DNA of 64,000 nucleotides from Bacteroides caccae (GTDB lineage Bacteria > Bacteroidota > Bacteroidia > Bacteroidales > Bacteroidaceae). The translations under genes and the position numbers were made by a program. The stretch lies in the NCBI RefSeq assembly GCF_002222615.2, contig NZ_CP022412.2:2976001-3040000 (forward strand). The letters are read 5' to 3'. Below the pieces are notes generated by a model. It was not told the origin of the DNA, searched no databases, and saw only the letters and a program-made list of their open reading frames with translations. Of this stretch, positions 1 through 64,000 are shown in pieces (positions within the stretch are counted from its first letter, which is position 1; every line of letters begins with the position of its first letter).

Positions 1-1
1 A

Positions 2-274
2 TATATGAAGGACGAGATAGATAAGTGTGATTATGATATAGCATTAATTGGTTGCGGAGCCTATGGAATGTGTTTAGCTGCACATGTAAAACGACAAGGA
101 AAACAGGCTGTACATCTTGCTAGCATGACTCAAATGCTTTTTGGGGTATATGGAAAGCGTTGGCTTGATTCAGAACCTGAGTACCGAAAATATATTAATA
201 AGTATTGGATTCGTCCTGATAAAAAAGAGAAACCACAAGGGGCGGATAAAATCGAGGGAGGTTGTTATTGGTAA
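2..274 (+). CDS. C-terminal part of a capsule-locus protein, 5' end outside window
   Basis: The open frame runs to the left edge of the window, so the first methionine at position 5 is probably internal and this is only the end of a longer gene. The visible 90 residues contain a small glycine-rich strand-turn (ALIGCGAYG) and end in a polar tail. From memory, this ending (ALIGxGAYG then KRxGKQAxH and LFGxxGKRW) is common in uncharacterised proteins of Bacteroides polysaccharide loci; no catalytic activity can be assigned from this piece. It sits directly upstream of an acyltransferase and glycosyltransferases on the same strand, which supports membership of the capsule operon. Confidence 0.6.
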   Translation, partial: YMKDEIDKCDYDIALIGCGAYGMCLAAHVKRQGKQAVHLASMTQMLFGVYGKRWLDSEPEYRKYINKYWIRPDKKEKPQGADKIEGGCYW

Positions 275-312
275 ATTAGATTGTATTTTATTATAAACTA
301 AGATATCTCATT

Positions 313-1374
313 TTGAATAATAGTCGAATAATTGAAATGCCTACAGATCAATTTTTAAATAGAGGGCAACGTATAGCTTGGCTTGATAATGTAAAGATGT
401 TTGCTATGCTTTGTGTCATATTGGGTCATGTGATGACTATAGTGATTAAGACCAATGTGGATCTCTCAGGGAAAATAATAGAGCATTTTATTGTAGCATT
501 TAATATGCCATTGTTCGTGATTATCTCAGGGTATTCAAATTTGAATACATTTAATAAAATTACAAAATGGAGGGAGTTGATTGACTTCGTGAAGAAAAGC
601 GTTATTCGTATACTTTTACCCGTAGTGACATTCTGTGTGATTGGATTAACCCCAAATTTTATTTTTTCACCATTTTGGTTTCTGAATATGATTCTATATC
701 TTATGATAGGGTTTGCTGTAATACATTTTGCTGTTTATTCTATTAAGAAACAGCATATGTTGGGGGTGTCTGTTCTTCTATTTCTTTTATGTTTTATTTG
801 GGTGAATAAAGTTTGGATGGGGGAGATGTGTACATACTATGCCGTTGGGTTGTTGTGTAAAAAATATGGTATTTTTGATAGACCTAAGCGCATAATTTTT
901 CCCATGTTATTACTGTTGGGTATATTAATATTTGTAATATTTTGGTGGTGTGGTGTTTATGTATATAGAGAAAGTAGTTTTTATGCTTGTAATTTCACTG
1001 ATTTACTGTCACTTAATAAACTAGAACTATGGTTTGAACGTCAATTATTAGCAGGAATACTGGGTGTAGCAATGATAGGTCTATTTTTGAATTATAATGG
1101 TAAATATACGCTATTTAGTAAAATGGGGAGATATACCCTTTCTTTTTATTTATTCCATGCTATGATGCTTAGACCTTTTCGTAATGATTTAATTGTCGAT
1201 ATATTTCATGATACGTGGTTTTATCAATACTTCTCTGGATCAGAGGTTTTAAGATGGTGTGGAGTTTTTATCATTTTTATAATGATGACACTAATAAGTT
1301 GGGTGCTGATTTGTGTATGTAAAAAGTGGAAATGGACACGTTTGTTTTGTTTAGGACAAAAAAGTAATTATTAG
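313..1374 (+). CDS. membrane O-acyltransferase (acyltransferase family 3)
   Basis: Predicted integral-membrane acyltransferase of the OafA/YrhL/NolL type, which uses an acyl donor to acetylate a sugar during polysaccharide assembly. After a short N-terminal tail comes the family signature WLDNVKMFAMLCVILGHV, whose LGH histidine (about residue 39) is the expected catalytic residue. It is followed by about ten hydrophobic segments and a final YTLSFYLFHAMML segment typical of the family. Length (353) is normal. The frame opens at a TTG at 313; an ATG at 337 (residue 9) is an equally plausible start and keeps the whole domain. The next gene begins 3 bases downstream, indicating one operon. Which sugar is modified cannot be told. 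Confidence 0.85.
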   Translation: MNNSRIIEMPTDQFLNRGQRIAWLDNVKMFAMLCVILGHVMTIVIKTNVDLSGKIIEHFIVAFNMPLFVIISGYSNLNTFNKITKWRELIDFVKKSVIRILLPVVTFCVIGLTPNFIFSPFWFLNMILYLMIGFAVIHFAVYSIKKQHMLGVSVLLFLLCFIWVNKVWMGEMCTYYAVGLLCKKYGIFDRPKRIIFPMLLLLGILIFVIFWWCGVYVYRESSFYACNFTDLLSLNKLELWFERQLLAGILGVAMIGLFLNYNGKYTLFSKMGRYTLSFYLFHAMMLRPFRNDLIVDIFHDTWFYQYFSGSEVLRWCGVFIIFIMMTLISWVLICVCKKWKWTRLFCLGQKSNY

Positions 1375-1377
1375 AAT

Positions 1378-2574
1378 GTGAAACGAATCGCTATTATTGT
1401 AAATGCGTTTGGAGGTTCAACGACTTCTTTAGCAGAAGCTTTTCTTAATCAAGGTTATAAGGTGGATTTTTATCATCTTATTCCGAGGAAAAAGAGTGCG
1501 TCATTTGAAACTTTTGATTTGTCTCTTAGGGGGGGCTTATTTTCTATAGTTCCTGTCAGGTCCTTTGATTATGATGGCTTGAGAAGATTTATTCCATTTG
1601 CTAGAAATAAATATTTCTCAATGTATCAAATATCAGTTGTTGAGTTATCCTCAATGGGAATAAGATGTTTCATCAATCCCATTTTTGTGCTATATTATGT
1701 AAAACTTGCAAGACGAATTATAAAACAAAAATATGATTTTGTAAATGTTATTGGTCAAAACAAGTCAACAGCCTTTCTTTCTGTTATTTTGCGCTCAAAA
1801 GGTGTTAATGTCGTTCACTCAGTTCATGAGGTTTGTGTGAATCATCAAGTTGGTGATAGGCTTAGTGATACTGTTCTTTATCTTATCGAAAAGAAGATCC
1901 CTATTAATGTTTTTAGCCAAAAAACAGCTGAAGATTTGGTAAGATTAGCAGATAAAAAAACTTTAAAATATTCTGTCATACCATTTTCGCTATTTACAGG
2001 TTACTTGGAATATAATGAGATTGACATACCTGAGCTTAAAGGAGAAACCGATTATGTTCTTTTCTATGGGTTTATTGTGAATTATAAAGGACTGGATGTA
2101 TTGCTTAAAGCTGCTCATGTATTAATGGATAGAGGATTTACAAGAAAAATAGTGGTAGCTGGTGGTGGCAATGTAGATTGTCTTGCAACAATAAAGAAAG
2201 AGAAAAATTTCATTGTAATTAATCGTTGGATAGAAAACGTCGAGATTTCTACGCTGATTAGAAAATGTCATATTGTTGTTTGTCCATATCTTTCATCATC
2301 TCAGACAGGTATAACGCAAACTGTATTTAATTTTGATAAACCTATTGTTGCGACAAAAGTTCCTGCTTTTACAACAACAATTGAAGATGGAAAGACTGGT
2401 CTCTTAGTTGATGTTAATGATGTTGATACGTTTGCGGATGCTATAATTCGCTCTTATCAGGATGTTAACTTGTATATTAGAATGTGTCATGAGGTGCGTT
2501 CTGTAAGGCAAAATAGTGAATCAATATGGAAGGATATAGTAATGAAATATGTACAAAGTTATATTAATGGATAA
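1378..2574 (+). CDS. glycosyltransferase family 4 protein
   Basis: GT-B fold, retaining GT4-type glycosyltransferase of 398 residues. The N-terminal Rossmann half starts KRIAIIVNAFGGSTTSLAEAF. The C-terminal half has the donor-binding pattern DYVLFYGFIVNYKGLDVLLKA and PIVATKVPAFTTTIEDGKTGLLVD. The usual E-x7-E motif region reads SSSQTGITQTVFNFDKPIVAT, so the first glutamate is replaced, as happens in some GT4 branches; this leaves the exact chemistry open. It starts with GTG at 1378, because the overlapping ATG at 1376 meets a stop at once. It probably adds one sugar to the capsule repeat unit on the cytoplasmic face; donor and acceptor are unknown. Confidence 0.85.
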   Translation: MKRIAIIVNAFGGSTTSLAEAFLNQGYKVDFYHLIPRKKSASFETFDLSLRGGLFSIVPVRSFDYDGLRRFIPFARNKYFSMYQISVVELSSMGIRCFINPIFVLYYVKLARRIIKQKYDFVNVIGQNKSTAFLSVILRSKGVNVVHSVHEVCVNHQVGDRLSDTVLYLIEKKIPINVFSQKTAEDLVRLADKKTLKYSVIPFSLFTGYLEYNEIDIPELKGETDYVLFYGFIVNYKGLDVLLKAAHVLMDRGFTRKIVVAGGGNVDCLATIKKEKNFIVINRWIENVEISTLIRKCHIVVCPYLSSSQTGITQTVFNFDKPIVATKVPAFTTTIEDGKTGLLVDVNDVDTFADAIIRSYQDVNLYIRMCHEVRSVRQNSESIWKDIVMKYVQSYING

Positions 2575-3109
2575 CAATAATATGGGAAAACTAGCAATTG
2601 TATTTAAAGAGAAATGGAATAGATTCAGTCATTATTTGAGAAATATTCTTCAAAATGATATTGCATGCCTATGTATTACACCTTCTCTATGTCGGAGACT
2701 AATATACAATTGGTTAGGTCACAATGTGAAAGGGGTAGTTTTTCCTCATTGTTTTCTTGGAGTAGCGAAAGGCAAACTTACTTTAGGACAAAATTCATTT
2801 ATAAATTATTCATGCTTTCTTGATCTGAGCAATGATATTATTATCGGTGATGGTGTGTCAATTGCTTTTAAAACAATATTTATTAATGCTTCGCATGAGA
2901 TAGGACCTATTGAGCATCGTGCTGGTAAAGGAATAAATGCTCCTATTCGTATAGAGGATGGATGTTGGATAGGTGCTAATGTGACAATAATGCCTGGCGT
3001 TACTATTGCGAAAGGATGTATTATAGGTGCAGGGACTTTAGTTACAGAGGATACTGAAGAAAATGGAATATATGTGGGAATACCTGCTCGGTTGATTAGA
3101 AAGCTTTAA
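2567..3109 (+). CDS. left-handed beta-helix acyltransferase (hexapeptide repeat)
   Basis: Hexapeptide-repeat O-acetyltransferase resembling serine/maltose O-acetyltransferases. It carries repeated [LIV]-G-x4 turns (IIIGDGVSIAF, IEDGCWIGANVTIMPGVTIAKGCIIGAGTLV) and the family ending YVGIPARLIRKL. A histidine in NASHEIGP is the probable catalytic base. ATG at 2567 overlaps the stop of the preceding glycosyltransferase by 8 bases, a coupling arrangement; an in-frame ATG at 2549 would overlap by 26. It probably acetylates a capsule sugar, using acetyl-CoA. The substrate cannot be inferred. Confidence 0.83.
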   Translation: MDNNNMGKLAIVFKEKWNRFSHYLRNILQNDIACLCITPSLCRRLIYNWLGHNVKGVVFPHCFLGVAKGKLTLGQNSFINYSCFLDLSNDIIIGDGVSIAFKTIFINASHEIGPIEHRAGKGINAPIRIEDGCWIGANVTIMPGVTIAKGCIIGAGTLVTEDTEENGIYVGIPARLIRKL

Positions 3110-3201
3110 ATAAACAGTGATATAATGTCAGAATTAACATCTTTGGTTCGTTTATTAGGGATGATTATTAAGTTTATTATAATATCAAACAATACTATAT
3201 A

Positions 3202-3840
3202 ATGATGAAATATTATATTGCAAAATTACTTCGTATTCCCCGTCGTTTCCGAATGATTTATTATATCTACTTCAATCGTTTTAAGTTTTGGCTTAATGAT
3301 GTGAAGTTTGGACGTAATATGCAAGTGTATACTAAATTTTTCTTGAATAAGGCGCCTGGGAGTAAAATTACGATTGGTGATGATTTTATCTATACTAATG
3401 GTGATGCTTTTAATCCACTGTGTCGTAATATTTGTGGGTGTATTAACACTACATTTCCCTACTCTCAAATTTCTATAGGCAATGGAACAGGTATTTCTTC
3501 GGCTTGTTTGTGGGCGAATTCGAGTATCACAATAGGTAATCACGTGAATATCGGAGGCGATTGTATTCTTATGGATTCGGATGCACATAATTTAGATTTT
3601 CGTGTGAGAAATGCAAAAAGCAAAATAGGAAAAATGTCTAAAGATGTATTAACAGCTAAAACAGCTCCTATTGTAATAGAAGATGATGTCTTGATAGGGA
3701 CTCGTTGCATTATATTGAAAGGAGTAACTATTGGTGCACGGAGTGTGATAGGAAGTGGAAGTATAGTTACCAAATCCATACCACCTGATTGTATTGCTGC
3801 TGGAAATCCTTGTAAAGTAATACGTATATTAAATAACTAG
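3202..3840 (+). CDS. second hexapeptide-repeat acetyltransferase (WcaF/WbbJ-like)
   Basis: A 212-residue left-handed beta-helix acetyltransferase. It has hexapeptide turns (ISIGNGTGISS, ITIGNHVNIGG), the motif LMDSDAHNLDF containing the likely catalytic histidine, and the standard C-terminal end VIGSGSIVTKSIPPDCIAAGNPCKVIR. The N-terminal 40 residues are basic and aromatic (RFRMIYYIYFNRFKFW) and may associate with the membrane. A 92-base gap separates it from the previous acetyltransferase and 145 bases from the next gene. With the family 3 acyltransferase upstream this makes three O-acylation genes in one capsule cluster, which suggests a heavily decorated repeat unit. Confidence 0.83.
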   Translation: MMKYYIAKLLRIPRRFRMIYYIYFNRFKFWLNDVKFGRNMQVYTKFFLNKAPGSKITIGDDFIYTNGDAFNPLCRNICGCINTTFPYSQISIGNGTGISSACLWANSSITIGNHVNIGGDCILMDSDAHNLDFRVRNAKSKIGKMSKDVLTAKTAPIVIEDDVLIGTRCIILKGVTIGARSVIGSGSIVTKSIPPDCIAAGNPCKVIRILNN

Positions 3841-3985
3841 TTTTGAATAGTGTGTAAGATTAAAACTTGACTTTTTTAGCATTATTATAATAACTAATAA
3901 ATGTTTATTTCCAATTAGAACAGTTTGAAATAGTCTAGTCCTTTTAGAGTTGTTGATTTAATAATGAATTAAATATAAAAGTGTA

Positions 3986-4702
3986 ATGCCTCCTTTAATT
4001 TCAGTGGTAACAATTTGCTATAATGCTAAAAATGATTTGGAGAAAACTATATTATCTGTTCTCTCTCAAACTTATCAAGATATTGAGTATATTATAATAG
4101 ATGGTGGTAGTACGGATGGTACTGTTGATATTATACACAAGTATTCGGAACGATTATTTTACTGGATTAGTGAACCTGATAAGGGGATATATGATGCTAT
4201 GAATAAGGGGATGGATAGGGCTACAGGTAGTTGGATAAATTTCATGAATGCTGGAGATACTTTTTGTGATAATGAAGTTATTAAAAATATATTTGGATAT
4301 AATGATTTATCTGATTATAGTGTCATTTATGGGGATTGTTATGTCTCAAAATTAAATCAACTGCAATATTTGAAGGCATCTAGTATGAAGAAAGTGCATG
4401 TCCAAATGCCTTTTTGTCATCAATCATCTTTTATTCGAAAGACTAGATTAAGATTTAGTATAGATTTGAAGATTGCTGCTGATTATCAGATGATTTATGA
4501 ATATTACAGAATGAATGGTATAAGTTCTTTTTTATATATAAGTAAGCCAATTTCAGTCTTTGATGCAACAGGTATTTCAACAACTAATAATAATTTGTTG
4601 CAGAAAGAGTATGGAATTGTTTATAAAAGAACAAGGAATGCTTATTATTACATTTACTTATGTAAACAAATTTTAAAAATGGTGTTGTTATGTCAGAATT
4701 AA
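3986..4702 (+). CDS. glycosyltransferase family 2 protein (WcaA/WfgD-like)
   Basis: GT-A fold inverting glycosyltransferase of 238 residues. It opens with ISVVTICYNAKNDLEKTILS, then SVLSQTYQDIEYIIIDGGSTDGT (nucleotide-binding Asp at about residue 39), KGIYDAMNKG and FMNAGDTF in the position of the metal-binding DxD-like site. This KGIYDAMNKG pattern is typical of the short GT2 enzymes of O-antigen and capsule loci. The gene overlaps the next glycosyltransferase by 13 bases, so the two are probably co-translated. Donor sugar unknown. Confidence 0.87.
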   Translation: MPPLISVVTICYNAKNDLEKTILSVLSQTYQDIEYIIIDGGSTDGTVDIIHKYSERLFYWISEPDKGIYDAMNKGMDRATGSWINFMNAGDTFCDNEVIKNIFGYNDLSDYSVIYGDCYVSKLNQLQYLKASSMKKVHVQMPFCHQSSFIRKTRLRFSIDLKIAADYQMIYEYYRMNGISSFLYISKPISVFDATGISTTNNNLLQKEYGIVYKRTRNAYYYIYLCKQILKMVLLCQN

Positions 4703-5640
4703 TTTCTATTATTATTCCTGTCTATAATATAGAAAAATATATAGCAAATTGTTTAGAGAGTGTTGTATCACAGACTTATAATAATATTGAGGTAATAGTC
4801 ATAGATGATGGTAGCAATGACAAGACTGGAGAAATTTGTGATATATATGCATCAAAATATAGATTCATACAGGTTCATCATCAGCAAAATTCCGGTGTAT
4901 CTGTTGCGCGTAATTATGGATTAAATACATATTCTGGTAATTGGGTTTTTTTCTTGGATGGAGATGATACTTTAGTATCAAACGCATTAGAATTAGCTAA
5001 AAAAATAGCTGATGATACAAAATGTTTGATGGTAGATTTTAATTTTAGTAGAGTAACAGAGGGCAAAACAATTAGTGGATTTGAATTCTATACTAATTCT
5101 TTTATAGAGGATAATATAAAGTGCTTAAATAGTACATTGCTATATAAACGTGCTTTGATCTATCCCAAATTATATCATAGGTCTATTATTAATCATATAA
5201 GGTTTAATCCTAAAATAACAATTGGTGAGGATATTGTATTTAATATTGAAATATATAAAGGGCCCCACTTTAATATTTCCCATAATACAGAGAAAATTTA
5301 TTTATATTTATTGCGTAATGGTTCGGCTATGCAAAATTCAAGGACATATTGTGAATATGAGAGATTGAATAATGTTGTAACAGAATATTTAAGTAATGAT
5401 ATTGAAGTTAATAAGAATCTAATTCTATTTTGTTGTATAAATTATTATTTTAAGTGTATAAAAGAAAGAGCTTTATTGTCTTCTCAATATTCAAAAATAT
5501 ACAATCGTCTATCTTTTAAAGATTGCTGGGATAAAGACCTAAGTTTTAAATTTAAGTTATTGTTCTCTGCGTATAAGCTTAATAGAAATTTGGGAAATTT
5601 ACTTTTATATTTGAGATACAAATTATTTCCTGTATACTAA
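4690..5640 (+). CDS. glycosyltransferase family 2 protein (EpsJ-like)
   Basis: GT-A glycosyltransferase of 316 residues. Visible motifs are SIIIPVYNIEKYIANCLESV, VIDDGSNDKTGEIC, NSGVSVARNYGL and the DxD-type site FLDGDDTLVS (Asp 90, 92 and 93). The C-terminal third is helical, lysine- and tyrosine-rich, and less conserved, as usual for acceptor-binding parts. It starts inside the end of the previous GT2 gene, and its stop shares one base with the start of the downstream polymerase gene. Such tight packing indicates a single capsule transcript. Confidence 0.87.
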   Translation: MSELISIIIPVYNIEKYIANCLESVVSQTYNNIEVIVIDDGSNDKTGEICDIYASKYRFIQVHHQQNSGVSVARNYGLNTYSGNWVFFLDGDDTLVSNALELAKKIADDTKCLMVDFNFSRVTEGKTISGFEFYTNSFIEDNIKCLNSTLLYKRALIYPKLYHRSIINHIRFNPKITIGEDIVFNIEIYKGPHFNISHNTEKIYLYLLRNGSAMQNSRTYCEYERLNNVVTEYLSNDIEVNKNLILFCCINYYFKCIKERALLSSQYSKIYNRLSFKDCWDKDLSFKFKLLFSAYKLNRNLGNLLLYLRYKLFPVY

Positions 5641-6734
5641 TGCTTTTATATCTATTTACTTTTATATTGTCCATACTGTTTACTTATATAGCTTCTTTAT
5701 ATTATAAAAATAGGATGATATTCATTCTTTTTTCAGCTGTTGCTGTTACTCCATTAATAATTATTGGGGGATTAAGAGATGTTGGTGTGGGATATGATAC
5801 GATTGCTTATCCTGTGTCTGCATATAATTATTTGCAAATCAATAATAATATATATTCGATTCTATTTGCTTCTGCTGAGTTGGAGCCTTTATATTATTTT
5901 CTTTCATATTTGGCAGTTAATTATTTTTGGGATGATGTAGGAGCTATATTATTTGTTACACAACTTATAATAATAGTTGTAACATATGTCGCTTGCTGTA
6001 GAATAGTGGGAAGATCTTATTTGTGGATATCAATTTTCTTGTATTGTTTTCTATTTTTCAATATGGAGCTCAATATGATGAGACAAGGTTTAGCTCTTAG
6101 TTTTGTTCTTTTAGGATTTTCATATCTACTAGACCATAAGTTAAAAGGATATTTTATATGTATATTGGTTGGCTTTTTATTCCATAAGTCTGCGATTTTT
6201 GCACTCGTGTTTTTACCAGGAGTATATTGGAAAAACTTAAGATATTCCAAGTATATTGTAATTGGAAGTCTTGCATTTTTGATGTTCTTTTCTACTATTC
6301 TGAACTTTATTACTTCTTTGGAGGGCTTCAGTAAATATGATGCTTATTCTGAGGGAGGCAACTATAGTGGAACTTTTTCTTATTCGGAATTTATCTTAAG
6401 AACACTTTTTTTATTGTGTATTTACTTTTTATGTTCCAATAAAAAGAAAGATATACATTTCTATCAAATATTTGCTCTATTTGTTTGTGAATTTGTTCTT
6501 AATATTTTACAGATAAAAAGCGATTTTGTAGGTAGATTAGGCTTACCCATTTATATCCTATATTTAGTTTATTTACCATATTATTGTATGATAAACACAT
6601 CTACTTGGAAAATAAAGAAATCTAATACAGTTTTGTTACTATTCGTTGTCTTCTTATACTGGTGGTATGTGTATATGGTAAGTGATGCGGGTGTCACGGT
6701 CGATTATTCTTCTTCTATTTTAGGTATTCATTAG
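5640..6734 (+). CDS. EpsG/Wzy-type polysaccharide polymerase
   Basis: Integral membrane protein of 364 residues with about ten hydrophobic segments. The GLRDVGVGYDTIAY motif after the second segment and FNMELNMMRQGLALSFVLLGFSYL in the middle are characteristic of EpsG-family proteins, thought to polymerise repeat units on the periplasmic side as Wzy does. It ends in a short periplasmic tail. The start overlaps the previous stop by one base (TAATG). As the only polymerase candidate in the visible cluster, it is the probable capsule polymerase. The assignment rests on topology and the GLRD/MRQG motifs. Confidence 0.8.
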   Translation: MLLYLFTFILSILFTYIASLYYKNRMIFILFSAVAVTPLIIIGGLRDVGVGYDTIAYPVSAYNYLQINNNIYSILFASAELEPLYYFLSYLAVNYFWDDVGAILFVTQLIIIVVTYVACCRIVGRSYLWISIFLYCFLFFNMELNMMRQGLALSFVLLGFSYLLDHKLKGYFICILVGFLFHKSAIFALVFLPGVYWKNLRYSKYIVIGSLAFLMFFSTILNFITSLEGFSKYDAYSEGGNYSGTFSYSEFILRTLFLLCIYFLCSNKKKDIHFYQIFALFVCEFVLNILQIKSDFVGRLGLPIYILYLVYLPYYCMINTSTWKIKKSNTVLLLFVVFLYWWYVYMVSDAGVTVDYSSSILGIH

Positions 6735-6776
6735 TTTTTTTGGCAAGAATATCATTGTTTAAATGTGGAGGTATTA

Positions 6777-7841
6777 ATGAATGTATTGTTAGTAAGTGTT
6801 AGATCTGATTTTGGCGGAGGTCCTCGTCATGTTCATCAATTGATTGAAGAATTACCTTCTAGTATTAATATTTATATGGCTTTCCCTCAGGGGAAACCGT
6901 ATGGGGATTTATGGAGAAGCCATCCTAGAATAAAGAAATATTTAGATATTCCTTATAGGAGGTTTAATATTAAATATCTATTCTTACTAAAGCGTTTCAT
7001 AATTGAAAATGAAATTAGCATAGTTCATTCTCATGGGAACGGTGCTGGATTATATTCACGAACCCTAAAACTGATATTACCTGATGTTAAAGTTGTTCAC
7101 ACTTTTCATGGAATAACTGATGATTATTCTTCATACCTAAGATATTGTGTGAATAAAATAATAGGAAGATTTTTTAAATGTTTCACTGATAAATTTATTT
7201 TAGTATCGAATGGTGAACTAAAAGTTGGAAAATCATTACATTTTTTATCTATTGATAAATCAGTTGTAATATATAATGCAGTATCTGATAATGGTTTGAA
7301 AGTTTCAAGAAAAAATCAAAAGTTCTTAGTCATTTCACTCTCTCGTTTTGATTATCAAAAAAATATGGATATGGCATATAGTATAGCAAAAGCATTAAAA
7401 AATAATCATGAAATAGAATTTGTGTGGATTGGAGAAGGAGAAGATTTTTTGCGGTTAAAACAAAAGAGTGTGGAAGATAATGTTAATATTAATTTTGTTG
7501 GATTTGCAGAATACCCTATGCCTTACCTTAAGAGTGCAGATTTATATCTATCTACTTCTCGTTTTGAAGGCTTACCCTATGCTCTTATTGAAGCTGCATC
7601 AGTAGGGCTTCCAATAGTTGCTACGGACGTAGTTGGTAATAATGAAGTTGTACATCATAATTATAATGGGCTTTTGTTTAAGTCAGAACAAGATGCTATA
7701 GATGCGATAAAAACATTATCACAGAATGCTGATTTGTTGAATAAATATTCGATAAATTCTCGAGAACTTTACCTTAAATCTTTTACAATAGAAAGGATGA
7801 TATCTTCTATTGTGGATACGTATGTGCAGGTTCTAAATTAA
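6777..7841 (+). CDS. glycosyltransferase family 4 protein (capM/RfaB-like)
   Basis: GT-B glycosyltransferase, 354 residues from the ATG at 6777. A GTG at 6765 is in frame, but GGAGGT lies just before the ATG, so the shorter start is preferred. N-terminal motifs NVLLVSVRSDFGGGPRHVHQL and IVHSHGNGAGLYSR are typical of acceptor domains. The donor domain shows FVWIGEGEDFLRLK, STSRFEGLPYALIEAASVGL (the E-x7-E motif is intact) and PIVATDVVGNNEVV. It is separated by 42 bases from the polymerase gene. A retaining transferase adding one capsule sugar is the likely role. Confidence 0.87.
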   Translation: MNVLLVSVRSDFGGGPRHVHQLIEELPSSINIYMAFPQGKPYGDLWRSHPRIKKYLDIPYRRFNIKYLFLLKRFIIENEISIVHSHGNGAGLYSRTLKLILPDVKVVHTFHGITDDYSSYLRYCVNKIIGRFFKCFTDKFILVSNGELKVGKSLHFLSIDKSVVIYNAVSDNGLKVSRKNQKFLVISLSRFDYQKNMDMAYSIAKALKNNHEIEFVWIGEGEDFLRLKQKSVEDNVNINFVGFAEYPMPYLKSADLYLSTSRFEGLPYALIEAASVGLPIVATDVVGNNEVVHHNYNGLLFKSEQDAIDAIKTLSQNADLLNKYSINSRELYLKSFTIERMISSIVDTYVQVLN

Positions 7842-7869
7842 TAAATTATTATTTGAAAATTAAAATAAT

Positions 7870-8991
7870 ATGAAGATTGCCATTATTCAAGAATGGTTAG
7901 TAACCGTTGGCGGTTCAGATAAAGTAGTCAAAGCTATTGCGGATGTTTTTCCTGGCGCAGATATTTACACTCTAGTTGCTAAAAAACAAGTTTGTGATGA
8001 ATTAGGAATTGATTGGAATAAAGTCCATACATCATTCATTCAGAAGTTGCCTTTAGGAGTAAAGAAACATAGAATGTATCTGCCTATATTTCCGTTTGCG
8101 ATAGAACAGTTTGATTTACGAGGATATGATATTATTATCTCATCTTCTCATGCTGTCGCGAAAGGAGTTCTGACCAAAGCGGATCAATTACATATCTGTT
8201 ATTGTCATTCTCCTATCCGTTATGTATGGGATATGTATCATGAATATTTGGAAGAATCAGGGTTAGCGAAAGGCTTGAAAGGTTATTTGGCTAAATATAT
8301 GCTTCATCGTATTCGCAAATGGGATTTGATATCTAGTTTTCGTGTAGACTATTTTATTAGTAATTCCGATTACGTAGGGCGTCGAATTCAAGAGACTTAT
8401 AGACGGGATGCTGTAACAATCCATCCTAATATTGATATTTCTAATTTTGATTTATGTGTAGAGAAAGAAGATTTCTATTTAACTAGTAGTCGTTTGGTAG
8501 GGTATAAGAAAATAGATCTCATTGTCGAAGCTTTCAGTCATATGCCGGATAAAAAGTTGATAGTAATTGGTGGCGGTCCTAATTTAGAAAAGATATGCAA
8601 GATTGCCGGTCATAATGTAACTGTCATGGGATATCAACCATTTGCCGTATTAAAAGAAAAGATGCAGAAAGCTAAAGCCTTTGTTTTTGCGGCAGATGAG
8701 GATTTTGGTATGATTCCGATTGAAGCACAATCATGTGGAACTCCTGTAATTGCTTATGGTAGAGGTGGCTCTTTGGAAACAGTGAAGGACGGAACAACAG
8801 GGCTTTTCTTTTATGAACAGACTGTGGAGGCGATTATTGACGCAGTGAAAAGATTTGAAAATCAAGAAATCCCATTTGACCCTAAGACAATACGTAATCA
8901 TGCGGAGACTTTTTCGGAAGAACGTTTTAAAAAGGAAATAAAGGAGTTTGTAGAGTTAAAATATAATGAATTTAATCATCTAGTGAAATGA
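7870..8991 (+). CDS. glycosyltransferase family 4 protein (WbaZ-like)
   Basis: GT4 enzyme of 373 residues resembling WbaZ/RfbZ mannosyl-type transferases. It begins MKIAIIQEWLVTVGGSDKV, contains ICYCHSPIRYVWDMYHEYL (a motif strongly associated with this branch), YFISNSDYVGRRIQ and the donor-site motif DEDFGMIPIEAQSCGTPVIAYGRGG, in which the E-x7-E motif is present. Its last codons overlap the following epimerase gene by four bases (ATGA). Base composition rises slightly in GC from here, closer to the chromosomal core than the genes before it. This gene and the epimerase may be a more widely shared end of capsule loci; the sugar specificity is a guess. Confidence 0.86.
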   Translation: MKIAIIQEWLVTVGGSDKVVKAIADVFPGADIYTLVAKKQVCDELGIDWNKVHTSFIQKLPLGVKKHRMYLPIFPFAIEQFDLRGYDIIISSSHAVAKGVLTKADQLHICYCHSPIRYVWDMYHEYLEESGLAKGLKGYLAKYMLHRIRKWDLISSFRVDYFISNSDYVGRRIQETYRRDAVTIHPNIDISNFDLCVEKEDFYLTSSRLVGYKKIDLIVEAFSHMPDKKLIVIGGGPNLEKICKIAGHNVTVMGYQPFAVLKEKMQKAKAFVFAADEDFGMIPIEAQSCGTPVIAYGRGGSLETVKDGTTGLFFYEQTVEAIIDAVKRFENQEIPFDPKTIRNHAETFSEERFKKEIKEFVELKYNEFNHLVK

Positions 8992-9956
8992 GTTATTTTA
9001 TATTTGGCGGTTCAGGTTTTATCGGTACACACCTCGTTACTCTAATTAATAATCTATATCCGGTTACTCCAATTTATAATCTGGATATTGTGGAGAATAG
9101 CCATGAAGGTAAATCTACGTATATCAATTGTGATGTTCGTTCTGATATAAACGTTGATGTTCCGATTACCTCAGAAGACGTTATCTTTAACTTTGCAGCC
9201 GTTCATCGTACCCCGGGACATCCGGATCAGGCTTATTTTGAGACAAATATTCGTGGTGCGGAGAATGTATGCGCTTTTGCGGAGAAATTCGGGATAAAGA
9301 AAATCGTTTTTACCAGCTCCATAGCTCCTTATGGTGCAGCTGAAGATTTGAAAACAGAAGACACACTTCCTACTCCGAACACCCCTTATGGGATTTCTAA
9401 GTTGGTAGCCGAAAAGATACATACGGTCTGGCAGGCTAAAAAGCCGAACGAACGACAGCTTACTATTGTTCGTCCGGGTGTGGTATTTGGTAAAGGGGAA
9501 AACGGTAACTTTACTCGTTTGTATTGGGGGATCCGCGGCGGTAAATTCTTTTATCCGGGTCGTAAAGATACGATTAAGGCTTGTATTTATGTGAAAGAGC
9601 TGGTTCGCTTTATGCTCTATCGGTTGGAGAATCATAATGAAGGGGTAGAGTTGTATAACTGTACATTTGAACCGGCTTTTACTATTGAACAAATAGTTGA
9701 AACGATGAAAAAAGTTACGGGGATTCAGCGTACTATTGTCAAGGTGCCGGGAAGTCTTTTGCTGACAGCTGCAAGTATTGTGGGTCCGTTAGGAGGAAAA
9801 GCTTTAGGCATTTGTCCGGCTCGCGTCAAAAAGTTAATGATTTCTACTAATATCTGCGGAAAGAAATTGGCTGATTCTGGGTATAAGTTTCATTATACAT
9901 TTGAGGAAGCAATAAAGGATTGGTATAGAGATAATGATAATCTATACCTGAAATGA
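8988..9956 (+). CDS. NAD-dependent epimerase/dehydratase (extended SDR)
   Basis: Extended short-chain dehydrogenase of 322 residues. The dinucleotide-binding motif is GGSGFIGTH (residues 7-15), there is a serine-rich catalytic strand FTSSIAPYG, and the catalytic pair is Y134-x3-K138 in PYGISK. VRPGVVFGKGENGNF contacts the sugar nucleotide in this family. It probably makes or interconverts an NDP-sugar for capsule synthesis. The start codon overlaps the upstream glycosyltransferase stop (ATGA). It is the last intact capsule gene. In related loci a WecA/MraY-like initiating transferase often follows such an epimerase (from memory); none is present here. Confidence 0.88.
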   Translation: MSYFIFGGSGFIGTHLVTLINNLYPVTPIYNLDIVENSHEGKSTYINCDVRSDINVDVPITSEDVIFNFAAVHRTPGHPDQAYFETNIRGAENVCAFAEKFGIKKIVFTSSIAPYGAAEDLKTEDTLPTPNTPYGISKLVAEKIHTVWQAKKPNERQLTIVRPGVVFGKGENGNFTRLYWGIRGGKFFYPGRKDTIKACIYVKELVRFMLYRLENHNEGVELYNCTFEPAFTIEQIVETMKKVTGIQRTIVKVPGSLLLTAASIVGPLGGKALGICPARVKKLMISTNICGKKLADSGYKFHYTFEEAIKDWYRDNDNLYLK

Positions 9957-10065
9957 TTTTTTGAGAATGAAAGTGGTATAAAATAAAATGTTGAGATGTA
10001 ATTAGCACTTAGAGTGTTTGTATGTGAGATGAAGAGAATGTAGGTCCCTAGTTTCATGTTAACGC

Positions 10066-10179
10066 ATGATTCTCCTACATTACATAGATTGGAAAGAGTA
10101 CGACGGTACCTTTCCGGTCTATAACCCCGGCACCGGGGGGTATCCGGTGTTAATTTCCCACGATATCAACGGTCTGTGA
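10066..10179 (+). pseudogene. short ORF, possible gene remnant at the capsule boundary
   Basis: A 37-codon frame starts ATG at 10066 and contains YDGTFPVYNPGTGGYPVLIS, which looks like real protein (mixed hydrophobic and polar, Gly/Pro turns) rather than random AT-rich translation. The DNA turns abruptly GC-rich from about 10080, exactly where this stretch begins. No family is recognised. The most likely reading is the surviving end of a gene destroyed when the capsule cassette was exchanged; a functional microprotein is possible but unsupported. The 290-base gap between the epimerase and the amidase otherwise holds only hairpins. Confidence 0.3.
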
Positions 10180-10196
10180 AGATAGTTGATATTTTT

Positions 10197-10249
10197 AACA
10201 AAACAAACAGCTGCGGGAGACAGTATTACACTGCCTCCCGTAGCTGTTT
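10197..10249 (-). terminator. terminator hairpin after the amidase gene
   Basis: Arms 10206-10223 (AACAGCTGCGGGAGACAG) and 10231-10248 (CTGCCTCCCGTAGCTGTT) pair over 18 positions with two mismatches. Read on the minus strand the hairpin starts at the amidase stop codon and is followed by the T-rich stretch TTTGTTTTGTTAAAA. A convincing intrinsic terminator for the amidase-smalltalk-HU unit. Confidence 0.75.
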
Positions 10250-10661
10250 ATATATTAGAATACTCCTTTGTGCAGCTAAAGCACGGGCACTCCTTCATCG
10301 GATTCAAATCATGGTGCCCCACGATCAACGCTTTCGGAAACTGCCTGCGCAGTTCGCGTAATAGAGCCAGCAGGGAACCCCGTTGTTCAAGCGTTCGAGT
10401 ATCCTTCGGGCAACAGTCAGCATCCAGTCCTCCTTCGTAGCAGATACCTATCGAGTGGGAGTTGTGGTTACGGCAGTGTGCCCCGACCTTTTCGAGAGGA
10501 CGGCCACGGTGGATCTCTCCGTCGCGTGTAATGTAGAAATGATAGCCGATGTCGCGGAATCCCCGGTGGAGGATGTGGTCCAGTCGGCAGGCTTCCGCCG
10601 AAAGGGATTTCCCCTCCGGCGTGGCACTGCAATGAATGATAATCAGTGTGATAGTTCTCAT
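10248..10661 (-). CDS. N-acetylmuramoyl-L-alanine amidase (Amidase_2, T7-lysozyme-like)
   Basis: Predicted zinc amidase cleaving the lactyl-amide bond between muramic acid and L-alanine in peptidoglycan. The 137-residue protein shows IIIHCSATPEGKSL (first zinc histidine), HFYITRDGEIHRGRPLEKVGAHCRNHNSHSIGICYEGG (cited in part as the core Amidase_2 strand set), and GHHDLNPMKECPCF carrying the second histidine and the cysteine ligand. It has no signal peptide and phage-lysozyme length, so it may need another route to reach the wall. ATG at 10661 is chosen because it lies 4 bases after the stop of the smalltalk gene; a GTG at 10694 would overlap that gene. Amidases of this kind recur beside Bacteroides capsule loci. 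Confidence 0.87.
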   Translation of the reverse strand: MRTITLIIIHCSATPEGKSLSAEACRLDHILHRGFRDIGYHFYITRDGEIHRGRPLEKVGAHCRNHNSHSIGICYEGGLDADCCPKDTRTLEQRGSLLALLRELRRQFPKALIVGHHDLNPMKECPCFSCTKEYSNI

Positions 10662-10665
10662 CAGC

Positions 10666-10773
10666 TTACATACAGCTTTGCACTCCGAGCACACCCCCTA
10701 TGGCGGTGGCGACAGTAATGATAATTTTGAGAACCAGGCTCCATACGGAGCGGCGTGACGATGAATTGCTCAT
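10666..10773 (-). CDS. smalltalk family small protein (35 residues)
   Basis: A 35-residue frame, MSNSSSRRSVWSLVLKIIIT to a final GVQSCM. It has a basic serine-rich start, one hydrophobic helix with an IGGVLG core, and a cysteine two residues from the end. This matches what I remember of the Bacteroidales 'smalltalk' proteins, tiny membrane peptides normally encoded next to the amidase found here. Its stop is 4 bases before the amidase start and its own start is 25 bases after the HU-like stop, so the three are probably one transcript. Function is unknown; a membrane-active, holin-like partner for the amidase is a speculation suggested only by size, topology and position. Confidence 0.75.
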   Translation of the reverse strand: MSNSSSRRSVWSLVLKIIITVATAIGGVLGVQSCM

Positions 10774-10798
10774 AATTTATTTTTTTAAGGTTAAGAAA

Positions 10799-11281
10799 TT
10801 AGACTGACGGATCAGGAGTCACTCCACCGCCGCCCGGGTTGGGATTCGGCGTATTACCGGAACCACCTCCTTCGATAGTCGGCTTCTGATACTCCGCTTG
10901 CTGCTTCAGTTGGCTGTCGAGTTTCAGGTTGGTAGTCGAGAGGTTACCGGTGGCACGTGCTTTGAGGCGCATACCGGTGATATTCTTCTCCAACGAAAAA
11001 TCCTCCAGCGTTTCGGCTGCCTTACTGCGGATTCCCACACCGAAAATGGCGAGATCGTCAATTTTCACACTCTTGCCGTCGAGCAGCAATTCCTTGATAC
11101 AGTTCACCATGTCGGTGAGTACACCTTTGATGACACCGCTCGAATACGGTGAATTGTGTTTCGACATGTGTTCGGCGAGCTTGGCCAGATCGAATGTCTC
11201 GTCGCTTACCGCACGGGCGAACCACTTGCCCGCATTCACACCTTTCTTCTGCTGGTTCTGATAGATTTTGTAACGAATCAT
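10799..11281 (-). CDS. HU-family (HU-HIG-like) DNA-binding protein
   Basis: 160 residues from the ATG at 11281 (MIRYKIYQNQQKKGVNAGKW); an upstream start at 11308 adds nine residues without clear support. Residues 1-125 form the Bacteroidales HU/IHF-like domain: an N-terminal strand, the helical pair FDLAKLAEHMSKHNSPYSSGVIKGVL, then beta-arm-like stretches (VKIDDLAIFGVGIRSKA). The last 30 residues are a glycine/proline/asparagine-rich tail (GGGSGNTPNPNPGGGG). Such single-domain HU-like proteins are abundant in Bacteroides, often beside the amidase and DUF4248 genes. It likely bends DNA or acts as a local nucleoid protein. The gene is divergent from DUF4248 across a palindrome-rich gap. Confidence 0.83.
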   Translation of the reverse strand: MIRYKIYQNQQKKGVNAGKWFARAVSDETFDLAKLAEHMSKHNSPYSSGVIKGVLTDMVNCIKELLLDGKSVKIDDLAIFGVGIRSKAAETLEDFSLEKNITGMRLKARATGNLSTTNLKLDSQLKQQAEYQKPTIEGGGSGNTPNPNPGGGGVTPDPSV

Positions 11282-11342
11282 AACACTATAAATTAAAGGG
11301 TTAAACATATTGTCGTGGGGAGCTGTTTCCCTTCCGACGATA

Positions 11343-11350
11343 CAAAGATA
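11343..11350 (-). promoter_or_regulatory. putative -7 box of the HU-smalltalk-amidase unit
   Basis: Reads TATCTTTG on the minus strand, matching the Bacteroides TAnnTTTG box, 62 bases upstream of the HU-like start. No good TTTG is found at the expected -33 distance; that interval is instead occupied by overlapping palindromes (11376-11390). Confidence 0.5.
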
Positions 11351-11375
11351 ACACCCCGTAATCCCGGAAAATCAG

Positions 11376-11390
11376 TTGTATACAATTGTA
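11376..11390. promoter_or_regulatory. overlapping palindromes, operator-like
   Basis: TTGTATACAA (11376-11385) overlaps TACAATTGTA (11381-11390); both are perfect 10-bp palindromes. They sit at the place where the -33 element of the minus-strand promoter should be. A regulator bound here could control the HU-like operon and possibly the divergent DUF4248 gene. Two copies of GTCGGTTA (11401-11408 and 11421-11428) follow at a 20-base step. The function is inferred from symmetry and position only. Confidence 0.4.
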
Positions 11391-11466
11391 TGCGGTTGTT
11401 GTCGGTTAAGGACAGTAACGGTCGGTTATTCAACGGAAAAGCGTAGGAAATGTGAAGGCTTTTTGT

Positions 11467-11474
11467 TACATTTG
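11467..11474 (+). promoter_or_regulatory. putative -7 box upstream of the DUF4248 gene
   Basis: TACATTTG, a full match to the Bacteroides TAnnTTTG box, 27 bases before the DUF4248 start. The -33 region is not TTTG-like, so an activator or alternative -33 contact may be used. Confidence 0.5.
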
Positions 11475-11501
11475 TAGCTAATAATTTAAAACTTATCCAT
11501 T

Positions 11502-11720
11502 ATGAAAGAATTCACGATACGTGCTTATGGACGCATGGAACTGGCGCAACTTTATTCTCCCGAACTGACCGATATTGCCGCATATCGAAAGATGAAGAAA
11601 TGGATCGAACGGTGTCCCGGACTTCAGCAACGCCTGTATGATCTGGGCTACCAACCCGAACACCGTTCTTATACACCATTGGAGGTGAGAGTGATTGTGG
11701 ATGCATTGGGAGAACCTTAG
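11502..11720 (+). CDS. DUF4248 domain-containing protein
   Basis: 72-residue cytoplasmic protein recognised as DUF4248 from the layout FTIRAYGRMELAQLYSPELT, KMKKWIERCPGLQQRLYDLG and RSYTPLEVRVIVDALG. The helical arrangement with a C-terminal 'TPLEVRVIVDALG' helix resembles a small winged-helix or excisionase-like fold, which would suit DNA binding, but this is inference. It is monocistronic on the + strand, between the HU-like and DUF3987 genes on the minus strand, and ends in a long symmetrical hairpin. Family function is not established. Confidence 0.85.
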   Translation: MKEFTIRAYGRMELAQLYSPELTDIAAYRKMKKWIERCPGLQQRLYDLGYQPEHRSYTPLEVRVIVDALGEP

Positions 11721-11757
11721 AGGGATTCGCTTTAGGATAACAAAAGCACCGCTTTAA

Positions 11758-11804
11758 GACGGCTAAAGCATAGCTTTAAGCACTCTAAAGCTATGCTTTA
11801 CGTC
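11758..11804. terminator. long symmetrical hairpin between convergent DUF4248 and DUF3987 genes
   Basis: TAAAGCATAGCTTTA (11764-11778) and TAAAGCTATGCTTTA (11786-11800) are exact reverse complements with a 7-base loop, and GACG...CGTC extends the stem across a 2-base bulge. It is symmetrical, so it can serve transcripts from both sides. The GCTTTA hexamer also occurs at 11729 and 11751, making an iterated GCTTTA cluster rather than a simple terminator. No clean T-tract follows, hence the moderate confidence. Confidence 0.5.
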
Positions 11805-11879
11805 TTACAAGATACAACGTCTTACAACACACACTACTGTGGTTTCGGGTACAGCAGGTACACTTTTCCGGGGGCTCTC

Positions 11880-13715
11880 TTACGCACGCACACGCGCGCG
11901 AGCAATCATATAGTTTCCTTTGCCGTCTACGTGAACCAGATCTCCGTAGTCTACCAGACGTTTCAGCCAGATGAGCGCGGTGTTCTCCTTAATACCCATG
12001 ACAGCTGCCTGCTCTCGTACCTGTTTGCGGGTAAACGTGGTCCCCAGTTTCATGAAGAAAAAATCACGCTCGACGTTTGCCCGGCGACTGATTTCTGTGG
12101 GAGGAAGGAAAGAAAGTATATGCATGGCATGGCAGTAGAGGGGCTCGGCAAGTTGGAGCACCGCTTTGAAATCACTCGGAGTGATCTTGACATCCCAGCG
12201 GGTGATGATGCCGTCTTTGATATTGTCATCGGGAATCTCCTTGTCCGGAGTCAGGAGAGGGGTAGAAGATGCTTTGAGTTGATAGGGCTGTGCGCTTTCG
12301 AGCGCACGCAATACAGCCACTTCCGCCATGATACGGCATGTGTTGACACCCAGACGGGCCACGAAACTATACATCTCATTCCCGTTGGCTATACCCGAAC
12401 GGGTGAAAAGGGCAGAGAATAGAGTGTCAAATTCTTGTTTCTGCTCGTCGGTGAGCCGGAGTGTGTGGAGACCGTGTGCCTTCAGTAAGTCCAGTTTCTT
12501 TTTCCAATCCAATCCTATGGTGGTGAATATCTCTTCTATGTCTATGTCTCCTGTCGTAAACTGGCTTACCCACTGCCAGATACCGGGCATATAGTAGAAC
12601 AGTTGGCGGGAGAAAAGCCCGTTTTCCGCCGAAGGGATGAGGGCTTTTACCTGCGCCGGAGTTCCGGAAAGCAGGACGGAGAGGTAGCTTTTTTTAATTT
12701 CTCGGTATTCCTGGTCGGTACGGCGGTTGTAAGACAAACGGTCGTGGTCGAATGCTTTGCGCAGGGTGTCGCTCCAGTGTCCGTAATCCGATCCTATGGC
12801 GGTGGACAGGGTATCCGCTTCGGACTCACAGATAAATCCTGTTCCGTTGGCATCCATGATGTTTTGCAGAATGCCGGTGCCGGTATTGTTGCCCGCGATG
12901 AGGAACATTTTGTTGGCCGGTATTTGCGGGGCGTCTATTTTAGAACGTTCCTTGCCCATTGCTTCGTAGGCGGCTTTGGCTTTTTTGTAGGCTTTTATTT
13001 CTTCGGCCCATTCGGCGCGGAGCTGGTCATGGATAGGATCCACAAGCAGCCGTATGGATGACAGGGCACTTTTTCCGGAAGCAGGGAGAGCTATAATGAA
13101 ACTTTGCATGCAGGGGGACTGGAGTTTACCGCCATAAGGACACCGTACATACCGTTCCATGCAAGAACCCAGAGCGGTCAGTGCTCCCAATAGCATGACA
13201 TCGTTCTGTGCGTCGGTACTTCCGTAACTCATAATACGTTGCAGGAGTTCCGGCCAGTCGGCTGCCGGAAAGGTGGGTAGCGGCTGTTTGGGTTCGCTAC
13301 CCGGCAACAGTTCCTCAGACTCCGGACTCTCGCTATTGTATACCTTATTACGCGCGCACGTGTGTGCGGAAAGTTTTTGCGCTGTACCTGCTGTACCTTT
13401 TGTACCTGTCCGGCTGTTTGCAACCTCCTCTTTGCGGACGGTAACTCCTGCCGCTTCGGCGAGATAGAACACCGTGCCCAGATGCATATCCCCATGATTG
13501 GCAGTGAGTGCGTTGGAGAATATCCGTTCGGCGTGTTCGCGTTGGTATTTGGCGGAAACCCGGCACAAGCGGTGGAAAAAGTCGCGTCCCTCTTCGCCGC
13601 AATCGGTTGCAATGGCGAACGCCAGGTGTACGTATTCGATGTAAGTGGGGGCAATGTCAGCCTTGGCTGTTTCTACTGCCTCCGTGAGGCGGCGTAATGA
13701 TTCAAGTTCATTCAT
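11880..13715 (-). CDS. DUF3987 P-loop protein with N-terminal PriCT-2-like region
   Basis: 611 residues. Residues about 10-95 resemble a PriCT-2 primase C-terminal domain (EYVHLAFAIATDCGEEGRDF). Residues about 145-480 are DUF3987 with Walker A ALPASGKSALS (Lys 215, Ser 216) and a later acidic CESEADTLS segment that could supply a Walker B-like role. The C-terminal 60 residues (FTRKQVREQAAVMGIKENTA...GDLVHVDGKGNYM) look like a winged helix. The start overlaps the VirE_N gene stop by 4 bases, so the two are translationally coupled. Known or suspected role of the family: ATPase/helicase partner of a primase in plasmid, phage or satellite replication. Here no replication origin or integrase is visible, so a domesticated role linked to the capsule locus is possible. 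Confidence 0.83.
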   Translation of the reverse strand: MNELESLRRLTEAVETAKADIAPTYIEYVHLAFAIATDCGEEGRDFFHRLCRVSAKYQREHAERIFSNALTANHGDMHLGTVFYLAEAAGVTVRKEEVANSRTGTKGTAGTAQKLSAHTCARNKVYNSESPESEELLPGSEPKQPLPTFPAADWPELLQRIMSYGSTDAQNDVMLLGALTALGSCMERYVRCPYGGKLQSPCMQSFIIALPASGKSALSSIRLLVDPIHDQLRAEWAEEIKAYKKAKAAYEAMGKERSKIDAPQIPANKMFLIAGNNTGTGILQNIMDANGTGFICESEADTLSTAIGSDYGHWSDTLRKAFDHDRLSYNRRTDQEYREIKKSYLSVLLSGTPAQVKALIPSAENGLFSRQLFYYMPGIWQWVSQFTTGDIDIEEIFTTIGLDWKKKLDLLKAHGLHTLRLTDEQKQEFDTLFSALFTRSGIANGNEMYSFVARLGVNTCRIMAEVAVLRALESAQPYQLKASSTPLLTPDKEIPDDNIKDGIITRWDVKITPSDFKAVLQLAEPLYCHAMHILSFLPPTEISRRANVERDFFFMKLGTTFTRKQVREQAAVMGIKENTALIWLKRLVDYGDLVHVDGKGNYMIARARVRA

Positions 13716-14362
13716 TTTTTTATAGATTGAGAATTAATAATGTTACGAAATAATGCATCCGGATCGTAATTGAGGAAACAGGCCCTTACGAGGTCTTTTC
13801 CCGAACAGTCCACGCCTTTCGAGGCATTTCTGCCAGAATTGTCAGGTTCCGGGCCGTATGCCATTTCGACATACTGCATGGCTTTGTTCATACTTTCCGT
13901 GATATTTTGTGCTTCGTCTTCGGGATACAGCGTTCCGGAAGGGACGAAAGCCTTCACTCCCCGGCCGCTCGGACTGACATACGTGAGCACGGGGCAGAGG
14001 AAGGGATCATCGAATAGCAGACGGCGCATACTGACGGCTTCGTCGTAGGAGTCGAGGTTGTCCACATCTATCACGACCAGCCCGGAAGGGGATACGAAAC
14101 ACTTGCTGTTGCGGCGTGTGAAGGTGCCGCAGGGTGTCACGTAAGGCAGCAGTGTCGCTTTGGCAGTCCGCATGTCCGGAGCGTTGCGTACCTGAGCGGT
14201 CAGGAGTTTGAGATTCTCGTTGCAGGTAATCATTTGGAAGACCTGCTCCACGGAGACTTCGCAGAAGGGGAGGAGCGTGGGAGGAGTAACCATTCGTCCC
14301 TGTTCGTTCCTGACAGGAGCGATAGGTGGCATGAAATATGACATTCTGTACTGGTTTGGCAT
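13712..14362 (-). CDS. VirE_N (BT4734/BF3469-type) primase-like protein
   Basis: 216-residue protein of the VirE N-terminal family, related to archaeo-eukaryotic primases. The acidic catalytic motif is VVIDVDNLD (Asp 99 and 101), followed by YVSPSGRGVKAFV (120-132), the nucleotide-binding strand-turn of this fold, and a C-terminal CSGKDLVRACFLNYDP signature containing the conserved R-x-C-F/FxSYDP-like ending. It overlaps the DUF3987 gene by 4 bases. Together the pair is equivalent to a split primase-helicase of mobile elements. It is divergent from a tiny helix-turn-helix gene across a 173-base gap containing an inverted repeat. Confidence 0.85.
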   Translation of the reverse strand: MPNQYRMSYFMPPIAPVRNEQGRMVTPPTLLPFCEVSVEQVFQMITCNENLKLLTAQVRNAPDMRTAKATLLPYVTPCGTFTRRNSKCFVSPSGLVVIDVDNLDSYDEAVSMRRLLFDDPFLCPVLTYVSPSGRGVKAFVPSGTLYPEDEAQNITESMNKAMQYVEMAYGPEPDNSGRNASKGVDCSGKDLVRACFLNYDPDALFRNIINSQSIKK

Positions 14363-14458
14363 AATCTTTGTTGTTTACGGGTCAAAAACTTTTCTTCTTT
14401 CAAAACGTGCTTGATTTTCAAAACACGACGTGAAACTACGAAAAACAAAAAAATAGAC

Positions 14459-14478
14459 GGTTCTGATATGTCAGAACC
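14459..14478. promoter_or_regulatory. inverted repeat in the divergent gap, possible operator
   Basis: GGTTCTGA (14459-14466) and TCAGAACC (14471-14478) are exact inverted repeats separated by 4 bases, a typical dimeric-repressor half-site layout. It lies between the VirE_N start (minus strand) and the 47-residue HTH-like gene (+ strand, 58 bases downstream). It is too short and lacks a T-tract for a strong terminator, so operator is favoured. Confidence 0.45.
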
Positions 14479-14535
14479 AATGTGAAAATAAATAACATAC
14501 TAAGGTGTATTTTTAACAACTAATAGATATTGAAC

Positions 14536-14679
14536 ATGAAAAAGAACTTCAAACACGTCCTTCTAGGTACTTTTATCGATGAATCGCTTAAATGCGCAAA
14601 CTTGACAATGACTCACTTATGCAAAGAAACCGGTATGGGGAAAGCCAGCTATGAGAATATAAAAAAGGGGAGGATATGA
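14536..14679 (+). CDS. 47-residue HTH/XRE-like mini-protein
   Basis: A small frame beginning MKKNFKHVLLGTF. The stretch LTMTHLCKETGMGKASYENI followed by KKGR lines up with the helix 2-turn-helix 3 core of XRE/Cro regulators (T..eLak.tGmsk.t..niekGr). At 47 residues it holds little more than the DNA-reading helices, so it would have to dimerise or rely on a partner. Its TGA overlaps the ATG of the next small gene (ATGA at 14676-14679), a sign that both are translated. It is divergent from the VirE_N gene with an inverted repeat between them, which suggests local control of the primase operon. Family not firmly identified. Confidence 0.5.
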   Translation: MKKNFKHVLLGTFIDESLKCANLTMTHLCKETGMGKASYENIKKGRI

Positions 14680-14834
14680 AACTGCACTACTACGAATCCA
14701 TTCTGAACTTCTACTGTGACAGTCTGACAGAAGAGGAGCTGCTGGAGAAGATACGCGAATGGACACTGCGGTATCTCTGGTATAGAAAGAAGCGCGAGGA
14801 GGAGGAGGGAAACGAGAATACCCGTGTGCGATAA
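14676..14834 (+). CDS. 52-residue helical mini-protein coupled to the HTH-like gene
   Basis: Starts at the ATG overlapping the previous stop. The sequence begins MKLHYYESILNFYCDSLTEE, continues as an amphipathic helix (ELLEKIREWTLRYLWYRKKR) and ends in a charged EEEEGNENTRVR tail. No family is recognised. The four-base overlap, clean helical pattern and compact charge distribution favour a real gene over chance. As the partner of an HTH-like mini-protein it could be a dimerisation or anti-repressor subunit, but that is speculation. Confidence 0.45.
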   Translation: MKLHYYESILNFYCDSLTEEELLEKIREWTLRYLWYRKKREEEEGNENTRVR

Positions 14835-14907
14835 CGAAAACACAAAAAATAATGTTTGATTATACATAAAAAATACGGGGAATGCTTCGTAGTTCACAAA
14901 TAATGAT

Positions 14908-14915
14908 TAAATTTG
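14908..14915 (+). promoter_or_regulatory. putative -7 box of the rseC-rnf operon
   Basis: TAAATTTG matches the Bacteroides -7 consensus, 29 bases before the rseC start. A weak TTCG lies 18 bases upstream at 14886-14889. It is the only such box found before the seven-gene unit. Confidence 0.5.
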
Positions 14916-14943
14916 CCGCGATTTGTAATGTTGAGTTTGCAAA

Positions 14944-15369
14944 ATGACGAATAATACTATAAAGCATCTGGGTATTGTGGAAAACATACAGGGTTCTCAT
15001 CTGTCGGTGAGGATCGTTCAGACATCGGCTTGCGCGGCTTGCAGCGTGAAGGGACACTGTTCCTCGGCAGACAGCAAGGACAAAATCATAGATATAATTG
15101 ATACTGCTGCGGCTTCCTACCAGGTGGGGGAAAACGTAATGGTGGTCGGCGAAACGTCGATGGGAATGCAGGCGGTGGCCTTGGCATTCATTATCCCTTT
15201 CGTTCTTTTAATTTTTACATTGTTCCTTTTTATGGCACTGATAGAGAATGAACTGTATGCGGCACTTCTTTCTCTGGCTGTCCTTGTGCCTTATTACTAC
15301 ATTTTGTGGCTCAATAAAACGCGACTGAAACAAAAATTTTCATTTACTATAAAACCAATAAATAACTAA
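14944..15369 (+). CDS. rseC: SoxR-reducing/RseC-family membrane protein
   Basis: 141 residues. The N-terminal cytoplasmic domain has the conserved cysteines of RseC (SACAACSVKGHC: Cys 30, 33 and 39), likely a metal or Fe-S site. It is followed by two adjacent transmembrane helices (about 76-98 and 103-121) and a short basic tail. RseC proteins are encoded with rnf/rsx genes and influence reduction of SoxR-type or Rnf redox centres; the exact job in Bacteroides is not known. Only 7 bases separate it from rnfB, so it opens the Rnf operon. Confidence 0.88.
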   Translation: MTNNTIKHLGIVENIQGSHLSVRIVQTSACAACSVKGHCSSADSKDKIIDIIDTAAASYQVGENVMVVGETSMGMQAVALAFIIPFVLLIFTLFLFMALIENELYAALLSLAVLVPYYYILWLNKTRLKQKFSFTIKPINN

Positions 15370-15376
15370 GAACATT

Positions 15377-16279
15377 ATGAATTTGATTCTGATTGCAGTG
15401 ATTTCATTGGGAGCGATAGCGCTCGTGCTGGCCGCTATTCTTTATGTGGCTTCCAAGAAATTTGCCGTGTATGAAGATCCGCGGATTGCCCAGGTAGGGG
15501 AAGTGTTGCCCCAGGCAAATTGTGGTGGATGTGGCTATCCGGGTTGTAGCGGTTTTGCCGACGCTTGCGTCAAAGCCGGCTCGCTGGATGGAAAATTCTG
15601 CCCCGTAGGCGGACAACCTGTCATGGCTAAAATTGCTGATATCCTCGGACTGGCAGCCGGAGAGGCTGAACCGATGGTAGCAGTGGTGAGATGTAACGGA
15701 ACGTGTGCCAACCGTCCGCGTATTAATCAATACGACGGTGCTAAGAGTTGTGCTATTGCCGCTTCGCTGTATGGCGGAGAGACGGGTTGTAGCTACGGCT
15801 GTCTGGGTTGTGGCGACTGTGTGGCTGCCTGCCAGTTTGACGCTATCCACATGAACCCGGAAACGGGACTTCCGGAAGTCGACGAGGCGAAATGTACCGC
15901 TTGCGGCGCCTGTGTGAAGGCTTGCCCGAAGGCGATCATTGAAATCCGTCCGCAAGGCAAGAAGTCGCGCCGCGTGTATGTCTCTTGTGTGAATAAAGAC
16001 AAGGGCGCTGTGGCACGCAAGGCTTGCACGGTGAGCTGTATCGGTTGCGGAAAGTGCGTGAAGACGTGTCCGTTCGAAGCTATCACGCTGGAGAACAACT
16101 TGGCTTACATCGATCCTGACAAGTGTAAATCTTGCCGGAAGTGCGTGGAAGTATGTCCGCAGAATACCATTATCGAGTTGAACTTCCCGCCGCGCAAACC
16201 GAAGGAAGAAGCTCCGGCTGCTCCGAAAGAAACGGTTACTCCAAAAGAAACGGCTGAGGCTCCGAAAGTAACAGAATAA
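15377..16279 (+). CDS. rnfB: Rnf electron transport complex subunit B
   Basis: Ferredoxin-docking, iron-sulfur subunit of the ion-translocating ferredoxin:NAD+ oxidoreductase. An N-terminal membrane anchor (about 3-25) is followed by the 4Fe-4S domain CGGCGYPGCSGFADAC (Cys 49, 52, 57 and 64). Then come four CxxCxxCxxxC ferredoxin-type motifs: CLGCGDCVAACQ, CTACGACVKACP, CIGCGKCVKTCP and CKSCRKCVEVCP. That is two more than the two in Escherichia coli RsxB, so electrons probably travel along a longer wire. The tail is Pro/Lys/Glu-rich. It lies second in the operon, 24 bases before rnfC. Confidence 0.95.
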   Translation: MNLILIAVISLGAIALVLAAILYVASKKFAVYEDPRIAQVGEVLPQANCGGCGYPGCSGFADACVKAGSLDGKFCPVGGQPVMAKIADILGLAAGEAEPMVAVVRCNGTCANRPRINQYDGAKSCAIAASLYGGETGCSYGCLGCGDCVAACQFDAIHMNPETGLPEVDEAKCTACGACVKACPKAIIEIRPQGKKSRRVYVSCVNKDKGAVARKACTVSCIGCGKCVKTCPFEAITLENNLAYIDPDKCKSCRKCVEVCPQNTIIELNFPPRKPKEEAPAAPKETVTPKETAEAPKVTE

Positions 16280-16303
16280 TAACAGAATAAAATACAGAAT
16301 TGT

Positions 16304-17641
16304 ATGTTAAAGACATTTTCAATTGGTGGAGTTCATCCACACGAAAATAAATTGTCGGCACATCAACCTATCATTACGGCGGAAGTTCCTGCGAAAGCGG
16401 TTATTCTGCTGGGCCAGCATATTGGCGCACCTGCCAAACCGGTTGTTGCGAAAGGGGATGTGGTAAAGGTAGGCACACGGATTGCCGAACCTGCCGGCTT
16501 TGTTTCGGCAGCAATTCATTCTTCGGTCAGTGGTAAAGTGGCGAAGATTGATACGATAGTCGATGCCAGCGGTTATGCGAAACCTGCTATTTTCATTGAT
16601 GTGGAAGGTGACGAATGGGAAGAAACAATCGACCGCAGCAAGACACTGGTGAAAGAATGCGATCTTTCGGCGGAAGAAATTGTGAAGAAGATTGCCGATG
16701 CCGGTATCGTAGGTCTGGGCGGTGCTTGTTTCCCTACACAGGTGAAACTGTGTCCTCCTCCTTCTTTCAAGGCGGAATGCGTGATTATCAATGCGGTGGA
16801 ATGTGAACCGTATCTGACTGCCGATCATCAGCTGATGCTGGAACACGCAGAAGAAATCATGGTAGGCGTGTCTATCCTGATGAAAGCCGTGAAAGTGAAT
16901 AAAGCGTTTATCGGAATCGAGAACAATAAGCCGGATGCAATTCAGTTGATGACGAAGGTAGCTTCCAGTTATGCGGGTATCGAAGTGGTGCCTTTGAAGG
17001 TGAAATATCCGCAGGGAGGTGAAAAGCAGCTGATTGACGCGATCACCAAACGTCAGGTGGCAAGCGGTGCGCTGCCTATCTCTACGGGGGCTGTCGTGCA
17101 GAATGTAGGTACGGCTTTCGCTGTTTATGAAGCGGTGCAGAAGAACAAGCCGTTGTTTGAGCGCGTGATTACGGTGACCGGAAAGTCGGTGGCCCGTCCG
17201 TCCAACTTCCTCGCCCGTATCGGTACGCCGATGAAGCAGTTGATCGACGCTTGCGGCGGTCTGCCGGAAGACACGGGAAAGGTGATCGGCGGTGGTCCGA
17301 TGATGGGTAAGGCGTTGGTGAACATCGACGTTCCTACTGCGAAGGGCAGTTCCGGCATCCTGATTATGAACCGGAAGGAAGCCAAGCGCGGGGAAGCACA
17401 AACCTGTATCCGTTGCGCGAAGTGCGTGAGCGCCTGTCCTATGGGACTGGAACCGTACTTGCTCGGAGCGTTGTCCGAAAACGGGGATTTTGAAACAATG
17501 GAAAAAGAAAGAATCATGGATTGTATCGAGTGCGGTTCCTGTCAGTTCACTTGTCCTGCCAACCGTCCGTTACTTGACTACTGCCGTCTGGGTAAAGGCA
17601 AGGTAGGCGCTATGATTCGTGCACGTCAAGCTAAAAAATAA
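16304..17641 (+). CDS. rnfC: Rnf electron transport complex subunit C
   Basis: 445-residue peripheral subunit that binds NADH/FMN and passes electrons between NAD+ and the Fe-S chain. Visible features are an N-terminal GGVHPHENK barrel-sandwich start, GIVGLGGACFPTQVKL (nucleotide-binding loop), NAVECEPYLTADHQLMLE, and two C-terminal 4Fe-4S motifs (CIRCAKCVSACPMGL and CIECGSCQFTCPANRP). Length is that of the compact anaerobe form without the long alanine-rich tail of proteobacterial RnfC. rnfD follows after 5 bases. Confidence 0.95.
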   Translation: MLKTFSIGGVHPHENKLSAHQPIITAEVPAKAVILLGQHIGAPAKPVVAKGDVVKVGTRIAEPAGFVSAAIHSSVSGKVAKIDTIVDASGYAKPAIFIDVEGDEWEETIDRSKTLVKECDLSAEEIVKKIADAGIVGLGGACFPTQVKLCPPPSFKAECVIINAVECEPYLTADHQLMLEHAEEIMVGVSILMKAVKVNKAFIGIENNKPDAIQLMTKVASSYAGIEVVPLKVKYPQGGEKQLIDAITKRQVASGALPISTGAVVQNVGTAFAVYEAVQKNKPLFERVITVTGKSVARPSNFLARIGTPMKQLIDACGGLPEDTGKVIGGGPMMGKALVNIDVPTAKGSSGILIMNRKEAKRGEAQTCIRCAKCVSACPMGLEPYLLGALSENGDFETMEKERIMDCIECGSCQFTCPANRPLLDYCRLGKGKVGAMIRARQAKK

Positions 17642-17646
17642 CGAAT

Positions 17647-18639
17647 ATGGAAAATAAATTAATCGTATCACTATCACCCCACGTTCATGGCGGAGACAGC
17701 GTACAGAAAAATATGTACGGCGTGCTGATTGCACTGATTCCGGCTTTTCTGGTGTCTCTCTACTTCTTCGGACTGGGTGCCCTGATTGTCACGGCTACTT
17801 CCGTGGCCGCTTGTTTGTTCTTCGAATGGGCAATCGGGAAATATTTACTGAAGAAACCTACCACGACAATCTGTGACGGCTCTGCTATCATCACAGGTGT
17901 GTTGCTGGCATTCAACTTACCTTCCAACCTGCCTGTATGGATCATCATTCTCGGCGCACTGTTTGCTATCGGTGTGGGAAAGATGTCTTTCGGCGGATTG
18001 GGCTGCAACCCTTTCAACCCGGCATTGGCAGGACGTGTGTTCCTGTTGCTTTCTTTCCCGGTGCAGATGACCAGTTGGCCGGTAGTCGGTCAGTTGACCG
18101 CCTACACGGACGCTACGACGGGAGCTACTCCGCTGGCATTGATGAAGCAGGCGATCTACGGCAATACGGACGCTTTAAGCCAGATTCCGGATGCGTTGAG
18201 CCTGTTGATCGGACAAAACGGCGGATGTCTCGGTGAAGTGAGCGCGCTGGCTCTGCTGATCGGTTTGGCGTATATGCTGTGGAAGAAAATTATCACATGG
18301 CATATTCCGGTATCTATCCTGGTTACCGTATTCGTGTTCGCAGGCATCATGCATCTGGCGGATCCTGAAAAATACGTGTCTCCGGTGCTCCAACTGCTTT
18401 CCGGTGGTCTGATGCTGGGTGCTGTCTTTATGGCAACCGACTATGTGACGTCTCCGATGAGCAAGAAAGGTATGCTGATTTATGGCGTTTGCATCGGTCT
18501 GCTGACAGTGGTGATCCGTCTGTTCGGCGCCTATCCCGAAGGTATGTCGTTCGCCATTCTGATAATGAATGCATTCACTCCGCTGATTAATACCTATTGT
18601 AAACCTAAACGCTTTGGGGAGGTAGCGAAGAAGAAATGA
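17647..18639 (+). CDS. rnfD: Rnf electron transport complex subunit D
   Basis: 330-residue membrane subunit with about nine helices, carrying covalently bound FMN. The flavinylation motif is TTGATPLALM (about residues 157-166), where the threonine of GAT takes FMN from ApbE-type transferase. The NPALAGRVFL and ATDYVTSPMS stretches are conserved in RnfD/NqrB. Its stop overlaps the rnfG start by 4 bases (ATGA at 18636-18639). Confidence 0.95.
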   Translation: MENKLIVSLSPHVHGGDSVQKNMYGVLIALIPAFLVSLYFFGLGALIVTATSVAACLFFEWAIGKYLLKKPTTTICDGSAIITGVLLAFNLPSNLPVWIIILGALFAIGVGKMSFGGLGCNPFNPALAGRVFLLLSFPVQMTSWPVVGQLTAYTDATTGATPLALMKQAIYGNTDALSQIPDALSLLIGQNGGCLGEVSALALLIGLAYMLWKKIITWHIPVSILVTVFVFAGIMHLADPEKYVSPVLQLLSGGLMLGAVFMATDYVTSPMSKKGMLIYGVCIGLLTVVIRLFGAYPEGMSFAILIMNAFTPLINTYCKPKRFGEVAKKK

Positions 18640-19373
18640 AAAAGTTACAATCATCTTTGAAAAATATGTTGCTGGTGCTGACGGGAGTGACTGCTGTCTC
18701 CGTCGCGTTGCTGGCTTATGTGAACGAACTGACGAAAGGGCCTATTGCCGAGGCGAACGCCAAGACGCTGAACGAGGCCCTGAAAAAAGTTCTTCCTGAA
18801 TTTACGAACAACCCGGTGGCGGAAAGCGATACGATCTTCAGCGAGAAAGACGGCAAGAAGAATGTCGATTTCATTGTTTATCCGGCCAAGAACGGTGATA
18901 ATATGGTGGGTACGGCTGTTGAAGCCAAGTCCATGGGATTCGGCGGCGAGCTGAAAGTGCTGGTTGGCTTTGACGCCGAAGGTAAAATCTACAACTACTC
19001 CCTGCTGGCTCATACGGAAACTCCGGGACTGGGTTCGAAGGCCGACAAATGGTTCGGTGCTTACGATCCTGCCAAGGGTGAACAGGCGGTGTCACACGAG
19101 GAAAGCACGAAGTCTATCCTGGGCATGAATCCGGGTGAAGCCGCACTGACGGTCAGCAAAGACGGCGGGCAGGTGGACGCCATTACCGCTTCTACGATTA
19201 CCTCACGCGCTTTCCTGAATGCCGTAAATGCTGCTTATCAGGCTTACAAAGCCGGAGGGGGAGAAGTGAACGGAGCTACGGGTGCTTCTCAAAAGGCCGC
19301 CGGTGAAAATGCCGATGCTGCTACGGGTGCTACAACTAAAGTGGAACTTACTGATTCTATCAGTGCTAATTAA
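18636..19373 (+). CDS. rnfG: Rnf electron transport complex subunit G
   Basis: 245-residue subunit with one N-terminal transmembrane helix (about 9-28) and a periplasmic FMN-binding domain. ETPGLGSKAD and the flavin motif DAITASTITSRAF (Thr accepting FMN, in place of the more common SGAT) are visible. Unusually, the last 40 residues are an alanine/glycine-rich tail with repeated GATGAS and ATGATTK motifs; the second ends DAATGATTKVE, itself resembling a flavinylation motif. Whether this tail is modified is unknown. Confidence 0.95.
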   Translation: MKKLQSSLKNMLLVLTGVTAVSVALLAYVNELTKGPIAEANAKTLNEALKKVLPEFTNNPVAESDTIFSEKDGKKNVDFIVYPAKNGDNMVGTAVEAKSMGFGGELKVLVGFDAEGKIYNYSLLAHTETPGLGSKADKWFGAYDPAKGEQAVSHEESTKSILGMNPGEAALTVSKDGGQVDAITASTITSRAFLNAVNAAYQAYKAGGGEVNGATGASQKAAGENADAATGATTKVELTDSISAN

Positions 19374-19387
19374 GAAAGGAGACAGAT

Positions 19388-19972
19388 ATGAATAACTTTA
19401 AAGTAATGATGAACGGGATTATCAAAGAGAATCCTACGTTTGTACTCCTGCTCGGTATGTGTCCTACGTTGGGTACTACTTCATCGGCTATCAACGGCAT
19501 GGGTATGGGACTGGCCACCATGTTCGTGCTGATCTGCTCGAACGTGGTGATCTCACTGATTAAAAACCTGATTCCGGATATGGTGCGTATCCCTTCGTTT
19601 ATTGTGGTGATTGCGTCTTTCGTGACGTTGCTCCAAATGGTGATGCAGGCATACGTGCCGGGACTGTACGCCACACTCGGCCTTTTCATCCCGTTGATCG
19701 TAGTGAACTGTATCGTGCTGGGGCGTGCCGAAGCTTTTGCCGCAAAGAACAATGCGTTGGCATCCATGTTCGACGGTATCGGTATGGGACTGGGCTTTAC
19801 CATTGCCCTGACTTTGCTGGGTGCTGTCCGCGAATTTCTGGGAACAGGCAAGATCTTCGACCTGACTATCCTGCCGGAAGAATACGGAATGTTGGTGTTC
19901 GTACTGGCTCCGGGTGCTTTCATCGCCCTGGGATATCTCATCGCATTGATTAATAGTTTCAAGAAAGCTTAA
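19388..19972 (+). CDS. rnfE: Rnf electron transport complex subunit E
   Basis: 194-residue integral membrane protein with six predicted helices, paralogous to RnfA. Conserved stretches are NPTFVLLLGMCPTLGTTSSA (the cysteine may coordinate the intramembrane 2Fe-2S cluster shared with RnfA) and PLIVVNCIVLGRAEAFA. It forms the ion channel and electron-crossing core with RnfA. It starts 14 bases after rnfG. Confidence 0.95.
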   Translation: MNNFKVMMNGIIKENPTFVLLLGMCPTLGTTSSAINGMGMGLATMFVLICSNVVISLIKNLIPDMVRIPSFIVVIASFVTLLQMVMQAYVPGLYATLGLFIPLIVVNCIVLGRAEAFAAKNNALASMFDGIGMGLGFTIALTLLGAVREFLGTGKIFDLTILPEEYGMLVFVLAPGAFIALGYLIALINSFKKA

Positions 19973-19994
19973 CTCTATTAAATAAGAAAAGAAT

Positions 19995-20567
19995 ATGGAA
20001 TATATATTGATATTTATTTCGGCAATCTTTGTAAACAACATCGTGTTGTCGCAGTTCCTGGGCATCTGCCCGTTCCTGGGCGTTTCCAAGAAAGTGGAGA
20101 CTGCAATGGGGATGAGCGCCGCGGTGGCTTTCGTGTTGACTATCGCTACCATTGTCACATTCCTCATTCAGAAGTTTGTGCTAGATGTGTTCGGACTGGG
20201 ATACTTGCAGACGATTACTTTCATTCTGGTGATTGCCGGACTGGTGCAAATGGTGGAAATCATCTTGAAGAAAGTTTCCCCCGCCTTGTATCAGGCGTTG
20301 GGCGTGTTCCTGCCGTTGATTACAACCAACTGTTGTATCCTGGGTGTGGCTATCCTCGTGATCCAGAAAGACTATGACCTGCTGACAGGAGTTGTGTATG
20401 CATTCTCCACCGCTATCGGTTTCGGTCTGGCACTGGTTCTCTTTGCCGGATTGCGCGAACAGATGAGCCTGGTGAAAGTTCCGAAAGGAATGCAGGGCAC
20501 ACCGATTGCATTGATTACCGCCGGCCTGCTCGCCATGGCATTCATGGGATTCTCCGGCGTGGTGTAA
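19995..20567 (+). CDS. rnfA: Rnf electron transport complex subunit A
   Basis: 190-residue six-helix membrane subunit. Signature parts are FVNNIVLSQFLGICPFLGVSKK and PLITTNCCILGVAI, with cysteines in the positions expected to share the intramembrane Fe-S cluster with RnfE. It is the last gene of the B-C-D-G-E-A set; a strong terminator follows 25 bases after the stop. Confidence 0.95.
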   Translation: MEYILIFISAIFVNNIVLSQFLGICPFLGVSKKVETAMGMSAAVAFVLTIATIVTFLIQKFVLDVFGLGYLQTITFILVIAGLVQMVEIILKKVSPALYQALGVFLPLITTNCCILGVAILVIQKDYDLLTGVVYAFSTAIGFGLALVLFAGLREQMSLVKVPKGMQGTPIALITAGLLAMAFMGFSGVV

Positions 20568-20592
20568 AGACTTACAGTTGATAATTTAATAT

Positions 20593-20649
20593 AGGATTGG
20601 AAACCCTGCTGTATAACATACACAGAAATGGGTTTCCAATCCTTTTTTT
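20593..20649 (+). terminator. intrinsic terminator of the rnf operon
   Basis: AGGATTGGAAACCC (20593-20606) pairs perfectly with GGGTTTCCAATCCT (20630-20643), a 14-bp stem, followed by a run of seven T. Confidence 0.9.
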
Positions 20650-20713
20650 AATACCTGACTGCTATTAATTCGTACTTTAATAGCCTTTTATTAAATAAAA
20701 TGCCGGCAGATTA

Positions 20714-20743
20714 TTGCATTTCCATTTTATTTCCTTAAATTTG
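20714..20743 (+). promoter_or_regulatory. promoter of galE
   Basis: TTG at 20714-20716 and TAAATTTG at 20736-20743 are separated by 19 bases, fitting the Bacteroides sigma consensus; the leader to the galE start is about 40 bases. Confidence 0.6.
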
Positions 20744-20789
20744 TAGCTCAAACGACAAAAGCCGAAAAACTAACCATTTATTAAAGAAT

Positions 20790-21824
20790 ATGAAAGAAAG
20801 AATTTTAGTAACGGGCGGAACGGGATACATTGGTTCTCACACCGTAGTAGAACTACAGAACAGTGGATATGAAGTAATCATCATCGATAATTTATCTAAC
20901 TCAAATGCCGACGTTGTTGACAATATAGAGAAAGTATCAGGTATTCGCCCTGCTTTTGAAAAACTGGATTGTTTGGATTTCGCAGGTCTGGATGCTATCT
21001 TTACCAAATATAAAGGAATTAAGGCGATCATTCACTTTGCAGCGAGCAAAGCGGTTGGAGAGTCAGTAGAGAAGCCGTTGCTTTATTATCGCAACAACCT
21101 GGTTTCGCTGATCAACCTCCTCGAACTGATGCCGAAACATGGAGTGGAAGGAATCGTATTCTCTTCATCTTGTACCGTATACGGTCAGCCGGATGAATTG
21201 CCGGTAACGGAAAAGGCTCCGATCAAGAAAGCGGAATCTCCTTACGGAAATACAAAACAGATCAATGAAGAGATTATCCGTGATACGGTAGCTTCCGGTG
21301 CTCCGATCAATGCGATCATGCTGCGTTATTTCAACCCGATCGGTGCTCATCCTACTGCATTGCTGGGCGAACTTCCGAATGGCGTTCCTCAAAATCTGAT
21401 TCCTTACCTGACTCAGACCGCAATCGGTATCCGTGAGAAACTGAGCGTGTTTGGCGATGATTATGATACTCCTGACGGTTCTTGTATCCGTGACTTTATC
21501 AATGTCGTTGACTTGGCTAAGGCACACGTGATCGCTATCCGTCGTATTCTGGAGAAGACACAGAAAGAAAAAGTCGAAGTGTTCAATATCGGCACGGGAC
21601 GCGGAGTGTCTGTTCTGGAATTGATTAACGGTTTTGAAAAAGCTACCGGTGTTAAACTGAATTATCAGATTGTAGGACGTCGTGCAGGTGATATTGAAAA
21701 GGTTTGGGCTAACCCTGATTTTGCAAACCAGGAACTGGGTTGGAAGGCCGTGGAAACCTTGGAAGATACTTTACGTTCTGCATGGAACTGGCAATTGAAA
21801 CTTCGTGAAAGAGGTATTCAATAA
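20790..21824 (+). CDS. galE: UDP-glucose 4-epimerase
   Basis: 344-residue extended SDR interconverting UDP-glucose and UDP-galactose. It has the NAD motif GGTGYIGSH (9-17), FAASKAVGESVEKP, the SSSCTVYG catalytic serine strand, Y152-x3-K156 in PYGNTK, and the long insertion with LRYFNPIGAHPTALLGE typical of true GalE. Length and motifs are standard. It has its own promoter and lies between the Rnf terminator and a repeat-rich gap. It supplies galactose units for surface glycans and the Leloir pathway. Confidence 0.93.
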   Translation: MKERILVTGGTGYIGSHTVVELQNSGYEVIIIDNLSNSNADVVDNIEKVSGIRPAFEKLDCLDFAGLDAIFTKYKGIKAIIHFAASKAVGESVEKPLLYYRNNLVSLINLLELMPKHGVEGIVFSSSCTVYGQPDELPVTEKAPIKKAESPYGNTKQINEEIIRDTVASGAPINAIMLRYFNPIGAHPTALLGELPNGVPQNLIPYLTQTAIGIREKLSVFGDDYDTPDGSCIRDFINVVDLAKAHVIAIRRILEKTQKEKVEVFNIGTGRGVSVLELINGFEKATGVKLNYQIVGRRAGDIEKVWANPDFANQELGWKAVETLEDTLRSAWNWQLKLRERGIQ

Positions 21825-21873
21825 GATATATTTAATTATTTGTTGTAAAAACATGAAAATATAAACAAAATAG

Positions 21874-21899
21874 AAACAAATCGTGCATGCGATTTGTTT
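21874..21899 (+). terminator. hairpin downstream of galE
   Basis: AAACAAATCG (21874-21883) and CGATTTGTTT (21890-21899) form a 10-bp perfect stem with loop TGCATG, 50 bases after the galE stop. The T-tract is weak (TTTAATT), so it may be partial; a stronger hairpin lies at 22030. Confidence 0.5.
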
Positions 21900-22029
21900 A
21901 ATTGATGCAAGTCGACCTGAAGCTGTTTGTGAGTATGTGAATATACATGGATAGTACTTATACCTCCCCGGTATAGACAGGGAGATTGCATAGTAGTTTT
22001 GTCGTGTTTTATTTTGTGTTTGTGTTGTG

Positions 22030-22064
22030 ACGGTACTACGACGTGAGTCGTGGTACCGTTTTTT
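22030..22064 (+). terminator. strong hairpin with T-tract, 206 bases after galE
   Basis: ACGGTACTACGAC (22030-22042) and GTCGTGGTACCGT (22047-22059) form a 13-bp stem with one G.U-type pair and a GTGA-like tetraloop, followed by six T. It ends either the galE transcript or a separate small RNA from 21905-22030. Confidence 0.75.
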
Positions 22065-22182
22065 GTTTATTCGTTTGGAGTAGGTTCTATTTTGTAAAAT
22101 ATTTATGCCATATTGATTTATAATCCATAACTGTTTAGGGTTCTTCTTCAGATTTGGTGGTAATTTAATCAGTCGGTGGTAT

Positions 22183-22326
22183 CTCCATTCCCCTCCTTCG
22201 GGGAAGGAGGGGTGGCTGAAAGCCGGGGTGGTAGGTGGATACACAATGCTGATAATAACCGACTTACGCATTCACCTACCACCTCCCCCTACGGGTACTC
22301 CTCCTTCCCGAAGGAGGAGAATGGAG
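22183..22326 (-). repeat. palindromic intergenic repeat, copy A
   Basis: Long imperfect palindrome. The arms pair through CACCTACCACC and its complement, and each arm ends in its own small hairpin built from CTCCTTC/GAAGGAG. In minus-strand orientation the order is hairpin, TACCCGTAGGGGGAGGTGG, a spacer containing TTATTATCAGCATTGTG, CCACCCCGGCTTTCAGCCAC, hairpin. Its spacer is homologous to copy C (37674). It is placed inside the 294-bp inverted-repeat element. Confidence 0.8.
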
Positions 22327-22388
22327 AATACTATCGACTATCAAATTATTATTGAATACTATCGACTATAAACTATCAAATTATTATT
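22326..22388. repeat. direct repeats beside copy A
   Basis: Two units starting GAATACTATCGACTAT (22326 and 22354) and both containing ACTATCAAATTATTATT or its near copy; unit lengths about 28 and 35. They abut the GGGGGAGGTGG-side arm of copy A. Confidence 0.7.
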
Positions 22389-22520
22389 TTCCTAATTAAT
22401 TTTACCACCAAATTTGAAGAAGAACCCTATTTAGTATTTTTGTATCAAACGTGTTGAATATACAACCCGCTGCAATGTTGGGCTTCTAAGATTTGCAAAA
22501 GAGTCTATGTTGGTGAAGGA

Positions 22521-23351
22521 CTATTCGCTTAGCGTACCTTTAAAACAAAATGCATTAGTCCCCCAATCTATCTCCGGCAGTGTGGTGTCGGCGGTGAACA
22601 AGCCGAATACGGAAGAACCCGAACCGCTCATGGAGGCATAGATTGCTCCCTGGTGATAGAGCTCTTCTTTTATTTCTCCGATAACGGGGTATTGCGGGAA
22701 GACACTCGCTTCGAAGTCATTGATTAATGTATCTTTCCACTCTGCGACCGGACGACGGATAACCTCTCTGACCGGATATTCGGGACGGTGGGGGCGGATA
22801 TTGGCGAAGGCTTCCCGGGTGGATACGAAAACATCCGGCTTCACAATCATAATCCGGTAACCTTTCAGGGATAGCTCTATCGGGGAGAAGATATTTCCGA
22901 TACCTTCGGCGTAAGTCGGTGTGTTTTTGATGAAGAAGGCACAGTCGGCTCCCAGGGTAGCGGCGTAGTCCTCCAGTTGGTTGTCGGACAATTGGAGGTT
23001 GTAATGTTCATTGAGCAACTTCAACATAAAGGCGGCATCCGACGAACCGCCTCCCAGTCCGGCTCCTGAAGGGATATGTTTGTACAGATGAATCTCGACA
23101 GGAGGCAGGTGAAATTCCTTGTCTAATAACAAATAAGCTTTTACTACCAGATTATTTTCCGGATTGCCGGCTATTTCCATTCCGTGCTGGTGGAGCGTGA
23201 ATTTCTGTTGGGCTTCGGGATTGGTTCTGATTTCCAAAGCGTCTTCGAGAGCGACGGGATAGAAAACAGTTTCCAGATTATGGTATCCGTCAGGACGTTT
23301 TTCCGTAATGGACAGCCCCAGGTTTATTTTGATATTCGGGAAAGTAATCAT
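22521..23351 (-). CDS. ispE: 4-diphosphocytidyl-2-C-methyl-D-erythritol kinase
   Basis: 276-residue GHMP kinase of the non-mevalonate (MEP) isoprenoid pathway, phosphorylating CDP-ME at the 2-hydroxyl. It starts [20 protein letters not shown] with [12 protein letters not shown]; the ATP motif is [18 protein letters not shown] (about 92-109), and the C-terminal GHMP motif is [12 protein letters not shown]. Length is typical. It is divergent from dnaB across 187 bases containing back-to-back -7 boxes. Confidence 0.93.
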
Positions 23352-23392
23352 GGTGTTATCTATTTTTTATGCTACGATTATGTATTCGGGGG

Positions 23393-23400
23393 CAAAGTTA
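23393..23400 (-). promoter_or_regulatory. putative -7 box of ispE
   Basis: Minus-strand TAACTTTG, an exact TAnnTTTG match, 42 bases upstream of the ispE start; the -33 region is not well conserved. Confidence 0.5.
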
Positions 23401-23444
23401 CTAAAATCTTCATTTTTCCTTATTCATTCTTCATTATTATATTT

Positions 23445-23452
23445 TATCTTTG
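23445..23452 (+). promoter_or_regulatory. putative -7 box of dnaB
   Basis: TATCTTTG, an exact TAnnTTTG match, giving a leader of about 80 bases to the dnaB start; faces away from the ispE box 45 bases to its left. Confidence 0.5.
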
Positions 23453-23538
23453 TCGTCCCGATTGAAAGAGGGCCTGTCGGAAAAGACCGCCCCAATCGAA
23501 TCGTAAAATGATAAATCGTAAAAACAGAAACAATCCTA

Positions 23539-25107
23539 ATGGCCGAACAGAAAAGAAATACCCGTAACACAAAATCTGCTAAAGTACAACCGGTGAATGA
23601 TTATGGTCGTATCCAACCGCAGGCACCTGAGTTGGAAGAAGCTGTATTGGGAGCTTTGATGATTGAGAAAGACGCTTATTCGTTAGTGAGTGAGATCCTT
23701 CGTCCTGAATCTTTTTATGAACATCGACATCAGTTAATCTATTCCGCTATAACCGACCTGGCTGTCAATCAGAAACCGGTGGATATCCTGACGGTGAAAG
23801 AACAGCTCAGTAAACGCGGGGAACTGGAAGAAGTGGGAGGTCCTTTCTATATCACCCAGCTGAGCAGTAAGGTGGCTTCTTCGGCGCATATTGAGTATCA
23901 TGCGCGTATCATTGCGCAGAAGTCACTGGCACGCGAACTGATTACGTTTACAAGTAATATTCAAAGCAAGGCTTTTGATGAAACGCTGGATGTGGACGAC
24001 TTGATGCAGGAAGCGGAAGGCAAGCTGTTTGAGATCTCGCAGCAGAACATGAAGAAGGATTACACGCAGATTAATCCGGTCATTGACGAAGCCTACAAAC
24101 TGATTCAGAAGGCTGCGGCACGAACCGACGGTTTGAGTGGCCTTGAGAGTGGTTTTACGAAACTGGACAAGATGACTTCCGGCTGGCAGAATTCGGACCT
24201 TATTATTATTGCCGCCCGTCCCGCCATGGGTAAGACGGCTTTCGTGCTTTCCATGGCCAAGAATATCGCTGTGGACTTCCGGAATCCGGTAGCACTGTTC
24301 TCTCTTGAAATGAGTAATGTCCAGCTGGTCAACCGTTTGATATCGAATGTTTGTGAAATCGAGAGCGGAAAGATTAAGAGCGGGCAGTTGGCCGGACACG
24401 AATGGCAGCAGTTGGACTATAAACTGAAAAACCTGCTGGATGCACCGCTTTATGTGGATGACACTCCTTCTCTTTCGGTTTTCGAGCTCCGGACAAAGGC
24501 GCGCCGTCTGGTGCGTGAACACGGGGTGAAAATCATTATTATCGACTACCTTCAGCTGATGAACGCGAGTGGTATGGCATTCGGCAGCCGTCAGGAAGAG
24601 GTGAGTACGATCTCCCGTTCGTTGAAAGGATTGGCGAAAGAGTTGAATATTCCGATCATCGCACTGTCACAGTTGAATCGTGGAGTGGAGAGCCGTGAAG
24701 GTATCGACGGAAAACGTCCCCAGTTGAGTGACCTTCGTGAATCGGGAGCCATTGAACAGGATGCGGATATGGTGTGCTTTATTCACCGTCCGGAATATTA
24801 CAAGATTTATCAGGACGATCGTGGTAACGACCTCCGTGGTATGGCAGAAATCGTGATTGCCAAGCATCGTAACGGTGCGGTAGGCGAGGTGCTGCTCCGG
24901 TTCAAGGGTGAGTTTACCCGTTTCTCGAATCCGGAGGACGATATGGTTATTCCGATGCCGGGCGAGACTGTCGGGCCTATGCTGGGGTCGAAGATGAATC
25001 GCGATAGTGTTGGTTCTGTCCCTCCGCCGCCGGCACCCGATTTTGAGCCGCAGTCGGGGAATCCGTTTGCGACACCGATAGGAGGAGACGGGCCGTTGCC
25101 TTTTTAG
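23539..25107 (+). CDS. dnaB: replicative DNA helicase
   Basis: 522-residue hexameric RecA-fold helicase that unwinds DNA ahead of the replication fork. The N-terminal helical domain (about 27-130) begins [20 protein letters not shown]. The C-terminal ATPase has Walker A [12 protein letters not shown] (about 230-241), Walker B [14 protein letters not shown], and [32 protein letters not shown]-type H3/H4 elements (quoted loosely). The tail is proline-rich, as in other Bacteroidetes DnaB. No intein is present. It is separate from rplI, which is its neighbour in many bacteria. Confidence 0.95.
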   Translation: [522 protein letters not shown]

Positions 25108-25140
25108 TCGTTACTTTATAGTCGTTACTTTATAGTTTTT
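25105..25140. repeat. short tandem repeat beside copy B
   Basis: TAGTCGTTACTTTA occurs twice in tandem (25105-25118 and 25119-25132), followed by a partial TAGTTTTTACT. It begins over the dnaB stop codon and precedes the GGGGGAGG-side arm of palindromic repeat copy B. Confidence 0.75.
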
Positions 25141-25170
25141 ACTATTGTAGATAAGTTTTCTGCATAGTTT

Positions 25171-25311
25171 CTCCTCCTTCCGGAAGGAGGAGTACCCGTA
25201 GGGGGAGGTGGTAGGAAAAATAATGATTTTACCTTTTTTTAAAATAAGGAATATACCATGTTTCTACCTACCACCCCGGCTTTCAGCCACCCCTTCTTCC
25301 GGAAAGAGGGG
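25171..25311 (+). repeat. palindromic intergenic repeat, copy B
   Basis: Same architecture as copy A but opposite orientation: terminal hairpin CTCCTCCTTCCGGAAGGAGG, TACCCGTAGGGGGAGGTGG, an AT-rich spacer (diverged from A and C), CTACCTACCACCCCGGCTTT then CAGCCACCCC, and a second hairpin CTTCCGGAAAG. With the leading tandem repeat it fills most of the 332-base gap between dnaB and pheT. Confidence 0.8.
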
Positions 25312-25372
25312 AAACCATGCGGCAGGCAGTGTTACTCTGTGGTGAAATAACTCTCAATTTTCTTTCAAACCT

Positions 25373-25404
25373 TTTCGGTCAACCGAAAAAACTTATTAAC
25401 TTTG
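25373..25404 (+). promoter_or_regulatory. promoter of pheT
   Basis: TTTC (25373-25376), 20 bases, TAACTTTG (25397-25404): a good Bacteroides promoter placed just after repeat copy B, 36 bases before the pheT start. Confidence 0.65.
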
Positions 25405-25439
25405 CAAATCTTTTTGAGAAACAATAAAAAATTAATTAT

Positions 25440-27902
25440 ATGAATATCTCTTATAACTGGCTGAAAGAGTATGTCAACTTCGATTTGACGCCTGATGAAA
25501 CGGCGGCTGCGCTGACATCAATCGGCCTGGAAACAGGTGGTGTGGAAGAAGTACAAACCATTAAAGGCGGTTTGGAAGGGCTTGTAATCGGCGAAGTGCT
25601 GACTTGCGTTGAACACCCTAACTCTGATCATTTACACATTACGACTGTCAACCTGGGAGACGGCGAACCGGTACAAATCGTTTGCGGAGCCCCGAATGTG
25701 GCTGCCGGACAAAAAGTAGTAGTGGCTACCTTAGGTACGAAACTCTATGACGGTGACGAATGTTTTACGATCAAAAAATCAAAAATCCGTGGGGTGGAAT
25801 CTACCGGCATGATCTGTGCCGAAGATGAAATCGGTATCGGTACGGACCATGCGGGCATTATCGTTTTGCCGGCAGAAGCTGTTCCGGGTACGCTCGCCAA
25901 GGATTATTATAATATCAAGAGCGACTACGTGCTCGAAGTGGACATCACGCCCAACCGTGCTGATGCGTGCTCACACTATGGCGTAGCCCGCGACTTGTAT
26001 GCTTATCTCATTCAGAACGGCAAACAGGCTACTCTGCAACGTCCTTCGGTAGACGCCTTCAAGGTGGAAAACCACGATCTGGATATTGAAGTCACAGTAG
26101 AGAACAGCGAGGCTTGCCCGCATTATGCCGGTGTGACCGTGAAAGGAGTGACCGTGAAGGAAAGCCCCGAATGGTTGCAGAATAAACTGCGTCTGATCGG
26201 CGTGCGTCCTATTAATAATGTAGTGGATATCACCAATTATATCGTTCATGCTTTCGGTCAGCCGTTGCACTGCTTTGATGCAGGCAAGATAAAAGGCAAC
26301 GAGGTGATTGTGAAGACAATGCCCGAGGGTACTCCGTTCGTCACACTGGACGAAGTGGAACGCAAGTTGAACGAACGCGACCTGATGATCTGCAATAAAG
26401 AAGAAGCGATGTGCATTGCCGGTGTGTTCGGCGGACTGGATTCCGGTTCTACCGAAGCTACGACGGATGTGTTCATCGAGAGCGCCTATTTCCACCCGAC
26501 ATGGGTGCGCAAGACTGCCCGCCGTCACGGACTGAATACGGACGCTTCTTTCCGCTTCGAACGTGGTATCGACCCGAACGGAGTGATATACTGCCTGAAA
26601 CTGGCTGCTATCATGGTGAAAGAATTGGCAGGAGGCACGATCTCTTCTGAAATTAAAGATGTGTTTACTGCTCCTGCGAAGGATTTCGTAGTGGAACTGA
26701 ATTACGGGAAGGTGCATTCACTGGTAGGTAAAGTGATTCCGGTGGAAACAATCAAGAGTATTGTAACCAGCCTCGAAATGAAGATCACCAACGAAACTGC
26801 CGAAGGGCTGACATTGTCGGTTCCTCCTTATCGTGTGGACGTGCAGCGTGATTGTGACGTAATCGAAGATATTCTCCGCATCTACGGATATAATAATGTG
26901 GAAATTCCGTCTACGCTGAAGTCGAGCCTGACTACAAAAGGCGAAAATGATAAATCAAATAAATTGCAGAACCTGGTTGCAGAGCAACTCGTGGGTTGCG
27001 GATTCAATGAAATATTGAATAACTCGCTGACTCGCGCCGCTTATTATGACGGACTGGAAGCTTATCCGTCCAACCGCCTGGTGATGTTGCTGAATCCGTT
27101 GAGTGCGGACTTGAACTGTATGCGCCAGACTTTGTTGTTCGGCGGACTGGAAAGCATTGCGCATAATGCCAACCGCAAGAATGCGGATCTGAAATTCTTT
27201 GAATTCGGTAACTGCTACTATTTCGATGCCGACAAGAAGAATCCGGAAAAGGTGTTGGCTCCTTATACGGAAGACTATCATCTGGGCTTATGGGTGACCG
27301 GCAAGAAGGTGGTTAACTCGTGGGCACATCCGGATGAGAGCAGTTCGGTGTATGAACTGAAAGCTTACGTGGAGAATATCCTGAAACGCTTGGGACTGGA
27401 TTTGCACAATCTGGTTGTAGGTAATCTGACTGATGACATTTTTGCTGCGGCACTTTCTGTACATACCAAGGGAGGCAAGCGTCTCGCATCGTTCGGCGTG
27501 GTGACTAAGAAACTGCTGAAGGCATTTGATATTGACAATGAAGTATATTATGCTGACTTGAACTGGAAGGAGCTGATGAAAGCGATCCGTTCGGTGAAGA
27601 TCAGCTACAAGGAAATATCCAAGTTCCCGGCCGTGAAACGTGACCTGGCATTGTTGCTTGACAAGAATGTGCAGTTTGCCGAAATCGAGAAGATCGCTTA
27701 TGATACGGAGAAAAAGTTGCTGAAAGAAGTGGAACTCTTTGACGTATACGAAGGCAAGAACCTGGAACCGGGCAAGAAATCGTATGCAGTCAGCTTCCTG
27801 CTTCAGGATGAAAGCCAGACTCTGAACGACAAGATGATTGATAAGATTATGTCGAAACTGGTGAAGAATCTGGAAGATAAACTGGGTGCTAAACTTAGAT
27901 AA
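25440..27902 (+). CDS. pheT: phenylalanine--tRNA ligase beta subunit
   Basis: 820 residues; it pairs with PheS (not in this window) to charge tRNA-Phe. Domains in order: N-terminal B1 with EMAP-like tRNA-binding OB fold (about 40-150, CGAPNVAAGQKVVVATLG); B3/B4 editing domain (about 210-390, NVVDITNYI and GQPLHCFDA); B5 (about 405-480); catalytic-like B6/B7 core; and a C-terminal FDX-ACB anticodon-binding domain (about 725-820, SKFPAVKRDLALLLD). Length and order are standard for the long bacterial form. The YebC gene follows after 31 bases. Confidence 0.95.
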   Translation: MNISYNWLKEYVNFDLTPDETAAALTSIGLETGGVEEVQTIKGGLEGLVIGEVLTCVEHPNSDHLHITTVNLGDGEPVQIVCGAPNVAAGQKVVVATLGTKLYDGDECFTIKKSKIRGVESTGMICAEDEIGIGTDHAGIIVLPAEAVPGTLAKDYYNIKSDYVLEVDITPNRADACSHYGVARDLYAYLIQNGKQATLQRPSVDAFKVENHDLDIEVTVENSEACPHYAGVTVKGVTVKESPEWLQNKLRLIGVRPINNVVDITNYIVHAFGQPLHCFDAGKIKGNEVIVKTMPEGTPFVTLDEVERKLNERDLMICNKEEAMCIAGVFGGLDSGSTEATTDVFIESAYFHPTWVRKTARRHGLNTDASFRFERGIDPNGVIYCLKLAAIMVKELAGGTISSEIKDVFTAPAKDFVVELNYGKVHSLVGKVIPVETIKSIVTSLEMKITNETAEGLTLSVPPYRVDVQRDCDVIEDILRIYGYNNVEIPSTLKSSLTTKGENDKSNKLQNLVAEQLVGCGFNEILNNSLTRAAYYDGLEAYPSNRLVMLLNPLSADLNCMRQTLLFGGLESIAHNANRKNADLKFFEFGNCYYFDADKKNPEKVLAPYTEDYHLGLWVTGKKVVNSWAHPDESSSVYELKAYVENILKRLGLDLHNLVVGNLTDDIFAAALSVHTKGGKRLASFGVVTKKLLKAFDIDNEVYYADLNWKELMKAIRSVKISYKEISKFPAVKRDLALLLDKNVQFAEIEKIAYDTEKKLLKEVELFDVYEGKNLEPGKKSYAVSFLLQDESQTLNDKMIDKIMSKLVKNLEDKLGAKLR

Positions 27903-27933
27903 ACTTTAAATTTCAATCTAAAAATATAAACCA

Positions 27934-28674
27934 ATGGGAAGAGCATTTGAATATAGAAAAGCCGCAAAGTTGAAACGGTGGGGCCACATGGCTAAAACAT
28001 TTACAAGACTGGGTAAACAGATTGCCATTGCTGTGAAGGCTGGTGGTCCGGAACCTGAAAATAACCCGACATTGCGTTCGGTAATTGCTACTTGTAAGCG
28101 TGAGAATATGCCGAAAGACAATATCGAACGTGCTATCAAAAACGCATTGGGTAAAGACCAGAGCGACTACAAGAGCATGACTTACGAAGGATACGGTCCT
28201 CACGGAATTGCTGTTTTTGTGGATACGCTGACTGATAATACAACCCGCACGGTGGCTGATGTACGCTCCGTATTCAATAAATTCGGCGGTAACCTCGGAA
28301 CTATGGGTTCTCTGGCTTTCCTTTTCGACCATAAGTGTATGTTCACTTTCAAAATCAAGGAGGGCATGGATATGGAAGAATTGATCCTTGACCTGATTGA
28401 CTACGACGTGGAAGATGAGTACGAACAGGATGATGAGGAAGGTACAATCACGATCTACGGAGATCCGAAAAGCTATGCCGCTATCCAGAAACATCTGGAA
28501 GAATGCGGATTCGAAGATGTCGGTGGAGACTTTACTTATATCCCGAACGACTTGAAAGACGTGACGCCGGAACAACGTGAAACTTTGGATAAGATGATCG
28601 AACGTCTGGAAGAGTTTGACGATGTGCAGACTGTTTATACGAACATGAAACCGGAAGGCGGAGAAGAAGAATAA
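27934..28674 (+). CDS. YebC/PmpR family protein
   Basis: 246-residue TACO1/YebC-type protein starting MGRAFEYRKAAKLKRWGHMA (family MAGHSKW-like opening, here the Bacteroidetes variant). It has the helical N-terminal region, then YEGYGPHGIAVFVDTLTDN and NRT-like TRTVADVRSVFNKFGGNLG. Family members act as transcription regulators or, in more recent work, help ribosomes through polyproline stalls; which applies here is not decidable. A TSCPD gene follows 7 bases later. Confidence 0.9.
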   Translation: MGRAFEYRKAAKLKRWGHMAKTFTRLGKQIAIAVKAGGPEPENNPTLRSVIATCKRENMPKDNIERAIKNALGKDQSDYKSMTYEGYGPHGIAVFVDTLTDNTTRTVADVRSVFNKFGGNLGTMGSLAFLFDHKCMFTFKIKEGMDMEELILDLIDYDVEDEYEQDDEEGTITIYGDPKSYAAIQKHLEECGFEDVGGDFTYIPNDLKDVTPEQRETLDKMIERLEEFDDVQTVYTNMKPEGGEEE

Positions 28675-28681
28675 ACAGGCC

Positions 28682-28927
28682 ATGGAATATGTTTATAAAA
28701 CTCAGGGGACTTGCAGCACGAACATCGAACTGAACGTGGAAGACGGTGTAGTGAAAGAGGTGGCCTTCTGGGGAGGATGTAACGGTAATCTTCAAGGAAT
28801 TTCACGCCTGGTGAAAGGCATGAAGGTAGAAGAAGTGATAAAGAAACTTGAAGGGGTTCGTTGCGGTGGCAGACCGACGTCTTGTCCCGACCAACTATGC
28901 CGTGCATTGCATGAAATGGGATATTGA
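28682..28927 (+). CDS. TSCPD domain protein (TIGR03905 family)
   Basis: 81-residue protein with GTCSTNIELNVEDGVVKEVA, FWGGCNGNLQGISRLVKGM and the naming motif GGRPTSCPDQL (TSCPD). The same domain occurs at the C-terminus of B12-dependent ribonucleotide reductases, where cysteines bind metal; the stand-alone family has no proven function. It is probably co-transcribed with the YebC gene (7-base gap). Confidence 0.85.
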   Translation: MEYVYKTQGTCSTNIELNVEDGVVKEVAFWGGCNGNLQGISRLVKGMKVEEVIKKLEGVRCGGRPTSCPDQLCRALHEMGY

Positions 28928-28960
28928 TTGACAATTTTTTTGTTCTTAATAGTTGATTGT

Positions 28961-28999
28961 AAGCCTTCGGCAAATTGTTTTTGCCGGGGGCTTCTTTTA
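28961..28999 (+). terminator. terminator after the pheT-yebC-TSCPD unit
   Basis: AAGCCTTCGGCAAA pairs with TTTGCCGGGGGCTT (one bulge/mismatch region) and is followed by CTTTTATT. It lies 33 bases after the TSCPD stop. Confidence 0.7.
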
Positions 29000-29070
29000 T
29001 TGTTCGGCAAAAAGCTTCTGTATGTCTTTCGGTTCTTCTCCGAATTTGTCGGTATTTTGAACTAAAATGG

Positions 29071-29101
29071 ATTGTCAATCGTTACTTTATAAGTATATTT
29101 G
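29071..29101 (+). promoter_or_regulatory. promoter of mntH
   Basis: ATTG (29071-29074), 19 bases, TATATTTG (29094-29101). Transcription would start about 29108, which rules out a TTG at 29099 and supports the ATG at 29126 as the start codon. Confidence 0.65.
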
Positions 29102-29125
29102 TACTGGATAAACTATTATGCAAAG

Positions 29126-30379
29126 ATGAAGAATATTTTTCAAGACTTAAAACGAAAAGATCATAAGCGATATCTGGGCGGACTGGATCTCTTTAAATAC
29201 ATCGGACCGGGACTTTTGGTTACTGTGGGTTTTATTGATCCGGGAAACTGGGCTTCCAATTTTGCCGCAGGTTCTGAATTCGGGTATTCGTTACTTTGGG
29301 TGGTCACCCTGTCTACTATCATGCTGATCGTTCTTCAACATAATGTTGCCCACCTGGGGATTGTCACCGGGCTCTGCCTCTCGGAAGCGGCCACTAAATA
29401 CACTCCCAAATGGGTATCCCGTCCTATACTCGGAACGGCGGTGCTGGCTTCCATTTCCACTTCATTGGCGGAAATCCTGGGCGGTGCCATTGCATTGGAA
29501 ATGTTGTTGGATATTCCTATTATATGGGGGGCTGTGCTGACAACGCTTTTTGTCTCCATTATGCTTTTCACCAACTCTTACAAAAAGATCGAGCGTTCCA
29601 TTATCGCATTCGTCTCGGTGATCGGGCTGTCGTTTATTTATGAGTTGTTTCTGGTGGATATTGACTGGCCGGCCGCAACGGTGGGGTGGGTCACTCCGGC
29701 TTTCCCGAAAGGAAGTATGCTGATTATTATGAGCGTACTGGGAGCGGTGGTAATGCCGCATAACCTGTTCCTGCATTCGGAAGTGATACAGAGCCACGAG
29801 TACAATAAAAAAGATGACGCCTCTATCAAGAAGGTGTTGAAATACGAGTTGTTTGATACGCTTTTTTCAATGATTGTGGGCTGGGCTATCAATAGCGCGA
29901 TGATTCTGCTGGCGGCTGCCACCTTCTTTAAAAGCGGCATTCAGGTGGAGGAATTGCAACAGGCTCAGTCATTGCTGGAACCGCTGTTGGGAAGTAATGC
30001 GGCAATCGTGTTTGCACTGGCTTTGCTTATGGCGGGCATTTCGTCCACTATCACAAGCGGAATGGCGGCAGGTTCTATCTTTGCCGGTATTTTCGGCGAG
30101 TCTTATCATATCAAGGACAGTCACTCGCAGGTAGGCGTGCTCTTGTCTTTGGGAATTGCCCTGTTGTTGATTTTCTTTATCGGAGATCCTTTTAAAGGAC
30201 TGATTATTTCGCAGATGATACTCAGCATCCAATTGCCTTTCACGGTATTCCTGCAAGTGGGGCTGACCTCCTCGCGGAAGGTAATGGGAGAGTATGTCAA
30301 TAGCCGTTGGAGCACATTTGTGCTGTATGCCATTGCGATTATAGTATCGGTACTGAACATCATGCTGCTATTCTCCTGA
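29126..30379 (+). CDS. mntH: Nramp family divalent metal transporter (Mn2+/Fe2+)
   Basis: 417-residue, 11-helix proton-coupled metal importer. The metal-binding motif DPGNWASNFAAGSEFG in the first helix and MPHNLFLHSEVIQS in the sixth are present, so substrate residues Asp, Asn and Met are conserved. The start at 29126 is chosen from the promoter position. It imports Mn2+ or Fe2+ for enzymes such as the superoxide dismutase encoded at 57 kb. The exonuclease gene follows after 25 bases, probably on the same transcript. Confidence 0.9.
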   Translation: MKNIFQDLKRKDHKRYLGGLDLFKYIGPGLLVTVGFIDPGNWASNFAAGSEFGYSLLWVVTLSTIMLIVLQHNVAHLGIVTGLCLSEAATKYTPKWVSRPILGTAVLASISTSLAEILGGAIALEMLLDIPIIWGAVLTTLFVSIMLFTNSYKKIERSIIAFVSVIGLSFIYELFLVDIDWPAATVGWVTPAFPKGSMLIIMSVLGAVVMPHNLFLHSEVIQSHEYNKKDDASIKKVLKYELFDTLFSMIVGWAINSAMILLAAATFFKSGIQVEELQQAQSLLEPLLGSNAAIVFALALLMAGISSTITSGMAAGSIFAGIFGESYHIKDSHSQVGVLLSLGIALLLIFFIGDPFKGLIISQMILSIQLPFTVFLQVGLTSSRKVMGEYVNSRWSTFVLYAIAIIVSVLNIMLLFS

Positions 30380-30404
30380 AATGAACATGAATTAAAAATA
30401 TAGA

Positions 30405-31196
30405 ATGATGAAGATTATTACTTATAATGTAAACGGGCTTCGTGCTGCCGTATCTAAAGGACTGCCGGAATGGCTGGAGCAGGAGAATCCCGATATTCTT
30501 TGTCTGCAAGAGACAAAACTGCAACCGGACCAGTATCCGGTAGAGGTGTTCGAAGCATTGGGCTATAAGTCCTATCTGTATTCGGCACAAAAGAAAGGAT
30601 ATAGCGGAGTGGCTTTACTTACGAAGCAGGAACCGGATCACGTGGAGTACGGAATGGGTATGGAGGCATACGACAATGAGGGGCGTTTTATACGTGCGGA
30701 CTTTGGAGATTTGTCCGTGGTCAGTGTTTATCATCCTTCGGGGACAAGCGGGGATGAGCGTCAGGCTTTTAAAATGGTGTGGCTGGAAGACTTTCAGAAG
30801 TATGTGCTGGAGTTGCAGAAGTCTCGTCCGAACCTGATTCTTTGCGGTGATTATAATATTTGCCACGAGCCGATTGATATTCATGACCCTGTCCGGAACG
30901 CAAAGAACAGTGGTTTCCTTCCCGAAGAACGGGAATGGATGACCCGTTTCCTTGCAGCGGGATTCATTGATTCGTTCCGTATGCTTTATCCGGAAAAACA
31001 GGAGTATACCTGGTGGAGTTACCGTTTTAACTCGCGTGCCAAGAATAAGGGTTGGAGAATCGACTATTGCATGGCCAGTGAACCGGTCCGCCCGTTACTG
31101 ATGAGCGCACGTATCTTGAATGACGCCATGCATTCGGACCACTGTCCGATGATGTTGGAAATAAAAAAACACGAAATAGTTTATGGAAGAAGATAG
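30405..31196 (+). CDS. xth: exodeoxyribonuclease III (AP endonuclease, Xth/ExoA type)
   Basis: 263-residue Mg2+-dependent endonuclease/exonuclease/phosphatase-fold enzyme that nicks DNA at abasic sites. Motifs: YNVNGLRAAVSKGL, LCLQETKLQPDQ (catalytic Glu), GYSGVALLTK, LILCGDYNICHEPIDIHDP, GWRIDYCMAS and the terminal SDHCPM (catalytic Asp-His). Two ATGs are adjacent at the start. The C-terminus overlaps the next gene by 14 bases. Confidence 0.93.
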   Translation: MMKIITYNVNGLRAAVSKGLPEWLEQENPDILCLQETKLQPDQYPVEVFEALGYKSYLYSAQKKGYSGVALLTKQEPDHVEYGMGMEAYDNEGRFIRADFGDLSVVSVYHPSGTSGDERQAFKMVWLEDFQKYVLELQKSRPNLILCGDYNICHEPIDIHDPVRNAKNSGFLPEEREWMTRFLAAGFIDSFRMLYPEKQEYTWWSYRFNSRAKNKGWRIDYCMASEPVRPLLMSARILNDAMHSDHCPMMLEIKKHEIVYGRR

Positions 31197-31644
31197 AATA
31201 CAAAAAGCGGTGGAGCTTTTTAAGAGCGGATACAATTGCTCACAGTCTGTTGTGGCTGCTTTTGCCGATATGTACGGATTTACACAGGAACAGGCATTGC
31301 GTATGGCTGCCTCTTTCGGCGGAGGAATAGGACGCATGCGCGAGACGTGCGGGGCTGCGTGCGGGTTGTTTCTGGTGGCCGGCCTGAAAACGGGGGCTAC
31401 GGAGGCGGCAGACCGGGAAGGAAAAGCTGCCAATTATGCGGTAGTGCAGGAACTGGCAGCCGAATTTAAAAAACGTAACGGCTCTCTGATTTGTGCGGAA
31501 TTGTTGGGATTAAAGAAAAAAGAACCGGTTTCCACTATTCCGGAAGAACGTACAGCTCAGTATTATAGCAAACGCCCGTGCGCAAAAATGGTGGAAGAAG
31601 CGGCAAGAATCTGGGTGGAATATCTCGAAAAACACCCTAAATGA
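31183..31644 (+). CDS. C_GCAxxG_C_C family protein
   Basis: 153-residue small redox-type protein of the family named for its cysteine pattern. Visible cysteines are in GYNCSQSVV, RETCGAACGLFLVAGL, SLICAELL and PCAKMVEEA, with the G-G-G-I-G-R loop AASFGGGIGRMRE between. The family is widespread in anaerobes and thought to hold a metal or Fe-S centre, but no reaction is known. It overlaps the exonuclease gene end, suggesting translational coupling. Confidence 0.87.
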   Translation: MEEDRIQKAVELFKSGYNCSQSVVAAFADMYGFTQEQALRMAASFGGGIGRMRETCGAACGLFLVAGLKTGATEAADREGKAANYAVVQELAAEFKKRNGSLICAELLGLKKKEPVSTIPEERTAQYYSKRPCAKMVEEAARIWVEYLEKHPK

Positions 31645-31718
31645 AGGAAAAAATGCTTTTTTTATTACAAAATCAGTAAAAAAACACTCAATAAAGTGTT
31701 CTATAACATAAAAATATC

Positions 31719-31726
31719 TATCTTTG
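31719..31726 (+). promoter_or_regulatory. putative -7 box of the winged-helix gene
   Basis: TATCTTTG, 72 bases before the start at 31798; only a weak TGTT occurs in the -33 position. Confidence 0.5.
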
Positions 31727-31797
31727 TCCCCGAAATAAAATCTGAAAGTCGTCGGACAAGATGATTTGAAGCATGTCTAACTAAAATTTCAAAGCAA

Positions 31798-31998
31798 ATG
31801 TTGAAAGAAAAAGCAGGTGTAATCGCAGGTACTATCTGGAATGCACTGAACGAAACAGAAGGAATGACTGCCAAGCAATTGAAAAAAGCAACTAAATTGG
31901 TTGACAAAGATTTGTTCCTCGGACTTGGCTGGTTATTGAGAGAAGACAAAGTCTCTGTGGAAGAAGTGGAAGGTGAACTCTTCATCAAATTGATCTAA
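31798..31998 (+). CDS. winged helix-turn-helix protein (DUF2582)
   Basis: 66-residue protein with the DUF2582 pattern: KEKAGVIAGTIWNALNETEG, MTAKQLKKATKLVDKDLFLG, WLLREDKVSVEEVEGELFIK. The fold is a minimal winged helix, probably binding DNA or RNA; targets are unknown. It is a single-gene transcript bounded by its own -7 box and a strong terminator, and is widely conserved in Bacteroides. Confidence 0.85.
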   Translation: MLKEKAGVIAGTIWNALNETEGMTAKQLKKATKLVDKDLFLGLGWLLREDKVSVEEVEGELFIKLI

Positions 31999-32020
31999 GC
32001 GAGCAATCACTTAAGCAATA

Positions 32021-32067
32021 AAAAAATGCGTTGGTACATTGTCATAATGTTATCAACGCATTTTTTT
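32021..32067 (+). terminator. terminator of the winged-helix gene
   Basis: AATGCGTTG (32025-32033) pairs with CAACGCATT (32054-32062), then T-rich; A-tract upstream makes it bidirectional in form. Confidence 0.8.
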
Positions 32068-32084
32068 ATATTCCGCCATTTACG

Positions 32085-32092
32085 TATCTTTG
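32085..32092 (+). promoter_or_regulatory. putative -7 box of lepA
   Basis: TATCTTTG, 34 bases before the lepA start; the preceding T-tract of the terminator (32061-32067) lies at about the -33 distance. Confidence 0.5.
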
Positions 32093-32125
32093 CACACCAA
32101 AAAGATAAAATAATAAGAATTCAGC

Positions 32126-33907
32126 ATGAAGAATATACGCAACTTTTGCATTATTGCTCATATCGACCACGGTAAGTCAACCCTGGCCGACCGCTTGTTG
32201 GAGTTTACCAACACCATTCAGGTGACCACGGGGCAGATGCTTGATGATATGGACTTGGAGAAGGAAAGAGGGATCACGATCAAAAGCCATGCTATCCAAA
32301 TGGAGTATAACTATAAGGGGGAGAAGTATGTACTCAACCTGATTGATACTCCGGGGCACGTGGACTTTTCGTATGAGGTGTCCCGTTCCATTGCCGCTTG
32401 CGAAGGTGCATTGCTGATTGTCGATGCATCGCAGGGAGTACAGGCACAGACGATCTCCAACCTGTATATGGCTATTGAACACGACCTTGAGATTATTCCC
32501 GTTATCAACAAATGCGATATGGCCAGTGCCATGCCGGAGGAAGTGGAGGATGAGATTGTGGAACTGCTGGGTTGCAAGCGGGAAGAAATTATCCGCGCAT
32601 CCGGTAAGACGGGTATGGGAGTGGAAGAAATCCTGGCAGCCGTTATCGAACGTATCCCGCATCCCGAAGGGGATGAGGAAGCACCGTTACAGGCTTTGAT
32701 TTTCGACTCTGTATTCAACTCTTTCCGTGGAATTATCGCTTATTTCAAGATTGAGAACGGAGTGATCCGTAAAGGTGACAAAGTGAAGTTTTTCAATACC
32801 GGCAAGGAGTATGACGCCGATGAGGTGGGGGTGCTGAAAATGGAACTGGTTCCCCGGAATGAACTTCGCACGGGAGATGTAGGCTATATCATTTCCGGTA
32901 TCAAGACTTCGAAAGAGGTAAAGGTGGGAGATACCATTACCCATGTGGCTCGTCCGTGTGACAAGGCGATTGCGGGTTTTGAGGAAGTAAAGCCTATGGT
33001 GTTCGCCGGGGTCTACCCGATTGAGGCGGAAGATTTTGAAGACTTGCGTGCTTCTCTGGAGAAATTGCAGTTGAACGACGCTTCCTTGACTTTCCAGCCC
33101 GAATCATCGTTGGCGTTGGGCTTCGGTTTCCGTTGCGGTTTTCTCGGGTTGCTTCACATGGAGATTGTGCAGGAACGTCTTGACCGTGAGTTTGATATGA
33201 ATGTGATTACTACGGTGCCTAACGTATCTTACAATATATATGACAAGCAAGGCAATATGAAGGAGGTGCATAACCCCGGTGGTATGCCTGATCCGACGTT
33301 GATAGATCACATTGAAGAACCGTATATCAAAGCGTCTATTATTACAACGACCGATTATATAGGTCCGATCATGACGCTCTGTCTGGGCAAGCGCGGGGAA
33401 CTGCTTAAACAGGAATATATTTCCGGCAACCGGGTGGAGATATATTACAATATGCCTTTGGGGGAAATTGTGATTGACTTCTATGACCGCCTGAAAAGTA
33501 TTTCGAAAGGATATGCGTCGTTCGATTATCATCCGAACGGTTTCCGTCCCTCGAAACTGGTCAAACTGGATATCATGCTGAATGGTGAGCCTGTGGATGC
33601 GCTTTCTACACTGATCCACTTTGACAATGCGTATGATATGGGACGCCGGATGTGTGAGAAGTTGAAGGAACTGATTCCCCGCCAGCAGTTTGAGATTGCT
33701 ATTCAAGCCGCTATCGGGGCGAAAATTATTGCCCGCGAAACGATTAAGGCGGTTCGCAAGGATGTGACTGCCAAATGTTATGGCGGTGACGTGAGCCGTA
33801 AGCGCAAGCTGCTTGAAAAGCAGAAAAAAGGTAAAAAACGAATGAAACAAATTGGCAACGTGGAAGTGCCGCAGAAAGCCTTCCTCGCAGTATTAAAACT
33901 GGATTAA
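32126..33907 (+). CDS. lepA: elongation factor 4 (back-translocating GTPase)
   Basis: 593-residue translational GTPase. G1 is [16 protein letters not shown] (about 11-26), then RGITIKSHA (G2), DTPGHVDF (G3), NKCD (G4). Domain II, an EF-G-like domain III, and the LepA-specific C-terminal domain ([18 protein letters not shown]...[16 protein letters not shown]) follow, ending in the basic [20 protein letters not shown] tail. Length matches the family. It is a monocistronic core gene, with a terminator directly after. Confidence 0.95.
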
Positions 33908-33914
33908 AAAAAAG

Positions 33915-33972
33915 AACCGCAAGCAGTTTTTTCAGAGAGGTTTTCTGAACAAATTGCCTTGCGGTTAGTTTT
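33915..33972 (+). terminator. terminator of lepA
   Basis: AACCGCAAG (33915-33923) pairs with CTTGCGGTT (33958-33966) across a long internal loop, followed by AGTTTTTTAA. Confidence 0.75.
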
Positions 33973-34049
33973 TTAATACACCAGGTGATTGCTTTCTGTC
34001 TGCAGAGCTTTCCTTGGCAATCACTTTTGGAGAAAAAACAACTAGAAAT

Positions 34050-35228
34050 ATGAGAAAAGTTCTGTCTTTTTCGGGCTTCCTGATGTTGGGGCTCGTCGTA
34101 TCGCAATTCCTGCCGGTGATAGCAGGTGAGGGGTATGGAACCGTGAAGTCCATATCGAATATACTACTCTATGTATGTCTTAGTTTTATAATGATTAATG
34201 TAGGCCGGGAATTTGTGCTCGACAAGTCCCGCTGGAAAAGTTATGCCGAGGATTATTTTATAGCAATGGCTACTGCTGCTTTGCCTTGGTTTATGATTGC
34301 TATCTACTATGTGTTTATCTTGCTTCCGCCTGACTATTGGAATAGTTGGGAGGCATGGAAAGAGAACCTGCTGTTGAGCCGTTTTGCCGCTCCGACATCA
34401 GCGGGAATCTTGTTTACCATGCTCGCCGCTATCGGGCTGAAGTCCAGTTGGATTTATAAGAAGATTCAGGTATTGGCTATTTTCGATGATTTGGATACGA
34501 TCATCCTGATGATTCCTCTCCAGATCATGATGATCGGATTGCGCTGGCAGTTGATTATTGTCGTGGTGATTGTGTTTATGCTGTTGGCCGCCGGTTGGCA
34601 ACAGTTGAATAAATACGACTGGCGTCAGGACTGGAAAGCGATCCTGTTCTATTCGGTTATCATATTTCTGGCTACGCAGATACTCTATCTCGGTAGCAAG
34701 GAGCTGTACGGAGAGGCGGGAAGTATCCATATTGAGGTGCTGCTTCCGGCATTTGTATTGGGTATGATTATGAAGCATAAGGAACATGACACGCCTGTGG
34801 AACGGAGAGTTTCTACCGGAATCTCTTTCTTCTTTATGTTCCTGGTAGGAATGAGTATGCCTCATTTTATCGGAGTCAATTTTGCGGAAACGCACTCGGG
34901 GGCATATTCGGTGACAGGTTCCCAGGAAATGATGTCGTGGGGGATGATTCTGTTTCATGTGGTAATTGTTTCTTTGTTGTCGAACGTGGGAAAGTTATGT
35001 CCTATGTTTTTCTATCGTGACCGGAAGCTGAGTGAACGACTGGCACTTTCTATCGGTATGTTTACCCGTGGTGAAGTGGGGGCCGGAATTATTTTTATCG
35101 CATTGGGATATAATTTGGGAGGTCCGGCATTGGTAATTTCTGTACTTACTTTAGTACTGAACTTGATTTTGACCGGAATATTTGTTCTTTGGGTGAAAAA
35201 ACTGGCTTTAAGGAGCTATACTGATTAA
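34050..35228 (+). CDS. cation/proton antiporter, CPA2-like
   Basis: 392-residue membrane protein with about 12 hydrophobic segments. It resembles the Na+/H+ or K+/H+ antiporters of the CPA2 branch: an FMINVGREFVLDK segment, AAPTSAGILFTMLAAIGL, AIFDDLDTIILMIPLQ with paired aspartates in a helix (likely transport site), and FTRGEVGAGIIFIALGYNLGG. The ATG at 34050 is preferred over the in-frame TTG at 34014, whose extra 12 residues are polar. No regulatory TrkA-type domain is fused. Substrate ion uncertain. Confidence 0.8.
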   Translation: MRKVLSFSGFLMLGLVVSQFLPVIAGEGYGTVKSISNILLYVCLSFIMINVGREFVLDKSRWKSYAEDYFIAMATAALPWFMIAIYYVFILLPPDYWNSWEAWKENLLLSRFAAPTSAGILFTMLAAIGLKSSWIYKKIQVLAIFDDLDTIILMIPLQIMMIGLRWQLIIVVVIVFMLLAAGWQQLNKYDWRQDWKAILFYSVIIFLATQILYLGSKELYGEAGSIHIEVLLPAFVLGMIMKHKEHDTPVERRVSTGISFFFMFLVGMSMPHFIGVNFAETHSGAYSVTGSQEMMSWGMILFHVVIVSLLSNVGKLCPMFFYRDRKLSERLALSIGMFTRGEVGAGIIFIALGYNLGGPALVISVLTLVLNLILTGIFVLWVKKLALRSYTD

Positions 35229-35239
35229 ATAAACTCTCT

Positions 35240-35285
35240 ATACCCTATTATTTCCGGTAGTTATTATATGGAAATAATAGGGTAT
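35240..35285. terminator. perfect 16-bp hairpin after the antiporter gene
   Basis: ATACCCTATTATTTCC (35240-35255) and GGAAATAATAGGGTAT (35270-35285) are exact complements with a 14-base loop, 12 bases after the stop. No T-tract follows, so it may end transcripts imperfectly or act as an RNA stabiliser. Confidence 0.6.
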
Positions 35286-35351
35286 GGAACTGATCTACTA
35301 ATAAGAATAGTTAAATAACTGTTTTCTTTAGTTGAATAACTGCATCTTTTA

Positions 35352-35382
35352 GTTGTTTGTTCGATATTAAATACTATATTTG
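35352..35382 (+). promoter_or_regulatory. promoter of the blaI-like gene
   Basis: GTTG (35352-35355), 19 bases, TATATTTG (35375-35382), 42 bases before the start codon. The intervening AGTTG/AGTTGTTTG repeats around 35330-35360 could be repressor-binding half-sites. Confidence 0.6.
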
Positions 35383-35424
35383 TGGCGTTATACTTGGTGA
35401 GTTAAACCGAAAATATAGAAATGT

Positions 35425-35793
35425 ATGAAACGATTGACAGCAAAAGAAGAAGAAATAATGCGTATTTTCTGGGAAAACGGCCCGATGTTTGTTCGCGGAC
35501 TATTAGCTTATTATGAAGATCCCAAACCGCATTATAATACCGTTTCCACTCTTGTGCGCGGGTTGGAGGAGAAAGGATTCGTAGGTTATACGCCTTATGG
35601 AAATACTTATCAATATTATGCACTTGTTTCGGAGAAGGAGTATAAAAGTTCTGCTCTTAAAGAAGTGATTTCTCAATACTATAATAATTCGTATGTCAAT
35701 GTTGTGTCTTCTTTTATTGAAGAAGAAGGATTGTCTGTTGATGAGCTTAAAGCACTCATTGACCAGATTCAACGAGGGAAAAACGAAAAATAG
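35425..35793 (+). CDS. BlaI/MecI/CopY family transcriptional repressor
   Basis: 122-residue winged-helix repressor: KRLTAKEEEIMRIFWENGPM then LLAYYEDPKPHYNTVSTLVRGLEEKGFVG (recognition helix PHYNTVSTLVRGL). The C-terminal helices mediate dimerisation and contain the site normally cut by the partner BlaR1 protease. It is followed 52 bases later by an M56 peptidase gene, the classic blaI-blaR1 order. It probably represses its own promoter; the target genes are unknown because no beta-lactamase is adjacent. Confidence 0.9.
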   Translation: MKRLTAKEEEIMRIFWENGPMFVRGLLAYYEDPKPHYNTVSTLVRGLEEKGFVGYTPYGNTYQYYALVSEKEYKSSALKEVISQYYNNSYVNVVSSFIEEEGLSVDELKALIDQIQRGKNEK

Positions 35794-35845
35794 TTTTTGC
35801 AATAATAGTTGGGAAACGCACTATTGATAAAAAGATGTCATTACT

Positions 35846-37519
35846 ATGGGAGACTTATTGTTTTATCTGTTGAAATCCGGATGTTACCTGATAATATTCT
35901 ATCTGCTCTTTAAATTATTAATGAGCGGAACTACTTTTTTTCGCTTCAACCGGGTGACTATATTGGCGGGGATCATAGGATGTATGTTTCTCCCTTTGAT
36001 AGAATTTACCACTCAAGAGGAGACATTTTTAACTGTTCCTTTACAAACGATTCAGGAGATTTTTGTTGAGCAGGCGGACGGCATATTTTGGGACACAATG
36101 TTTTGGGTTCGGCCGCAAGTGGACGAAACCGGAAATATGCAGGCTATAAATTGGTGTCCTATTGCTTTGGGATATGTTTATCTGGCAGGCGGGCTGTTTG
36201 TTTTGTGCAGGATTTTGCTTTCCTTTTATCGGATGTTCCAGCTTATACGGAACGGAAAGAGGCGCTCCTATGGGAAGTATAAACTGATTGTAGTATCGGA
36301 ACCTATTTCATCTTTTTGCTGGGGAAAATATATTGTTGTTTCCGTATCCGACTACTCACAACAGTCGACAGACGGGATCTTACTCCATGAGACGATGCAT
36401 TTACGTTATCGGCATACACTCGATTTATTATGTATGCAGTGTTTGTTAATTCTTTATTGGTTCAACCCGGCCATTTGGCTGCTGAAACGGGAATTGCAGG
36501 AAGTACATGAGTTTGAAGCGGATAATGGGGTGCTTAATACAGGCATTGATGCAACGAGATATCAACTTTTATTGGTGAAAAAAGCTGTTGGTACAAGGCT
36601 CTACTCTATGGCCAACGGTTTTAATCACTCTAAACTTAAAAAACGTATTACTATGATGTTAAAAGAAAGAACCAATCGGTGGGCACGGTTGAAACTATTG
36701 TTTGTGGTGCCTGTAATGGGTGGAGCGCTTTATGCGTTTGCACAGCCGGAAGTGAAAGAAGACTTAGGACTAAATACGGTCCGGGAAGTATTGCAATCAA
36801 AAACCGGAGAAGATCAGGATATCTTCAAGTTTGTTGATGATGAAATGGAGGCATATTATAATCGTTCTCCTAAGAATGCGGAGCTGAAATATAAGATTCG
36901 GGAGCGACAGACGCATATCGTAAAAGTAGATGCTAATGGACAATTGACTTTGAACAATAAAACGATTGCTAAGGAAGTCCTGAAAGAGGTACTTAAAAAA
37001 ACAATGGTGGAACATAAGCGCCTGGCAAAAGAAAAGTATAACAGTGCAGAGGATCAAGTGGGAGGGATCTTGTTTTCTCCTGATACTCCTAAAGAACAGG
37101 TAAAAGATTTGTTGTCTGTTATGCGGGATGCTTTTGTTGAAATTCGGGCTGATATTGCCCAAACATCGGGAAATAACAGTAAGGAATACCTTGATAAAGA
37201 ATTTCCTATTTTGATTGGTTATGGCGATATTTCTATCAAGGATAGAAAGAAAAATCCATATAATAATTCTACTACAATGAAGATTACCGGCATTCATCTT
37301 AAATTACTCTCTGCCGCAGGCAAAGTAGAGAAAGAAATAACGAATTTTACTCTGGCTGAATTGGAGAGAGATTTGAAAGATTTCTGTACATTACAGGGAG
37401 ATAAGAAGAATGAGATTACTGTCAGTATGAAGGTGGATAAGGGATGTGAAATGGGGATAGTGACCGATGTGAAGACAGTTCTCCGGAATAATTATTTGTT
37501 AAAGTTGAACTATCAATAA
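35846..37519 (+). CDS. M56 family metallopeptidase, BlaR1/MecR1-like
   Basis: 557 residues. Four hydrophobic segments lie in the first 130 residues and one near 290, with the zinc-protease motif HETMH at 181-185 (HExxH) in GILLHETMHLRYRH and the third-ligand region EVHEFEADNGVL. In BlaR1 such a protease cleaves the BlaI repressor on signal. Unlike true BlaR1, the roughly 240-residue C-terminal part is not a penicillin-binding domain (no SxxK/KTG context seen); it is lysine-rich and unassigned. It therefore probably senses something other than beta-lactam directly. It is co-transcribed with the upstream repressor. Confidence 0.87.
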   Translation: MGDLLFYLLKSGCYLIIFYLLFKLLMSGTTFFRFNRVTILAGIIGCMFLPLIEFTTQEETFLTVPLQTIQEIFVEQADGIFWDTMFWVRPQVDETGNMQAINWCPIALGYVYLAGGLFVLCRILLSFYRMFQLIRNGKRRSYGKYKLIVVSEPISSFCWGKYIVVSVSDYSQQSTDGILLHETMHLRYRHTLDLLCMQCLLILYWFNPAIWLLKRELQEVHEFEADNGVLNTGIDATRYQLLLVKKAVGTRLYSMANGFNHSKLKKRITMMLKERTNRWARLKLLFVVPVMGGALYAFAQPEVKEDLGLNTVREVLQSKTGEDQDIFKFVDDEMEAYYNRSPKNAELKYKIRERQTHIVKVDANGQLTLNNKTIAKEVLKEVLKKTMVEHKRLAKEKYNSAEDQVGGILFSPDTPKEQVKDLLSVMRDAFVEIRADIAQTSGNNSKEYLDKEFPILIGYGDISIKDRKKNPYNNSTTMKITGIHLKLLSAAGKVEKEITNFTLAELERDLKDFCTLQGDKKNEITVSMKVDKGCEMGIVTDVKTVLRNNYLLKLNYQ

Positions 37520-37544
37520 AATACTTATTTCTCCACTGATAATA

Positions 37545-37630
37545 GTTGGAGACTGCATAGTTAGAGATCGCAAAGTTAGAGATCGCAAAGTTAGAGACTG
37601 CATAGTTTAGAGACTGCATAGTTAGAGACT
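37545..37630. repeat. 15-bp tandem repeat array beside copy C
   Basis: Six consecutive units of the form GTTRGAGAYYGCAWA (37545, 37560, 37575, 37590, 37605 with one extra T, and 37621 partial). Two exact variants alternate: GAGACTGCATA and GAGATCGCAAA. They begin 26 bases after the peptidase stop and lead to palindromic repeat copy C. Confidence 0.85.
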
Positions 37631-37673
37631 ACTGGAGTAATAACAGAATGACAAGTCGGTAGTATTTAAAACT

Positions 37674-37789
37674 CTCCTCCTTCAGGAAGGAGGAGTACCC
37701 GTAGGGGGAGGTGGTAGGTGAATGCATGAATTGTTTATTATCAGCATTGTGCATCTACCTACCACCCCGACTTATTAGACACGCCCTCT
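37674..37789 (+). repeat. palindromic intergenic repeat, copy C (3' end decayed)
   Basis: Hairpin CTCCTCCTTCAGGAAGGAGG, TACCCGTAGGGGGAGGTGG, then a spacer with TTATTATCAGCATTGTGCAT, homologous to copy A, and CTACCTACCACCCCGAC; the terminal hairpin at the right end is lost. With the tandem array it occupies most of the 324-base gap between the convergent peptidase and rmuC genes. Confidence 0.8.
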
Positions 37790-37843
37790 AGCATTCAAGA
37801 AAGATATTCCTAACAAATTCGTTTTAGCGCTATTTTTTTCGGA

Positions 37844-39076
37844 TTAGTCAAATAGTTCCCCGTCTTCTTCGATTGGAAGTATTTTCCGGCTTTCTTCATG
37901 TGGTAATTGTTCTACTTGACGTAGCTTTCGTTCGATAGCACGGGTTCGTTTGCCCATAACTTCTTCAAGCTGGTCACCGGCATTTTGCAGGTTCTTTTGT
38001 ACTTTCTCAAGCAGTCCGCCGAATTTGCTGAATTCGGTTTTTACAGCTCCCAATACAGTCCAGACTTCTCCGGTACGTTTCTGAATGGCTAAGGTACGGA
38101 AACCCATTTGAAGGCTGTTCAGAATGGCTCCTAAAGTAGTCGGGCCTGTTACGACGATTTTGTATTCCTTCTGAAGTGTTTCGACAAGGCTTGTCCGCCG
38201 GATAACTTCTGCATAGATACTTTCGAACGGTAAAAACATGATTGCGAAATCTGTGGTAAAAGGAGGGTCGACATATTTGTCGTGAATATCCTTTGCCATT
38301 TTCTTAATGGTGTTTTCCAGTTGTTTGCCGGACGATTCGATCAAAGCGGTATCTCCCGCTTCGAAAGCATCGTAATACTGTTCGTATATGTCTTTGGGGA
38401 ATTTGGCATCAATCGGGAGATAGACCGTGCTGTTCACATCGTCTTTTCCCGGCAGTTTGATAGCAAATTCTACAAACTCCGTTCCGCTTTTCTTCGTTTT
38501 GACATTGGCGTCGTATTGTTCCGGGCTCATCATTTGCTCCAGTAATGCACCTAACTGTACCTCACCGAATGTTCCCCGCATTTTTACGTTGCTCAGTACC
38601 TTCTTCAGTCCGCCGACATCCTGGGCCAGAGATTTCATTTCTCCCAGACCTTTCTGCACATTTTCCAGTTGCGAACGGACAATCTCAAATGACTGCCCAA
38701 TTCGTTCGTTCAACGTTTTTTGCAACTTTTCTTCAACCATTAGACGCATATCATCCAAGCGTTTCTCGGTCGATTTAATCAGTGTTTCCTGTTGGCGGGC
38801 CATTGTGTCGAATTTCTGCCGTTGTAATTCTCCTGTGGTCATCATATTCTTGTGGAGGACATCCTGGAGTTGCTGCATATTCTGATTTAATACTTGCGTC
38901 ATTTCCATGCGCAACTCCCGGATACTTCGGTTCAGTTCTTCCCGGTTTTCTTGCATTTGTTGCCGTAAGGCTGCTTGCAGTTGTTCCGCTTGATTTTGGT
39001 TGTTGCCTTTCGTTAGTGATAGTACAAGTAATACTATCACTAATACGGCGATAACAATAAGTAAAATCGATTCCAT
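37844..39076 (-). CDS. rmuC: DNA recombination protein RmuC
   Basis: 410 residues: an N-terminal membrane anchor (about 3-20), a long coiled coil (about 25-150, NQNQAEQLQAALRQQMQENR), and the RmuC nuclease-like domain (about 165-380) with KMRGTFGEVQLGALLEQMM, VYLPIDAKFPKDIYEQY and FAIMFLPFESIYAEV. RmuC limits recombination at inverted repeats in E. coli. The start codon immediately follows the stop of map (1-base spacing), so the two are an operon read leftwards. A palindromic repeat lies just past its 3' end. Confidence 0.92.
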   Translation of the reverse strand: MESILLIVIAVLVIVLLVLSLTKGNNQNQAEQLQAALRQQMQENREELNRSIRELRMEMTQVLNQNMQQLQDVLHKNMMTTGELQRQKFDTMARQQETLIKSTEKRLDDMRLMVEEKLQKTLNERIGQSFEIVRSQLENVQKGLGEMKSLAQDVGGLKKVLSNVKMRGTFGEVQLGALLEQMMSPEQYDANVKTKKSGTEFVEFAIKLPGKDDVNSTVYLPIDAKFPKDIYEQYYDAFEAGDTALIESSGKQLENTIKKMAKDIHDKYVDPPFTTDFAIMFLPFESIYAEVIRRTSLVETLQKEYKIVVTGPTTLGAILNSLQMGFRTLAIQKRTGEVWTVLGAVKTEFSKFGGLLEKVQKNLQNAGDQLEEVMGKRTRAIERKLRQVEQLPHEESRKILPIEEDGELFD

Positions 39077-39931
39077 TTAATAAGTCAGGATTTCATTTCC
39101 GGTTTCAGTAATCAGAATCATATTCTCCCATTGGGCAGAGGGCAATCCGTCATCTGTGCAGACAGTCCAGCCGTCAGCTTCGTCGACAAACACTTCATAG
39201 GTTCCCATGTTAATCATCGGCTCAATGGTGAAAGTCATTCCCGGTACGATCATCATGCCTGTTCCCCGGCGTCCGAAATGCTCTACATCCGGTTCTTCAT
39301 GGAATTTCATGCCTACACCGTGTCCGCAGAGGTCGCGCACGACGCTGAATCCGTTTTTCTCGGCATGTTCCTGAATTGCGGCACCCACATCGCCCAGTTG
39401 TTTCCAAGGTTGTGCAGCGGCAATACCAATTTCCATACACTCTTTCGTCACTTGGACCAGTTTGCGCATTTCGGGGCTTACGTCGCCGATCATAAACATG
39501 CGGGAGGCGTCAGAGAAGTATCCATTGTAAATGGTAGAGACATCCACATTGATAATATCTCCGTTTTTCAGGATTTCATTCTTGTTGGGTATCCCATGGC
39601 ATACTACGTCGTTAATGCTTGTACAGACACTCTTGGGGAATCCTTCGTAATTGAGGGGAGCAGGAACGGCTCCGTGACCGGTCGTGAAATCATACACTAG
39701 TCTGTCAATTTCCTCGGTAGACATTCCCTCACGGATATTCTCCGCGATATGATCCAATAATGCAGTGTTGATTTTGGCACTTTCACGTATTCCTTCCAGT
39801 TGTTCGGGGGTACGGAGCACTTTACGAGGCGGAAGTTTGTATCCTTGTTTTCTATATTTCTGTATTTTGTCTTCTACTGCTGCCGGATAATTGGAGGGGG
39901 TAAACCGGAATCCCTTGATAAAGTTTTTCAT
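39077..39931 (-). CDS. map: type I methionine aminopeptidase
   Basis: 284-residue pitta-bread metallopeptidase removing N-terminal methionine. A roughly 30-residue N-terminal extension (RKQGYKLPPRKVLRTPEQ) precedes the catalytic domain. Metal ligands are visible as VDVSTIYNGYFSDAS (two Asp), CGHGVGMKFHEEP (His), FTIEPM (Glu) and AQWENMILIT (Glu). This is probably the second map copy of the genome, since Bacteroides also carry one in the ribosomal operon (from memory). It is followed directly by rmuC. Confidence 0.93.
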   Translation of the reverse strand: MKNFIKGFRFTPSNYPAAVEDKIQKYRKQGYKLPPRKVLRTPEQLEGIRESAKINTALLDHIAENIREGMSTEEIDRLVYDFTTGHGAVPAPLNYEGFPKSVCTSINDVVCHGIPNKNEILKNGDIINVDVSTIYNGYFSDASRMFMIGDVSPEMRKLVQVTKECMEIGIAAAQPWKQLGDVGAAIQEHAEKNGFSVVRDLCGHGVGMKFHEEPDVEHFGRRGTGMMIVPGMTFTIEPMINMGTYEVFVDEADGWTVCTDDGLPSAQWENMILITETGNEILTY

Positions 39932-40029
39932 TATTATATGATGTTATTTAATCGTTCTACAAAGGTAGAGAATAAAATGGAAGTTGTGTCTCCTTGGCTT
40001 CTAAAACTTTTCTTGTAGATTATTCATCA

Positions 40030-41664
40030 TTATGAAATAGCTTTGAATACGGGTTCTATCTTTTGGATTTCAGACTCAAATCCGAACCAGTAGCCATGTC
40101 CGTCTTCATCAACGGGGAGAAAACACAGACGTAGTTTTTCCCGATAGGAGCCATAGATGACTTCCCAACTCTCCGGGGGAACTTGCCGTTTGGTTCTGAC
40201 TTTTTCGGCGGGAACTTTCTTTAATGACATACCTGCTTCGATCCATGCGATACTGACTTGAGTCAAGTAATCGGGATAATGATTTTTACAGAAATTATAT
40301 AGGATCAATCCTCTTCTTTCCAGACTTAACGGGGTGTCGATGATATCTGCCTGAACTAAATGATCGAGCAACTCATGTAAGAAATGAGGATTTTCCAGAA
40401 TAAGCATCCGGGTGATGTTTTGCCAGGTAGGAGTATTATAGAAGCCGTCTAACAGGCGGGATAGATAATGCGCTGTCTGTAACTCGTCTACTGAAATCTC
40501 ACGTGTTTGGAGGACTTCATAAGGGGGAAGGGGCGAGTATTGAATGCCTAGTTCTTCTGCTCTTCTCCGCATCTCGGTACCGGGAAGTAACTTTAGGGAT
40601 TCCAGTTGAATCTCTCCTGCACCGTATTCTGCCAAGGTACGGACGTCTTCGAATATCTCGGATAAGTGATAGAGTGGGAGACCTGCTATGAGGTCAGCAT
40701 GCGTTTCCATATTCTTTAGTGAACAGAGATATTTTAATCCTTCCAATGCGTCGGATAACTTTCCGATACGGCGGCTTTGTTGCAGAACCGACTCTTTTAA
40801 ACTTTGAATGCCGGCCTCCAAATGTAATAACCCCTTGGGTAAGACCGATAATTCCTGTTTTAATTCTTCGGAAAGGAGAGCCGGATGAATCTCCAAATGA
40901 AAACAGATGTCCGGATATTGCCGGAATAAGTCCAGTAATTCTTTAGCCCGTTTGTTGTTGTAATTAAAAGTACGGTCGAGTACGCGCACGTTCTTAATGC
41001 CATGCTGGTGAATGTCATTCAGACGTTCACGGATAGCTTCCAAAGGAATGGTACGCACCGGCTTTTCACCACCGCTGACGCAAAAGGCACACGTGTTGAA
41101 ACAACCTCGGGTAGTTTCCAACTGTACAAACGGTTTACTCCAGTTAAAAAAACAACTTTTCTCGGGGGAAACAAGTTGAGAGAAGTTCATGACGCGGGCA
41201 ATTCCATTGTCCTGATAGCGACCGTTTTCATCCAAGTAACAAAGTCCCGTTATTGATTTCCATGTTTCTTTACTGTGATTCCATACTTTCAGCCATTGGG
41301 GGAATACTTCTTCACCCTCTCCACGGAACACTCCGCTGACAAATTTGTTCTTATATAAAAAGGCTTCATTATTTCCCAAAAACTCCGGACCGCCGAGTAC
41401 GATGCAGCAATGCGGAAGTAATGCTTTAGCACGGGATATGATGTGTAGCAACTGTTCGTGATTGAATAACCAGTTGGTGGCGGCAATGATGTCCGGCCGG
41501 TGTTTGTGAATCCGGCTGACAACCATTCCGGTATTTTCATTTATGGTTGCCGATACTATACACCATTCAATAGTAGTGTCGTCTGCTATCTGGGCGTGTA
41601 ATGCAGGGAGCGCCAACGATGAGTGTGCATAGGAGCTATTTAAATCAAGCCAAAGAAGTTTCAT
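40030..41664 (-). CDS. B12-binding radical SAM protein with DUF4080
   Basis: 544 residues. An N-terminal cobalamin-binding-type Rossmann region (about 1-130, CIVLGGPEFLGNNE) is followed by a radical SAM domain with the 4Fe-4S motif CFNTCAFC (Cys 188, 192 and 195) and GGE/ETHADLIAGLPLY strands, then the C-terminal DUF4080 (about 390-530). Such proteins are likely methyltransferases or rearrangement enzymes acting anaerobically, but no substrate is known. It is a single gene, flanked by map upstream and a divergent lipoprotein gene. Confidence 0.88.
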   Translation of the reverse strand: MKLLWLDLNSSYAHSSLALPALHAQIADDTTIEWCIVSATINENTGMVVSRIHKHRPDIIAATNWLFNHEQLLHIISRAKALLPHCCIVLGGPEFLGNNEAFLYKNKFVSGVFRGEGEEVFPQWLKVWNHSKETWKSITGLCYLDENGRYQDNGIARVMNFSQLVSPEKSCFFNWSKPFVQLETTRGCFNTCAFCVSGGEKPVRTIPLEAIRERLNDIHQHGIKNVRVLDRTFNYNNKRAKELLDLFRQYPDICFHLEIHPALLSEELKQELSVLPKGLLHLEAGIQSLKESVLQQSRRIGKLSDALEGLKYLCSLKNMETHADLIAGLPLYHLSEIFEDVRTLAEYGAGEIQLESLKLLPGTEMRRRAEELGIQYSPLPPYEVLQTREISVDELQTAHYLSRLLDGFYNTPTWQNITRMLILENPHFLHELLDHLVQADIIDTPLSLERRGLILYNFCKNHYPDYLTQVSIAWIEAGMSLKKVPAEKVRTKRQVPPESWEVIYGSYREKLRLCFLPVDEDGHGYWFGFESEIQKIEPVFKAIS

Positions 41665-41739
41665 GTAGAATTTTTAATATTATCGGGAACAAAGGTACAA
41701 AAAACTTATGGCTTGGAGCATATAGTAAAATAAAAACGC

Positions 41740-41747
41740 TAAATTTG
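41740..41747 (+). promoter_or_regulatory. putative -7 box of the acidic lipoprotein gene
   Basis: TAAATTTG, 29 bases before the start; the nearest TTG is 24 bases upstream, slightly too far, so the -33 element is uncertain. Confidence 0.45.
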
Positions 41748-41776
41748 TATTTATAAACGCAATAAACTAGAAGATT

Positions 41777-42175
41777 ATGAAACTGATTAAAAAATACGCA
41801 GGTTTTCTGCTGATGCTGACGTTGCTTGTCGGCTTTACTTCATGTGAGGATGATGAAGATATTTATGATGACCTCATGGGGAGAACATGGGTTGGAGATT
41901 TGGGATTTGGTACTAACAGAGATCCGATAGAAAGCGGTATTCGCTTGGATAATAACGGCTTGGGAATTGATTATCAGGTCTATGATTATGACGGCGCTTC
42001 TGCCGGTGACTTGCCTTTTCGTTGGCGGGTAGATTATGGAACTTTATACCTTGATTATGGTTATGATTTTGCTCTGCGTGAGGTGAGAGGTGTTCGTGTG
42101 AGCGGACGTTATATGCGAGGTGATCTATATCTTGATGGCGAGTTTTTCGGATATATTGAGTTGAGAATGCAATAA
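41777..42175 (+). CDS. small acidic lipoprotein, unknown function
   Basis: 132 residues with a signal peptide and lipobox GFTSC (Cys 23) followed at once by EDDEDIYDDL. Acidic residues right after the lipid cysteine are the Bacteroidetes export signal to the outer face of the outer membrane, so surface display is likely. The rest is beta-strand-rich (WVGDLGFGTN, FRWRVDYGTLYLDYGYDF, SGRYMRGDLYLDGEFFGYIE), compatible with a small lipocalin-like barrel. No family is recognised with certainty. Monocistronic. Confidence 0.8.
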   Translation: MKLIKKYAGFLLMLTLLVGFTSCEDDEDIYDDLMGRTWVGDLGFGTNRDPIESGIRLDNNGLGIDYQVYDYDGASAGDLPFRWRVDYGTLYLDYGYDFALREVRGVRVSGRYMRGDLYLDGEFFGYIELRMQ

Positions 42176-42196
42176 GAAAATAATATAATAGATATA

Positions 42197-42242
42197 GAAA
42201 GGAGCCATACTTGTGTATAAATGGTATAGCTCCTTTCTTTTA
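42197..42242. terminator. bidirectional terminator between lipoprotein and pseudouridine synthase genes
   Basis: GAAAGGAGC (42197-42205) pairs with GCTCCTTTC (42229-42237), with additional ATAC/GTAT pairing inside, then TTTT on the + side. The two flanking genes converge on it. Confidence 0.8.
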
Positions 42243-42255
42243 ACTTGTATTTATT

Positions 42256-43176
42256 CTATTTTTTCAGAAACAACTTCTTGAATTCTCCCGGATAAGGTGT
42301 TTCAAATTCCATTAGATCTCCCGTTACAGGATGATAGAAACACAGTTTGAAAGCATGAAGGGCCAATCGACCGATCGGGTTAGAGTAATTTTCTCCTCCA
42401 TATCTTCCGTCTCCGGCAATCGGATGTCCTAAATCCTGCATGTGTACACGAATCTGGTTTTTACGTCCGGTCTCTAAATCAAGTTCCACTAAAGAATATC
42501 CGTTGGCACGTTTGATTGTTCTATAATGAGTGATAGACTTTGAACCGCCGTCGTCATATCCACTGGAACTTACGTATAAAGTCTTGTCCGTCAGCCAGGA
42601 AACAACAGTATCATAATCTTTTTCCATACTTCCTTCTACTACGGCTACATACCGACGGTCGGTCACTATATCATGCCAGTTGTCGCGCAGAGTACGTTGT
42701 GTCTTTTCGTCCTTGGCAAACATCATCAATCCGGAAGTGTCTCTGTCCAGACGATGTACAATGTACACTCGGTGTTGACGTCCGGAACGTTGCACATATT
42801 CATTAAGTATGGTATAGGCTGTGCGCTCTTTTTGACGTTCCGTATTGACGGACAAAAGTCCTTGCATCTTTTCGACCACAATGATATATGCGTCTTCGTA
42901 CACAATTTTCAGCAATCGGTTATTAAATTCTTTCCTTCCTTTATCTTTGCTGATTTGAACTTTCATTCCCGGTTTCAACGGAAAGTTGAATTGCGTGGTT
43001 ATTACATTATCTACCAATACCACTCGTTTGCTGAGCAATGACTTTAGTTTTGTACGGCTTGCGTCCGGCATTTTGGCAGTCAGGAACTCCATTAGTTCCA
43101 TTGGCTCTTTGACTGCATAATTGGTATATTGTGCACGTGCTTTTTCAGCAGGAGTTCTTCTCGGTCTTTTTTCCAT
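42256..43176 (-). CDS. RluA-family pseudouridine synthase with S4 domain
   Basis: 306 residues. An N-terminal S4-like RNA-binding region (about 28-75, SRTKLKSLLSKRVVLVDNVI) precedes the catalytic domain with HRLDRDTSGLMMFAK containing the essential Asp. EGSMEKDYDTVVSWL, ETGRKNQIRVHMQDLGHPIAGD and RLALHAFKLCFYHP are standard RluA motifs. The target is a 23S rRNA or tRNA uridine; it cannot be distinguished among RluA/C/D types. The rRNA methyltransferase gene is just upstream, 34 bases away on the same strand. Confidence 0.9.
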   Translation of the reverse strand: MEKRPRRTPAEKARAQYTNYAVKEPMELMEFLTAKMPDASRTKLKSLLSKRVVLVDNVITTQFNFPLKPGMKVQISKDKGRKEFNNRLLKIVYEDAYIIVVEKMQGLLSVNTERQKERTAYTILNEYVQRSGRQHRVYIVHRLDRDTSGLMMFAKDEKTQRTLRDNWHDIVTDRRYVAVVEGSMEKDYDTVVSWLTDKTLYVSSSGYDDGGSKSITHYRTIKRANGYSLVELDLETGRKNQIRVHMQDLGHPIAGDGRYGGENYSNPIGRLALHAFKLCFYHPVTGDLMEFETPYPGEFKKLFLKK

Positions 43177-43210
43177 TTCTTTTTTCTTTTAAGAACGATT
43201 CAATTAAAGA

Positions 43211-44629
43211 TTATCGGAGTTCCAGCAATACCACATTTTCCACGTGGTGAGTATGAGGGAACATATCTACCGGCTGCACGGCCTTCACCTTATATTTTTC
43301 GTCCAGTAATTGCAGGTCACGTGCCTGAGTGGCGGGATTACAGCTTACGTAAACAATTCGTTTGGGTTCGGCAAACAAGATTACATCCACCACATCCTGA
43401 TGCATACCTGCACGAGGAGGGTCGGTGATGATAACATCCGGACGTCCATGCTCGTTGATAAATTCCTGAGTCAGAATATCCTTCATGTCACCTGCATAAA
43501 ACAGGGTATTCTTAATATCGTTGATTTCTGCGTTCACCTTTGCGTCTTCAATGGCTTCCGGCACATACTCGATACCAATCACCTGACGAGCCCGGCGTGA
43601 TACGAAGTTGGCGATAGTTCCGGTTCCGGTGTAAAGGTCATATACAAGTTCATTTCCGGTCAGTCCGGCAAACTCGCGGGCTACCTTATATAAATTATAT
43701 GCCTGTTCTGAATTTGTTTGATAGAATGATTTCGGTCCCACTTTGAAACGCAATCCTTCCATTTCTTCAAAGATATGATCGTTTCCTTTGAACACATACA
43801 CATCCAGATCATTGATCGTATCGTTGCACTTATTATTAATAATGTATAGGAGAGAAGTTATTTCCGGGAAAGAATCTGCCACGAATTGAAGCAACTGCTT
43901 GAACAGTTCCATTTCATGATCTTCCGTAATCTTGCAGATCACGATTACCATTAGTTCACCTGTGGAGGAAGTGCGGACAATCATATTCCGTAACATACCT
44001 TCTTGCGTACGCAGGTTGATAAATGAGTAGTCATGCTCATAAGCATAATCGCGTATCGCATTACGAATCCGGTTGGATATATCATCCTGCAACCAGCACT
44101 TTTCGATTGCCAATACCTTGTCGAATGCTCCCGGAATATGGAAACCTACTGCATTCATCTGGTCATACTTCACATCCTGACGGACTTCTTCGTTCGTCAA
44201 CCAACGTTTGTTGGAAAATGTAAATTCCAGTTTGTTCCGGTAAAACTCTGTTTTTGCGGAACCTAAAATCGGCGAAATCTCCGGAAGTTCAATCTTTCCG
44301 ATACGTCTCAGGTTGTCTTCCACCTGCTTTTGCTTGTATCTGATCTGCTCCGGATAGGGTAGCACTTGCCATTTACAGCCGCCGCAAACACCATAGTGCT
44401 GGCAGAAAGGAACTGCACGATTGGGCGATAGTTCGTGGAACTTTACCGCTTCGGCTTCGGCATATTTATTTTTTTTACGCTTGATTTGCAGGTCTACGAC
44501 ATCACCCGGCACTACGTAAGGAACAAAAATTACCAGGTCGTTTACTTTTGCAATGGCTTTTCCTTCGGCAGCCACATCCATGATTGTTACCTTCTCCAAT
44601 AAGGGAAGCTCTTTTTTCTTTCTTGCCAC
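43211..44629 (-). CDS. rlmD: 23S rRNA (uracil-5-)-methyltransferase, RlmD/RumA type
   Basis: 472 residues. An N-terminal TRAM domain (about 8-65) and an Fe-S motif with CQHYGVCGGCKWQ come first. The Rossmann methyltransferase has VYDLYTGTGTIANFVS (SAM site) and ITDPPRAGM, and the catalytic Cys lies in YVSCNPATQARDL. It methylates U1939 of 23S rRNA in E. coli; in organisms with one such enzyme the target set may include other sites, so the precise paralogue is inferred. It forms a likely operon with the RluA-family gene. Confidence 0.88.
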   Translation of the reverse strand: MARKKKELPLLEKVTIMDVAAEGKAIAKVNDLVIFVPYVVPGDVVDLQIKRKKNKYAEAEAVKFHELSPNRAVPFCQHYGVCGGCKWQVLPYPEQIRYKQKQVEDNLRRIGKIELPEISPILGSAKTEFYRNKLEFTFSNKRWLTNEEVRQDVKYDQMNAVGFHIPGAFDKVLAIEKCWLQDDISNRIRNAIRDYAYEHDYSFINLRTQEGMLRNMIVRTSSTGELMVIVICKITEDHEMELFKQLLQFVADSFPEITSLLYIINNKCNDTINDLDVYVFKGNDHIFEEMEGLRFKVGPKSFYQTNSEQAYNLYKVAREFAGLTGNELVYDLYTGTGTIANFVSRRARQVIGIEYVPEAIEDAKVNAEINDIKNTLFYAGDMKDILTQEFINEHGRPDVIITDPPRAGMHQDVVDVILFAEPKRIVYVSCNPATQARDLQLLDEKYKVKAVQPVDMFPHTHHVENVVLLELR

Positions 44630-44756
44630 TTTTACACCAGTCTAATAATTACTTTGCAAAAGTAGGTATTTTTTTTGGAAAATTTTCGTGTATGCAGAAA
44701 TATTCCAGATTGTAATGTCGAAATTGCATTTTGATAGAAAGTTTTTTCTCAAAAAG

Positions 44757-44787
44757 TTTTCTGGTTTGCGAAATATACTTAGATTTG
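44757..44787 (+). promoter_or_regulatory. promoter of ppdK
   Basis: TTTT (44757-44760), 19 bases, TAGATTTG (44780-44787), giving a leader of about 35 bases. This is the only good match in the 199-base gap, which otherwise holds AT-rich sequence with repeated GATTTGCGAA-like words. Confidence 0.5.
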
Positions 44788-44828
44788 CGAACAGAAAAAA
44801 GTCATAATGTAACTTTAAACACAATATT

Positions 44829-47549
44829 ATGGATAAAAAAAGAGTTTATACCTTTGGAAATGGTCAGGCAGAAGGAAAAGCTGACATGAAGAATTTGTTA
44901 GGCGGTAAAGGTGCTAATCTTGCCGAAATGAATTTAATCGGAATTCCAGTTCCCCCCGGATTTACAATAACAACAGATGTTTGTACAGAATACAATACAT
45001 TAGGACGTGATAAAGTGGTTGAGTTGCTGAAAGATGATGTCGTAAAAGCCATTGCTAATGTAGAGGCGTTGATGAAATCTAAATTTGGTGACATTGACAA
45101 CCCGTTGCTGGTATCGGTTCGTTCGGGTGCACGCGCGTCTATGCCTGGTATGATGGATACTATTCTGAACTTGGGTTTGAATGACGAAGTGGTAGAAGGT
45201 ATTATCCGCAAGACCGGTAACGCACGTTTTGCATGGGACTCTTATCGTCGTTTCGTACAAATGTACGGTGACGTTGTACTGGGCATGAAGCCTACAAATA
45301 AAGAGGATATCGACCCGTTCGAGAAAATTATTGAAGAAGTGAAACACGCGAAAGGCGTAAAACTAGACAATGAACTTGAAGTGGAAGACTTGAAAGAACT
45401 TGTCAAGAAGTTCAAGGCTGCCGTGAAAGAACAGACAGGAAAGGATTTCCCGACTTGTGCATACGAGCAACTTTGGGGAGCTATCTGCGCCGTATTCGAT
45501 TCATGGATGAACGAACGTGCTATCCTTTATCGTAAAATGGAAGGCATTCCTGACGAATGGGGAACAGCTGTAAATGTGCAGGCTATGGTATTCGGTAATA
45601 TGGGCGATACTTCTGCGACAGGTGTTTGTTTCTCACGTGACGCTGCTACGGGTGAAGACCTTTTCAACGGTGAATATCTGATTAACGCACAAGGTGAAGA
45701 CGTGGTAGCCGGTATCCGTACTCCGCAACAGATTACCAAGATCGGTTCTCAACGTTGGGCACAGTTGGCCGGAGTAAGCGAAGAAGAACGTGCTGCGAAA
45801 TATCCTTCTATGGAAGAAGCCATGCCGGAAATCTATCAAGAATTGGATGCGCTTCAGACTAAGCTGGAAAATCACTACAAGGATATGCAGGACATGGAGT
45901 TCACCGTACAGGAAGGTAAACTTTGGTTCCTCCAGACTCGTAACGGTAAACGTACAGGTGCCGCCATGGTGAAGATTGCTATGGATTTGCTCCACCAAGG
46001 CATGATTGATGAGAAAACAGCTTTGATGCGTGTTGAACCGAATAAACTTGACGAACTTCTTCATCCGGTATTTGATAAGGACGCTTTGAAAGCTGCAAAA
46101 GTCCTGACCCGTGGTCTTCCGGCTTCTCCGGGTGCTGCAACCGGTCAGATTGTATTTTTTGCTGATGACGCTGCCGAATGGCATGCTGCCGGCAAGCGTG
46201 TGGTAATGGTTCGTATCGAAACTTCTCCTGAAGACTTGGCCGGTATGGCAGTTGCTGAGGGTATCCTTACCGCTCGTGGTGGTATGACTTCTCATGCTGC
46301 TGTGGTAGCTCGTGGTATGGGTAAATGCTGTGTATCAGGTGCAGGTGCTTTGAATATTGATTATAAGGCTCGTACCGTAGAAATTGACGGTGTTGTTCTG
46401 AAAGAAGGTGATTACATCTCTTTGAACGGAAGTACGGGTGTAGTATATAATGGTAAAGTAGAAACGAAAGCTGCCGAGCTTTCCGGTGACTTTGCCGAAT
46501 TGATGACGCTTGCTGATAAATATACCCGTTTGCAAGTGCGTACGAATGCGGATACTCCTCATGATGCGGAAGTAGCACGTAATTTCGGCGCTGTGGGTAT
46601 CGGTCTTTGCCGTACGGAACACATGTTCTTTGAAGGGGAAAAGATCAAGGCAATGCGCGAAATGATCTTGGCAGAAGATGCGGAAGGACGCCGTAAGGCA
46701 TTGGCTAAGATTCTGCCGTATCAACAGGCCGACTTTAAGGGTATCTTTAAGGCAATGGCAGGTTGTCCGGTGACAGTGCGTCTGCTCGATCCTCCTTTGC
46801 ATGAGTTTGTTCCTCACGATCTGAAAGGACAACAGGAAATGGCGGATACAATGGGTGTAAGCCTGCAATATATCCAGCAGCGTGTAGAGTCTCTGTGTGA
46901 ACATAACCCGATGTTGGGTCACCGTGGTTGCCGTCTGGGAAATACTTATCCTGAAATCACTCAGATGCAGACACGTGCTATCTTGGGTGCTGCATTGGAA
47001 TTGAAGAAAGAAGGTGTAGAAACACATCCTGAAATCATGGTTCCGTTGACTGGTATCTTATATGAATTTAAGGAACAGGAAAATGTGATTCGCACGGAAG
47101 CAGCGAAGTTGTTTGAGGAACTGGGAGACAGCATTGACTTTAAAGTAGGTACAATGATCGAAATCCCGCGTGCTGCGTTAACTGCAGACCGTATTGCTTC
47201 TTCTGCCGAATTCTTCTCATTCGGTACGAATGACTTGACACAGATGACCTTCGGTTATTCTCGTGACGATATTGCTTCTTTCCTTCCTGTTTATCTGGAA
47301 AAGAAGATTTTGAAAGTAGACCCGTTCCAAGTGCTCGACCAGAATGGTGTGGGACAGTTGGTACGTATGGCAACAGAAAAAGGCCGTGCAATTCGTCCGG
47401 ACTTGAAATGTGGTATTTGTGGTGAGCACGGTGGCGAACCTTCTTCAGTGAAATTCTGTCACAGAGTAGGATTGAACTACGTTAGCTGCTCTCCGTTCCG
47501 AGTGCCTATTGCAAGATTGGCGGCGGCGCAGGCTGCTATTGAGGGATAG
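44829..47549 (+). CDS. ppdK: pyruvate, phosphate dikinase
   Basis: 906 residues; reversibly converts pyruvate, ATP and phosphate to PEP, AMP and PPi, central to PEP metabolism of anaerobes. N-terminal nucleotide-binding domain (about 1-340, LLGGKGANLAEMNLIGIPVP); central phosphohistidine domain with GGMTSHAAVVARGMGK (catalytic His about residue 490); C-terminal PEP/pyruvate barrel with GLCRTEHMFF, SFGTNDLTQMTFGYSRDD and the catalytic loop CGICGEHGGEPSS. Codon usage is biased to high expression. It has its own promoter and terminator. Confidence 0.95.
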   Translation: MDKKRVYTFGNGQAEGKADMKNLLGGKGANLAEMNLIGIPVPPGFTITTDVCTEYNTLGRDKVVELLKDDVVKAIANVEALMKSKFGDIDNPLLVSVRSGARASMPGMMDTILNLGLNDEVVEGIIRKTGNARFAWDSYRRFVQMYGDVVLGMKPTNKEDIDPFEKIIEEVKHAKGVKLDNELEVEDLKELVKKFKAAVKEQTGKDFPTCAYEQLWGAICAVFDSWMNERAILYRKMEGIPDEWGTAVNVQAMVFGNMGDTSATGVCFSRDAATGEDLFNGEYLINAQGEDVVAGIRTPQQITKIGSQRWAQLAGVSEEERAAKYPSMEEAMPEIYQELDALQTKLENHYKDMQDMEFTVQEGKLWFLQTRNGKRTGAAMVKIAMDLLHQGMIDEKTALMRVEPNKLDELLHPVFDKDALKAAKVLTRGLPASPGAATGQIVFFADDAAEWHAAGKRVVMVRIETSPEDLAGMAVAEGILTARGGMTSHAAVVARGMGKCCVSGAGALNIDYKARTVEIDGVVLKEGDYISLNGSTGVVYNGKVETKAAELSGDFAELMTLADKYTRLQVRTNADTPHDAEVARNFGAVGIGLCRTEHMFFEGEKIKAMREMILAEDAEGRRKALAKILPYQQADFKGIFKAMAGCPVTVRLLDPPLHEFVPHDLKGQQEMADTMGVSLQYIQQRVESLCEHNPMLGHRGCRLGNTYPEITQMQTRAILGAALELKKEGVETHPEIMVPLTGILYEFKEQENVIRTEAAKLFEELGDSIDFKVGTMIEIPRAALTADRIASSAEFFSFGTNDLTQMTFGYSRDDIASFLPVYLEKKILKVDPFQVLDQNGVGQLVRMATEKGRAIRPDLKCGICGEHGGEPSSVKFCHRVGLNYVSCSPFRVPIARLAAAQAAIEG

Positions 47550-47584
47550 CTAAATACACTGGTTAGGTACTTAACTATCTAAAG

Positions 47585-47632
47585 AAATAGGCTGTAAATA
47601 CTTGTGAAAGTATTCGCAGCCTATTTTATTTT
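47585..47632 (+). terminator. terminator of ppdK
   Basis: AAATAGGCTG (47585-47594) pairs with CAGCCTATTT (47617-47626), with an inner AATACTT/AAGTATT stem, followed by TATTTTGTC. Confidence 0.8.
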
Positions 47633-47706
47633 GTCTTTGTTTTTGCTTTGATATCCGGTGCTTCTGAGAAAATCCTTGGTATTTATTATAAAAAACTAAC
47701 TAAATG

Positions 47707-47738
47707 TTTGTTTAATCCTAAAAACAGCTTTACATTTG
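47707..47738 (+). promoter_or_regulatory. promoter of the first outer-membrane barrel gene
   Basis: TTTG (47707-47710), exactly 20 bases, TACATTTG (47731-47738): the best Bacteroides promoter match in the window. It is 56 bases before the start codon. Confidence 0.8.
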
Positions 47739-47793
47739 CACCTCGAAAAACAGACCTGAGTGGGGTCTAATTGTTTAATTTAAAAAAAATGAG

Positions 47794-48309
47794 ATGAAAA
47801 AGGGTTTATTATTGATAGTTGTTATGGTGGCAGCTATCGCTGTAAAAGCACAAGACATTTACGTAGGCGGATCTTTCAACGTTTGGCGTAACAGCACAGG
47901 CAATACTACGTCTTTTAAAGTAGCTCCGGAAATCGGATATAACTTTAACGAAACATGGGCGTTAGGTGCTGAATTGGATTATTCACATGACTATAACGGA
48001 AGCTTATCAACAAATGCATTCTCTGTTGCTCCGTATATCCGTTGGTCTTATTATCAAAACGATGCTGTTCGTTTGTTCTTGGACGGAGCTGCTGCCATTG
48101 GTTTTGTGAAGGTAAAAGACGGAGATACCAGCAAGGCAGGACAGATTGGTTTTAGACCGGGTATTGCTGTAAAATTGAACGATCATTTCTCTTTTATTGC
48201 TAAATATGGTTTCTTGGGATACCGCAGAAATGTAAACACTCCCGGAGATTCTTTCGGTCTTAAACTTACTAGCGAAGATCTTTCAATCGGTTTCCACTAC
48301 GCATTCTGA
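47794..48309 (+). CDS. outer membrane beta-barrel protein
   Basis: 171 residues with a signal peptide ending VKAQ (about residue 19), then eight alternating amphipathic strands (DIYVGGSFNVW, FKVAPEIGYNF, WALGAELDYSHDY, FSVAPYIRWSYY, ...) and a final LSIGFHYAF. The terminal aromatic residue is the usual BAM recognition signal. It resembles small OmpX/OmpW-like or 'porin family' proteins; ligand or pore unknown. A strong promoter and a leader with AT-rich spacing suggest high expression. Confidence 0.87.
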   Translation: MKKGLLLIVVMVAAIAVKAQDIYVGGSFNVWRNSTGNTTSFKVAPEIGYNFNETWALGAELDYSHDYNGSLSTNAFSVAPYIRWSYYQNDAVRLFLDGAAAIGFVKVKDGDTSKAGQIGFRPGIAVKLNDHFSFIAKYGFLGYRRNVNTPGDSFGLKLTSEDLSIGFHYAF

Positions 48310-48336
48310 TAGATAAGAAAAATCGAACAAAAAATA

Positions 48337-48375
48337 GGAAAGGGAGTTCCCAAAAATAGGGAATTCCCTTTCTTT
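48337..48375 (+). terminator. terminator of the first barrel gene
   Basis: GGAAAGGGAGTTCCC (48337-48351) pairs with GGGAATTCCCTTTC (48359-48372, one G.U), then TTTAT. Confidence 0.8.
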
Positions 48376-48415
48376 ATGTATAAACTCTATAATTTATGCA
48401 CTTGTTAACGAAAAA

Positions 48416-48447
48416 GTTGTTTAATACAAATTACAATCATACATTTG
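48416..48447 (+). promoter_or_regulatory. promoter of the second outer-membrane barrel gene
   Basis: GTTG (48416-48419), 20 bases, TACATTTG (48440-48447), matching the architecture of the preceding gene's promoter exactly. 57 bases to the start codon. Confidence 0.75.
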
Positions 48448-48504
48448 TATTGTTAAACAATGAGGTCATAAAGACTTTAAGTATTAATTTAAAACTTTAA
48501 AATT

Positions 48505-49068
48505 ATGAAGAAGAGTATTTTGTTTGTTTTGTTTGCCCTGATTTCAGTTGCGGGCTTTTCACAAATTACAGGTTGGAATGCAAAAGTTGGTATGAACTTC
48601 AGTAATTACACAGGTGATCTTGATATGAATGCTAAGGTTGGTTTCAAGCTTGGCGGAGGTTTTGAATATGCCTTTGATGATACCTGGTCATTGCAACCTT
48701 CTTTGTTTTTGACCGGTAAAGGTGCTAAGAAAGATGCGCTTACTGTCAATGCTTATTATCTGGAACTGCCGATAATGGGAGCAGCTCGTTTCAATGTCGC
48801 TGATAATACCAATTTAGTAGTGAATGCAGGTCCTTATTTCGCATGCGGTATTGCAGGAAAAACGAAGATAGCCGGAGAAAGTGTGAAAACGTTTAGTGAT
48901 GATGGTGTGGATTTTAAGCGTTTTGATGCAGGTCTCGGTGTTGGCGTAGCATTGGAATTTGGTAGAATCATAGCAGGTTTGGATGGACAATTCGGTTTGG
49001 TAGATGTACAGAAGTTGGGCAATCCGAAGAATATGAACTTTTCTATTGTTGTAGGATATAAGTTCTAA
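48505..49068 (+). CDS. outer membrane beta-barrel protein (PorT-like)
   Basis: 187 residues with a signal peptide (MKKSILFVLFALISVAGFSQ) and alternating strands: GWNAKVGMNFSNYTGD, KVGFKLGGGFEYAF, WSLQPSLFLTGKGAK, YYLELPIMGAARF, ..., MNFSIVVGYKF. The KVG..F-GF.ly and YLEIP patterns are those of the PorT/outer-membrane-protein beta-barrel domain of Bacteroidetes. Function unknown. Second of two tandem barrel genes with near-identical promoters. Confidence 0.87.
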   Translation: MKKSILFVLFALISVAGFSQITGWNAKVGMNFSNYTGDLDMNAKVGFKLGGGFEYAFDDTWSLQPSLFLTGKGAKKDALTVNAYYLELPIMGAARFNVADNTNLVVNAGPYFACGIAGKTKIAGESVKTFSDDGVDFKRFDAGLGVGVALEFGRIIAGLDGQFGLVDVQKLGNPKNMNFSIVVGYKF

Positions 49069-49090
49069 AACAGAATATTGGCAAATAAAG

Positions 49091-49126
49091 AAAGCCGCTA
49101 TGAAGATAATTTGTAGCGGCTTTTTT
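49091..49126. terminator. bidirectional terminator between barrel gene and thiamine operon end
   Basis: AAAGCCGCTA (49091-49100) pairs with TAGCGGCTTT (49114-49123), flanked by T on the + side and A on the other; the adjoining genes converge. Confidence 0.85.
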
Positions 49127-49164
49127 CGTATCTACGCTTTATCCGGATAATATCAACTCCTCTT

Positions 49165-49773
49165 TTAATCGGCTAACTTCTTTAATTTCTTGAAGTGCTC
49201 AATCACAGCCAAATAGTCTTGGTCGGAACATGCATCAAACCTGTTCCAAAGATCGCCTAATATTACTGCTCCTCCAAATCCGAAATCTTTGATTTCCAGT
49301 AAATTGTCTGCATTTATACCACCTAATGCCATAACTTTCGAGTCAATAATCTTAGTCCTTTGTGCATCGCGTAGTTCTTCGGCGGTATATGTGGAGTAGT
49401 AATTCACTTTAGAAATGCTGTCGTAGATAGGACTCATAAAAACATAATCATAAAAATGCTTTTTGTTTTTTACTTCCTCGACAGAGTGACAGGAACAACT
49501 GACATGTCCCGCATAATCATGCGGTTCTTTGGGATTACGTGCATTCAGATGAATCCCCATTAGATTAAATTCTTCTTTAAGATAAAAATGTTCGTGTGTC
49601 ACGATGCGGCGGTGATACTTTTCCGGAATAAGTGTCAGTAGTCTTTCTGAATACATAGCCGGAGTCTCCGGCTTTCTGAGATGTAGAATATCCAGACCCT
49701 CTTCGAAAAGAGCAGTAATAATCTTATCTTCTTCAACGAAGAAGGTAGGGGTGGTAACTACAATTAGTTTCAT
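49165..49773 (-). CDS. thiamine phosphate synthase-like / TenI-family protein
   Basis: 202-residue TIM-barrel protein of the ThiE/TenI superfamily: LIVVTTPTFFVEEDK, GLDILHLRKPE, MGIHLNARNP, YVFMSPIYDSISK, VMALGGINADNLLEI and GFGGAVILGDLW. Compared with ThiE at 54196 it lacks the loop that folds over HMP-pyrophosphate (DVHLGKKDMP-type), so it may be TenI-like (thiazole tautomerase) or a second ThiE. A good -7 box upstream suggests it can be expressed apart from the operon. It is the last gene of the thiamine cluster. Confidence 0.82.
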   Translation of the reverse strand: MKLIVVTTPTFFVEEDKIITALFEEGLDILHLRKPETPAMYSERLLTLIPEKYHRRIVTHEHFYLKEEFNLMGIHLNARNPKEPHDYAGHVSCSCHSVEEVKNKKHFYDYVFMSPIYDSISKVNYYSTYTAEELRDAQRTKIIDSKVMALGGINADNLLEIKDFGFGGAVILGDLWNRFDACSDQDYLAVIEHFKKLKKLAD

Positions 49774-49800
49774 TTCTTTCTGCTAAATTGAATTGTTTAG

Positions 49801-49833
49801 CAAAGTTAATAATTAACTATGTCAGAAACCAAC
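49801..49833 (-). promoter_or_regulatory. internal promoter of the TenI-like gene
   Basis: On the minus strand GTTG (49830-49833), 21 bases, TAACTTTG (49801-49808). The -33 part lies beside the 3' end of thiF, so the last gene can escape the riboswitch. Confidence 0.6.
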
Positions 49834-49835
49834 GT

Positions 49836-50528
49836 TTATAGTGAAAATTTGTTAGATTGCAATGTCCGCAGGTCAATCGTCCATAGTTTACCGGCTAAAA
49901 TATCACCGAATCCACAAATTATTTTCAGTACCTCCGTTGCTTCAATGCTTCCTACGACGGCGGGAGTGACTCCTATTACTCCTTTAGGGGGAGGTGGCAT
50001 TCGCTTCATTTCCTCTTCATTGGGATAGAGGTCACGATAGCTCTTTTTCATCTCTCCGTAATTAAATACCGAAACCTGACCTTCAAAACCACAGATGGCA
50101 CCATATACGTACGGTTTCCTTTGTTCAATGCAGATATCGTTAATCAGATAGCGTGTGGCGAAATTATCGCATCCGTCTACTACGATATCATATTTGCGGA
50201 TGATATTGCCGGCATTTTCCTCTGTCAGCCGGGTGGAATAGGGCAGGATACTGATTCCGCTGTTTAGTGCGGAAAGTCTTTCTGCGGCACATACAGCTTT
50301 CGGTTTATCCAGTTCGTTCTCGGAATAGAGCACTTGCCGTTGCAAGTTGCTGATACTTACCCGGTCGTCGTCTACCAGTCCGATGCAGCCTACGCCTGCT
50401 CCTGCCAGATAGAGGGCAATGGGAGAGCCCAGCCCTCCCACACCCACGATGAGTACTTTTGCTTTTTTCAGCTTAAGCTGACCTTCTTCTCCGATTTCGG
50501 GGAGTATCATTTGTCTGTCGTATCGCAT
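49836..50528 (-). CDS. thiF: ThiF/MoeB/HesA-family adenylyltransferase
   Basis: 230-residue E1-like enzyme that adenylates the C-terminal Gly-Gly of ThiS for sulfur transfer. N-terminal YDRQMILPEIGEEGQLKLKK; nucleotide motif VGVGGLGSPIALYLAGAGV; DDDRVSISNLQRQ; VDGCDNFATRYLINDIC. The zinc-binding cysteines of longer E1 proteins are absent, so it is a short form. Adjacent to thiH (6-base gap) and encoded in the thi operon, which supports ThiF over MoeB. Confidence 0.92.
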   Translation of the reverse strand: MRYDRQMILPEIGEEGQLKLKKAKVLIVGVGGLGSPIALYLAGAGVGCIGLVDDDRVSISNLQRQVLYSENELDKPKAVCAAERLSALNSGISILPYSTRLTEENAGNIIRKYDIVVDGCDNFATRYLINDICIEQRKPYVYGAICGFEGQVSVFNYGEMKKSYRDLYPNEEEMKRMPPPPKGVIGVTPAVVGSIEATEVLKIICGFGDILAGKLWTIDLRTLQSNKFSL

Positions 50529-50534
50529 CCGTTT

Positions 50535-51659
50535 TTATCTTTTAAAGTCAAAAGCTTGGTCCCAGTCTTTCCATACCGGTTCACGTCCCAGTTTTTTCAG
50601 GTCACATTCTACTTCTACCGCTTTCCGTTCATCGCTCACATGAAACTGCTCCAGTGTTTGCGGATAACTATAATATCCGCCCGGTTCGGTTTTGCTTTCC
50701 GCACTCATGGTCGTCACACCCAGAGTTGCCATGTGGTTACGGATTTCCGCACTTTCACGGGTAGAGTAGGAGATATCTACATCGTGATCGAAGATTCGCA
50801 TAGCAAACGTCAGTTGGGCAAGTTCCCGGTCGTTCATGATAACATTTGGTTGGAACCCTCCGTTTTCGGACGGACGCATACGTGGGAAGTTAACGCTATA
50901 TTTTGTCTTCCAATAATGCTTTTGCAAGTAACGGAGATGATAGGCCAACATGGTTACATCCGTGCGCCATTCTTCCAGTCCGATTAAAACTCCCATACCG
51001 ATTTTGTGTACTCCTGCCTGCCCCATACGGTCGAAACCGTTGACGCGCCATTCGAATTTGGATTTCATTCCTCTCGGGTGATAAATTTTGTAGTTCGCCT
51101 TGTTGTAAGTCTCCTGGAAGCAGATCACTCCGTTCAATCCGTGGTTCGTCAGTTCCTTGTATTCTTCTGTTTTAAGAGGCATTACTTCAATTTGCAGGTT
51201 GCTGAAGTAAGGCTTTGCCAGATCCAGTGCACGGGCAATGTAAGGGACACCTGCAGCAGCAGGATTTTCACCCGTAACAAGCAGAAGATTCTCGAAGGGT
51301 GCCAATCGTTTGATAGCTTTGTATTCGTTGATGATTTCTTCCTCCGTCAGTATGGTCCTTTTCATCGGATTACTGATATGGAAACCGCAGTACACACAAG
51401 AATTGGTACATGAATTGGTGATGTAAAGCGGCACGAACATGGAGATTGTCTTGCCGAACCGTTCCATGGTATATTTCTGGCTGAGCCGTGCCATAACTTC
51501 CAGATAAGGAGTAGCGGCGGGCGAAATGAGTGCCATAAAATCATTGACGTCCAGATGCCCGGATTTGCCTAAAGCCCGGCGTACATCGGCATCTGTCTTG
51601 GAATAGATGGCTTTTGTCGTCTCTTCCCAGGATATTTTTTCTAATTCGTCTGAGAACAT
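50535..51659 (-). CDS. thiH: 2-iminoacetate synthase (tyrosine lyase)
   Basis: 374-residue radical SAM enzyme that cleaves L-tyrosine to dehydroglycine and p-cresol, providing the glycine-imine for the thiazole. The Fe-S motif is NSCTNSCVYCGFHISN (CxxxCxxC), followed by LLVTGENPAAAGVPYI, MGVLIGLEEWRTDVTML and NFPRMRPS. Oxygen-sensitive ThiH, not oxidase ThiO, fits an anaerobe. It starts 10 bases after thiC. Confidence 0.94.
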   Translation of the reverse strand: MFSDELEKISWEETTKAIYSKTDADVRRALGKSGHLDVNDFMALISPAATPYLEVMARLSQKYTMERFGKTISMFVPLYITNSCTNSCVYCGFHISNPMKRTILTEEEIINEYKAIKRLAPFENLLLVTGENPAAAGVPYIARALDLAKPYFSNLQIEVMPLKTEEYKELTNHGLNGVICFQETYNKANYKIYHPRGMKSKFEWRVNGFDRMGQAGVHKIGMGVLIGLEEWRTDVTMLAYHLRYLQKHYWKTKYSVNFPRMRPSENGGFQPNVIMNDRELAQLTFAMRIFDHDVDISYSTRESAEIRNHMATLGVTTMSAESKTEPGGYYSYPQTLEQFHVSDERKAVEVECDLKKLGREPVWKDWDQAFDFKR

Positions 51660-51669
51660 ATTGTTAGAG

Positions 51670-53367
<1,698 letters not shown>

Positions 53368-53408
53368 TTAAGCAACTGAGTAGTCAGGTTGTCGACTACG
53401 CTTTAATT

Positions 53409-54185
53409 TTATTTATCAAGAAATGCAGTTAATGGTGAGCTTGCTTCTGCTTCAAAATTGAAGGCTTGCAGTCCCAGCCCCGCTTCGTAAGCCTGTCTTC
53501 CGGCTTCAGTAGCGGCTTTGAAAGCTTTGGCCATTTCTACCGGGTTTCCGGCAACAGCTATTGCCGTATTCACCAATACGGCGGATGCACCCAGTTCCAT
53601 TGCTTCGGCAGCATGGCTAGGAGCGCCGATACCGGCGTCTACTACTACCGGAATTCCCGCCTGTTCGATAATAATCTGCAGGAATTCTTTCGTTTGCAAT
53701 CCTTTGTTCGTGCCGATCGGAGCGCCGAGAGGCATGACCGTAGCCGCACCTGCTTCTTCCAGTCGTTTACAGAGCACAGGGTCTGCCTGACAATAAGGCA
53801 ATACCACAAAGCCTAATTTGACAAGTTCTTCCGTGGCTTTCAGTGTCTCGATAGAGTCGGGGAGCAGATAACGCGGGTCCGGATGAATCTCCAGCTTCAA
53901 CCAGTTTGTACCGAATGCCTCACGGGCCATTTGTGCAGCAAATACAGCTTCTTCAGCGTCCCGCACGCCGGAAGTGTTGGGTAATAGCTGGATATGTGGG
54001 TGGATAATATGTTTCAGCATATCGTCCTCTTTATCGTCCATGTCGATGCGCTTCATGGCTACGGTTACCATTTCCGTACCCGATGCCAGAATAGCTTGTG
54101 CCATTACTTCGTTGGAGTTGAATTTTCCTGTTCCCAGGAAAAGGCGGGAATTAAATTCACGTCCCGCAATTACTAACTTTTCCAT
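53409..54185 (-). CDS. thiG: thiazole synthase
   Basis: 258-residue TIM-barrel enzyme joining deoxyxylulose phosphate, the ThiS thiocarboxylate sulfur and dehydroglycine. The Schiff-base lysine is in [18 protein letters not shown]; other motifs are [51 protein letters not shown] and AVLVNTAIA. It lies 10 bases downstream of thiE. Confidence 0.95.
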
Positions 54186-54195
54186 ATCCTATAAA

Positions 54196-54813
54196 TTAGT
54201 TGTTATTTAAAATCCTTCTTGTTTCTTCTACCGGATCGTTTGCCCGGAGAATCGTTCCCGATAGGGCAATGCCGTTCACTCCCGTGCGTAGTATGGCGGG
54301 AATATCTTCGTAAGTGATTCCTCCGATAGCTACTACCGGCAGCTCGATATGTGCCTCCTGCATTTGCGCGAGGATAGAGACATAGCCTTCCAAGCCCAGA
54401 ACAGGGCTCAGATTCTGCTTGGTCGTTGTAAAGCGGAAAGGACCGATACCGAGGTAATCTGCTCCGGCACGATAATGCAGTAGGACATCCTCGAACGTAT
54501 TGGCTGTGCCGCCAATGATAAAGGCTTCTCCGAGTATCTGTCTTGCCTGATCGATAGGCATATCCTTCTTTCCCAGATGCACACCGTCCACTTCCAGTTT
54601 CTTAGCCAGTTCGACGTGGTCGTCCAGAATCAGGATAGCTTCATGCTCTTTGCAGAGCGGTTTTAGTTGCAAGGCTACCGCTTCCACTTCATCGAGTGGT
54701 GCGTCCTTCATACGTAACTGAATCCATTTGCAGCCTCCTTCGAGTGCCATACATGCCGATTCGAAGTAAGAATACCGTTCGGTCCGGTGAGTGATAAATT
54801 GTAGACTGATCAT
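54196..54813 (-). CDS. thiE: thiamine phosphate synthase
   Basis: 205-residue TIM barrel condensing HMP-pyrophosphate with thiazole phosphate. Visible: CKWIQLRMKDAP, ILDDHVELAKKLEVDGVHLG, KKDMPIDQARQILGE, GADYLGIGPFRFTTTKQN, VAIGGITYEDIPAILRTGVN and GIALSGTIL, all expected active-site loops. It begins 4 bases after the thiS stop. This is the better candidate for the true ThiE of the two paralogues here. Confidence 0.94.
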   Translation of the reverse strand: MISLQFITHRTERYSYFESACMALEGGCKWIQLRMKDAPLDEVEAVALQLKPLCKEHEAILILDDHVELAKKLEVDGVHLGKKDMPIDQARQILGEAFIIGGTANTFEDVLLHYRAGADYLGIGPFRFTTTKQNLSPVLGLEGYVSILAQMQEAHIELPVVAIGGITYEDIPAILRTGVNGIALSGTILRANDPVEETRRILNNN

Positions 54814-54817
54814 CTTA

Positions 54818-55018
54818 CTATCCTCCGCAAGCCGCTTTGATAATTACCAGATTGTCATTCTCGTGCAACGAAAAACGTTCCCATTCGGTACGGGGAATCA
54901 TTTTGTTGTTTACGGCGATAGCGATGCCTTGAACCGGAAGCTCCAGTTGCACTGTCAGTTGGGTAAGGGTAGAGCCGGGAGTTATTTCCACCTCTTTGTT
55001 GTTCACTTGTACTTTCAT
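54818..55018 (-). CDS. thiS: sulfur carrier protein ThiS
   Basis: 66-residue ubiquitin-like protein: MKVQVNNKEVEITPGSTLTQ, PVQGIAIAVNNKMIPRTEW, ending in the essential ACGG Gly-Gly that ThiF adenylates. First gene of the thiamine operon, 77 bases downstream of a TPP riboswitch. Confidence 0.93.
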   Translation of the reverse strand: MKVQVNNKEVEITPGSTLTQLTVQLELPVQGIAIAVNNKMIPRTEWERFSLHENDNLVIIKAACGG

Positions 55019-55094
55019 TGTCCTATCAAAATAAATAAGTTGAAAGTAAATACAAAGAGCGTGCTTTTATAAGAAAGGCGATAAGAAGAAACAC

Positions 55095-55166
55095 AATCCC
55101 TACGTCAGTGCTAACTGCCTCAGGTTCCTAGGGTATAATCTCAGCCCCTCGTGGGGCACCCCTTTG
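55095..55166 (-). promoter_or_regulatory. TPP riboswitch (THI element)
   Basis: On the minus strand the conserved blocks occur in order: AGGGGTGCC, GGGGCTGAGATTATACCC, GAACCTGAGGCAGTTAGC, ACTGACGTAGGGA. These match the thi-box core (CUGAGA pyrimidine-sensing loop and ACCUGA, GCGUAGGGA-like pyrophosphate-sensing helices). It precedes thiS, so the whole thi operon should be shut down by thiamine pyrophosphate, probably through translation or termination in the 77-base stretch to the start codon. A near-match -7 box (TTACTTTG, minus strand 55178-55185) would place the transcription start right at its 5' edge. Confidence 0.95.
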
Positions 55167-55228
55167 TCTTTACGGGGGCAAAGTAAGCGAAAAAGAAACA
55201 GAAAAACACTAAATCAACCGATTTTTTT

Positions 55229-57211
55229 TCATTTTTCTGTTGATTCCCTTTCTTTGATAGGATGAGAGAAGATAAATCGCGCTCCGCCTTTGTAATCTTT
55301 GTCAATCCAGATATCACCTCCCATATATTGAATCGTCAGTTTACAGATAGCCAGTCCCAACCCTGTTCCCTGTACAAATTCATTCAACTTCTCGAAGCGT
55401 TGGAATACAAGTTCCTGCTTGTCTTCGGGGATTCCTGTACCGGTGTCGGTCACAGAAAATAGTATACACTGTTTTTCTTTGTCCACCGTGTAATCCAATG
55501 TAATGCTTCCTCCGGCGGGAGTGAATTTTAACGCATTATTCAGCAGGTTGATGATGATTTGTTGCAGACGCAACGGGTCGGTATAGAGCATATATGGCTC
55601 TTTGGGCATTTGCAGTCTGACGTCTGCATTCGTTGTTTTGTTCCGGTTGGTCAGGGTAATCATATTTTGGCAATGAGTCACCAGTTCGCACCATTCATAG
55701 TTGAATTGCAGCTTTCCCGATTCGAGACGCGATACATCCAGTACGTCGCTGATAAGCTGTAGCAACAGGTTAGAATTGGTCTGGATGATATTGGCATATT
55801 CTTGTAATTCTTCCGAAGGTTCTACGGAATTGATTAGCAAACTGGAGAAACCTACGATTGCATTTAATGGCGTACGTATTTCGTGACTCATATTCGACAC
55901 AAAAGCACTCTTTAGCTGGTTGGCTTCCTCCGCACGCTCTTTGGCGTCACGCAATTCTATCTCCGACGCTTCCAGTTTCTTTTTATCTTCCCGTAGTTGT
56001 TTCGTTGTTCTTTCCAGACGATTCTTCAGAATTTTAGTCCGGTAATAGTAATACAATGCAATCATCAGTCCGCCTATCAATACAAGGAAGGTGAGCAGGA
56101 TAAACTGTACTTCCGTTTTGTAAGCCACAAAGAAAGGGATCGGCTGGTTGATTACGATTGAATTAATGGGTAACTTCTTGTCTTCAAATCCCCATTCTTT
56201 TAATTTATTGGCATCAAATTTATATTTGTTGGGTAATATATTAATGCTACGGATGTCATTTTTCCCTTTATCCAGAAACTGATATGCGTATTCTCCCATT
56301 CCTTTGGCTATCCCTTCATATTGGGGGACATATCCTCCGATAGCCCAATAACCTATTGCGGTGGACGTCAGACTGAACACAGGCAACAAAGGATTTGCTT
56401 TGGAGAAAGCATAAACGGAATTATTCATATAGGTGATTCCTCTGTTATCAATTCGCCAGATGCCAAGCAGCATTACCGAATTTTTGGGGAGAACACGTAA
56501 TTGGTTGACCGCCATATCAAGTGTATGGATTCGGCCGTCGATGTAAGTGATAGACAGTTCCGGATGATTTTTCAGATTCTTTTTAAACCAGGCCTGTTCG
56601 GCAAGACCGTTGTATGTATTATCCGAAACGAATGCCAGATGTTCCATTTCCGGATAGAAATATTTCATCATTTCTATATCCTTGTTAATATCGTATTCGT
56701 ATGAAGAACAGTATTTTACATTATATTCTTTCATTCGTTCCGTCAAGTCAATGCTCTGGGGTTCATATTGTTGCATATCAATAGGCTCATCCGGAATTCG
56801 GATGCCGTTGCGGGATGCCATTGCAAAGAATACGGGGAGTCTTTTGTATTTCTCATCTTCGAGATGAAGGAAGCTGCTCCATGCCTCACCGCCGAGGAAA
56901 ATAACTAATTTTGCACCCGGATGTTTATCCAGAATCTCGGTTAGCGTTTCTTTCCATTTATGGGCCTGTGACAAATCCGTTACATTCATATTTTCTACGA
57001 TAGTGGAGTACTTTCCGCCCAGTTGGGTATAAGTCTGTATAAATGTTGATATGTTGTCGTAGGTATATTTAGTATCAGAATTATAGGAGGTAATGAAAAG
57101 TATCTCTTCTGCAGATTCTTCTGTGTCGGCAGCATTGCATAAACGGGGGGAGAAGAATAGGAGAGCAATGAAGACAATGAACAATATCTTATTTCTTTTA
57201 TAAAGTGTCAT
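55229..57211 (-). CDS. sensor histidine kinase with periplasmic binding-protein-like sensor
   Basis: 660 residues. Signal peptide to about residue 27; periplasmic sensor (about 33-365) of the ABC sugar/TrpX-like binding-protein type ([42 protein letters not shown]); transmembrane helix about 368-390; coiled coil 395-435; HisKA with phospho-accepting His 443 in [18 protein letters not shown]; HATPase with [34 protein letters not shown] and GTGLGLAIC. No receiver or AraC domain is fused, unlike hybrid two-component regulators of this genus, and no response regulator gene is adjacent, so the partner is elsewhere. Start codon ATG at 57211. Confidence 0.9.
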
Positions 57212-57295
57212 AATTGTTTGTTATGTTGATTCAAGTATCGCAAAAATACAACTTATGTAGCTGATATCCAATAAATATATTACCTTTTTTTATGC

Positions 57296-57335
57296 TAGAA
57301 AAAAGGCCGCTGTGAAATTCACAACGACCTTTTCA
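57296..57335 (-). terminator. terminator of the superoxide dismutase gene
   Basis: On the minus strand GAAAAGGTCGTTGTGAA pairs imperfectly with TTCACAGCGGCCTTTT, followed by TTTC; 33 bases past the stop codon. Confidence 0.65.
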
Positions 57336-57367
57336 ATAGTATAGTTTAGTTTATTATATGCGTCCGG

Positions 57368-57949
57368 TTACATTCTTTTTTCTACCACATCCCAGTCGAT
57401 GATATTCCACAGGGCGTTCACGTGGTCGGCGCGGCGGTTCTGGTAATCCAGGTAGTAAGAGTGTTCCCACACGTCAAATCCGAGAAGAGGTTTCAGCCCG
57501 GCGCGTACCGGGTTACTTCCGTTACTTTCTTTGGTGATATGCAGTTTACCGTTCTTGTCTACGGACAACCAGGCCCAACCAGAACCAAACAATCCGACTG
57601 CTGCTGCATTGAATTCTTTCTTGAAGTTCTCGAAGCTGCCGAAGTCACGTTTGATTGCTTCTCCCAGTTTGCCTCCGGGTTCTTTCTTCGAAGGTTTCGG
57701 GGCGAATTGCAGGAAGTACAGATTGTGGTTCAATACTTGTCCCGCATTATTGAATATAGCTCCGTCCGGTGCTGAGGCAACGATTTCTTCTACCGTTTTA
57801 CCTTCATATTCTGTTCCGGGCACAAGGCTATTCAGATTATTTACATACGTTTGTAGATGCTTTCCGTAATGGAAATCTATTGTTTGCTGACTGATTACAG
57901 GTTCCAACGCATTGTTTGCGTAGGGAAGTTTTGGCATTTCGTAAGTCAT
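57368..57949 (-). CDS. sodB: superoxide dismutase (Fe/Mn family)
   Basis: 193 residues from the ATG at 57949 (MTYEMPKLPYANNALEPVIS); upstream in-frame ATGs (57955, 57985) would add only hydrophobic leader-like residues absent from the family. Metal ligands: His in FHYGKHLQTYVNNLN, His in LNHNLYFLQF, Asp and His in DVWEHSYYLDYQNRRADHVN. GSGWAWLSVDKNGKL is the dimer-interface motif. Cytoplasmic, detoxifies superoxide during oxygen exposure; Bacteroides versions are cambialistic (Fe or Mn), from literature. Monocistronic. Confidence 0.93.
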   Translation of the reverse strand: MTYEMPKLPYANNALEPVISQQTIDFHYGKHLQTYVNNLNSLVPGTEYEGKTVEEIVASAPDGAIFNNAGQVLNHNLYFLQFAPKPSKKEPGGKLGEAIKRDFGSFENFKKEFNAAAVGLFGSGWAWLSVDKNGKLHITKESNGSNPVRAGLKPLLGFDVWEHSYYLDYQNRRADHVNALWNIIDWDVVEKRM

Positions 57950-58060
57950 GGTCATAATTATTAAAGACATTAATATAGTATTCATAATGTTACAAGTTTT
58001 AATTGGCTTGTTATACTATAATAACAGCAGGTTGGCGGAAAAGGTTCACTACATCTCATT

Positions 58061-59800
58061 TTATTTGTAAATGTACTGTACACGCTCTGTTTCCTTCGGA
58101 TTGTCGCGGTCTGCGCGATAGATCCATTGTCCTGTATTATCATATTCGTAATAGGAGTTACCGTCAATCCGGTTACCATAATCATCGTACAGGCAAGTCA
58201 GGTAACCGGAAGTTTTCTGGTTATTGCCCGTTATGCGTTGGTAAACTATCCGGGTCAGGTAACCGTATTTGTCATATTCATACGATTCTTTTTGAGAAAG
58301 AATTTGATCCGGTACGTTGGCGAACAGCAGATTTTGGTGTTGTGATTCCGTCAGCCGTCCTTTTTCGTCATACTTATTGGCCTTATATGCCTGAAGTTCC
58401 CCGTTCTTGTTGTATTCCTTGGTTTCTGTCAGTTGTCCCTGCTTGTTGTAGGTGCTGACAGCGAATCTTCCGTCCGTATATTTCAGCGAGTCGCTTTCTA
58501 TGCTTCCGTCGGAACCAATGCGGCGTGTTTGCCGGTAAATGTCCGTTTTGGTTTTCGGATTCGTCTTCACCTCAAAGATGCAGTGCCCTTGCGGATCGTA
58601 CAGTCTGTTCGTTTGTATCTCGTTACTTATTTGCCCGTTTTTTTCGGTGATTGAAAGCATAGAGGTGAGCTGTCCTTTCTCATTGTATGTATAAGTGGTT
58701 GAGATATTTCCCGTACTATCATTTTCTACGGACTTTATCAACCTTCCCTGATTGTAATATTTTACAGAAGTAGGAGTGGCGAGAATGGCTTGCAAGACGA
58801 ATGGGTTACGTAGTGCATTTGCCTGGTCACGAAATTCTTTGTAATGATGTGTACAGAGAAAATCTTTCAGTAAACTCAAAGACTCAGAATTGACAATAGC
58901 CGGTTTCAACAGTTCAAAATCAGCTTTCTCGCTCAAGTACTCCAAATCATCCAGATGAGTACGGGCGGCGGCAGTCAGGTACGGCGTATGCTTGTAGTCG
59001 TCGATAATTTGGCGGATCGCAGTGGCATTCCCTTCTTTTTGGAGACTGTCGATGTGCTGGAACAGGAAATTGTCGTAAAGCGAACGGACCTCCGCAAGAT
59101 AAGGACGACTGTCTTTATCCCTAAAGAATTTCTGCATATCGGCATTATCGAAGAATGCTTTGAAATTTCCGGAAGAAGGATCTTTTTCCACAAGTTGATA
59201 GAGCCGTTTGTTTTCGGCAGCGTTGACTTGTGCGATGAACTTTCCGTTTGGATATTCTGCGAGATACGTCTGATAAGTGCCGGGCGTGGGTGTTTTTAGC
59301 ATACCTTCCAATAATGCCAGTTCGCGAATATCCCGTAGCCTTTGCAGCATCACGGAGTCGACCGGATAATCAGTCGAGCGAATGCTGTCTATCACTGCCC
59401 GGCTGAAAGGAATCTTGTCCTTCGAACCTTCCAGGATGTAGATAATCGACTGTTCAGCTCTGTTCCGTACATCGGAAAGCTGTATTTTTTCTTCGTCACA
59501 AATCGTGGAAAAATTTCCTTGGAAAGCTTTCCCGTAACATCCGAAATAGTTTGTGGCAGCCTGTTCGCTATGTTCATTCCATAGTTGGTGGAGCACATCC
59601 AGCAGTGCCAGTTCTTCAGAGTAATAAGTTTGCGTCTCATCATCCAGCTTTTCGCGGTTCTTCTGCCATTTGTCGGCGTCGTTGTCGTTCAGATACCTGA
59701 GCAACTTTTCCATGCGGCTTTGTTTTTGCGCCATGACCTGCGGAATGCAGGTAATCAGGCACAAGCCTAAGATAATTGATAAAAATATACCTCTTTTCAT
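58061..59800 (-). CDS. secreted YD-repeat protein of unknown function
   Basis: 579 residues with a signal peptide (cleavage near VMAQ, residue 24). Residues about 25-345 are alpha-helical and charged (RMEKLLRYLNDNDADKWQKN), possibly helical repeats. Residues about 350-579 hold seven YD/RHS-type strands: YNEKGQLTSM, YDPQGHCIFE, YNKQGQLTET, YDEKGRLTES, YDKYGYLTRI, YDDYGNRIDG and YDNTGQWIYR. No toxin domain follows, so it is not a classic RHS toxin; MORN/YD-like repeats may bind a ligand or partner in the periplasm. No family assignment is made. Confidence 0.8.
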   Translation of the reverse strand: MKRGIFLSIILGLCLITCIPQVMAQKQSRMEKLLRYLNDNDADKWQKNREKLDDETQTYYSEELALLDVLHQLWNEHSEQAATNYFGCYGKAFQGNFSTICDEEKIQLSDVRNRAEQSIIYILEGSKDKIPFSRAVIDSIRSTDYPVDSVMLQRLRDIRELALLEGMLKTPTPGTYQTYLAEYPNGKFIAQVNAAENKRLYQLVEKDPSSGNFKAFFDNADMQKFFRDKDSRPYLAEVRSLYDNFLFQHIDSLQKEGNATAIRQIIDDYKHTPYLTAAARTHLDDLEYLSEKADFELLKPAIVNSESLSLLKDFLCTHHYKEFRDQANALRNPFVLQAILATPTSVKYYNQGRLIKSVENDSTGNISTTYTYNEKGQLTSMLSITEKNGQISNEIQTNRLYDPQGHCIFEVKTNPKTKTDIYRQTRRIGSDGSIESDSLKYTDGRFAVSTYNKQGQLTETKEYNKNGELQAYKANKYDEKGRLTESQHQNLLFANVPDQILSQKESYEYDKYGYLTRIVYQRITGNNQKTSGYLTCLYDDYGNRIDGNSYYEYDNTGQWIYRADRDNPKETERVQYIYK

Positions 59801-59874
59801 TGCTTTTGGGGGTTAGGTTAAAATAGTTAGTGATGAAAAATCATAAAAATACCTTCATTCTCAAATGAATATTA

Positions 59875-59882
59875 TACTTTTG
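59875..59882 (+). promoter_or_regulatory. putative -7 box of the helicase gene
   Basis: TACTTTTG, fits TAnnTTTG, 65 bases before the helicase start; -33 element unclear. Confidence 0.4.
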
Positions 59883-59946
59883 TATTGAGAACAAAATTGA
59901 ACGCCAAGGGTTTGTTAAAAATCCTCATAGTTTTTATAATGCTGTT

Positions 59947-62400
59947 ATGAATACCAATTATATAGAGGAGTTGAATGAGAGTCAGTGTGCTGCAGTGACT
60001 TATAACGACGGACCTTCGCTGGTAATAGCCGGTGCCGGTTCGGGAAAGACGCGCGTATTGACTTATAAAATTGCCTATTTGCTTGAGAACGGTTACAACC
60101 CGTGGAACATCCTTGCACTGACCTTTACCAATAAGGCGGCGCGTGAGATGAAGGAGCGTATTGCCCGTCAGGTAGGTATGGAGCGGGCACGTTATTTGTG
60201 GATGGGCACTTTCCATTCCATTTTCTCCCGTATCCTTCGTGCCGAAGCATCATATATCGGATTTACTTCCAAATTTACTATTTATGATACAGCAGATAGC
60301 AAAAGTCTGCTTATTACAATCATAGACGAAGTGTTAAAAGAAAAAGTTCATGAGGATTTGTTACGTAAATATGGTAATCGACCTGATTTGGAGGAGAAAG
60401 AAAAGGCGAAAGTCATCGAATTGAAGAAAATCTATAAGCCGGGAGTCGTACAGGCACGTATTTCCAATGCCAAAAATCATCTGGTCACTCCTACGGGGTA
60501 TGCCGCTAACAAAGAGGCTTATGAAGGCGATATGGCCGCTAAAATGCCTGCTATCCGTGATATTTATACCCGTTACTGGGAGAGATGCCGCTGGGCCGGG
60601 GCAATGGACTTCGATGATTTGCTGGTGTATACTTATATCCTGTTCCGTGATTTCCCGGATGTGCTGGCGCGTTATCGTGATCAGTTCCGTTATGTGTTGG
60701 TGGACGAGTATCAAGATACGAACTATGCGCAGCACAGCATTGTCCTGCAACTGACGAAGGAAAACCAGCGTGTCTGCGTGGTAGGGGATGATGCACAGAG
60801 TATCTACTCCTTCCGGGGTGCGGATATTGATAACATCCTTTATTTTACAAAAATCTATCCGGATACGAAAGTCTTCAAGTTGGAACAGAATTATCGCTCT
60901 ACGCAAACGATCGTCTGTGCTGCCAACAGTCTGATTGAGAAGAATGAACGTCAGATACGGAAAGCCGTATTCTCGGAGAAAGAAAAGGGAGAGCCTATTG
61001 GGGTATTTCAAGCTTACAGTGATGTGGAAGAAGGGGATATTGTGGCGAACAAAATAGCAGAATTGCGCCGGGAGTTTCGTTACGGATATGCCGAATTTGC
61101 TATCTTATATCGAACGAATGCGCAGAGCCGTGTTTTTGAGGAAGCACTTCGGAAACGAAGTATGCCCTATAAGATATATGGAGGACTCTCGTTTTACCAG
61201 CGTAAGGAGATAAAGGATGTGATTGCTTACTTCCGGTTGGTGGTGAATCCGAATGATGAAGAAGCGTTCAAACGTATCATTAATTATCCTGCCCGTGGTA
61301 TCGGGGATACTACTGTCGGAAAGATTATATCGGCGGCTACCGATAATGGCGTCAGCCTTTGGGCGGCACTTTGTGAACCATTGAGTTATGGGCTCAATAT
61401 CAATAAAGGGACGCATGCGAAATTGCAAGGTTTCCGTGAACTGATTGAGGGTTTTATTACCGGTCAGGCGGATAAGAATGCATACGAAATAGGAACAGAT
61501 ATTATCCGTCGGTCCGGTATCATCAATGATGTCTGTCAGGATACGTCGCCTGAAAACTTGAGCAGGAAAGAAAATATCGAGGAGTTGGTGAACGGGATGA
61601 ATGACTTTTGTGCTTTGCGGCAGGAAGAAGGTAACCCGAACATTTCCCTGACCGATTTTCTTTCGGAGATTGCCTTGCTTACCGATCAGGACTCTGATAA
61701 AGCGGATGACGGGGAAAAGATAACCTTGATGACCGTGCATTCGGCTAAAGGACTGGAATTTAAGAACGTATTTGTGGTCGGGCTGGAAGAAAATCTCTTT
61801 CCCAGTGGAATGGCAGGAGATTCTCCTCGTGCATTGGAAGAAGAACGCCGTTTGTTCTATGTGGCGATCACCCGTGCGGAAGAACATTGCTATCTTTCGT
61901 TTGCAAAGACCCGTTTTCGTTACGGAAAAATGGAATTTGGAAGTCCCAGCCGCTTCTTGCGTGATATTGATGTTCATTATTTGCAATTACCGCATGAGGC
62001 AGGAGTGAGTCGTTCGGTTGATGAAGGCGCAGGGCGTTTCCGTAGGGAGATTGAGGGAGGCTTCACTCGTTCCGCTTCTCCGTCGCGTGCTTCTTTCGGT
62101 AGTAGTTCTTCCGAACAGCGTGCACGTTCGAAAGCACAGATTATAGCCCCCAGTGTGCCGAGAAACCTGAAAAAAGTGAGTGCGGTGAGTGGAAGCAGTA
62201 GTGCACAGTCGGCAGCTTCGAATGCTGCGTCGGTGACGGGAGTACGTGCCGGACAGATGATAGAGCACGAACGTTTCGGACTGGGTGAAGTGATGAAAGT
62301 GGAAGGAACGGGAGATAATGCGAAAGCAACCATTCATTTCAAAAATGCGGGTGACAAACAACTATTATTGCGTTTTGCCCGTTTTAAAGTGATAAAATAA
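59947..62400 (+). CDS. uvrD: UvrD/PcrA-type superfamily 1 DNA helicase
   Basis: 817 residues. SF1A motifs: Q-motif LNESQCAAVTY, Walker A AGAGSGKTRVLTYKIAYL (about 27-44), LTFTNKAAREMKERI (Ia), DFDDLLVYTYIL (1B region), VDEYQDTNYAQH (II), VVGDDAQSIYSFRGA (III), LEQNYRSTQTI (IV), and VFVVGLEENLFP and VAITRAEEHCYLS (V, VI). The C-terminal 100 residues are serine/alanine-rich and end in a tudor-like module (GQMIEHERFGLGEVMKVEGT) typical of PcrA. It acts in nucleotide excision and mismatch repair and removes transcription obstacles. The lipoprotein gene follows after 27 bases. Confidence 0.93.
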   Translation: MNTNYIEELNESQCAAVTYNDGPSLVIAGAGSGKTRVLTYKIAYLLENGYNPWNILALTFTNKAAREMKERIARQVGMERARYLWMGTFHSIFSRILRAEASYIGFTSKFTIYDTADSKSLLITIIDEVLKEKVHEDLLRKYGNRPDLEEKEKAKVIELKKIYKPGVVQARISNAKNHLVTPTGYAANKEAYEGDMAAKMPAIRDIYTRYWERCRWAGAMDFDDLLVYTYILFRDFPDVLARYRDQFRYVLVDEYQDTNYAQHSIVLQLTKENQRVCVVGDDAQSIYSFRGADIDNILYFTKIYPDTKVFKLEQNYRSTQTIVCAANSLIEKNERQIRKAVFSEKEKGEPIGVFQAYSDVEEGDIVANKIAELRREFRYGYAEFAILYRTNAQSRVFEEALRKRSMPYKIYGGLSFYQRKEIKDVIAYFRLVVNPNDEEAFKRIINYPARGIGDTTVGKIISAATDNGVSLWAALCEPLSYGLNINKGTHAKLQGFRELIEGFITGQADKNAYEIGTDIIRRSGIINDVCQDTSPENLSRKENIEELVNGMNDFCALRQEEGNPNISLTDFLSEIALLTDQDSDKADDGEKITLMTVHSAKGLEFKNVFVVGLEENLFPSGMAGDSPRALEEERRLFYVAITRAEEHCYLSFAKTRFRYGKMEFGSPSRFLRDIDVHYLQLPHEAGVSRSVDEGAGRFRREIEGGFTRSASPSRASFGSSSSEQRARSKAQIIAPSVPRNLKKVSAVSGSSSAQSAASNAASVTGVRAGQMIEHERFGLGEVMKVEGTGDNAKATIHFKNAGDKQLLLRFARFKVIK

Positions 62401-62427
62401 ATAGTAACACACTAAATAGAGAAGGTC

Positions 62428-63114
62428 ATGAAGAAACAAATAACAGTAATTTTGCTTTCCGCTTTGATTTTGAGCGGGTGTGCATCGGGGCGTATGGGAA
62501 ATCCGGGAGCTATCATGGCAGGCGCTTCTATCGGAGGAAGTCTGGGCGGCTCGATAGGAGGGCTTATCGGGGATAATAATCATGGCTGGAGAGGCGGTTA
62601 TCGCGGTTCTGCTATTGGAAATATTGTAGGGACCATTGCCGGTGCAGCGATAGGGAATGCATTGACAGCACCGAGACAAGAACCGATAGAGGAGGATGCT
62701 TATATTCCTGAAGTACGGGAAGTTCGTGTCCGGAAATATAAGAAACAGCCACAGGTGCAGCGACCTCTTACCCAGCTGAAACTGCGCAGGATTCGTTTTA
62801 TTGATGATAACCGTAGTCATGTGATTGATGCGGGAGAGAATAGCAAGATCATCTTTGAGATTATGAATGAAGGGCGGAACCCTGTCTATAATATTGTCCC
62901 CTTGGTAGAAACAGTGGGCAAGGTGAAGCATCTCGGCATTTCTCCTTCTGTGATGATAGAGGAAATCCTTCCGGGGGAAGGTATTCGTTACACCGCTTCC
63001 ATTCATGCAGGCGAGAAACTGAAAGACGGTGAGGTAACATTTCGTGTAGCGGTGGCGGATGAGAACGGAATAATTTGCGATTCGCAGGAATTTACCCTGC
63101 CTACACAGCGCTGA
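62428..63114 (+). CDS. glycine-zipper lipoprotein with C-terminal beta-sandwich domain
   Basis: 228 residues. Signal peptide and lipobox ILSGC (Cys 18). Then a glycine-zipper region (about 25-85, AGASIGGSLGGSIGGLIGD and IGNIVGTIAGAAIGNAL), like the 17-kDa surface antigen and YmgG families, which could span or oligomerise in a membrane. A basic linker follows, then an Ig-like/CARDB-like domain (about 115-226, DAGENSKIIFEIMNEGRNPV, VTFRVAVADENGI). The combination suggests an envelope-associated adhesin or anchor. Probably co-transcribed with uvrD. Function not known. Confidence 0.82.
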   Translation: MKKQITVILLSALILSGCASGRMGNPGAIMAGASIGGSLGGSIGGLIGDNNHGWRGGYRGSAIGNIVGTIAGAAIGNALTAPRQEPIEEDAYIPEVREVRVRKYKKQPQVQRPLTQLKLRRIRFIDDNRSHVIDAGENSKIIFEIMNEGRNPVYNIVPLVETVGKVKHLGISPSVMIEEILPGEGIRYTASIHAGEKLKDGEVTFRVAVADENGIICDSQEFTLPTQR

Positions 63115-63150
63115 GACTAGAAATCAACACAATTATATTGGGTTTTATAT

Positions 63151-63203
63151 AGCGACGGTATAGGGTCGGAATAGCGTAGCTATCCGGTCTCTATACCGTT
63201 GCT
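63151..63203. repeat. long imperfect hairpin after the glycine-zipper lipoprotein gene
   Basis: Two 25-base arms, 63151-63175 and 63179-63203, are inverted copies matching at 20 of 25 positions, both containing ACGGTATAG and ending in ATAGC; loop GTA. It lacks a T-tract, so it may be a terminator or part of a dispersed repeat. The rest of the 307-base gap before the next gene shows only AT-rich sequence and the promoter box at 63384. Confidence 0.55.
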
Positions 63204-63383
63204 ATTTGTATGCGATAGCGTCACTCTGTTGATACAGAAATAAAGTATGCCATTGGCAGGGTCGGAGTGGTAATTTTCTTTTTTGACTTAGTATTTGATA
63301 GGGAAATTTTAAAAATAGGACAGATTTTCTAATGAGAAAAGATAAAATAGTGAGTGATATTCTATAATTGTCATAGATTACGT

Positions 63384-63391
63384 TAACTTTG
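63384..63391 (+). promoter_or_regulatory. putative -7 box of the 6-bladed propeller gene
   Basis: TAACTTTG, 31 bases before the first ATG; the -33 region is weak. Confidence 0.5.
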
Positions 63392-63421
63392 TAGTTAAGA
63401 CATACAAAAATGTGACACACA

Positions 63422-64000
63422 ATGAAAACTAAAAGTACTATTTTCCATAGAAAACTAATGATGAAAACAGCCAGTTTAATAGTATTATCGATTATTATTT
63501 GTGCGTGTTCCACGAACAATAAGAGTTTGCTAAGTGGTATTGAAATAATACCGGTCGAAGTAGATGAAGTTTCGCAGGATGTTTCATTGTTTTTAGAGAA
63601 AATAGAGATTGTGCCTTTGGAAACGAATGATTCATCTTTATTTCATAGATGTAATAAAGTCCTTTATGATAAAAGGACGGATATGTTTGTGATTTATACA
63701 AGTGATCAAATCATTTATACATTTTCGGGGAATGGGCAATATGTTGCAAATTCAAAGAAGATGAAAGGGCAAGGACCGGAAGATTACGTCATGGTATTGG
63801 ATATTAATCTAAATCCTTACTTAAAAGGTATTGATCTGCTCAATCCTTATGGAACAATATATACTTATAGTCCAACATTTGAGCTATTGGCAAAGAGAAA
63901 GTTTAAACCGGAATTTCCTGTGGATTACTTGATGGCTTTAGATACAGATAATTATATCTTTACTAATCCTTTTATGTGGACGGATCAAGAAGTTTCATTT
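63422..64000 (+). CDS. 6-bladed beta-propeller lipoprotein, 3' end outside window
   Basis: 193 codons visible and the frame is still open at the window end. From either the ATG at 63422 or the ATG at 63458 (RKLMMKTASLIVLSIIICAC) a signal peptide leads to a lipobox cysteine (Cys 29, ICAC). Repeated blade-like strands follow: LFLEKIEIVPLETNDSS, FVIYTSDQIIYTF, GQGPEDYVMVLDI, GIDLLNPYGTIYTY. The pattern GKGPEEY-like (here MKGQGPEDYV) is the hallmark of the Bacteroides 6-bladed beta-propeller family (PF17170-type). Surface-associated; specific role unknown. The later ATG pair gives a more typical signal peptide. Confidence 0.8.
   Translation, partial: MKTKSTIFHRKLMMKTASLIVLSIIICACSTNNKSLLSGIEIIPVEVDEVSQDVSLFLEKIEIVPLETNDSSLFHRCNKVLYDKRTDMFVIYTSDQIIYTFSGNGQYVANSKKMKGQGPEDYVMVLDINLNPYLKGIDLLNPYGTIYTYSPTFELLAKRKFKPEFPVDYLMALDTDNYIFTNPFMWTDQEVSF

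Follow-up and report, generated by a model that had tools for sequence, protein, structure and literature searches.

What is a set of phage-type lysis and replication genes doing at the end of a Bacteroides capsule operon? Xu and others reportedly described phage-like genes at capsule loci in 2007, and in the literature that we searched no explanation was found for capsule-locus exchange in Bacteroides together with the phage-type lysis and replication genes that adjoin these loci. The window analysed here (64,000 nucleotides of Bacteroides caccae contig NZ_CP022412.2, positions 2,976,001 to 3,040,000) contains one such set, lying between a capsule operon and the rnf genes.

The genes concerned occupy positions 10248-14834 (Table 1). 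An earlier note on this DNA, made from its letters alone, had named all of them, and ORF and family searches recover each one in the place and on the strand assigned to it. The primase-like gene is present as described, but its current family is BT4734-like_N, of which we take VirE_N, the name used before, to be the older form; the ATGA overlap that it shares with the DUF3987 gene is what would be expected of the translationally coupled pair that had been proposed. A sharp change in base composition is also confirmed, but it is the capsule that deviates (GC 0.318), the module (0.497) being close to the rnf genes (0.502). Amidase, primase-motif and P-loop residues are conserved, and the cassette genes are under constraint (mean dN 0.05-0.15 vs pS 0.44-0.60). 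Comparison with relatives suggests that the amidase probably starts at an internal ATG near 10661. The smalltalk product is a 35-aa peptide with a single hydrophobic stretch and a signal-peptide-like end, the lipobox-like VQSC, and a 2017 study by Burroughs and others reportedly described the HU-HIG clade. DUF4248 gave a confident structure model for which a fold search returned no significant PDB match, and neither mini-gene has a family match. A search of this B. caccae genome did not find UpxZ.

Table 1. Features of the cassette and its two borders, in coordinates of the window
Feature	Coordinates	Strand	Evidence and remarks
Last capsule-operon gene, NAD-dependent epimerase	8988..9956	+	Pfam Epimerase 3e-28; neighbour, outside cassette
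Structured RNA candidate R1, 3' end of capsule operon	10023..10196	+	Border marker between capsule and cassette; outside cassette
Strong terminator-like hairpin, amidase/capsule gap	10207..10249	.	Self inverted repeat; -30.6 kcal/mol
N-acetylmuramoyl-L-alanine amidase, T7-lysozyme-like (Amidase_2)	10248..10694	-	E 6e-19; phrog_822 2e-53; T7 lysozyme profile E 1e-35
Smalltalk micropeptide (DUF6486)	10666..10773	-	NCBIfam smalltalk E 2e-16
HU-HIG DNA-binding protein	10799..11308	-	PF18291 2e-14
DUF4248, small all-helical protein	11502..11720	+	PF14053 3e-24
Hairpin between convergent DUF4248 and DUF3987 genes	11764..11800	.	15-nt perfect inverted repeat
PriCT_2 + DUF3987 P-loop ATPase	11880..13715	-	E 7e-75; fold weakly MCM/AAA+-like
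BT4734-like_N, archaeo-eukaryotic primase-like (AEP-like)	13712..14362	-	E 2e-36
Mini-gene 1	14536..14679 (ORF 14530-14679, internal ATG 14536)	+	HTH-like by eye; homologues in same place at other loci
Mini-gene 2, overlapping mini-gene 1	14676..14834	+	Homologues in same place at other loci
rseC, adjoining rnf genes	14944..15369	+	PF04246 3e-31; fixed neighbour at rnf site

The same gene order and strands recur in loci of Bacteroides, Phocaeicola, Parabacteroides, Prevotella and Caecibacteroides, and the families are near-absent from control windows (smalltalk 0, DUF4248 1 and cassette-type HU 2 in 80 evenly spaced windows of four genomes); this recurrence is more than chance would give. Linkage to capsules likewise exceeds chance, with capsule markers near 19 of 56 modules and 2 of 80 random windows. 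The conserved unit is HU-HIG - smalltalk - amidase, DUF4248 and the mini-genes being mostly on the opposite strand, and several other copies have relatives of the mini-genes at this position. The enzyme that precedes this block varies: it can be AEP-DUF3987, DnaB (with DnaD in L323 and L325), Toprim-DnaB (L324, L332, L335 and L338 have a DUF4373-type gene, Toprim-DnaB or both) or none that was seen, the last in six of the 11 RHS cassettes among the matches listed. In five of 20 extra loci among the matches listed (L326, L327, L337, L339 and L341) a gene of BT4734_N type is on the opposite strand and hence outside the operon. Counts from the PF18291 and PF01510 searches include ordinary HU proteins and amidases because both also match control genomes (9 and 6 of 14, respectively, among the matches listed).

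The HU-HIG - smalltalk - amidase cassette stands after, inside or before capsule operons, its position varying, and it runs antiparallel to them; sister lineages stand before RHS genes and run parallel to those. Capsule markers are antiparallel to the core in all 41 loci with at least two markers, and across all 77 loci (17 having been removed beforehand as redundant or off-target) there are 157 antiparallel capsule-marker genes vs 1 parallel, counts that leave out the rnf side. With the addition of 20 amidase loci drawn from among the matches listed, the core is antiparallel in 45 of 46 capsule-partnered cassettes, a class that needs one marker only, and parallel in 11 of 11 RHS-partnered ones (both among the matches listed), the RHS genes directly following the amidase in those that were mapped. 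In capsule-partnered cassettes the small membrane peptide comes before the amidase (44/44) and in RHS-partnered ones after it (10/10), again among the matches listed. Fisher tests give 7e-11 for orientation and 4e-11 for peptide order, which overstate the case since the loci are related. Peptides of capsule cassettes are mostly of lipobox type and those of RHS cassettes mostly of AxA type, the A-x-A pattern being a loose one. L335 is mixed, with its nearest marker antiparallel and two farther ones parallel. Of the 20 marker queries 18 belong to surface-polysaccharide or transferase families (two are hexapeptide transferases), and the two without a polysaccharide family are L005 12624-14594 and 14675-16216, the latter a flippase by eye; this genome and a single RHS locus supplied the capsule and RHS queries, which therefore miss unrelated genes and leave 21 of 79 cassettes among the matches listed without an assigned partner. 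Partner type follows the enzyme tree, a quick reconstruction with long branches, in which 'other surface' changes 3 times vs 12.2 when shuffled and 'capsule' 11 vs 19.6. Any mechanism proposed has to account for this sharp dependence of orientation on the partner.

The rnf-side place of the window cassette is shared by six other loci, and comparisons at this site point to exchange. The cassettes of L048 and L077 match at 95.4% vs 90.2% for the rnf-side flank, with 0 bp of capsule-side homology, and those of L017 and L091 at 93.9% vs 87.2%, with 408 bp. Over 210 pairs from 21 loci the homology block stops a median of 32 bp before reaching the amidase end, and synonymous distances and mosaics agree with exchange at the rnf site. 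Because some cassettes are more alike than rnf and the capsules adjoining them are unrelated, the amidase end appears to be a junction where capsules are swapped. In the majority of pairs at the rnf site the cassette has diverged further than rnf, which limits the evidence for recent exchange to certain pairs. The cassette end would act as a homology arm during capsule exchange. Joint exchange of capsule and cassette may also take place with no involvement of the cassette proteins. On balance we think it likely, if only by a little, that the stretch holds one copy of a companion cassette of hypervariable surface loci kept by its Bacteroidales hosts, together with a capsule-exchange junction. 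Against a companion role stand the broken DUF3987 frame of six split modules (L022, L066, L069, L077, L088 and L089), the second cassette of this genome (L006), whose amidase is interrupted by an insertion, and the two hairpins between capsule and cassette in the window.

The antiparallel placement of the capsule cassettes could also be read as that of a capsule regulator, in which the locus is bound by HU-HIG, DUF4248 and the products of the mini-genes, capsule transcription is damped by the head-on operon or itself damps that operon, and the amidase is a secondary wall remodeller for export. There is a precedent in PG0121 of Porphyromonas gingivalis, an HU-type gene reported to flank and be co-transcribed with the K-antigen capsule operon, and whose loss lowers capsule (PMC3969353). 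A three-gene 'CPS4' of B. xylanisolvens (UpxY, an export protein and an amidase), reported from strand-specific libraries to be down in phage co-culture (PMC12118408), is a candidate match to the locus type of another strain of that species (L093), in which UpxY- and Wza-like genes are followed by an amidase. However, PG0121 is described as E. coli-HU-like and runs with its operon (PMC3969353), whereas the core in the window is on the opposite strand and combines HU-HIG with an amidase, smalltalk and replication genes. Regulation of the capsule leaves the replication genes and the RHS partners unexplained, and in the window hairpins separate the two units; we regard it as somewhat unlikely. 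Silencing of the core by antisense read-through from the capsule is weakened in the window by the same two hairpins but is possible where the module lies inside an operon. No Rfam family scored above chance for R1, and an ORF at 10066-10179 considered as a conserved peptide was rejected because it falls within this element.

The parallel RHS cassettes suggest something else, a release system of Type 10 secretion (T10SS) kind, in which a few cells have their wall opened by the amidase and the small membrane peptide so that large products escape, RHS proteins in one lineage and a capsule-related product in the other. T10SSs are reported to sit inside Tc toxin operons and to act through controlled lysis (PMC10847048). 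As in these systems and in phage lysis cassettes, a phage-type wall hydrolase (here T7-lysozyme-like, phrog_822) has the gene of a small membrane peptide for a neighbour, and the large-protein genes of the RHS lineage share the hydrolase strand; the capsule lineage, including the window, runs the opposite way. No holin or spanin family was matched by any of the eight module ORFs, smalltalk being a short hydrophobic peptide that ends like a signal peptide, and the cassette differs further in its HU gene and its frequent replication enzyme, for which secretion offers no explanation. A release system of this type is unlikely.

The earlier note had favoured a domesticated satellite or replicative module, perhaps one that serves to amplify, mobilise or protect the capsule region, and the content is in keeping with that: a primase-helicase, an HU protein and an endolysin-like gene whose product is a phage-type amidase. 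Phage satellites of the PICI-like class similarly combine a primase-helicase with small regulators. However, no integrase, att-like repeats or packaging genes were seen in the cassette, no viral occurrence was found, and its site and orientation are fixed. The absence of an integrase or capsid gene, already remarked upon, holds for all module ORFs, with no integrase or transposase family match among the eight; no flanking direct repeats are present in 9900-15000, where there is only a local 17-nt tandem pair (11800-11833). Pattern-based scans of IMG/VR confirmed 0 relatives of either replication protein. The enzyme occurs at 61-72% on two phage-collection matches (L095 and L096), both of them faecal scaffolds that are unverified and unannotated; L095 also carries a capsule sugar-transferase gene. 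The amidase family taken alone is phage-wide, with 1,695 matching phage records, all below 60% identity. Candidate phages with the order HU - small peptide - amidase in IMG/VR (L282/L315; L249-L258/L320) were rejected as cassettes beside the end of a Mu-like prophage or beside tyrosine recombinases and the gene of a large lipoprotein; MT838211 (L097) shows the same order as L320. Plasmid carriage was also set aside: two of five matches were examined, H25 lying among chromosomal genes (rnf, dnaB and pheT) and H27 in a capsule locus. Partner-fixed orientation counts against a satellite, since independent insertions should be random, and so does the shared rnf place; a satellite or mobilising element is highly improbable.

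Defence against phages would account for the siting beside capsules, which decide phage entry: the primase-helicase would sense phage replication, and smalltalk and the amidase would lyse the cell. The BT4734_N proteins match PADLOC PrimPol models, the lysis-type pair fits, and the partners are surface loci, but the PADLOC match covers the domain only, and RHS genes, too, have the cassette beside them, there in a different arrangement. An AEP-like domain is shared with CRISPR-associated Prim-Pol proteins; here, in contrast, the partner is DUF3987 with HU and an amidase, and the type B model NF040562 scores 46 bits, below its cut-off of 200. We consider an anti-phage suicide system very unlikely.

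For a host-kept companion cassette, we infer an origin in a phage-type lysis and replication cassette that was retained by the host. Smalltalk, as a nearly bare signal peptide, could allow or time the access of the cytoplasmic amidase to the wall, under the control of HU-HIG, DUF4248 and the mini-HTH protein; the primase-helicase would work on local DNA, and the wall would be opened in some cells upon remodelling of the surface locus or the release or exchange of its DNA. Taken by themselves these biochemical steps are doubtful. A wider and fairly improbable proposal is a two-mode system for hypervariable surface loci, with an HU-micropeptide-amidase core and a changeable replication enzyme, antiparallel with the peptide first and mostly lipobox-type in capsule mode, and parallel with the peptide last and mostly AxA-type in RHS mode. 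The micropeptide would be a naked signal peptide cut by the lipoprotein or the ordinary signal peptidase, arming the amidase or yielding a signal, and wall opening with DNA processing would lead to the release and uptake of surface loci and to their swapping at the cassette end. If the cassette both forms the junction for exchange and opens the wall in a controlled way, capsule swapping, RHS release and phage resistance in the gut would have a component in common.

Part of the orientation rule at capsule loci could follow replication. Replichore maps scored by hand place the core head-on to replication in nine of ten full modules, leaving out four other DUF3987 matches that are not full modules (1 head-on, 3 co-directional), and third-codon skew at +-60 kb places it on the lagging strand in 9/10 sampled modules, the outlier being L047. 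Several loci are not head-on and yet keep the capsule rule, namely L022 (by map, with all flanking ORFs antiparallel), L036, L058 and L092 (by local skew) and, weakly, L072, L074 and L078. Fork orientation as the sole cause is weakened by the first four of these and by the parallel RHS cassettes.

The module, comprising Amidase_2, smalltalk, HU-HIG, DUF4248, DUF3987 and BT4734_N genes and two mini-genes, accompanies hypervariable surface loci as a companion cassette, and its layout is conserved, strict and dependent on the partner; any function of the cassette is something that we infer. The earlier note had proposed a domesticated satellite or replicative module beside the capsule, and the module is real and conserved but not satellite-like; the gene calls made there are correct by family searches. 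Neither a name nor a description of such a cassette was found in the literature searched, with subscription journals mostly outside reach.

The window spans 2976001-3040000 of a complete 4.57-Mb genome. Its capsule operon starts upstream (in locus L005) with a NusG-family (UpxY-like) gene, SLBB/Poly_export, a weak Wzz match and a sugar transferase, and continues in the window with acyl-, glycosyl- and hexapeptide transferases and an EpsG-like protein before the final epimerase. The module follows, chiefly on the opposite strand, and then rseC and the rnf genes. The GC content is 0.318 for the capsule, 0.497 for the module and 0.502 for rnf, so the capsule is the foreign-looking part and the module is not. 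The closest relatives of the window are Bacteroides loci.

Features of the window and of comparison loci (L-numbers; L006 and L007 are from the same genome)
Feature	Location	Strand	Remark
Epimerase gene, last of the capsule operon	window, ends 9956		
RNA candidate	window 10023-10196	+	covariance model
Module	window 10248-14834		
smalltalk gene	window 10666-10773	-	
Overlapping mini-genes	window 14536-14834	+	
rseC and rnf genes	window, from 14944		
Second module of the genome	L006 12611-15638		
RNA candidate	L006 16033-16206	-	
Third DUF3987 gene, separate stretch	L007, genome 468500-488400		
RNA candidate, two copies	L042 8208-8384 and 8489-8664	+	
RHS/DUF6443-type gene pairs	L028, L032, L039, L043, L326, L328, L331, L333, L336, L340, L341		same strand as HU - amidase - smalltalk

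The strands of capsule markers were compared with that of the HU-HIG - smalltalk - amidase core. With 17 redundant or off-target loci removed beforehand, 157 marker genes over all 77 loci are antiparallel to the core against 1, L066 being the only parallel locus, and every marker is antiparallel in 41/41 loci with two or more. Twenty further Amidase_2 regions from six genomes were added from among the matches listed. An amidase was called in 79 loci: 46 capsule-partnered cassettes (one capsule marker or more), 11 RHS-partnered, 1 large-lipoprotein-partnered and 21 without an assigned partner. For L028, L039 and L043 the RHS identity comes from Pfam matches (DUF6443 or RHS_repeat), and for the others from likeness to L028. 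Capsule-partnered cassettes are antiparallel in 45 of 46 cases, the single parallel one (1/46) being most likely L066 with its lone hexapeptide-transferase marker, and RHS-partnered cassettes are parallel in 11/11. At capsule locus L335 the nearest marker is antiparallel and two farther ones parallel. HU is encoded upstream and on the same strand in 46/46 capsule, 10/11 RHS and 1/1 lipoprotein cassettes, and in 17/21 with no assigned partner. The peptide gene also follows the partner: smalltalk (or a similar small protein in L320) is ahead of the amidase in 44/44 capsule cassettes where it was called, whereas in the RHS cassettes with a call it comes after the amidase (10/10). Fisher values of 7e-11 (orientation) and 4e-11 (peptide order) are both overstated because the loci are related by descent. 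When partner labels are placed on a 69-enzyme tree, 'other surface' changes 3 times versus 12.2 when shuffled, and 'capsule' 11 times versus 19.6.

Orientation could also answer to the replication fork. With replichores mapped in four genomes (20 sampled windows each), the core meets the replication fork head-on in 9/10 full modules, scored by hand, and does so in 9/10 modules sampled at +-60 kb. Capsule loci without this head-on arrangement (L022 by map; L036, L058 and L092 by local skew) still obey the capsule rule, and we therefore take the partner, rather than the fork, as the stricter constraint.

The replication enzyme itself varies. Among the 20 extra loci, L323 and L325 have a DnaD-like loader and DnaB ahead of the HU - small peptide - amidase block and on its strand, and L324, L332, L335 and L338 have a DUF4373-type protein and/or a Toprim-DnaB enzyme there; L324, L325 and L332 are antiparallel to every capsule marker of theirs. 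Five of the 20 extra loci (L326, L327, L337, L339, L341) carry a BT4734_N-type gene on the other strand. No enzyme was scored in six RHS cassettes of the 79-locus set, though one of them, L326, gave a weak match in another scan. We note that in L323 and L320 the neighbours of the DnaD-DnaB-HU-small protein-amidase series are tyrosine recombinases and a gene for a large lipoprotein that looks S-layer-like by eye.

Among 60 genomes of the genus, BT4734_N occurs in 52, DUF3987 in 37 and DUF4248 in 49; the counts for HU-HIG (60/60) and Amidase_2 (52/60) include ordinary relatives, since these models also match 9/14 and 6/14 control genomes. Across the loci compared, 40 from the 60 genomes and 47 from a DUF3987-alignment scan, one gene order, replication enzyme - HU - smalltalk - amidase, is seen repeatedly; these loci belong to Bacteroides, Phocaeicola, Parabacteroides, Prevotella and Caecibacteroides, and smalltalk was detected in many but not every one of them. 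DUF4248, where called, is opposite to the core in 52 loci and on its strand in 19. Capsule linkage exceeds chance: of the modules with enough flank, 19/56 have two or more capsule markers no farther than 7.5 kb from the enzyme, versus 2/80 evenly spaced 15-kb control windows of four genomes (Fisher 6e-7), and 36/56 versus 5/80 have at least one. Modules are found at the capsule 3' end (the window, L048-L054), ahead of the capsule (L060, L063) or within it (L072, L082, L093). In the genome's second module an insertion, IS66-like by eye, breaks the amidase gene; the genome's third DUF3987 gene accompanies tyrosine recombinase-like genes.

A place between rnf and the capsule is common to the window, L048, L049, L050, L077, L091 and L017, and here two species can resemble each other more in the module than on the rnf side. 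L048 and L077 are 95.4% identical in the module versus 90.2% on the rnf side, with no capsule-side homology; L017 and L091 are 93.9% versus 87.2% identical, with 408 bp at 79% on the capsule side. Synonymous differences between L050 and L017 or L091 are 0.07-0.11 in DUF3987 and 0.60-0.61 in the amidase, and this closeness in one gene and distance in the other mark L050 as a mosaic inside the module. Most other pairs at this site, the window's included, have a module more divergent than rnf, as would old allelic types. Homology blocks end a median 32 bp short of the amidase end (210 pairs, 21 loci). Nonsynonymous differences are far under synonymous ones, so the module genes are kept by selection. 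The pattern fits a swapping of capsule cassettes by allelic exchange in which the module provides one of the homology arms; its proteins may or may not participate.

A conserved element of ~174 nt, a candidate RNA, lies on the capsule strand between the last capsule gene and the amidase, at times as two tandem copies. The covariance model finds 28 copies above 70 bits in 6/60 genomes, and at E 0.001 matches in 13/60, those beyond the six being weak. Both sides changed in 36/59 pairs (25 distinct sequences), above all 500 shuffles, in an alignment fitted to the covariance model and hence biased toward covariation. Rfam matches are at chance level only. A same-strand ORF lies upstream, 468 nt away at most, in 25/25 copies examined. 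Ten of these ORFs were scanned: eight are genes of polysaccharide synthesis or export type by family, one gives weak CarboxypepD_reg matches only and one is without a family. The candidate is a feature of the ends of polysaccharide operons, not of the cassette.

Forty distinct smalltalk peptides include 29 with a lipobox-like [LVIAGM]x[SAG]C within 4 residues of the C-terminus and 11 matching a permissive A-x-A-like pattern; none lacks both. Smalltalk peptides are possibly free-standing signal peptides, and a signal peptide nearly without a mature part would be unusual. Smalltalk has no match among phage records at E up to 1 or in 80 control windows, and one among 80 IMG/VR amidase loci (L282, beside a prophage end).

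The amidase resembles T7 lysozyme (profile match to 1aro, E 1e-35) and also matches phrog_822, a family of phage amidases. In an alignment of 17 rows His21 never varies, and His127 and Cys136 hardly do; read from the conserved internal Met, the protein shows no signal peptide by eye. D99, D101 and K137 of BT4734_N are invariant (16 rows), as are the DUF3987 P-loop G214-K215 and E297, E299 and D301. With the predicted DUF3987 structure (pLDDT 74) as query, Foldseek finds MCM-type AAA+ helicases, the best at E 5e-5 with a query TM of 0.30, a weak suggestion of a helicase-like protein. The DUF4248 model is confident (pLDDT 91), and a structure search gave it no significant PDB neighbour. According to a published study (PMC6231650), deletion of a P. 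gingivalis DUF4248 gene, flanked by queG and a lyase gene, leads to hyperpigmentation and raised oxidative tolerance. By eye, the product of mini-gene 1 resembles a short HTH, and the two mini-genes are conserved in position and fast-diverging in sequence.
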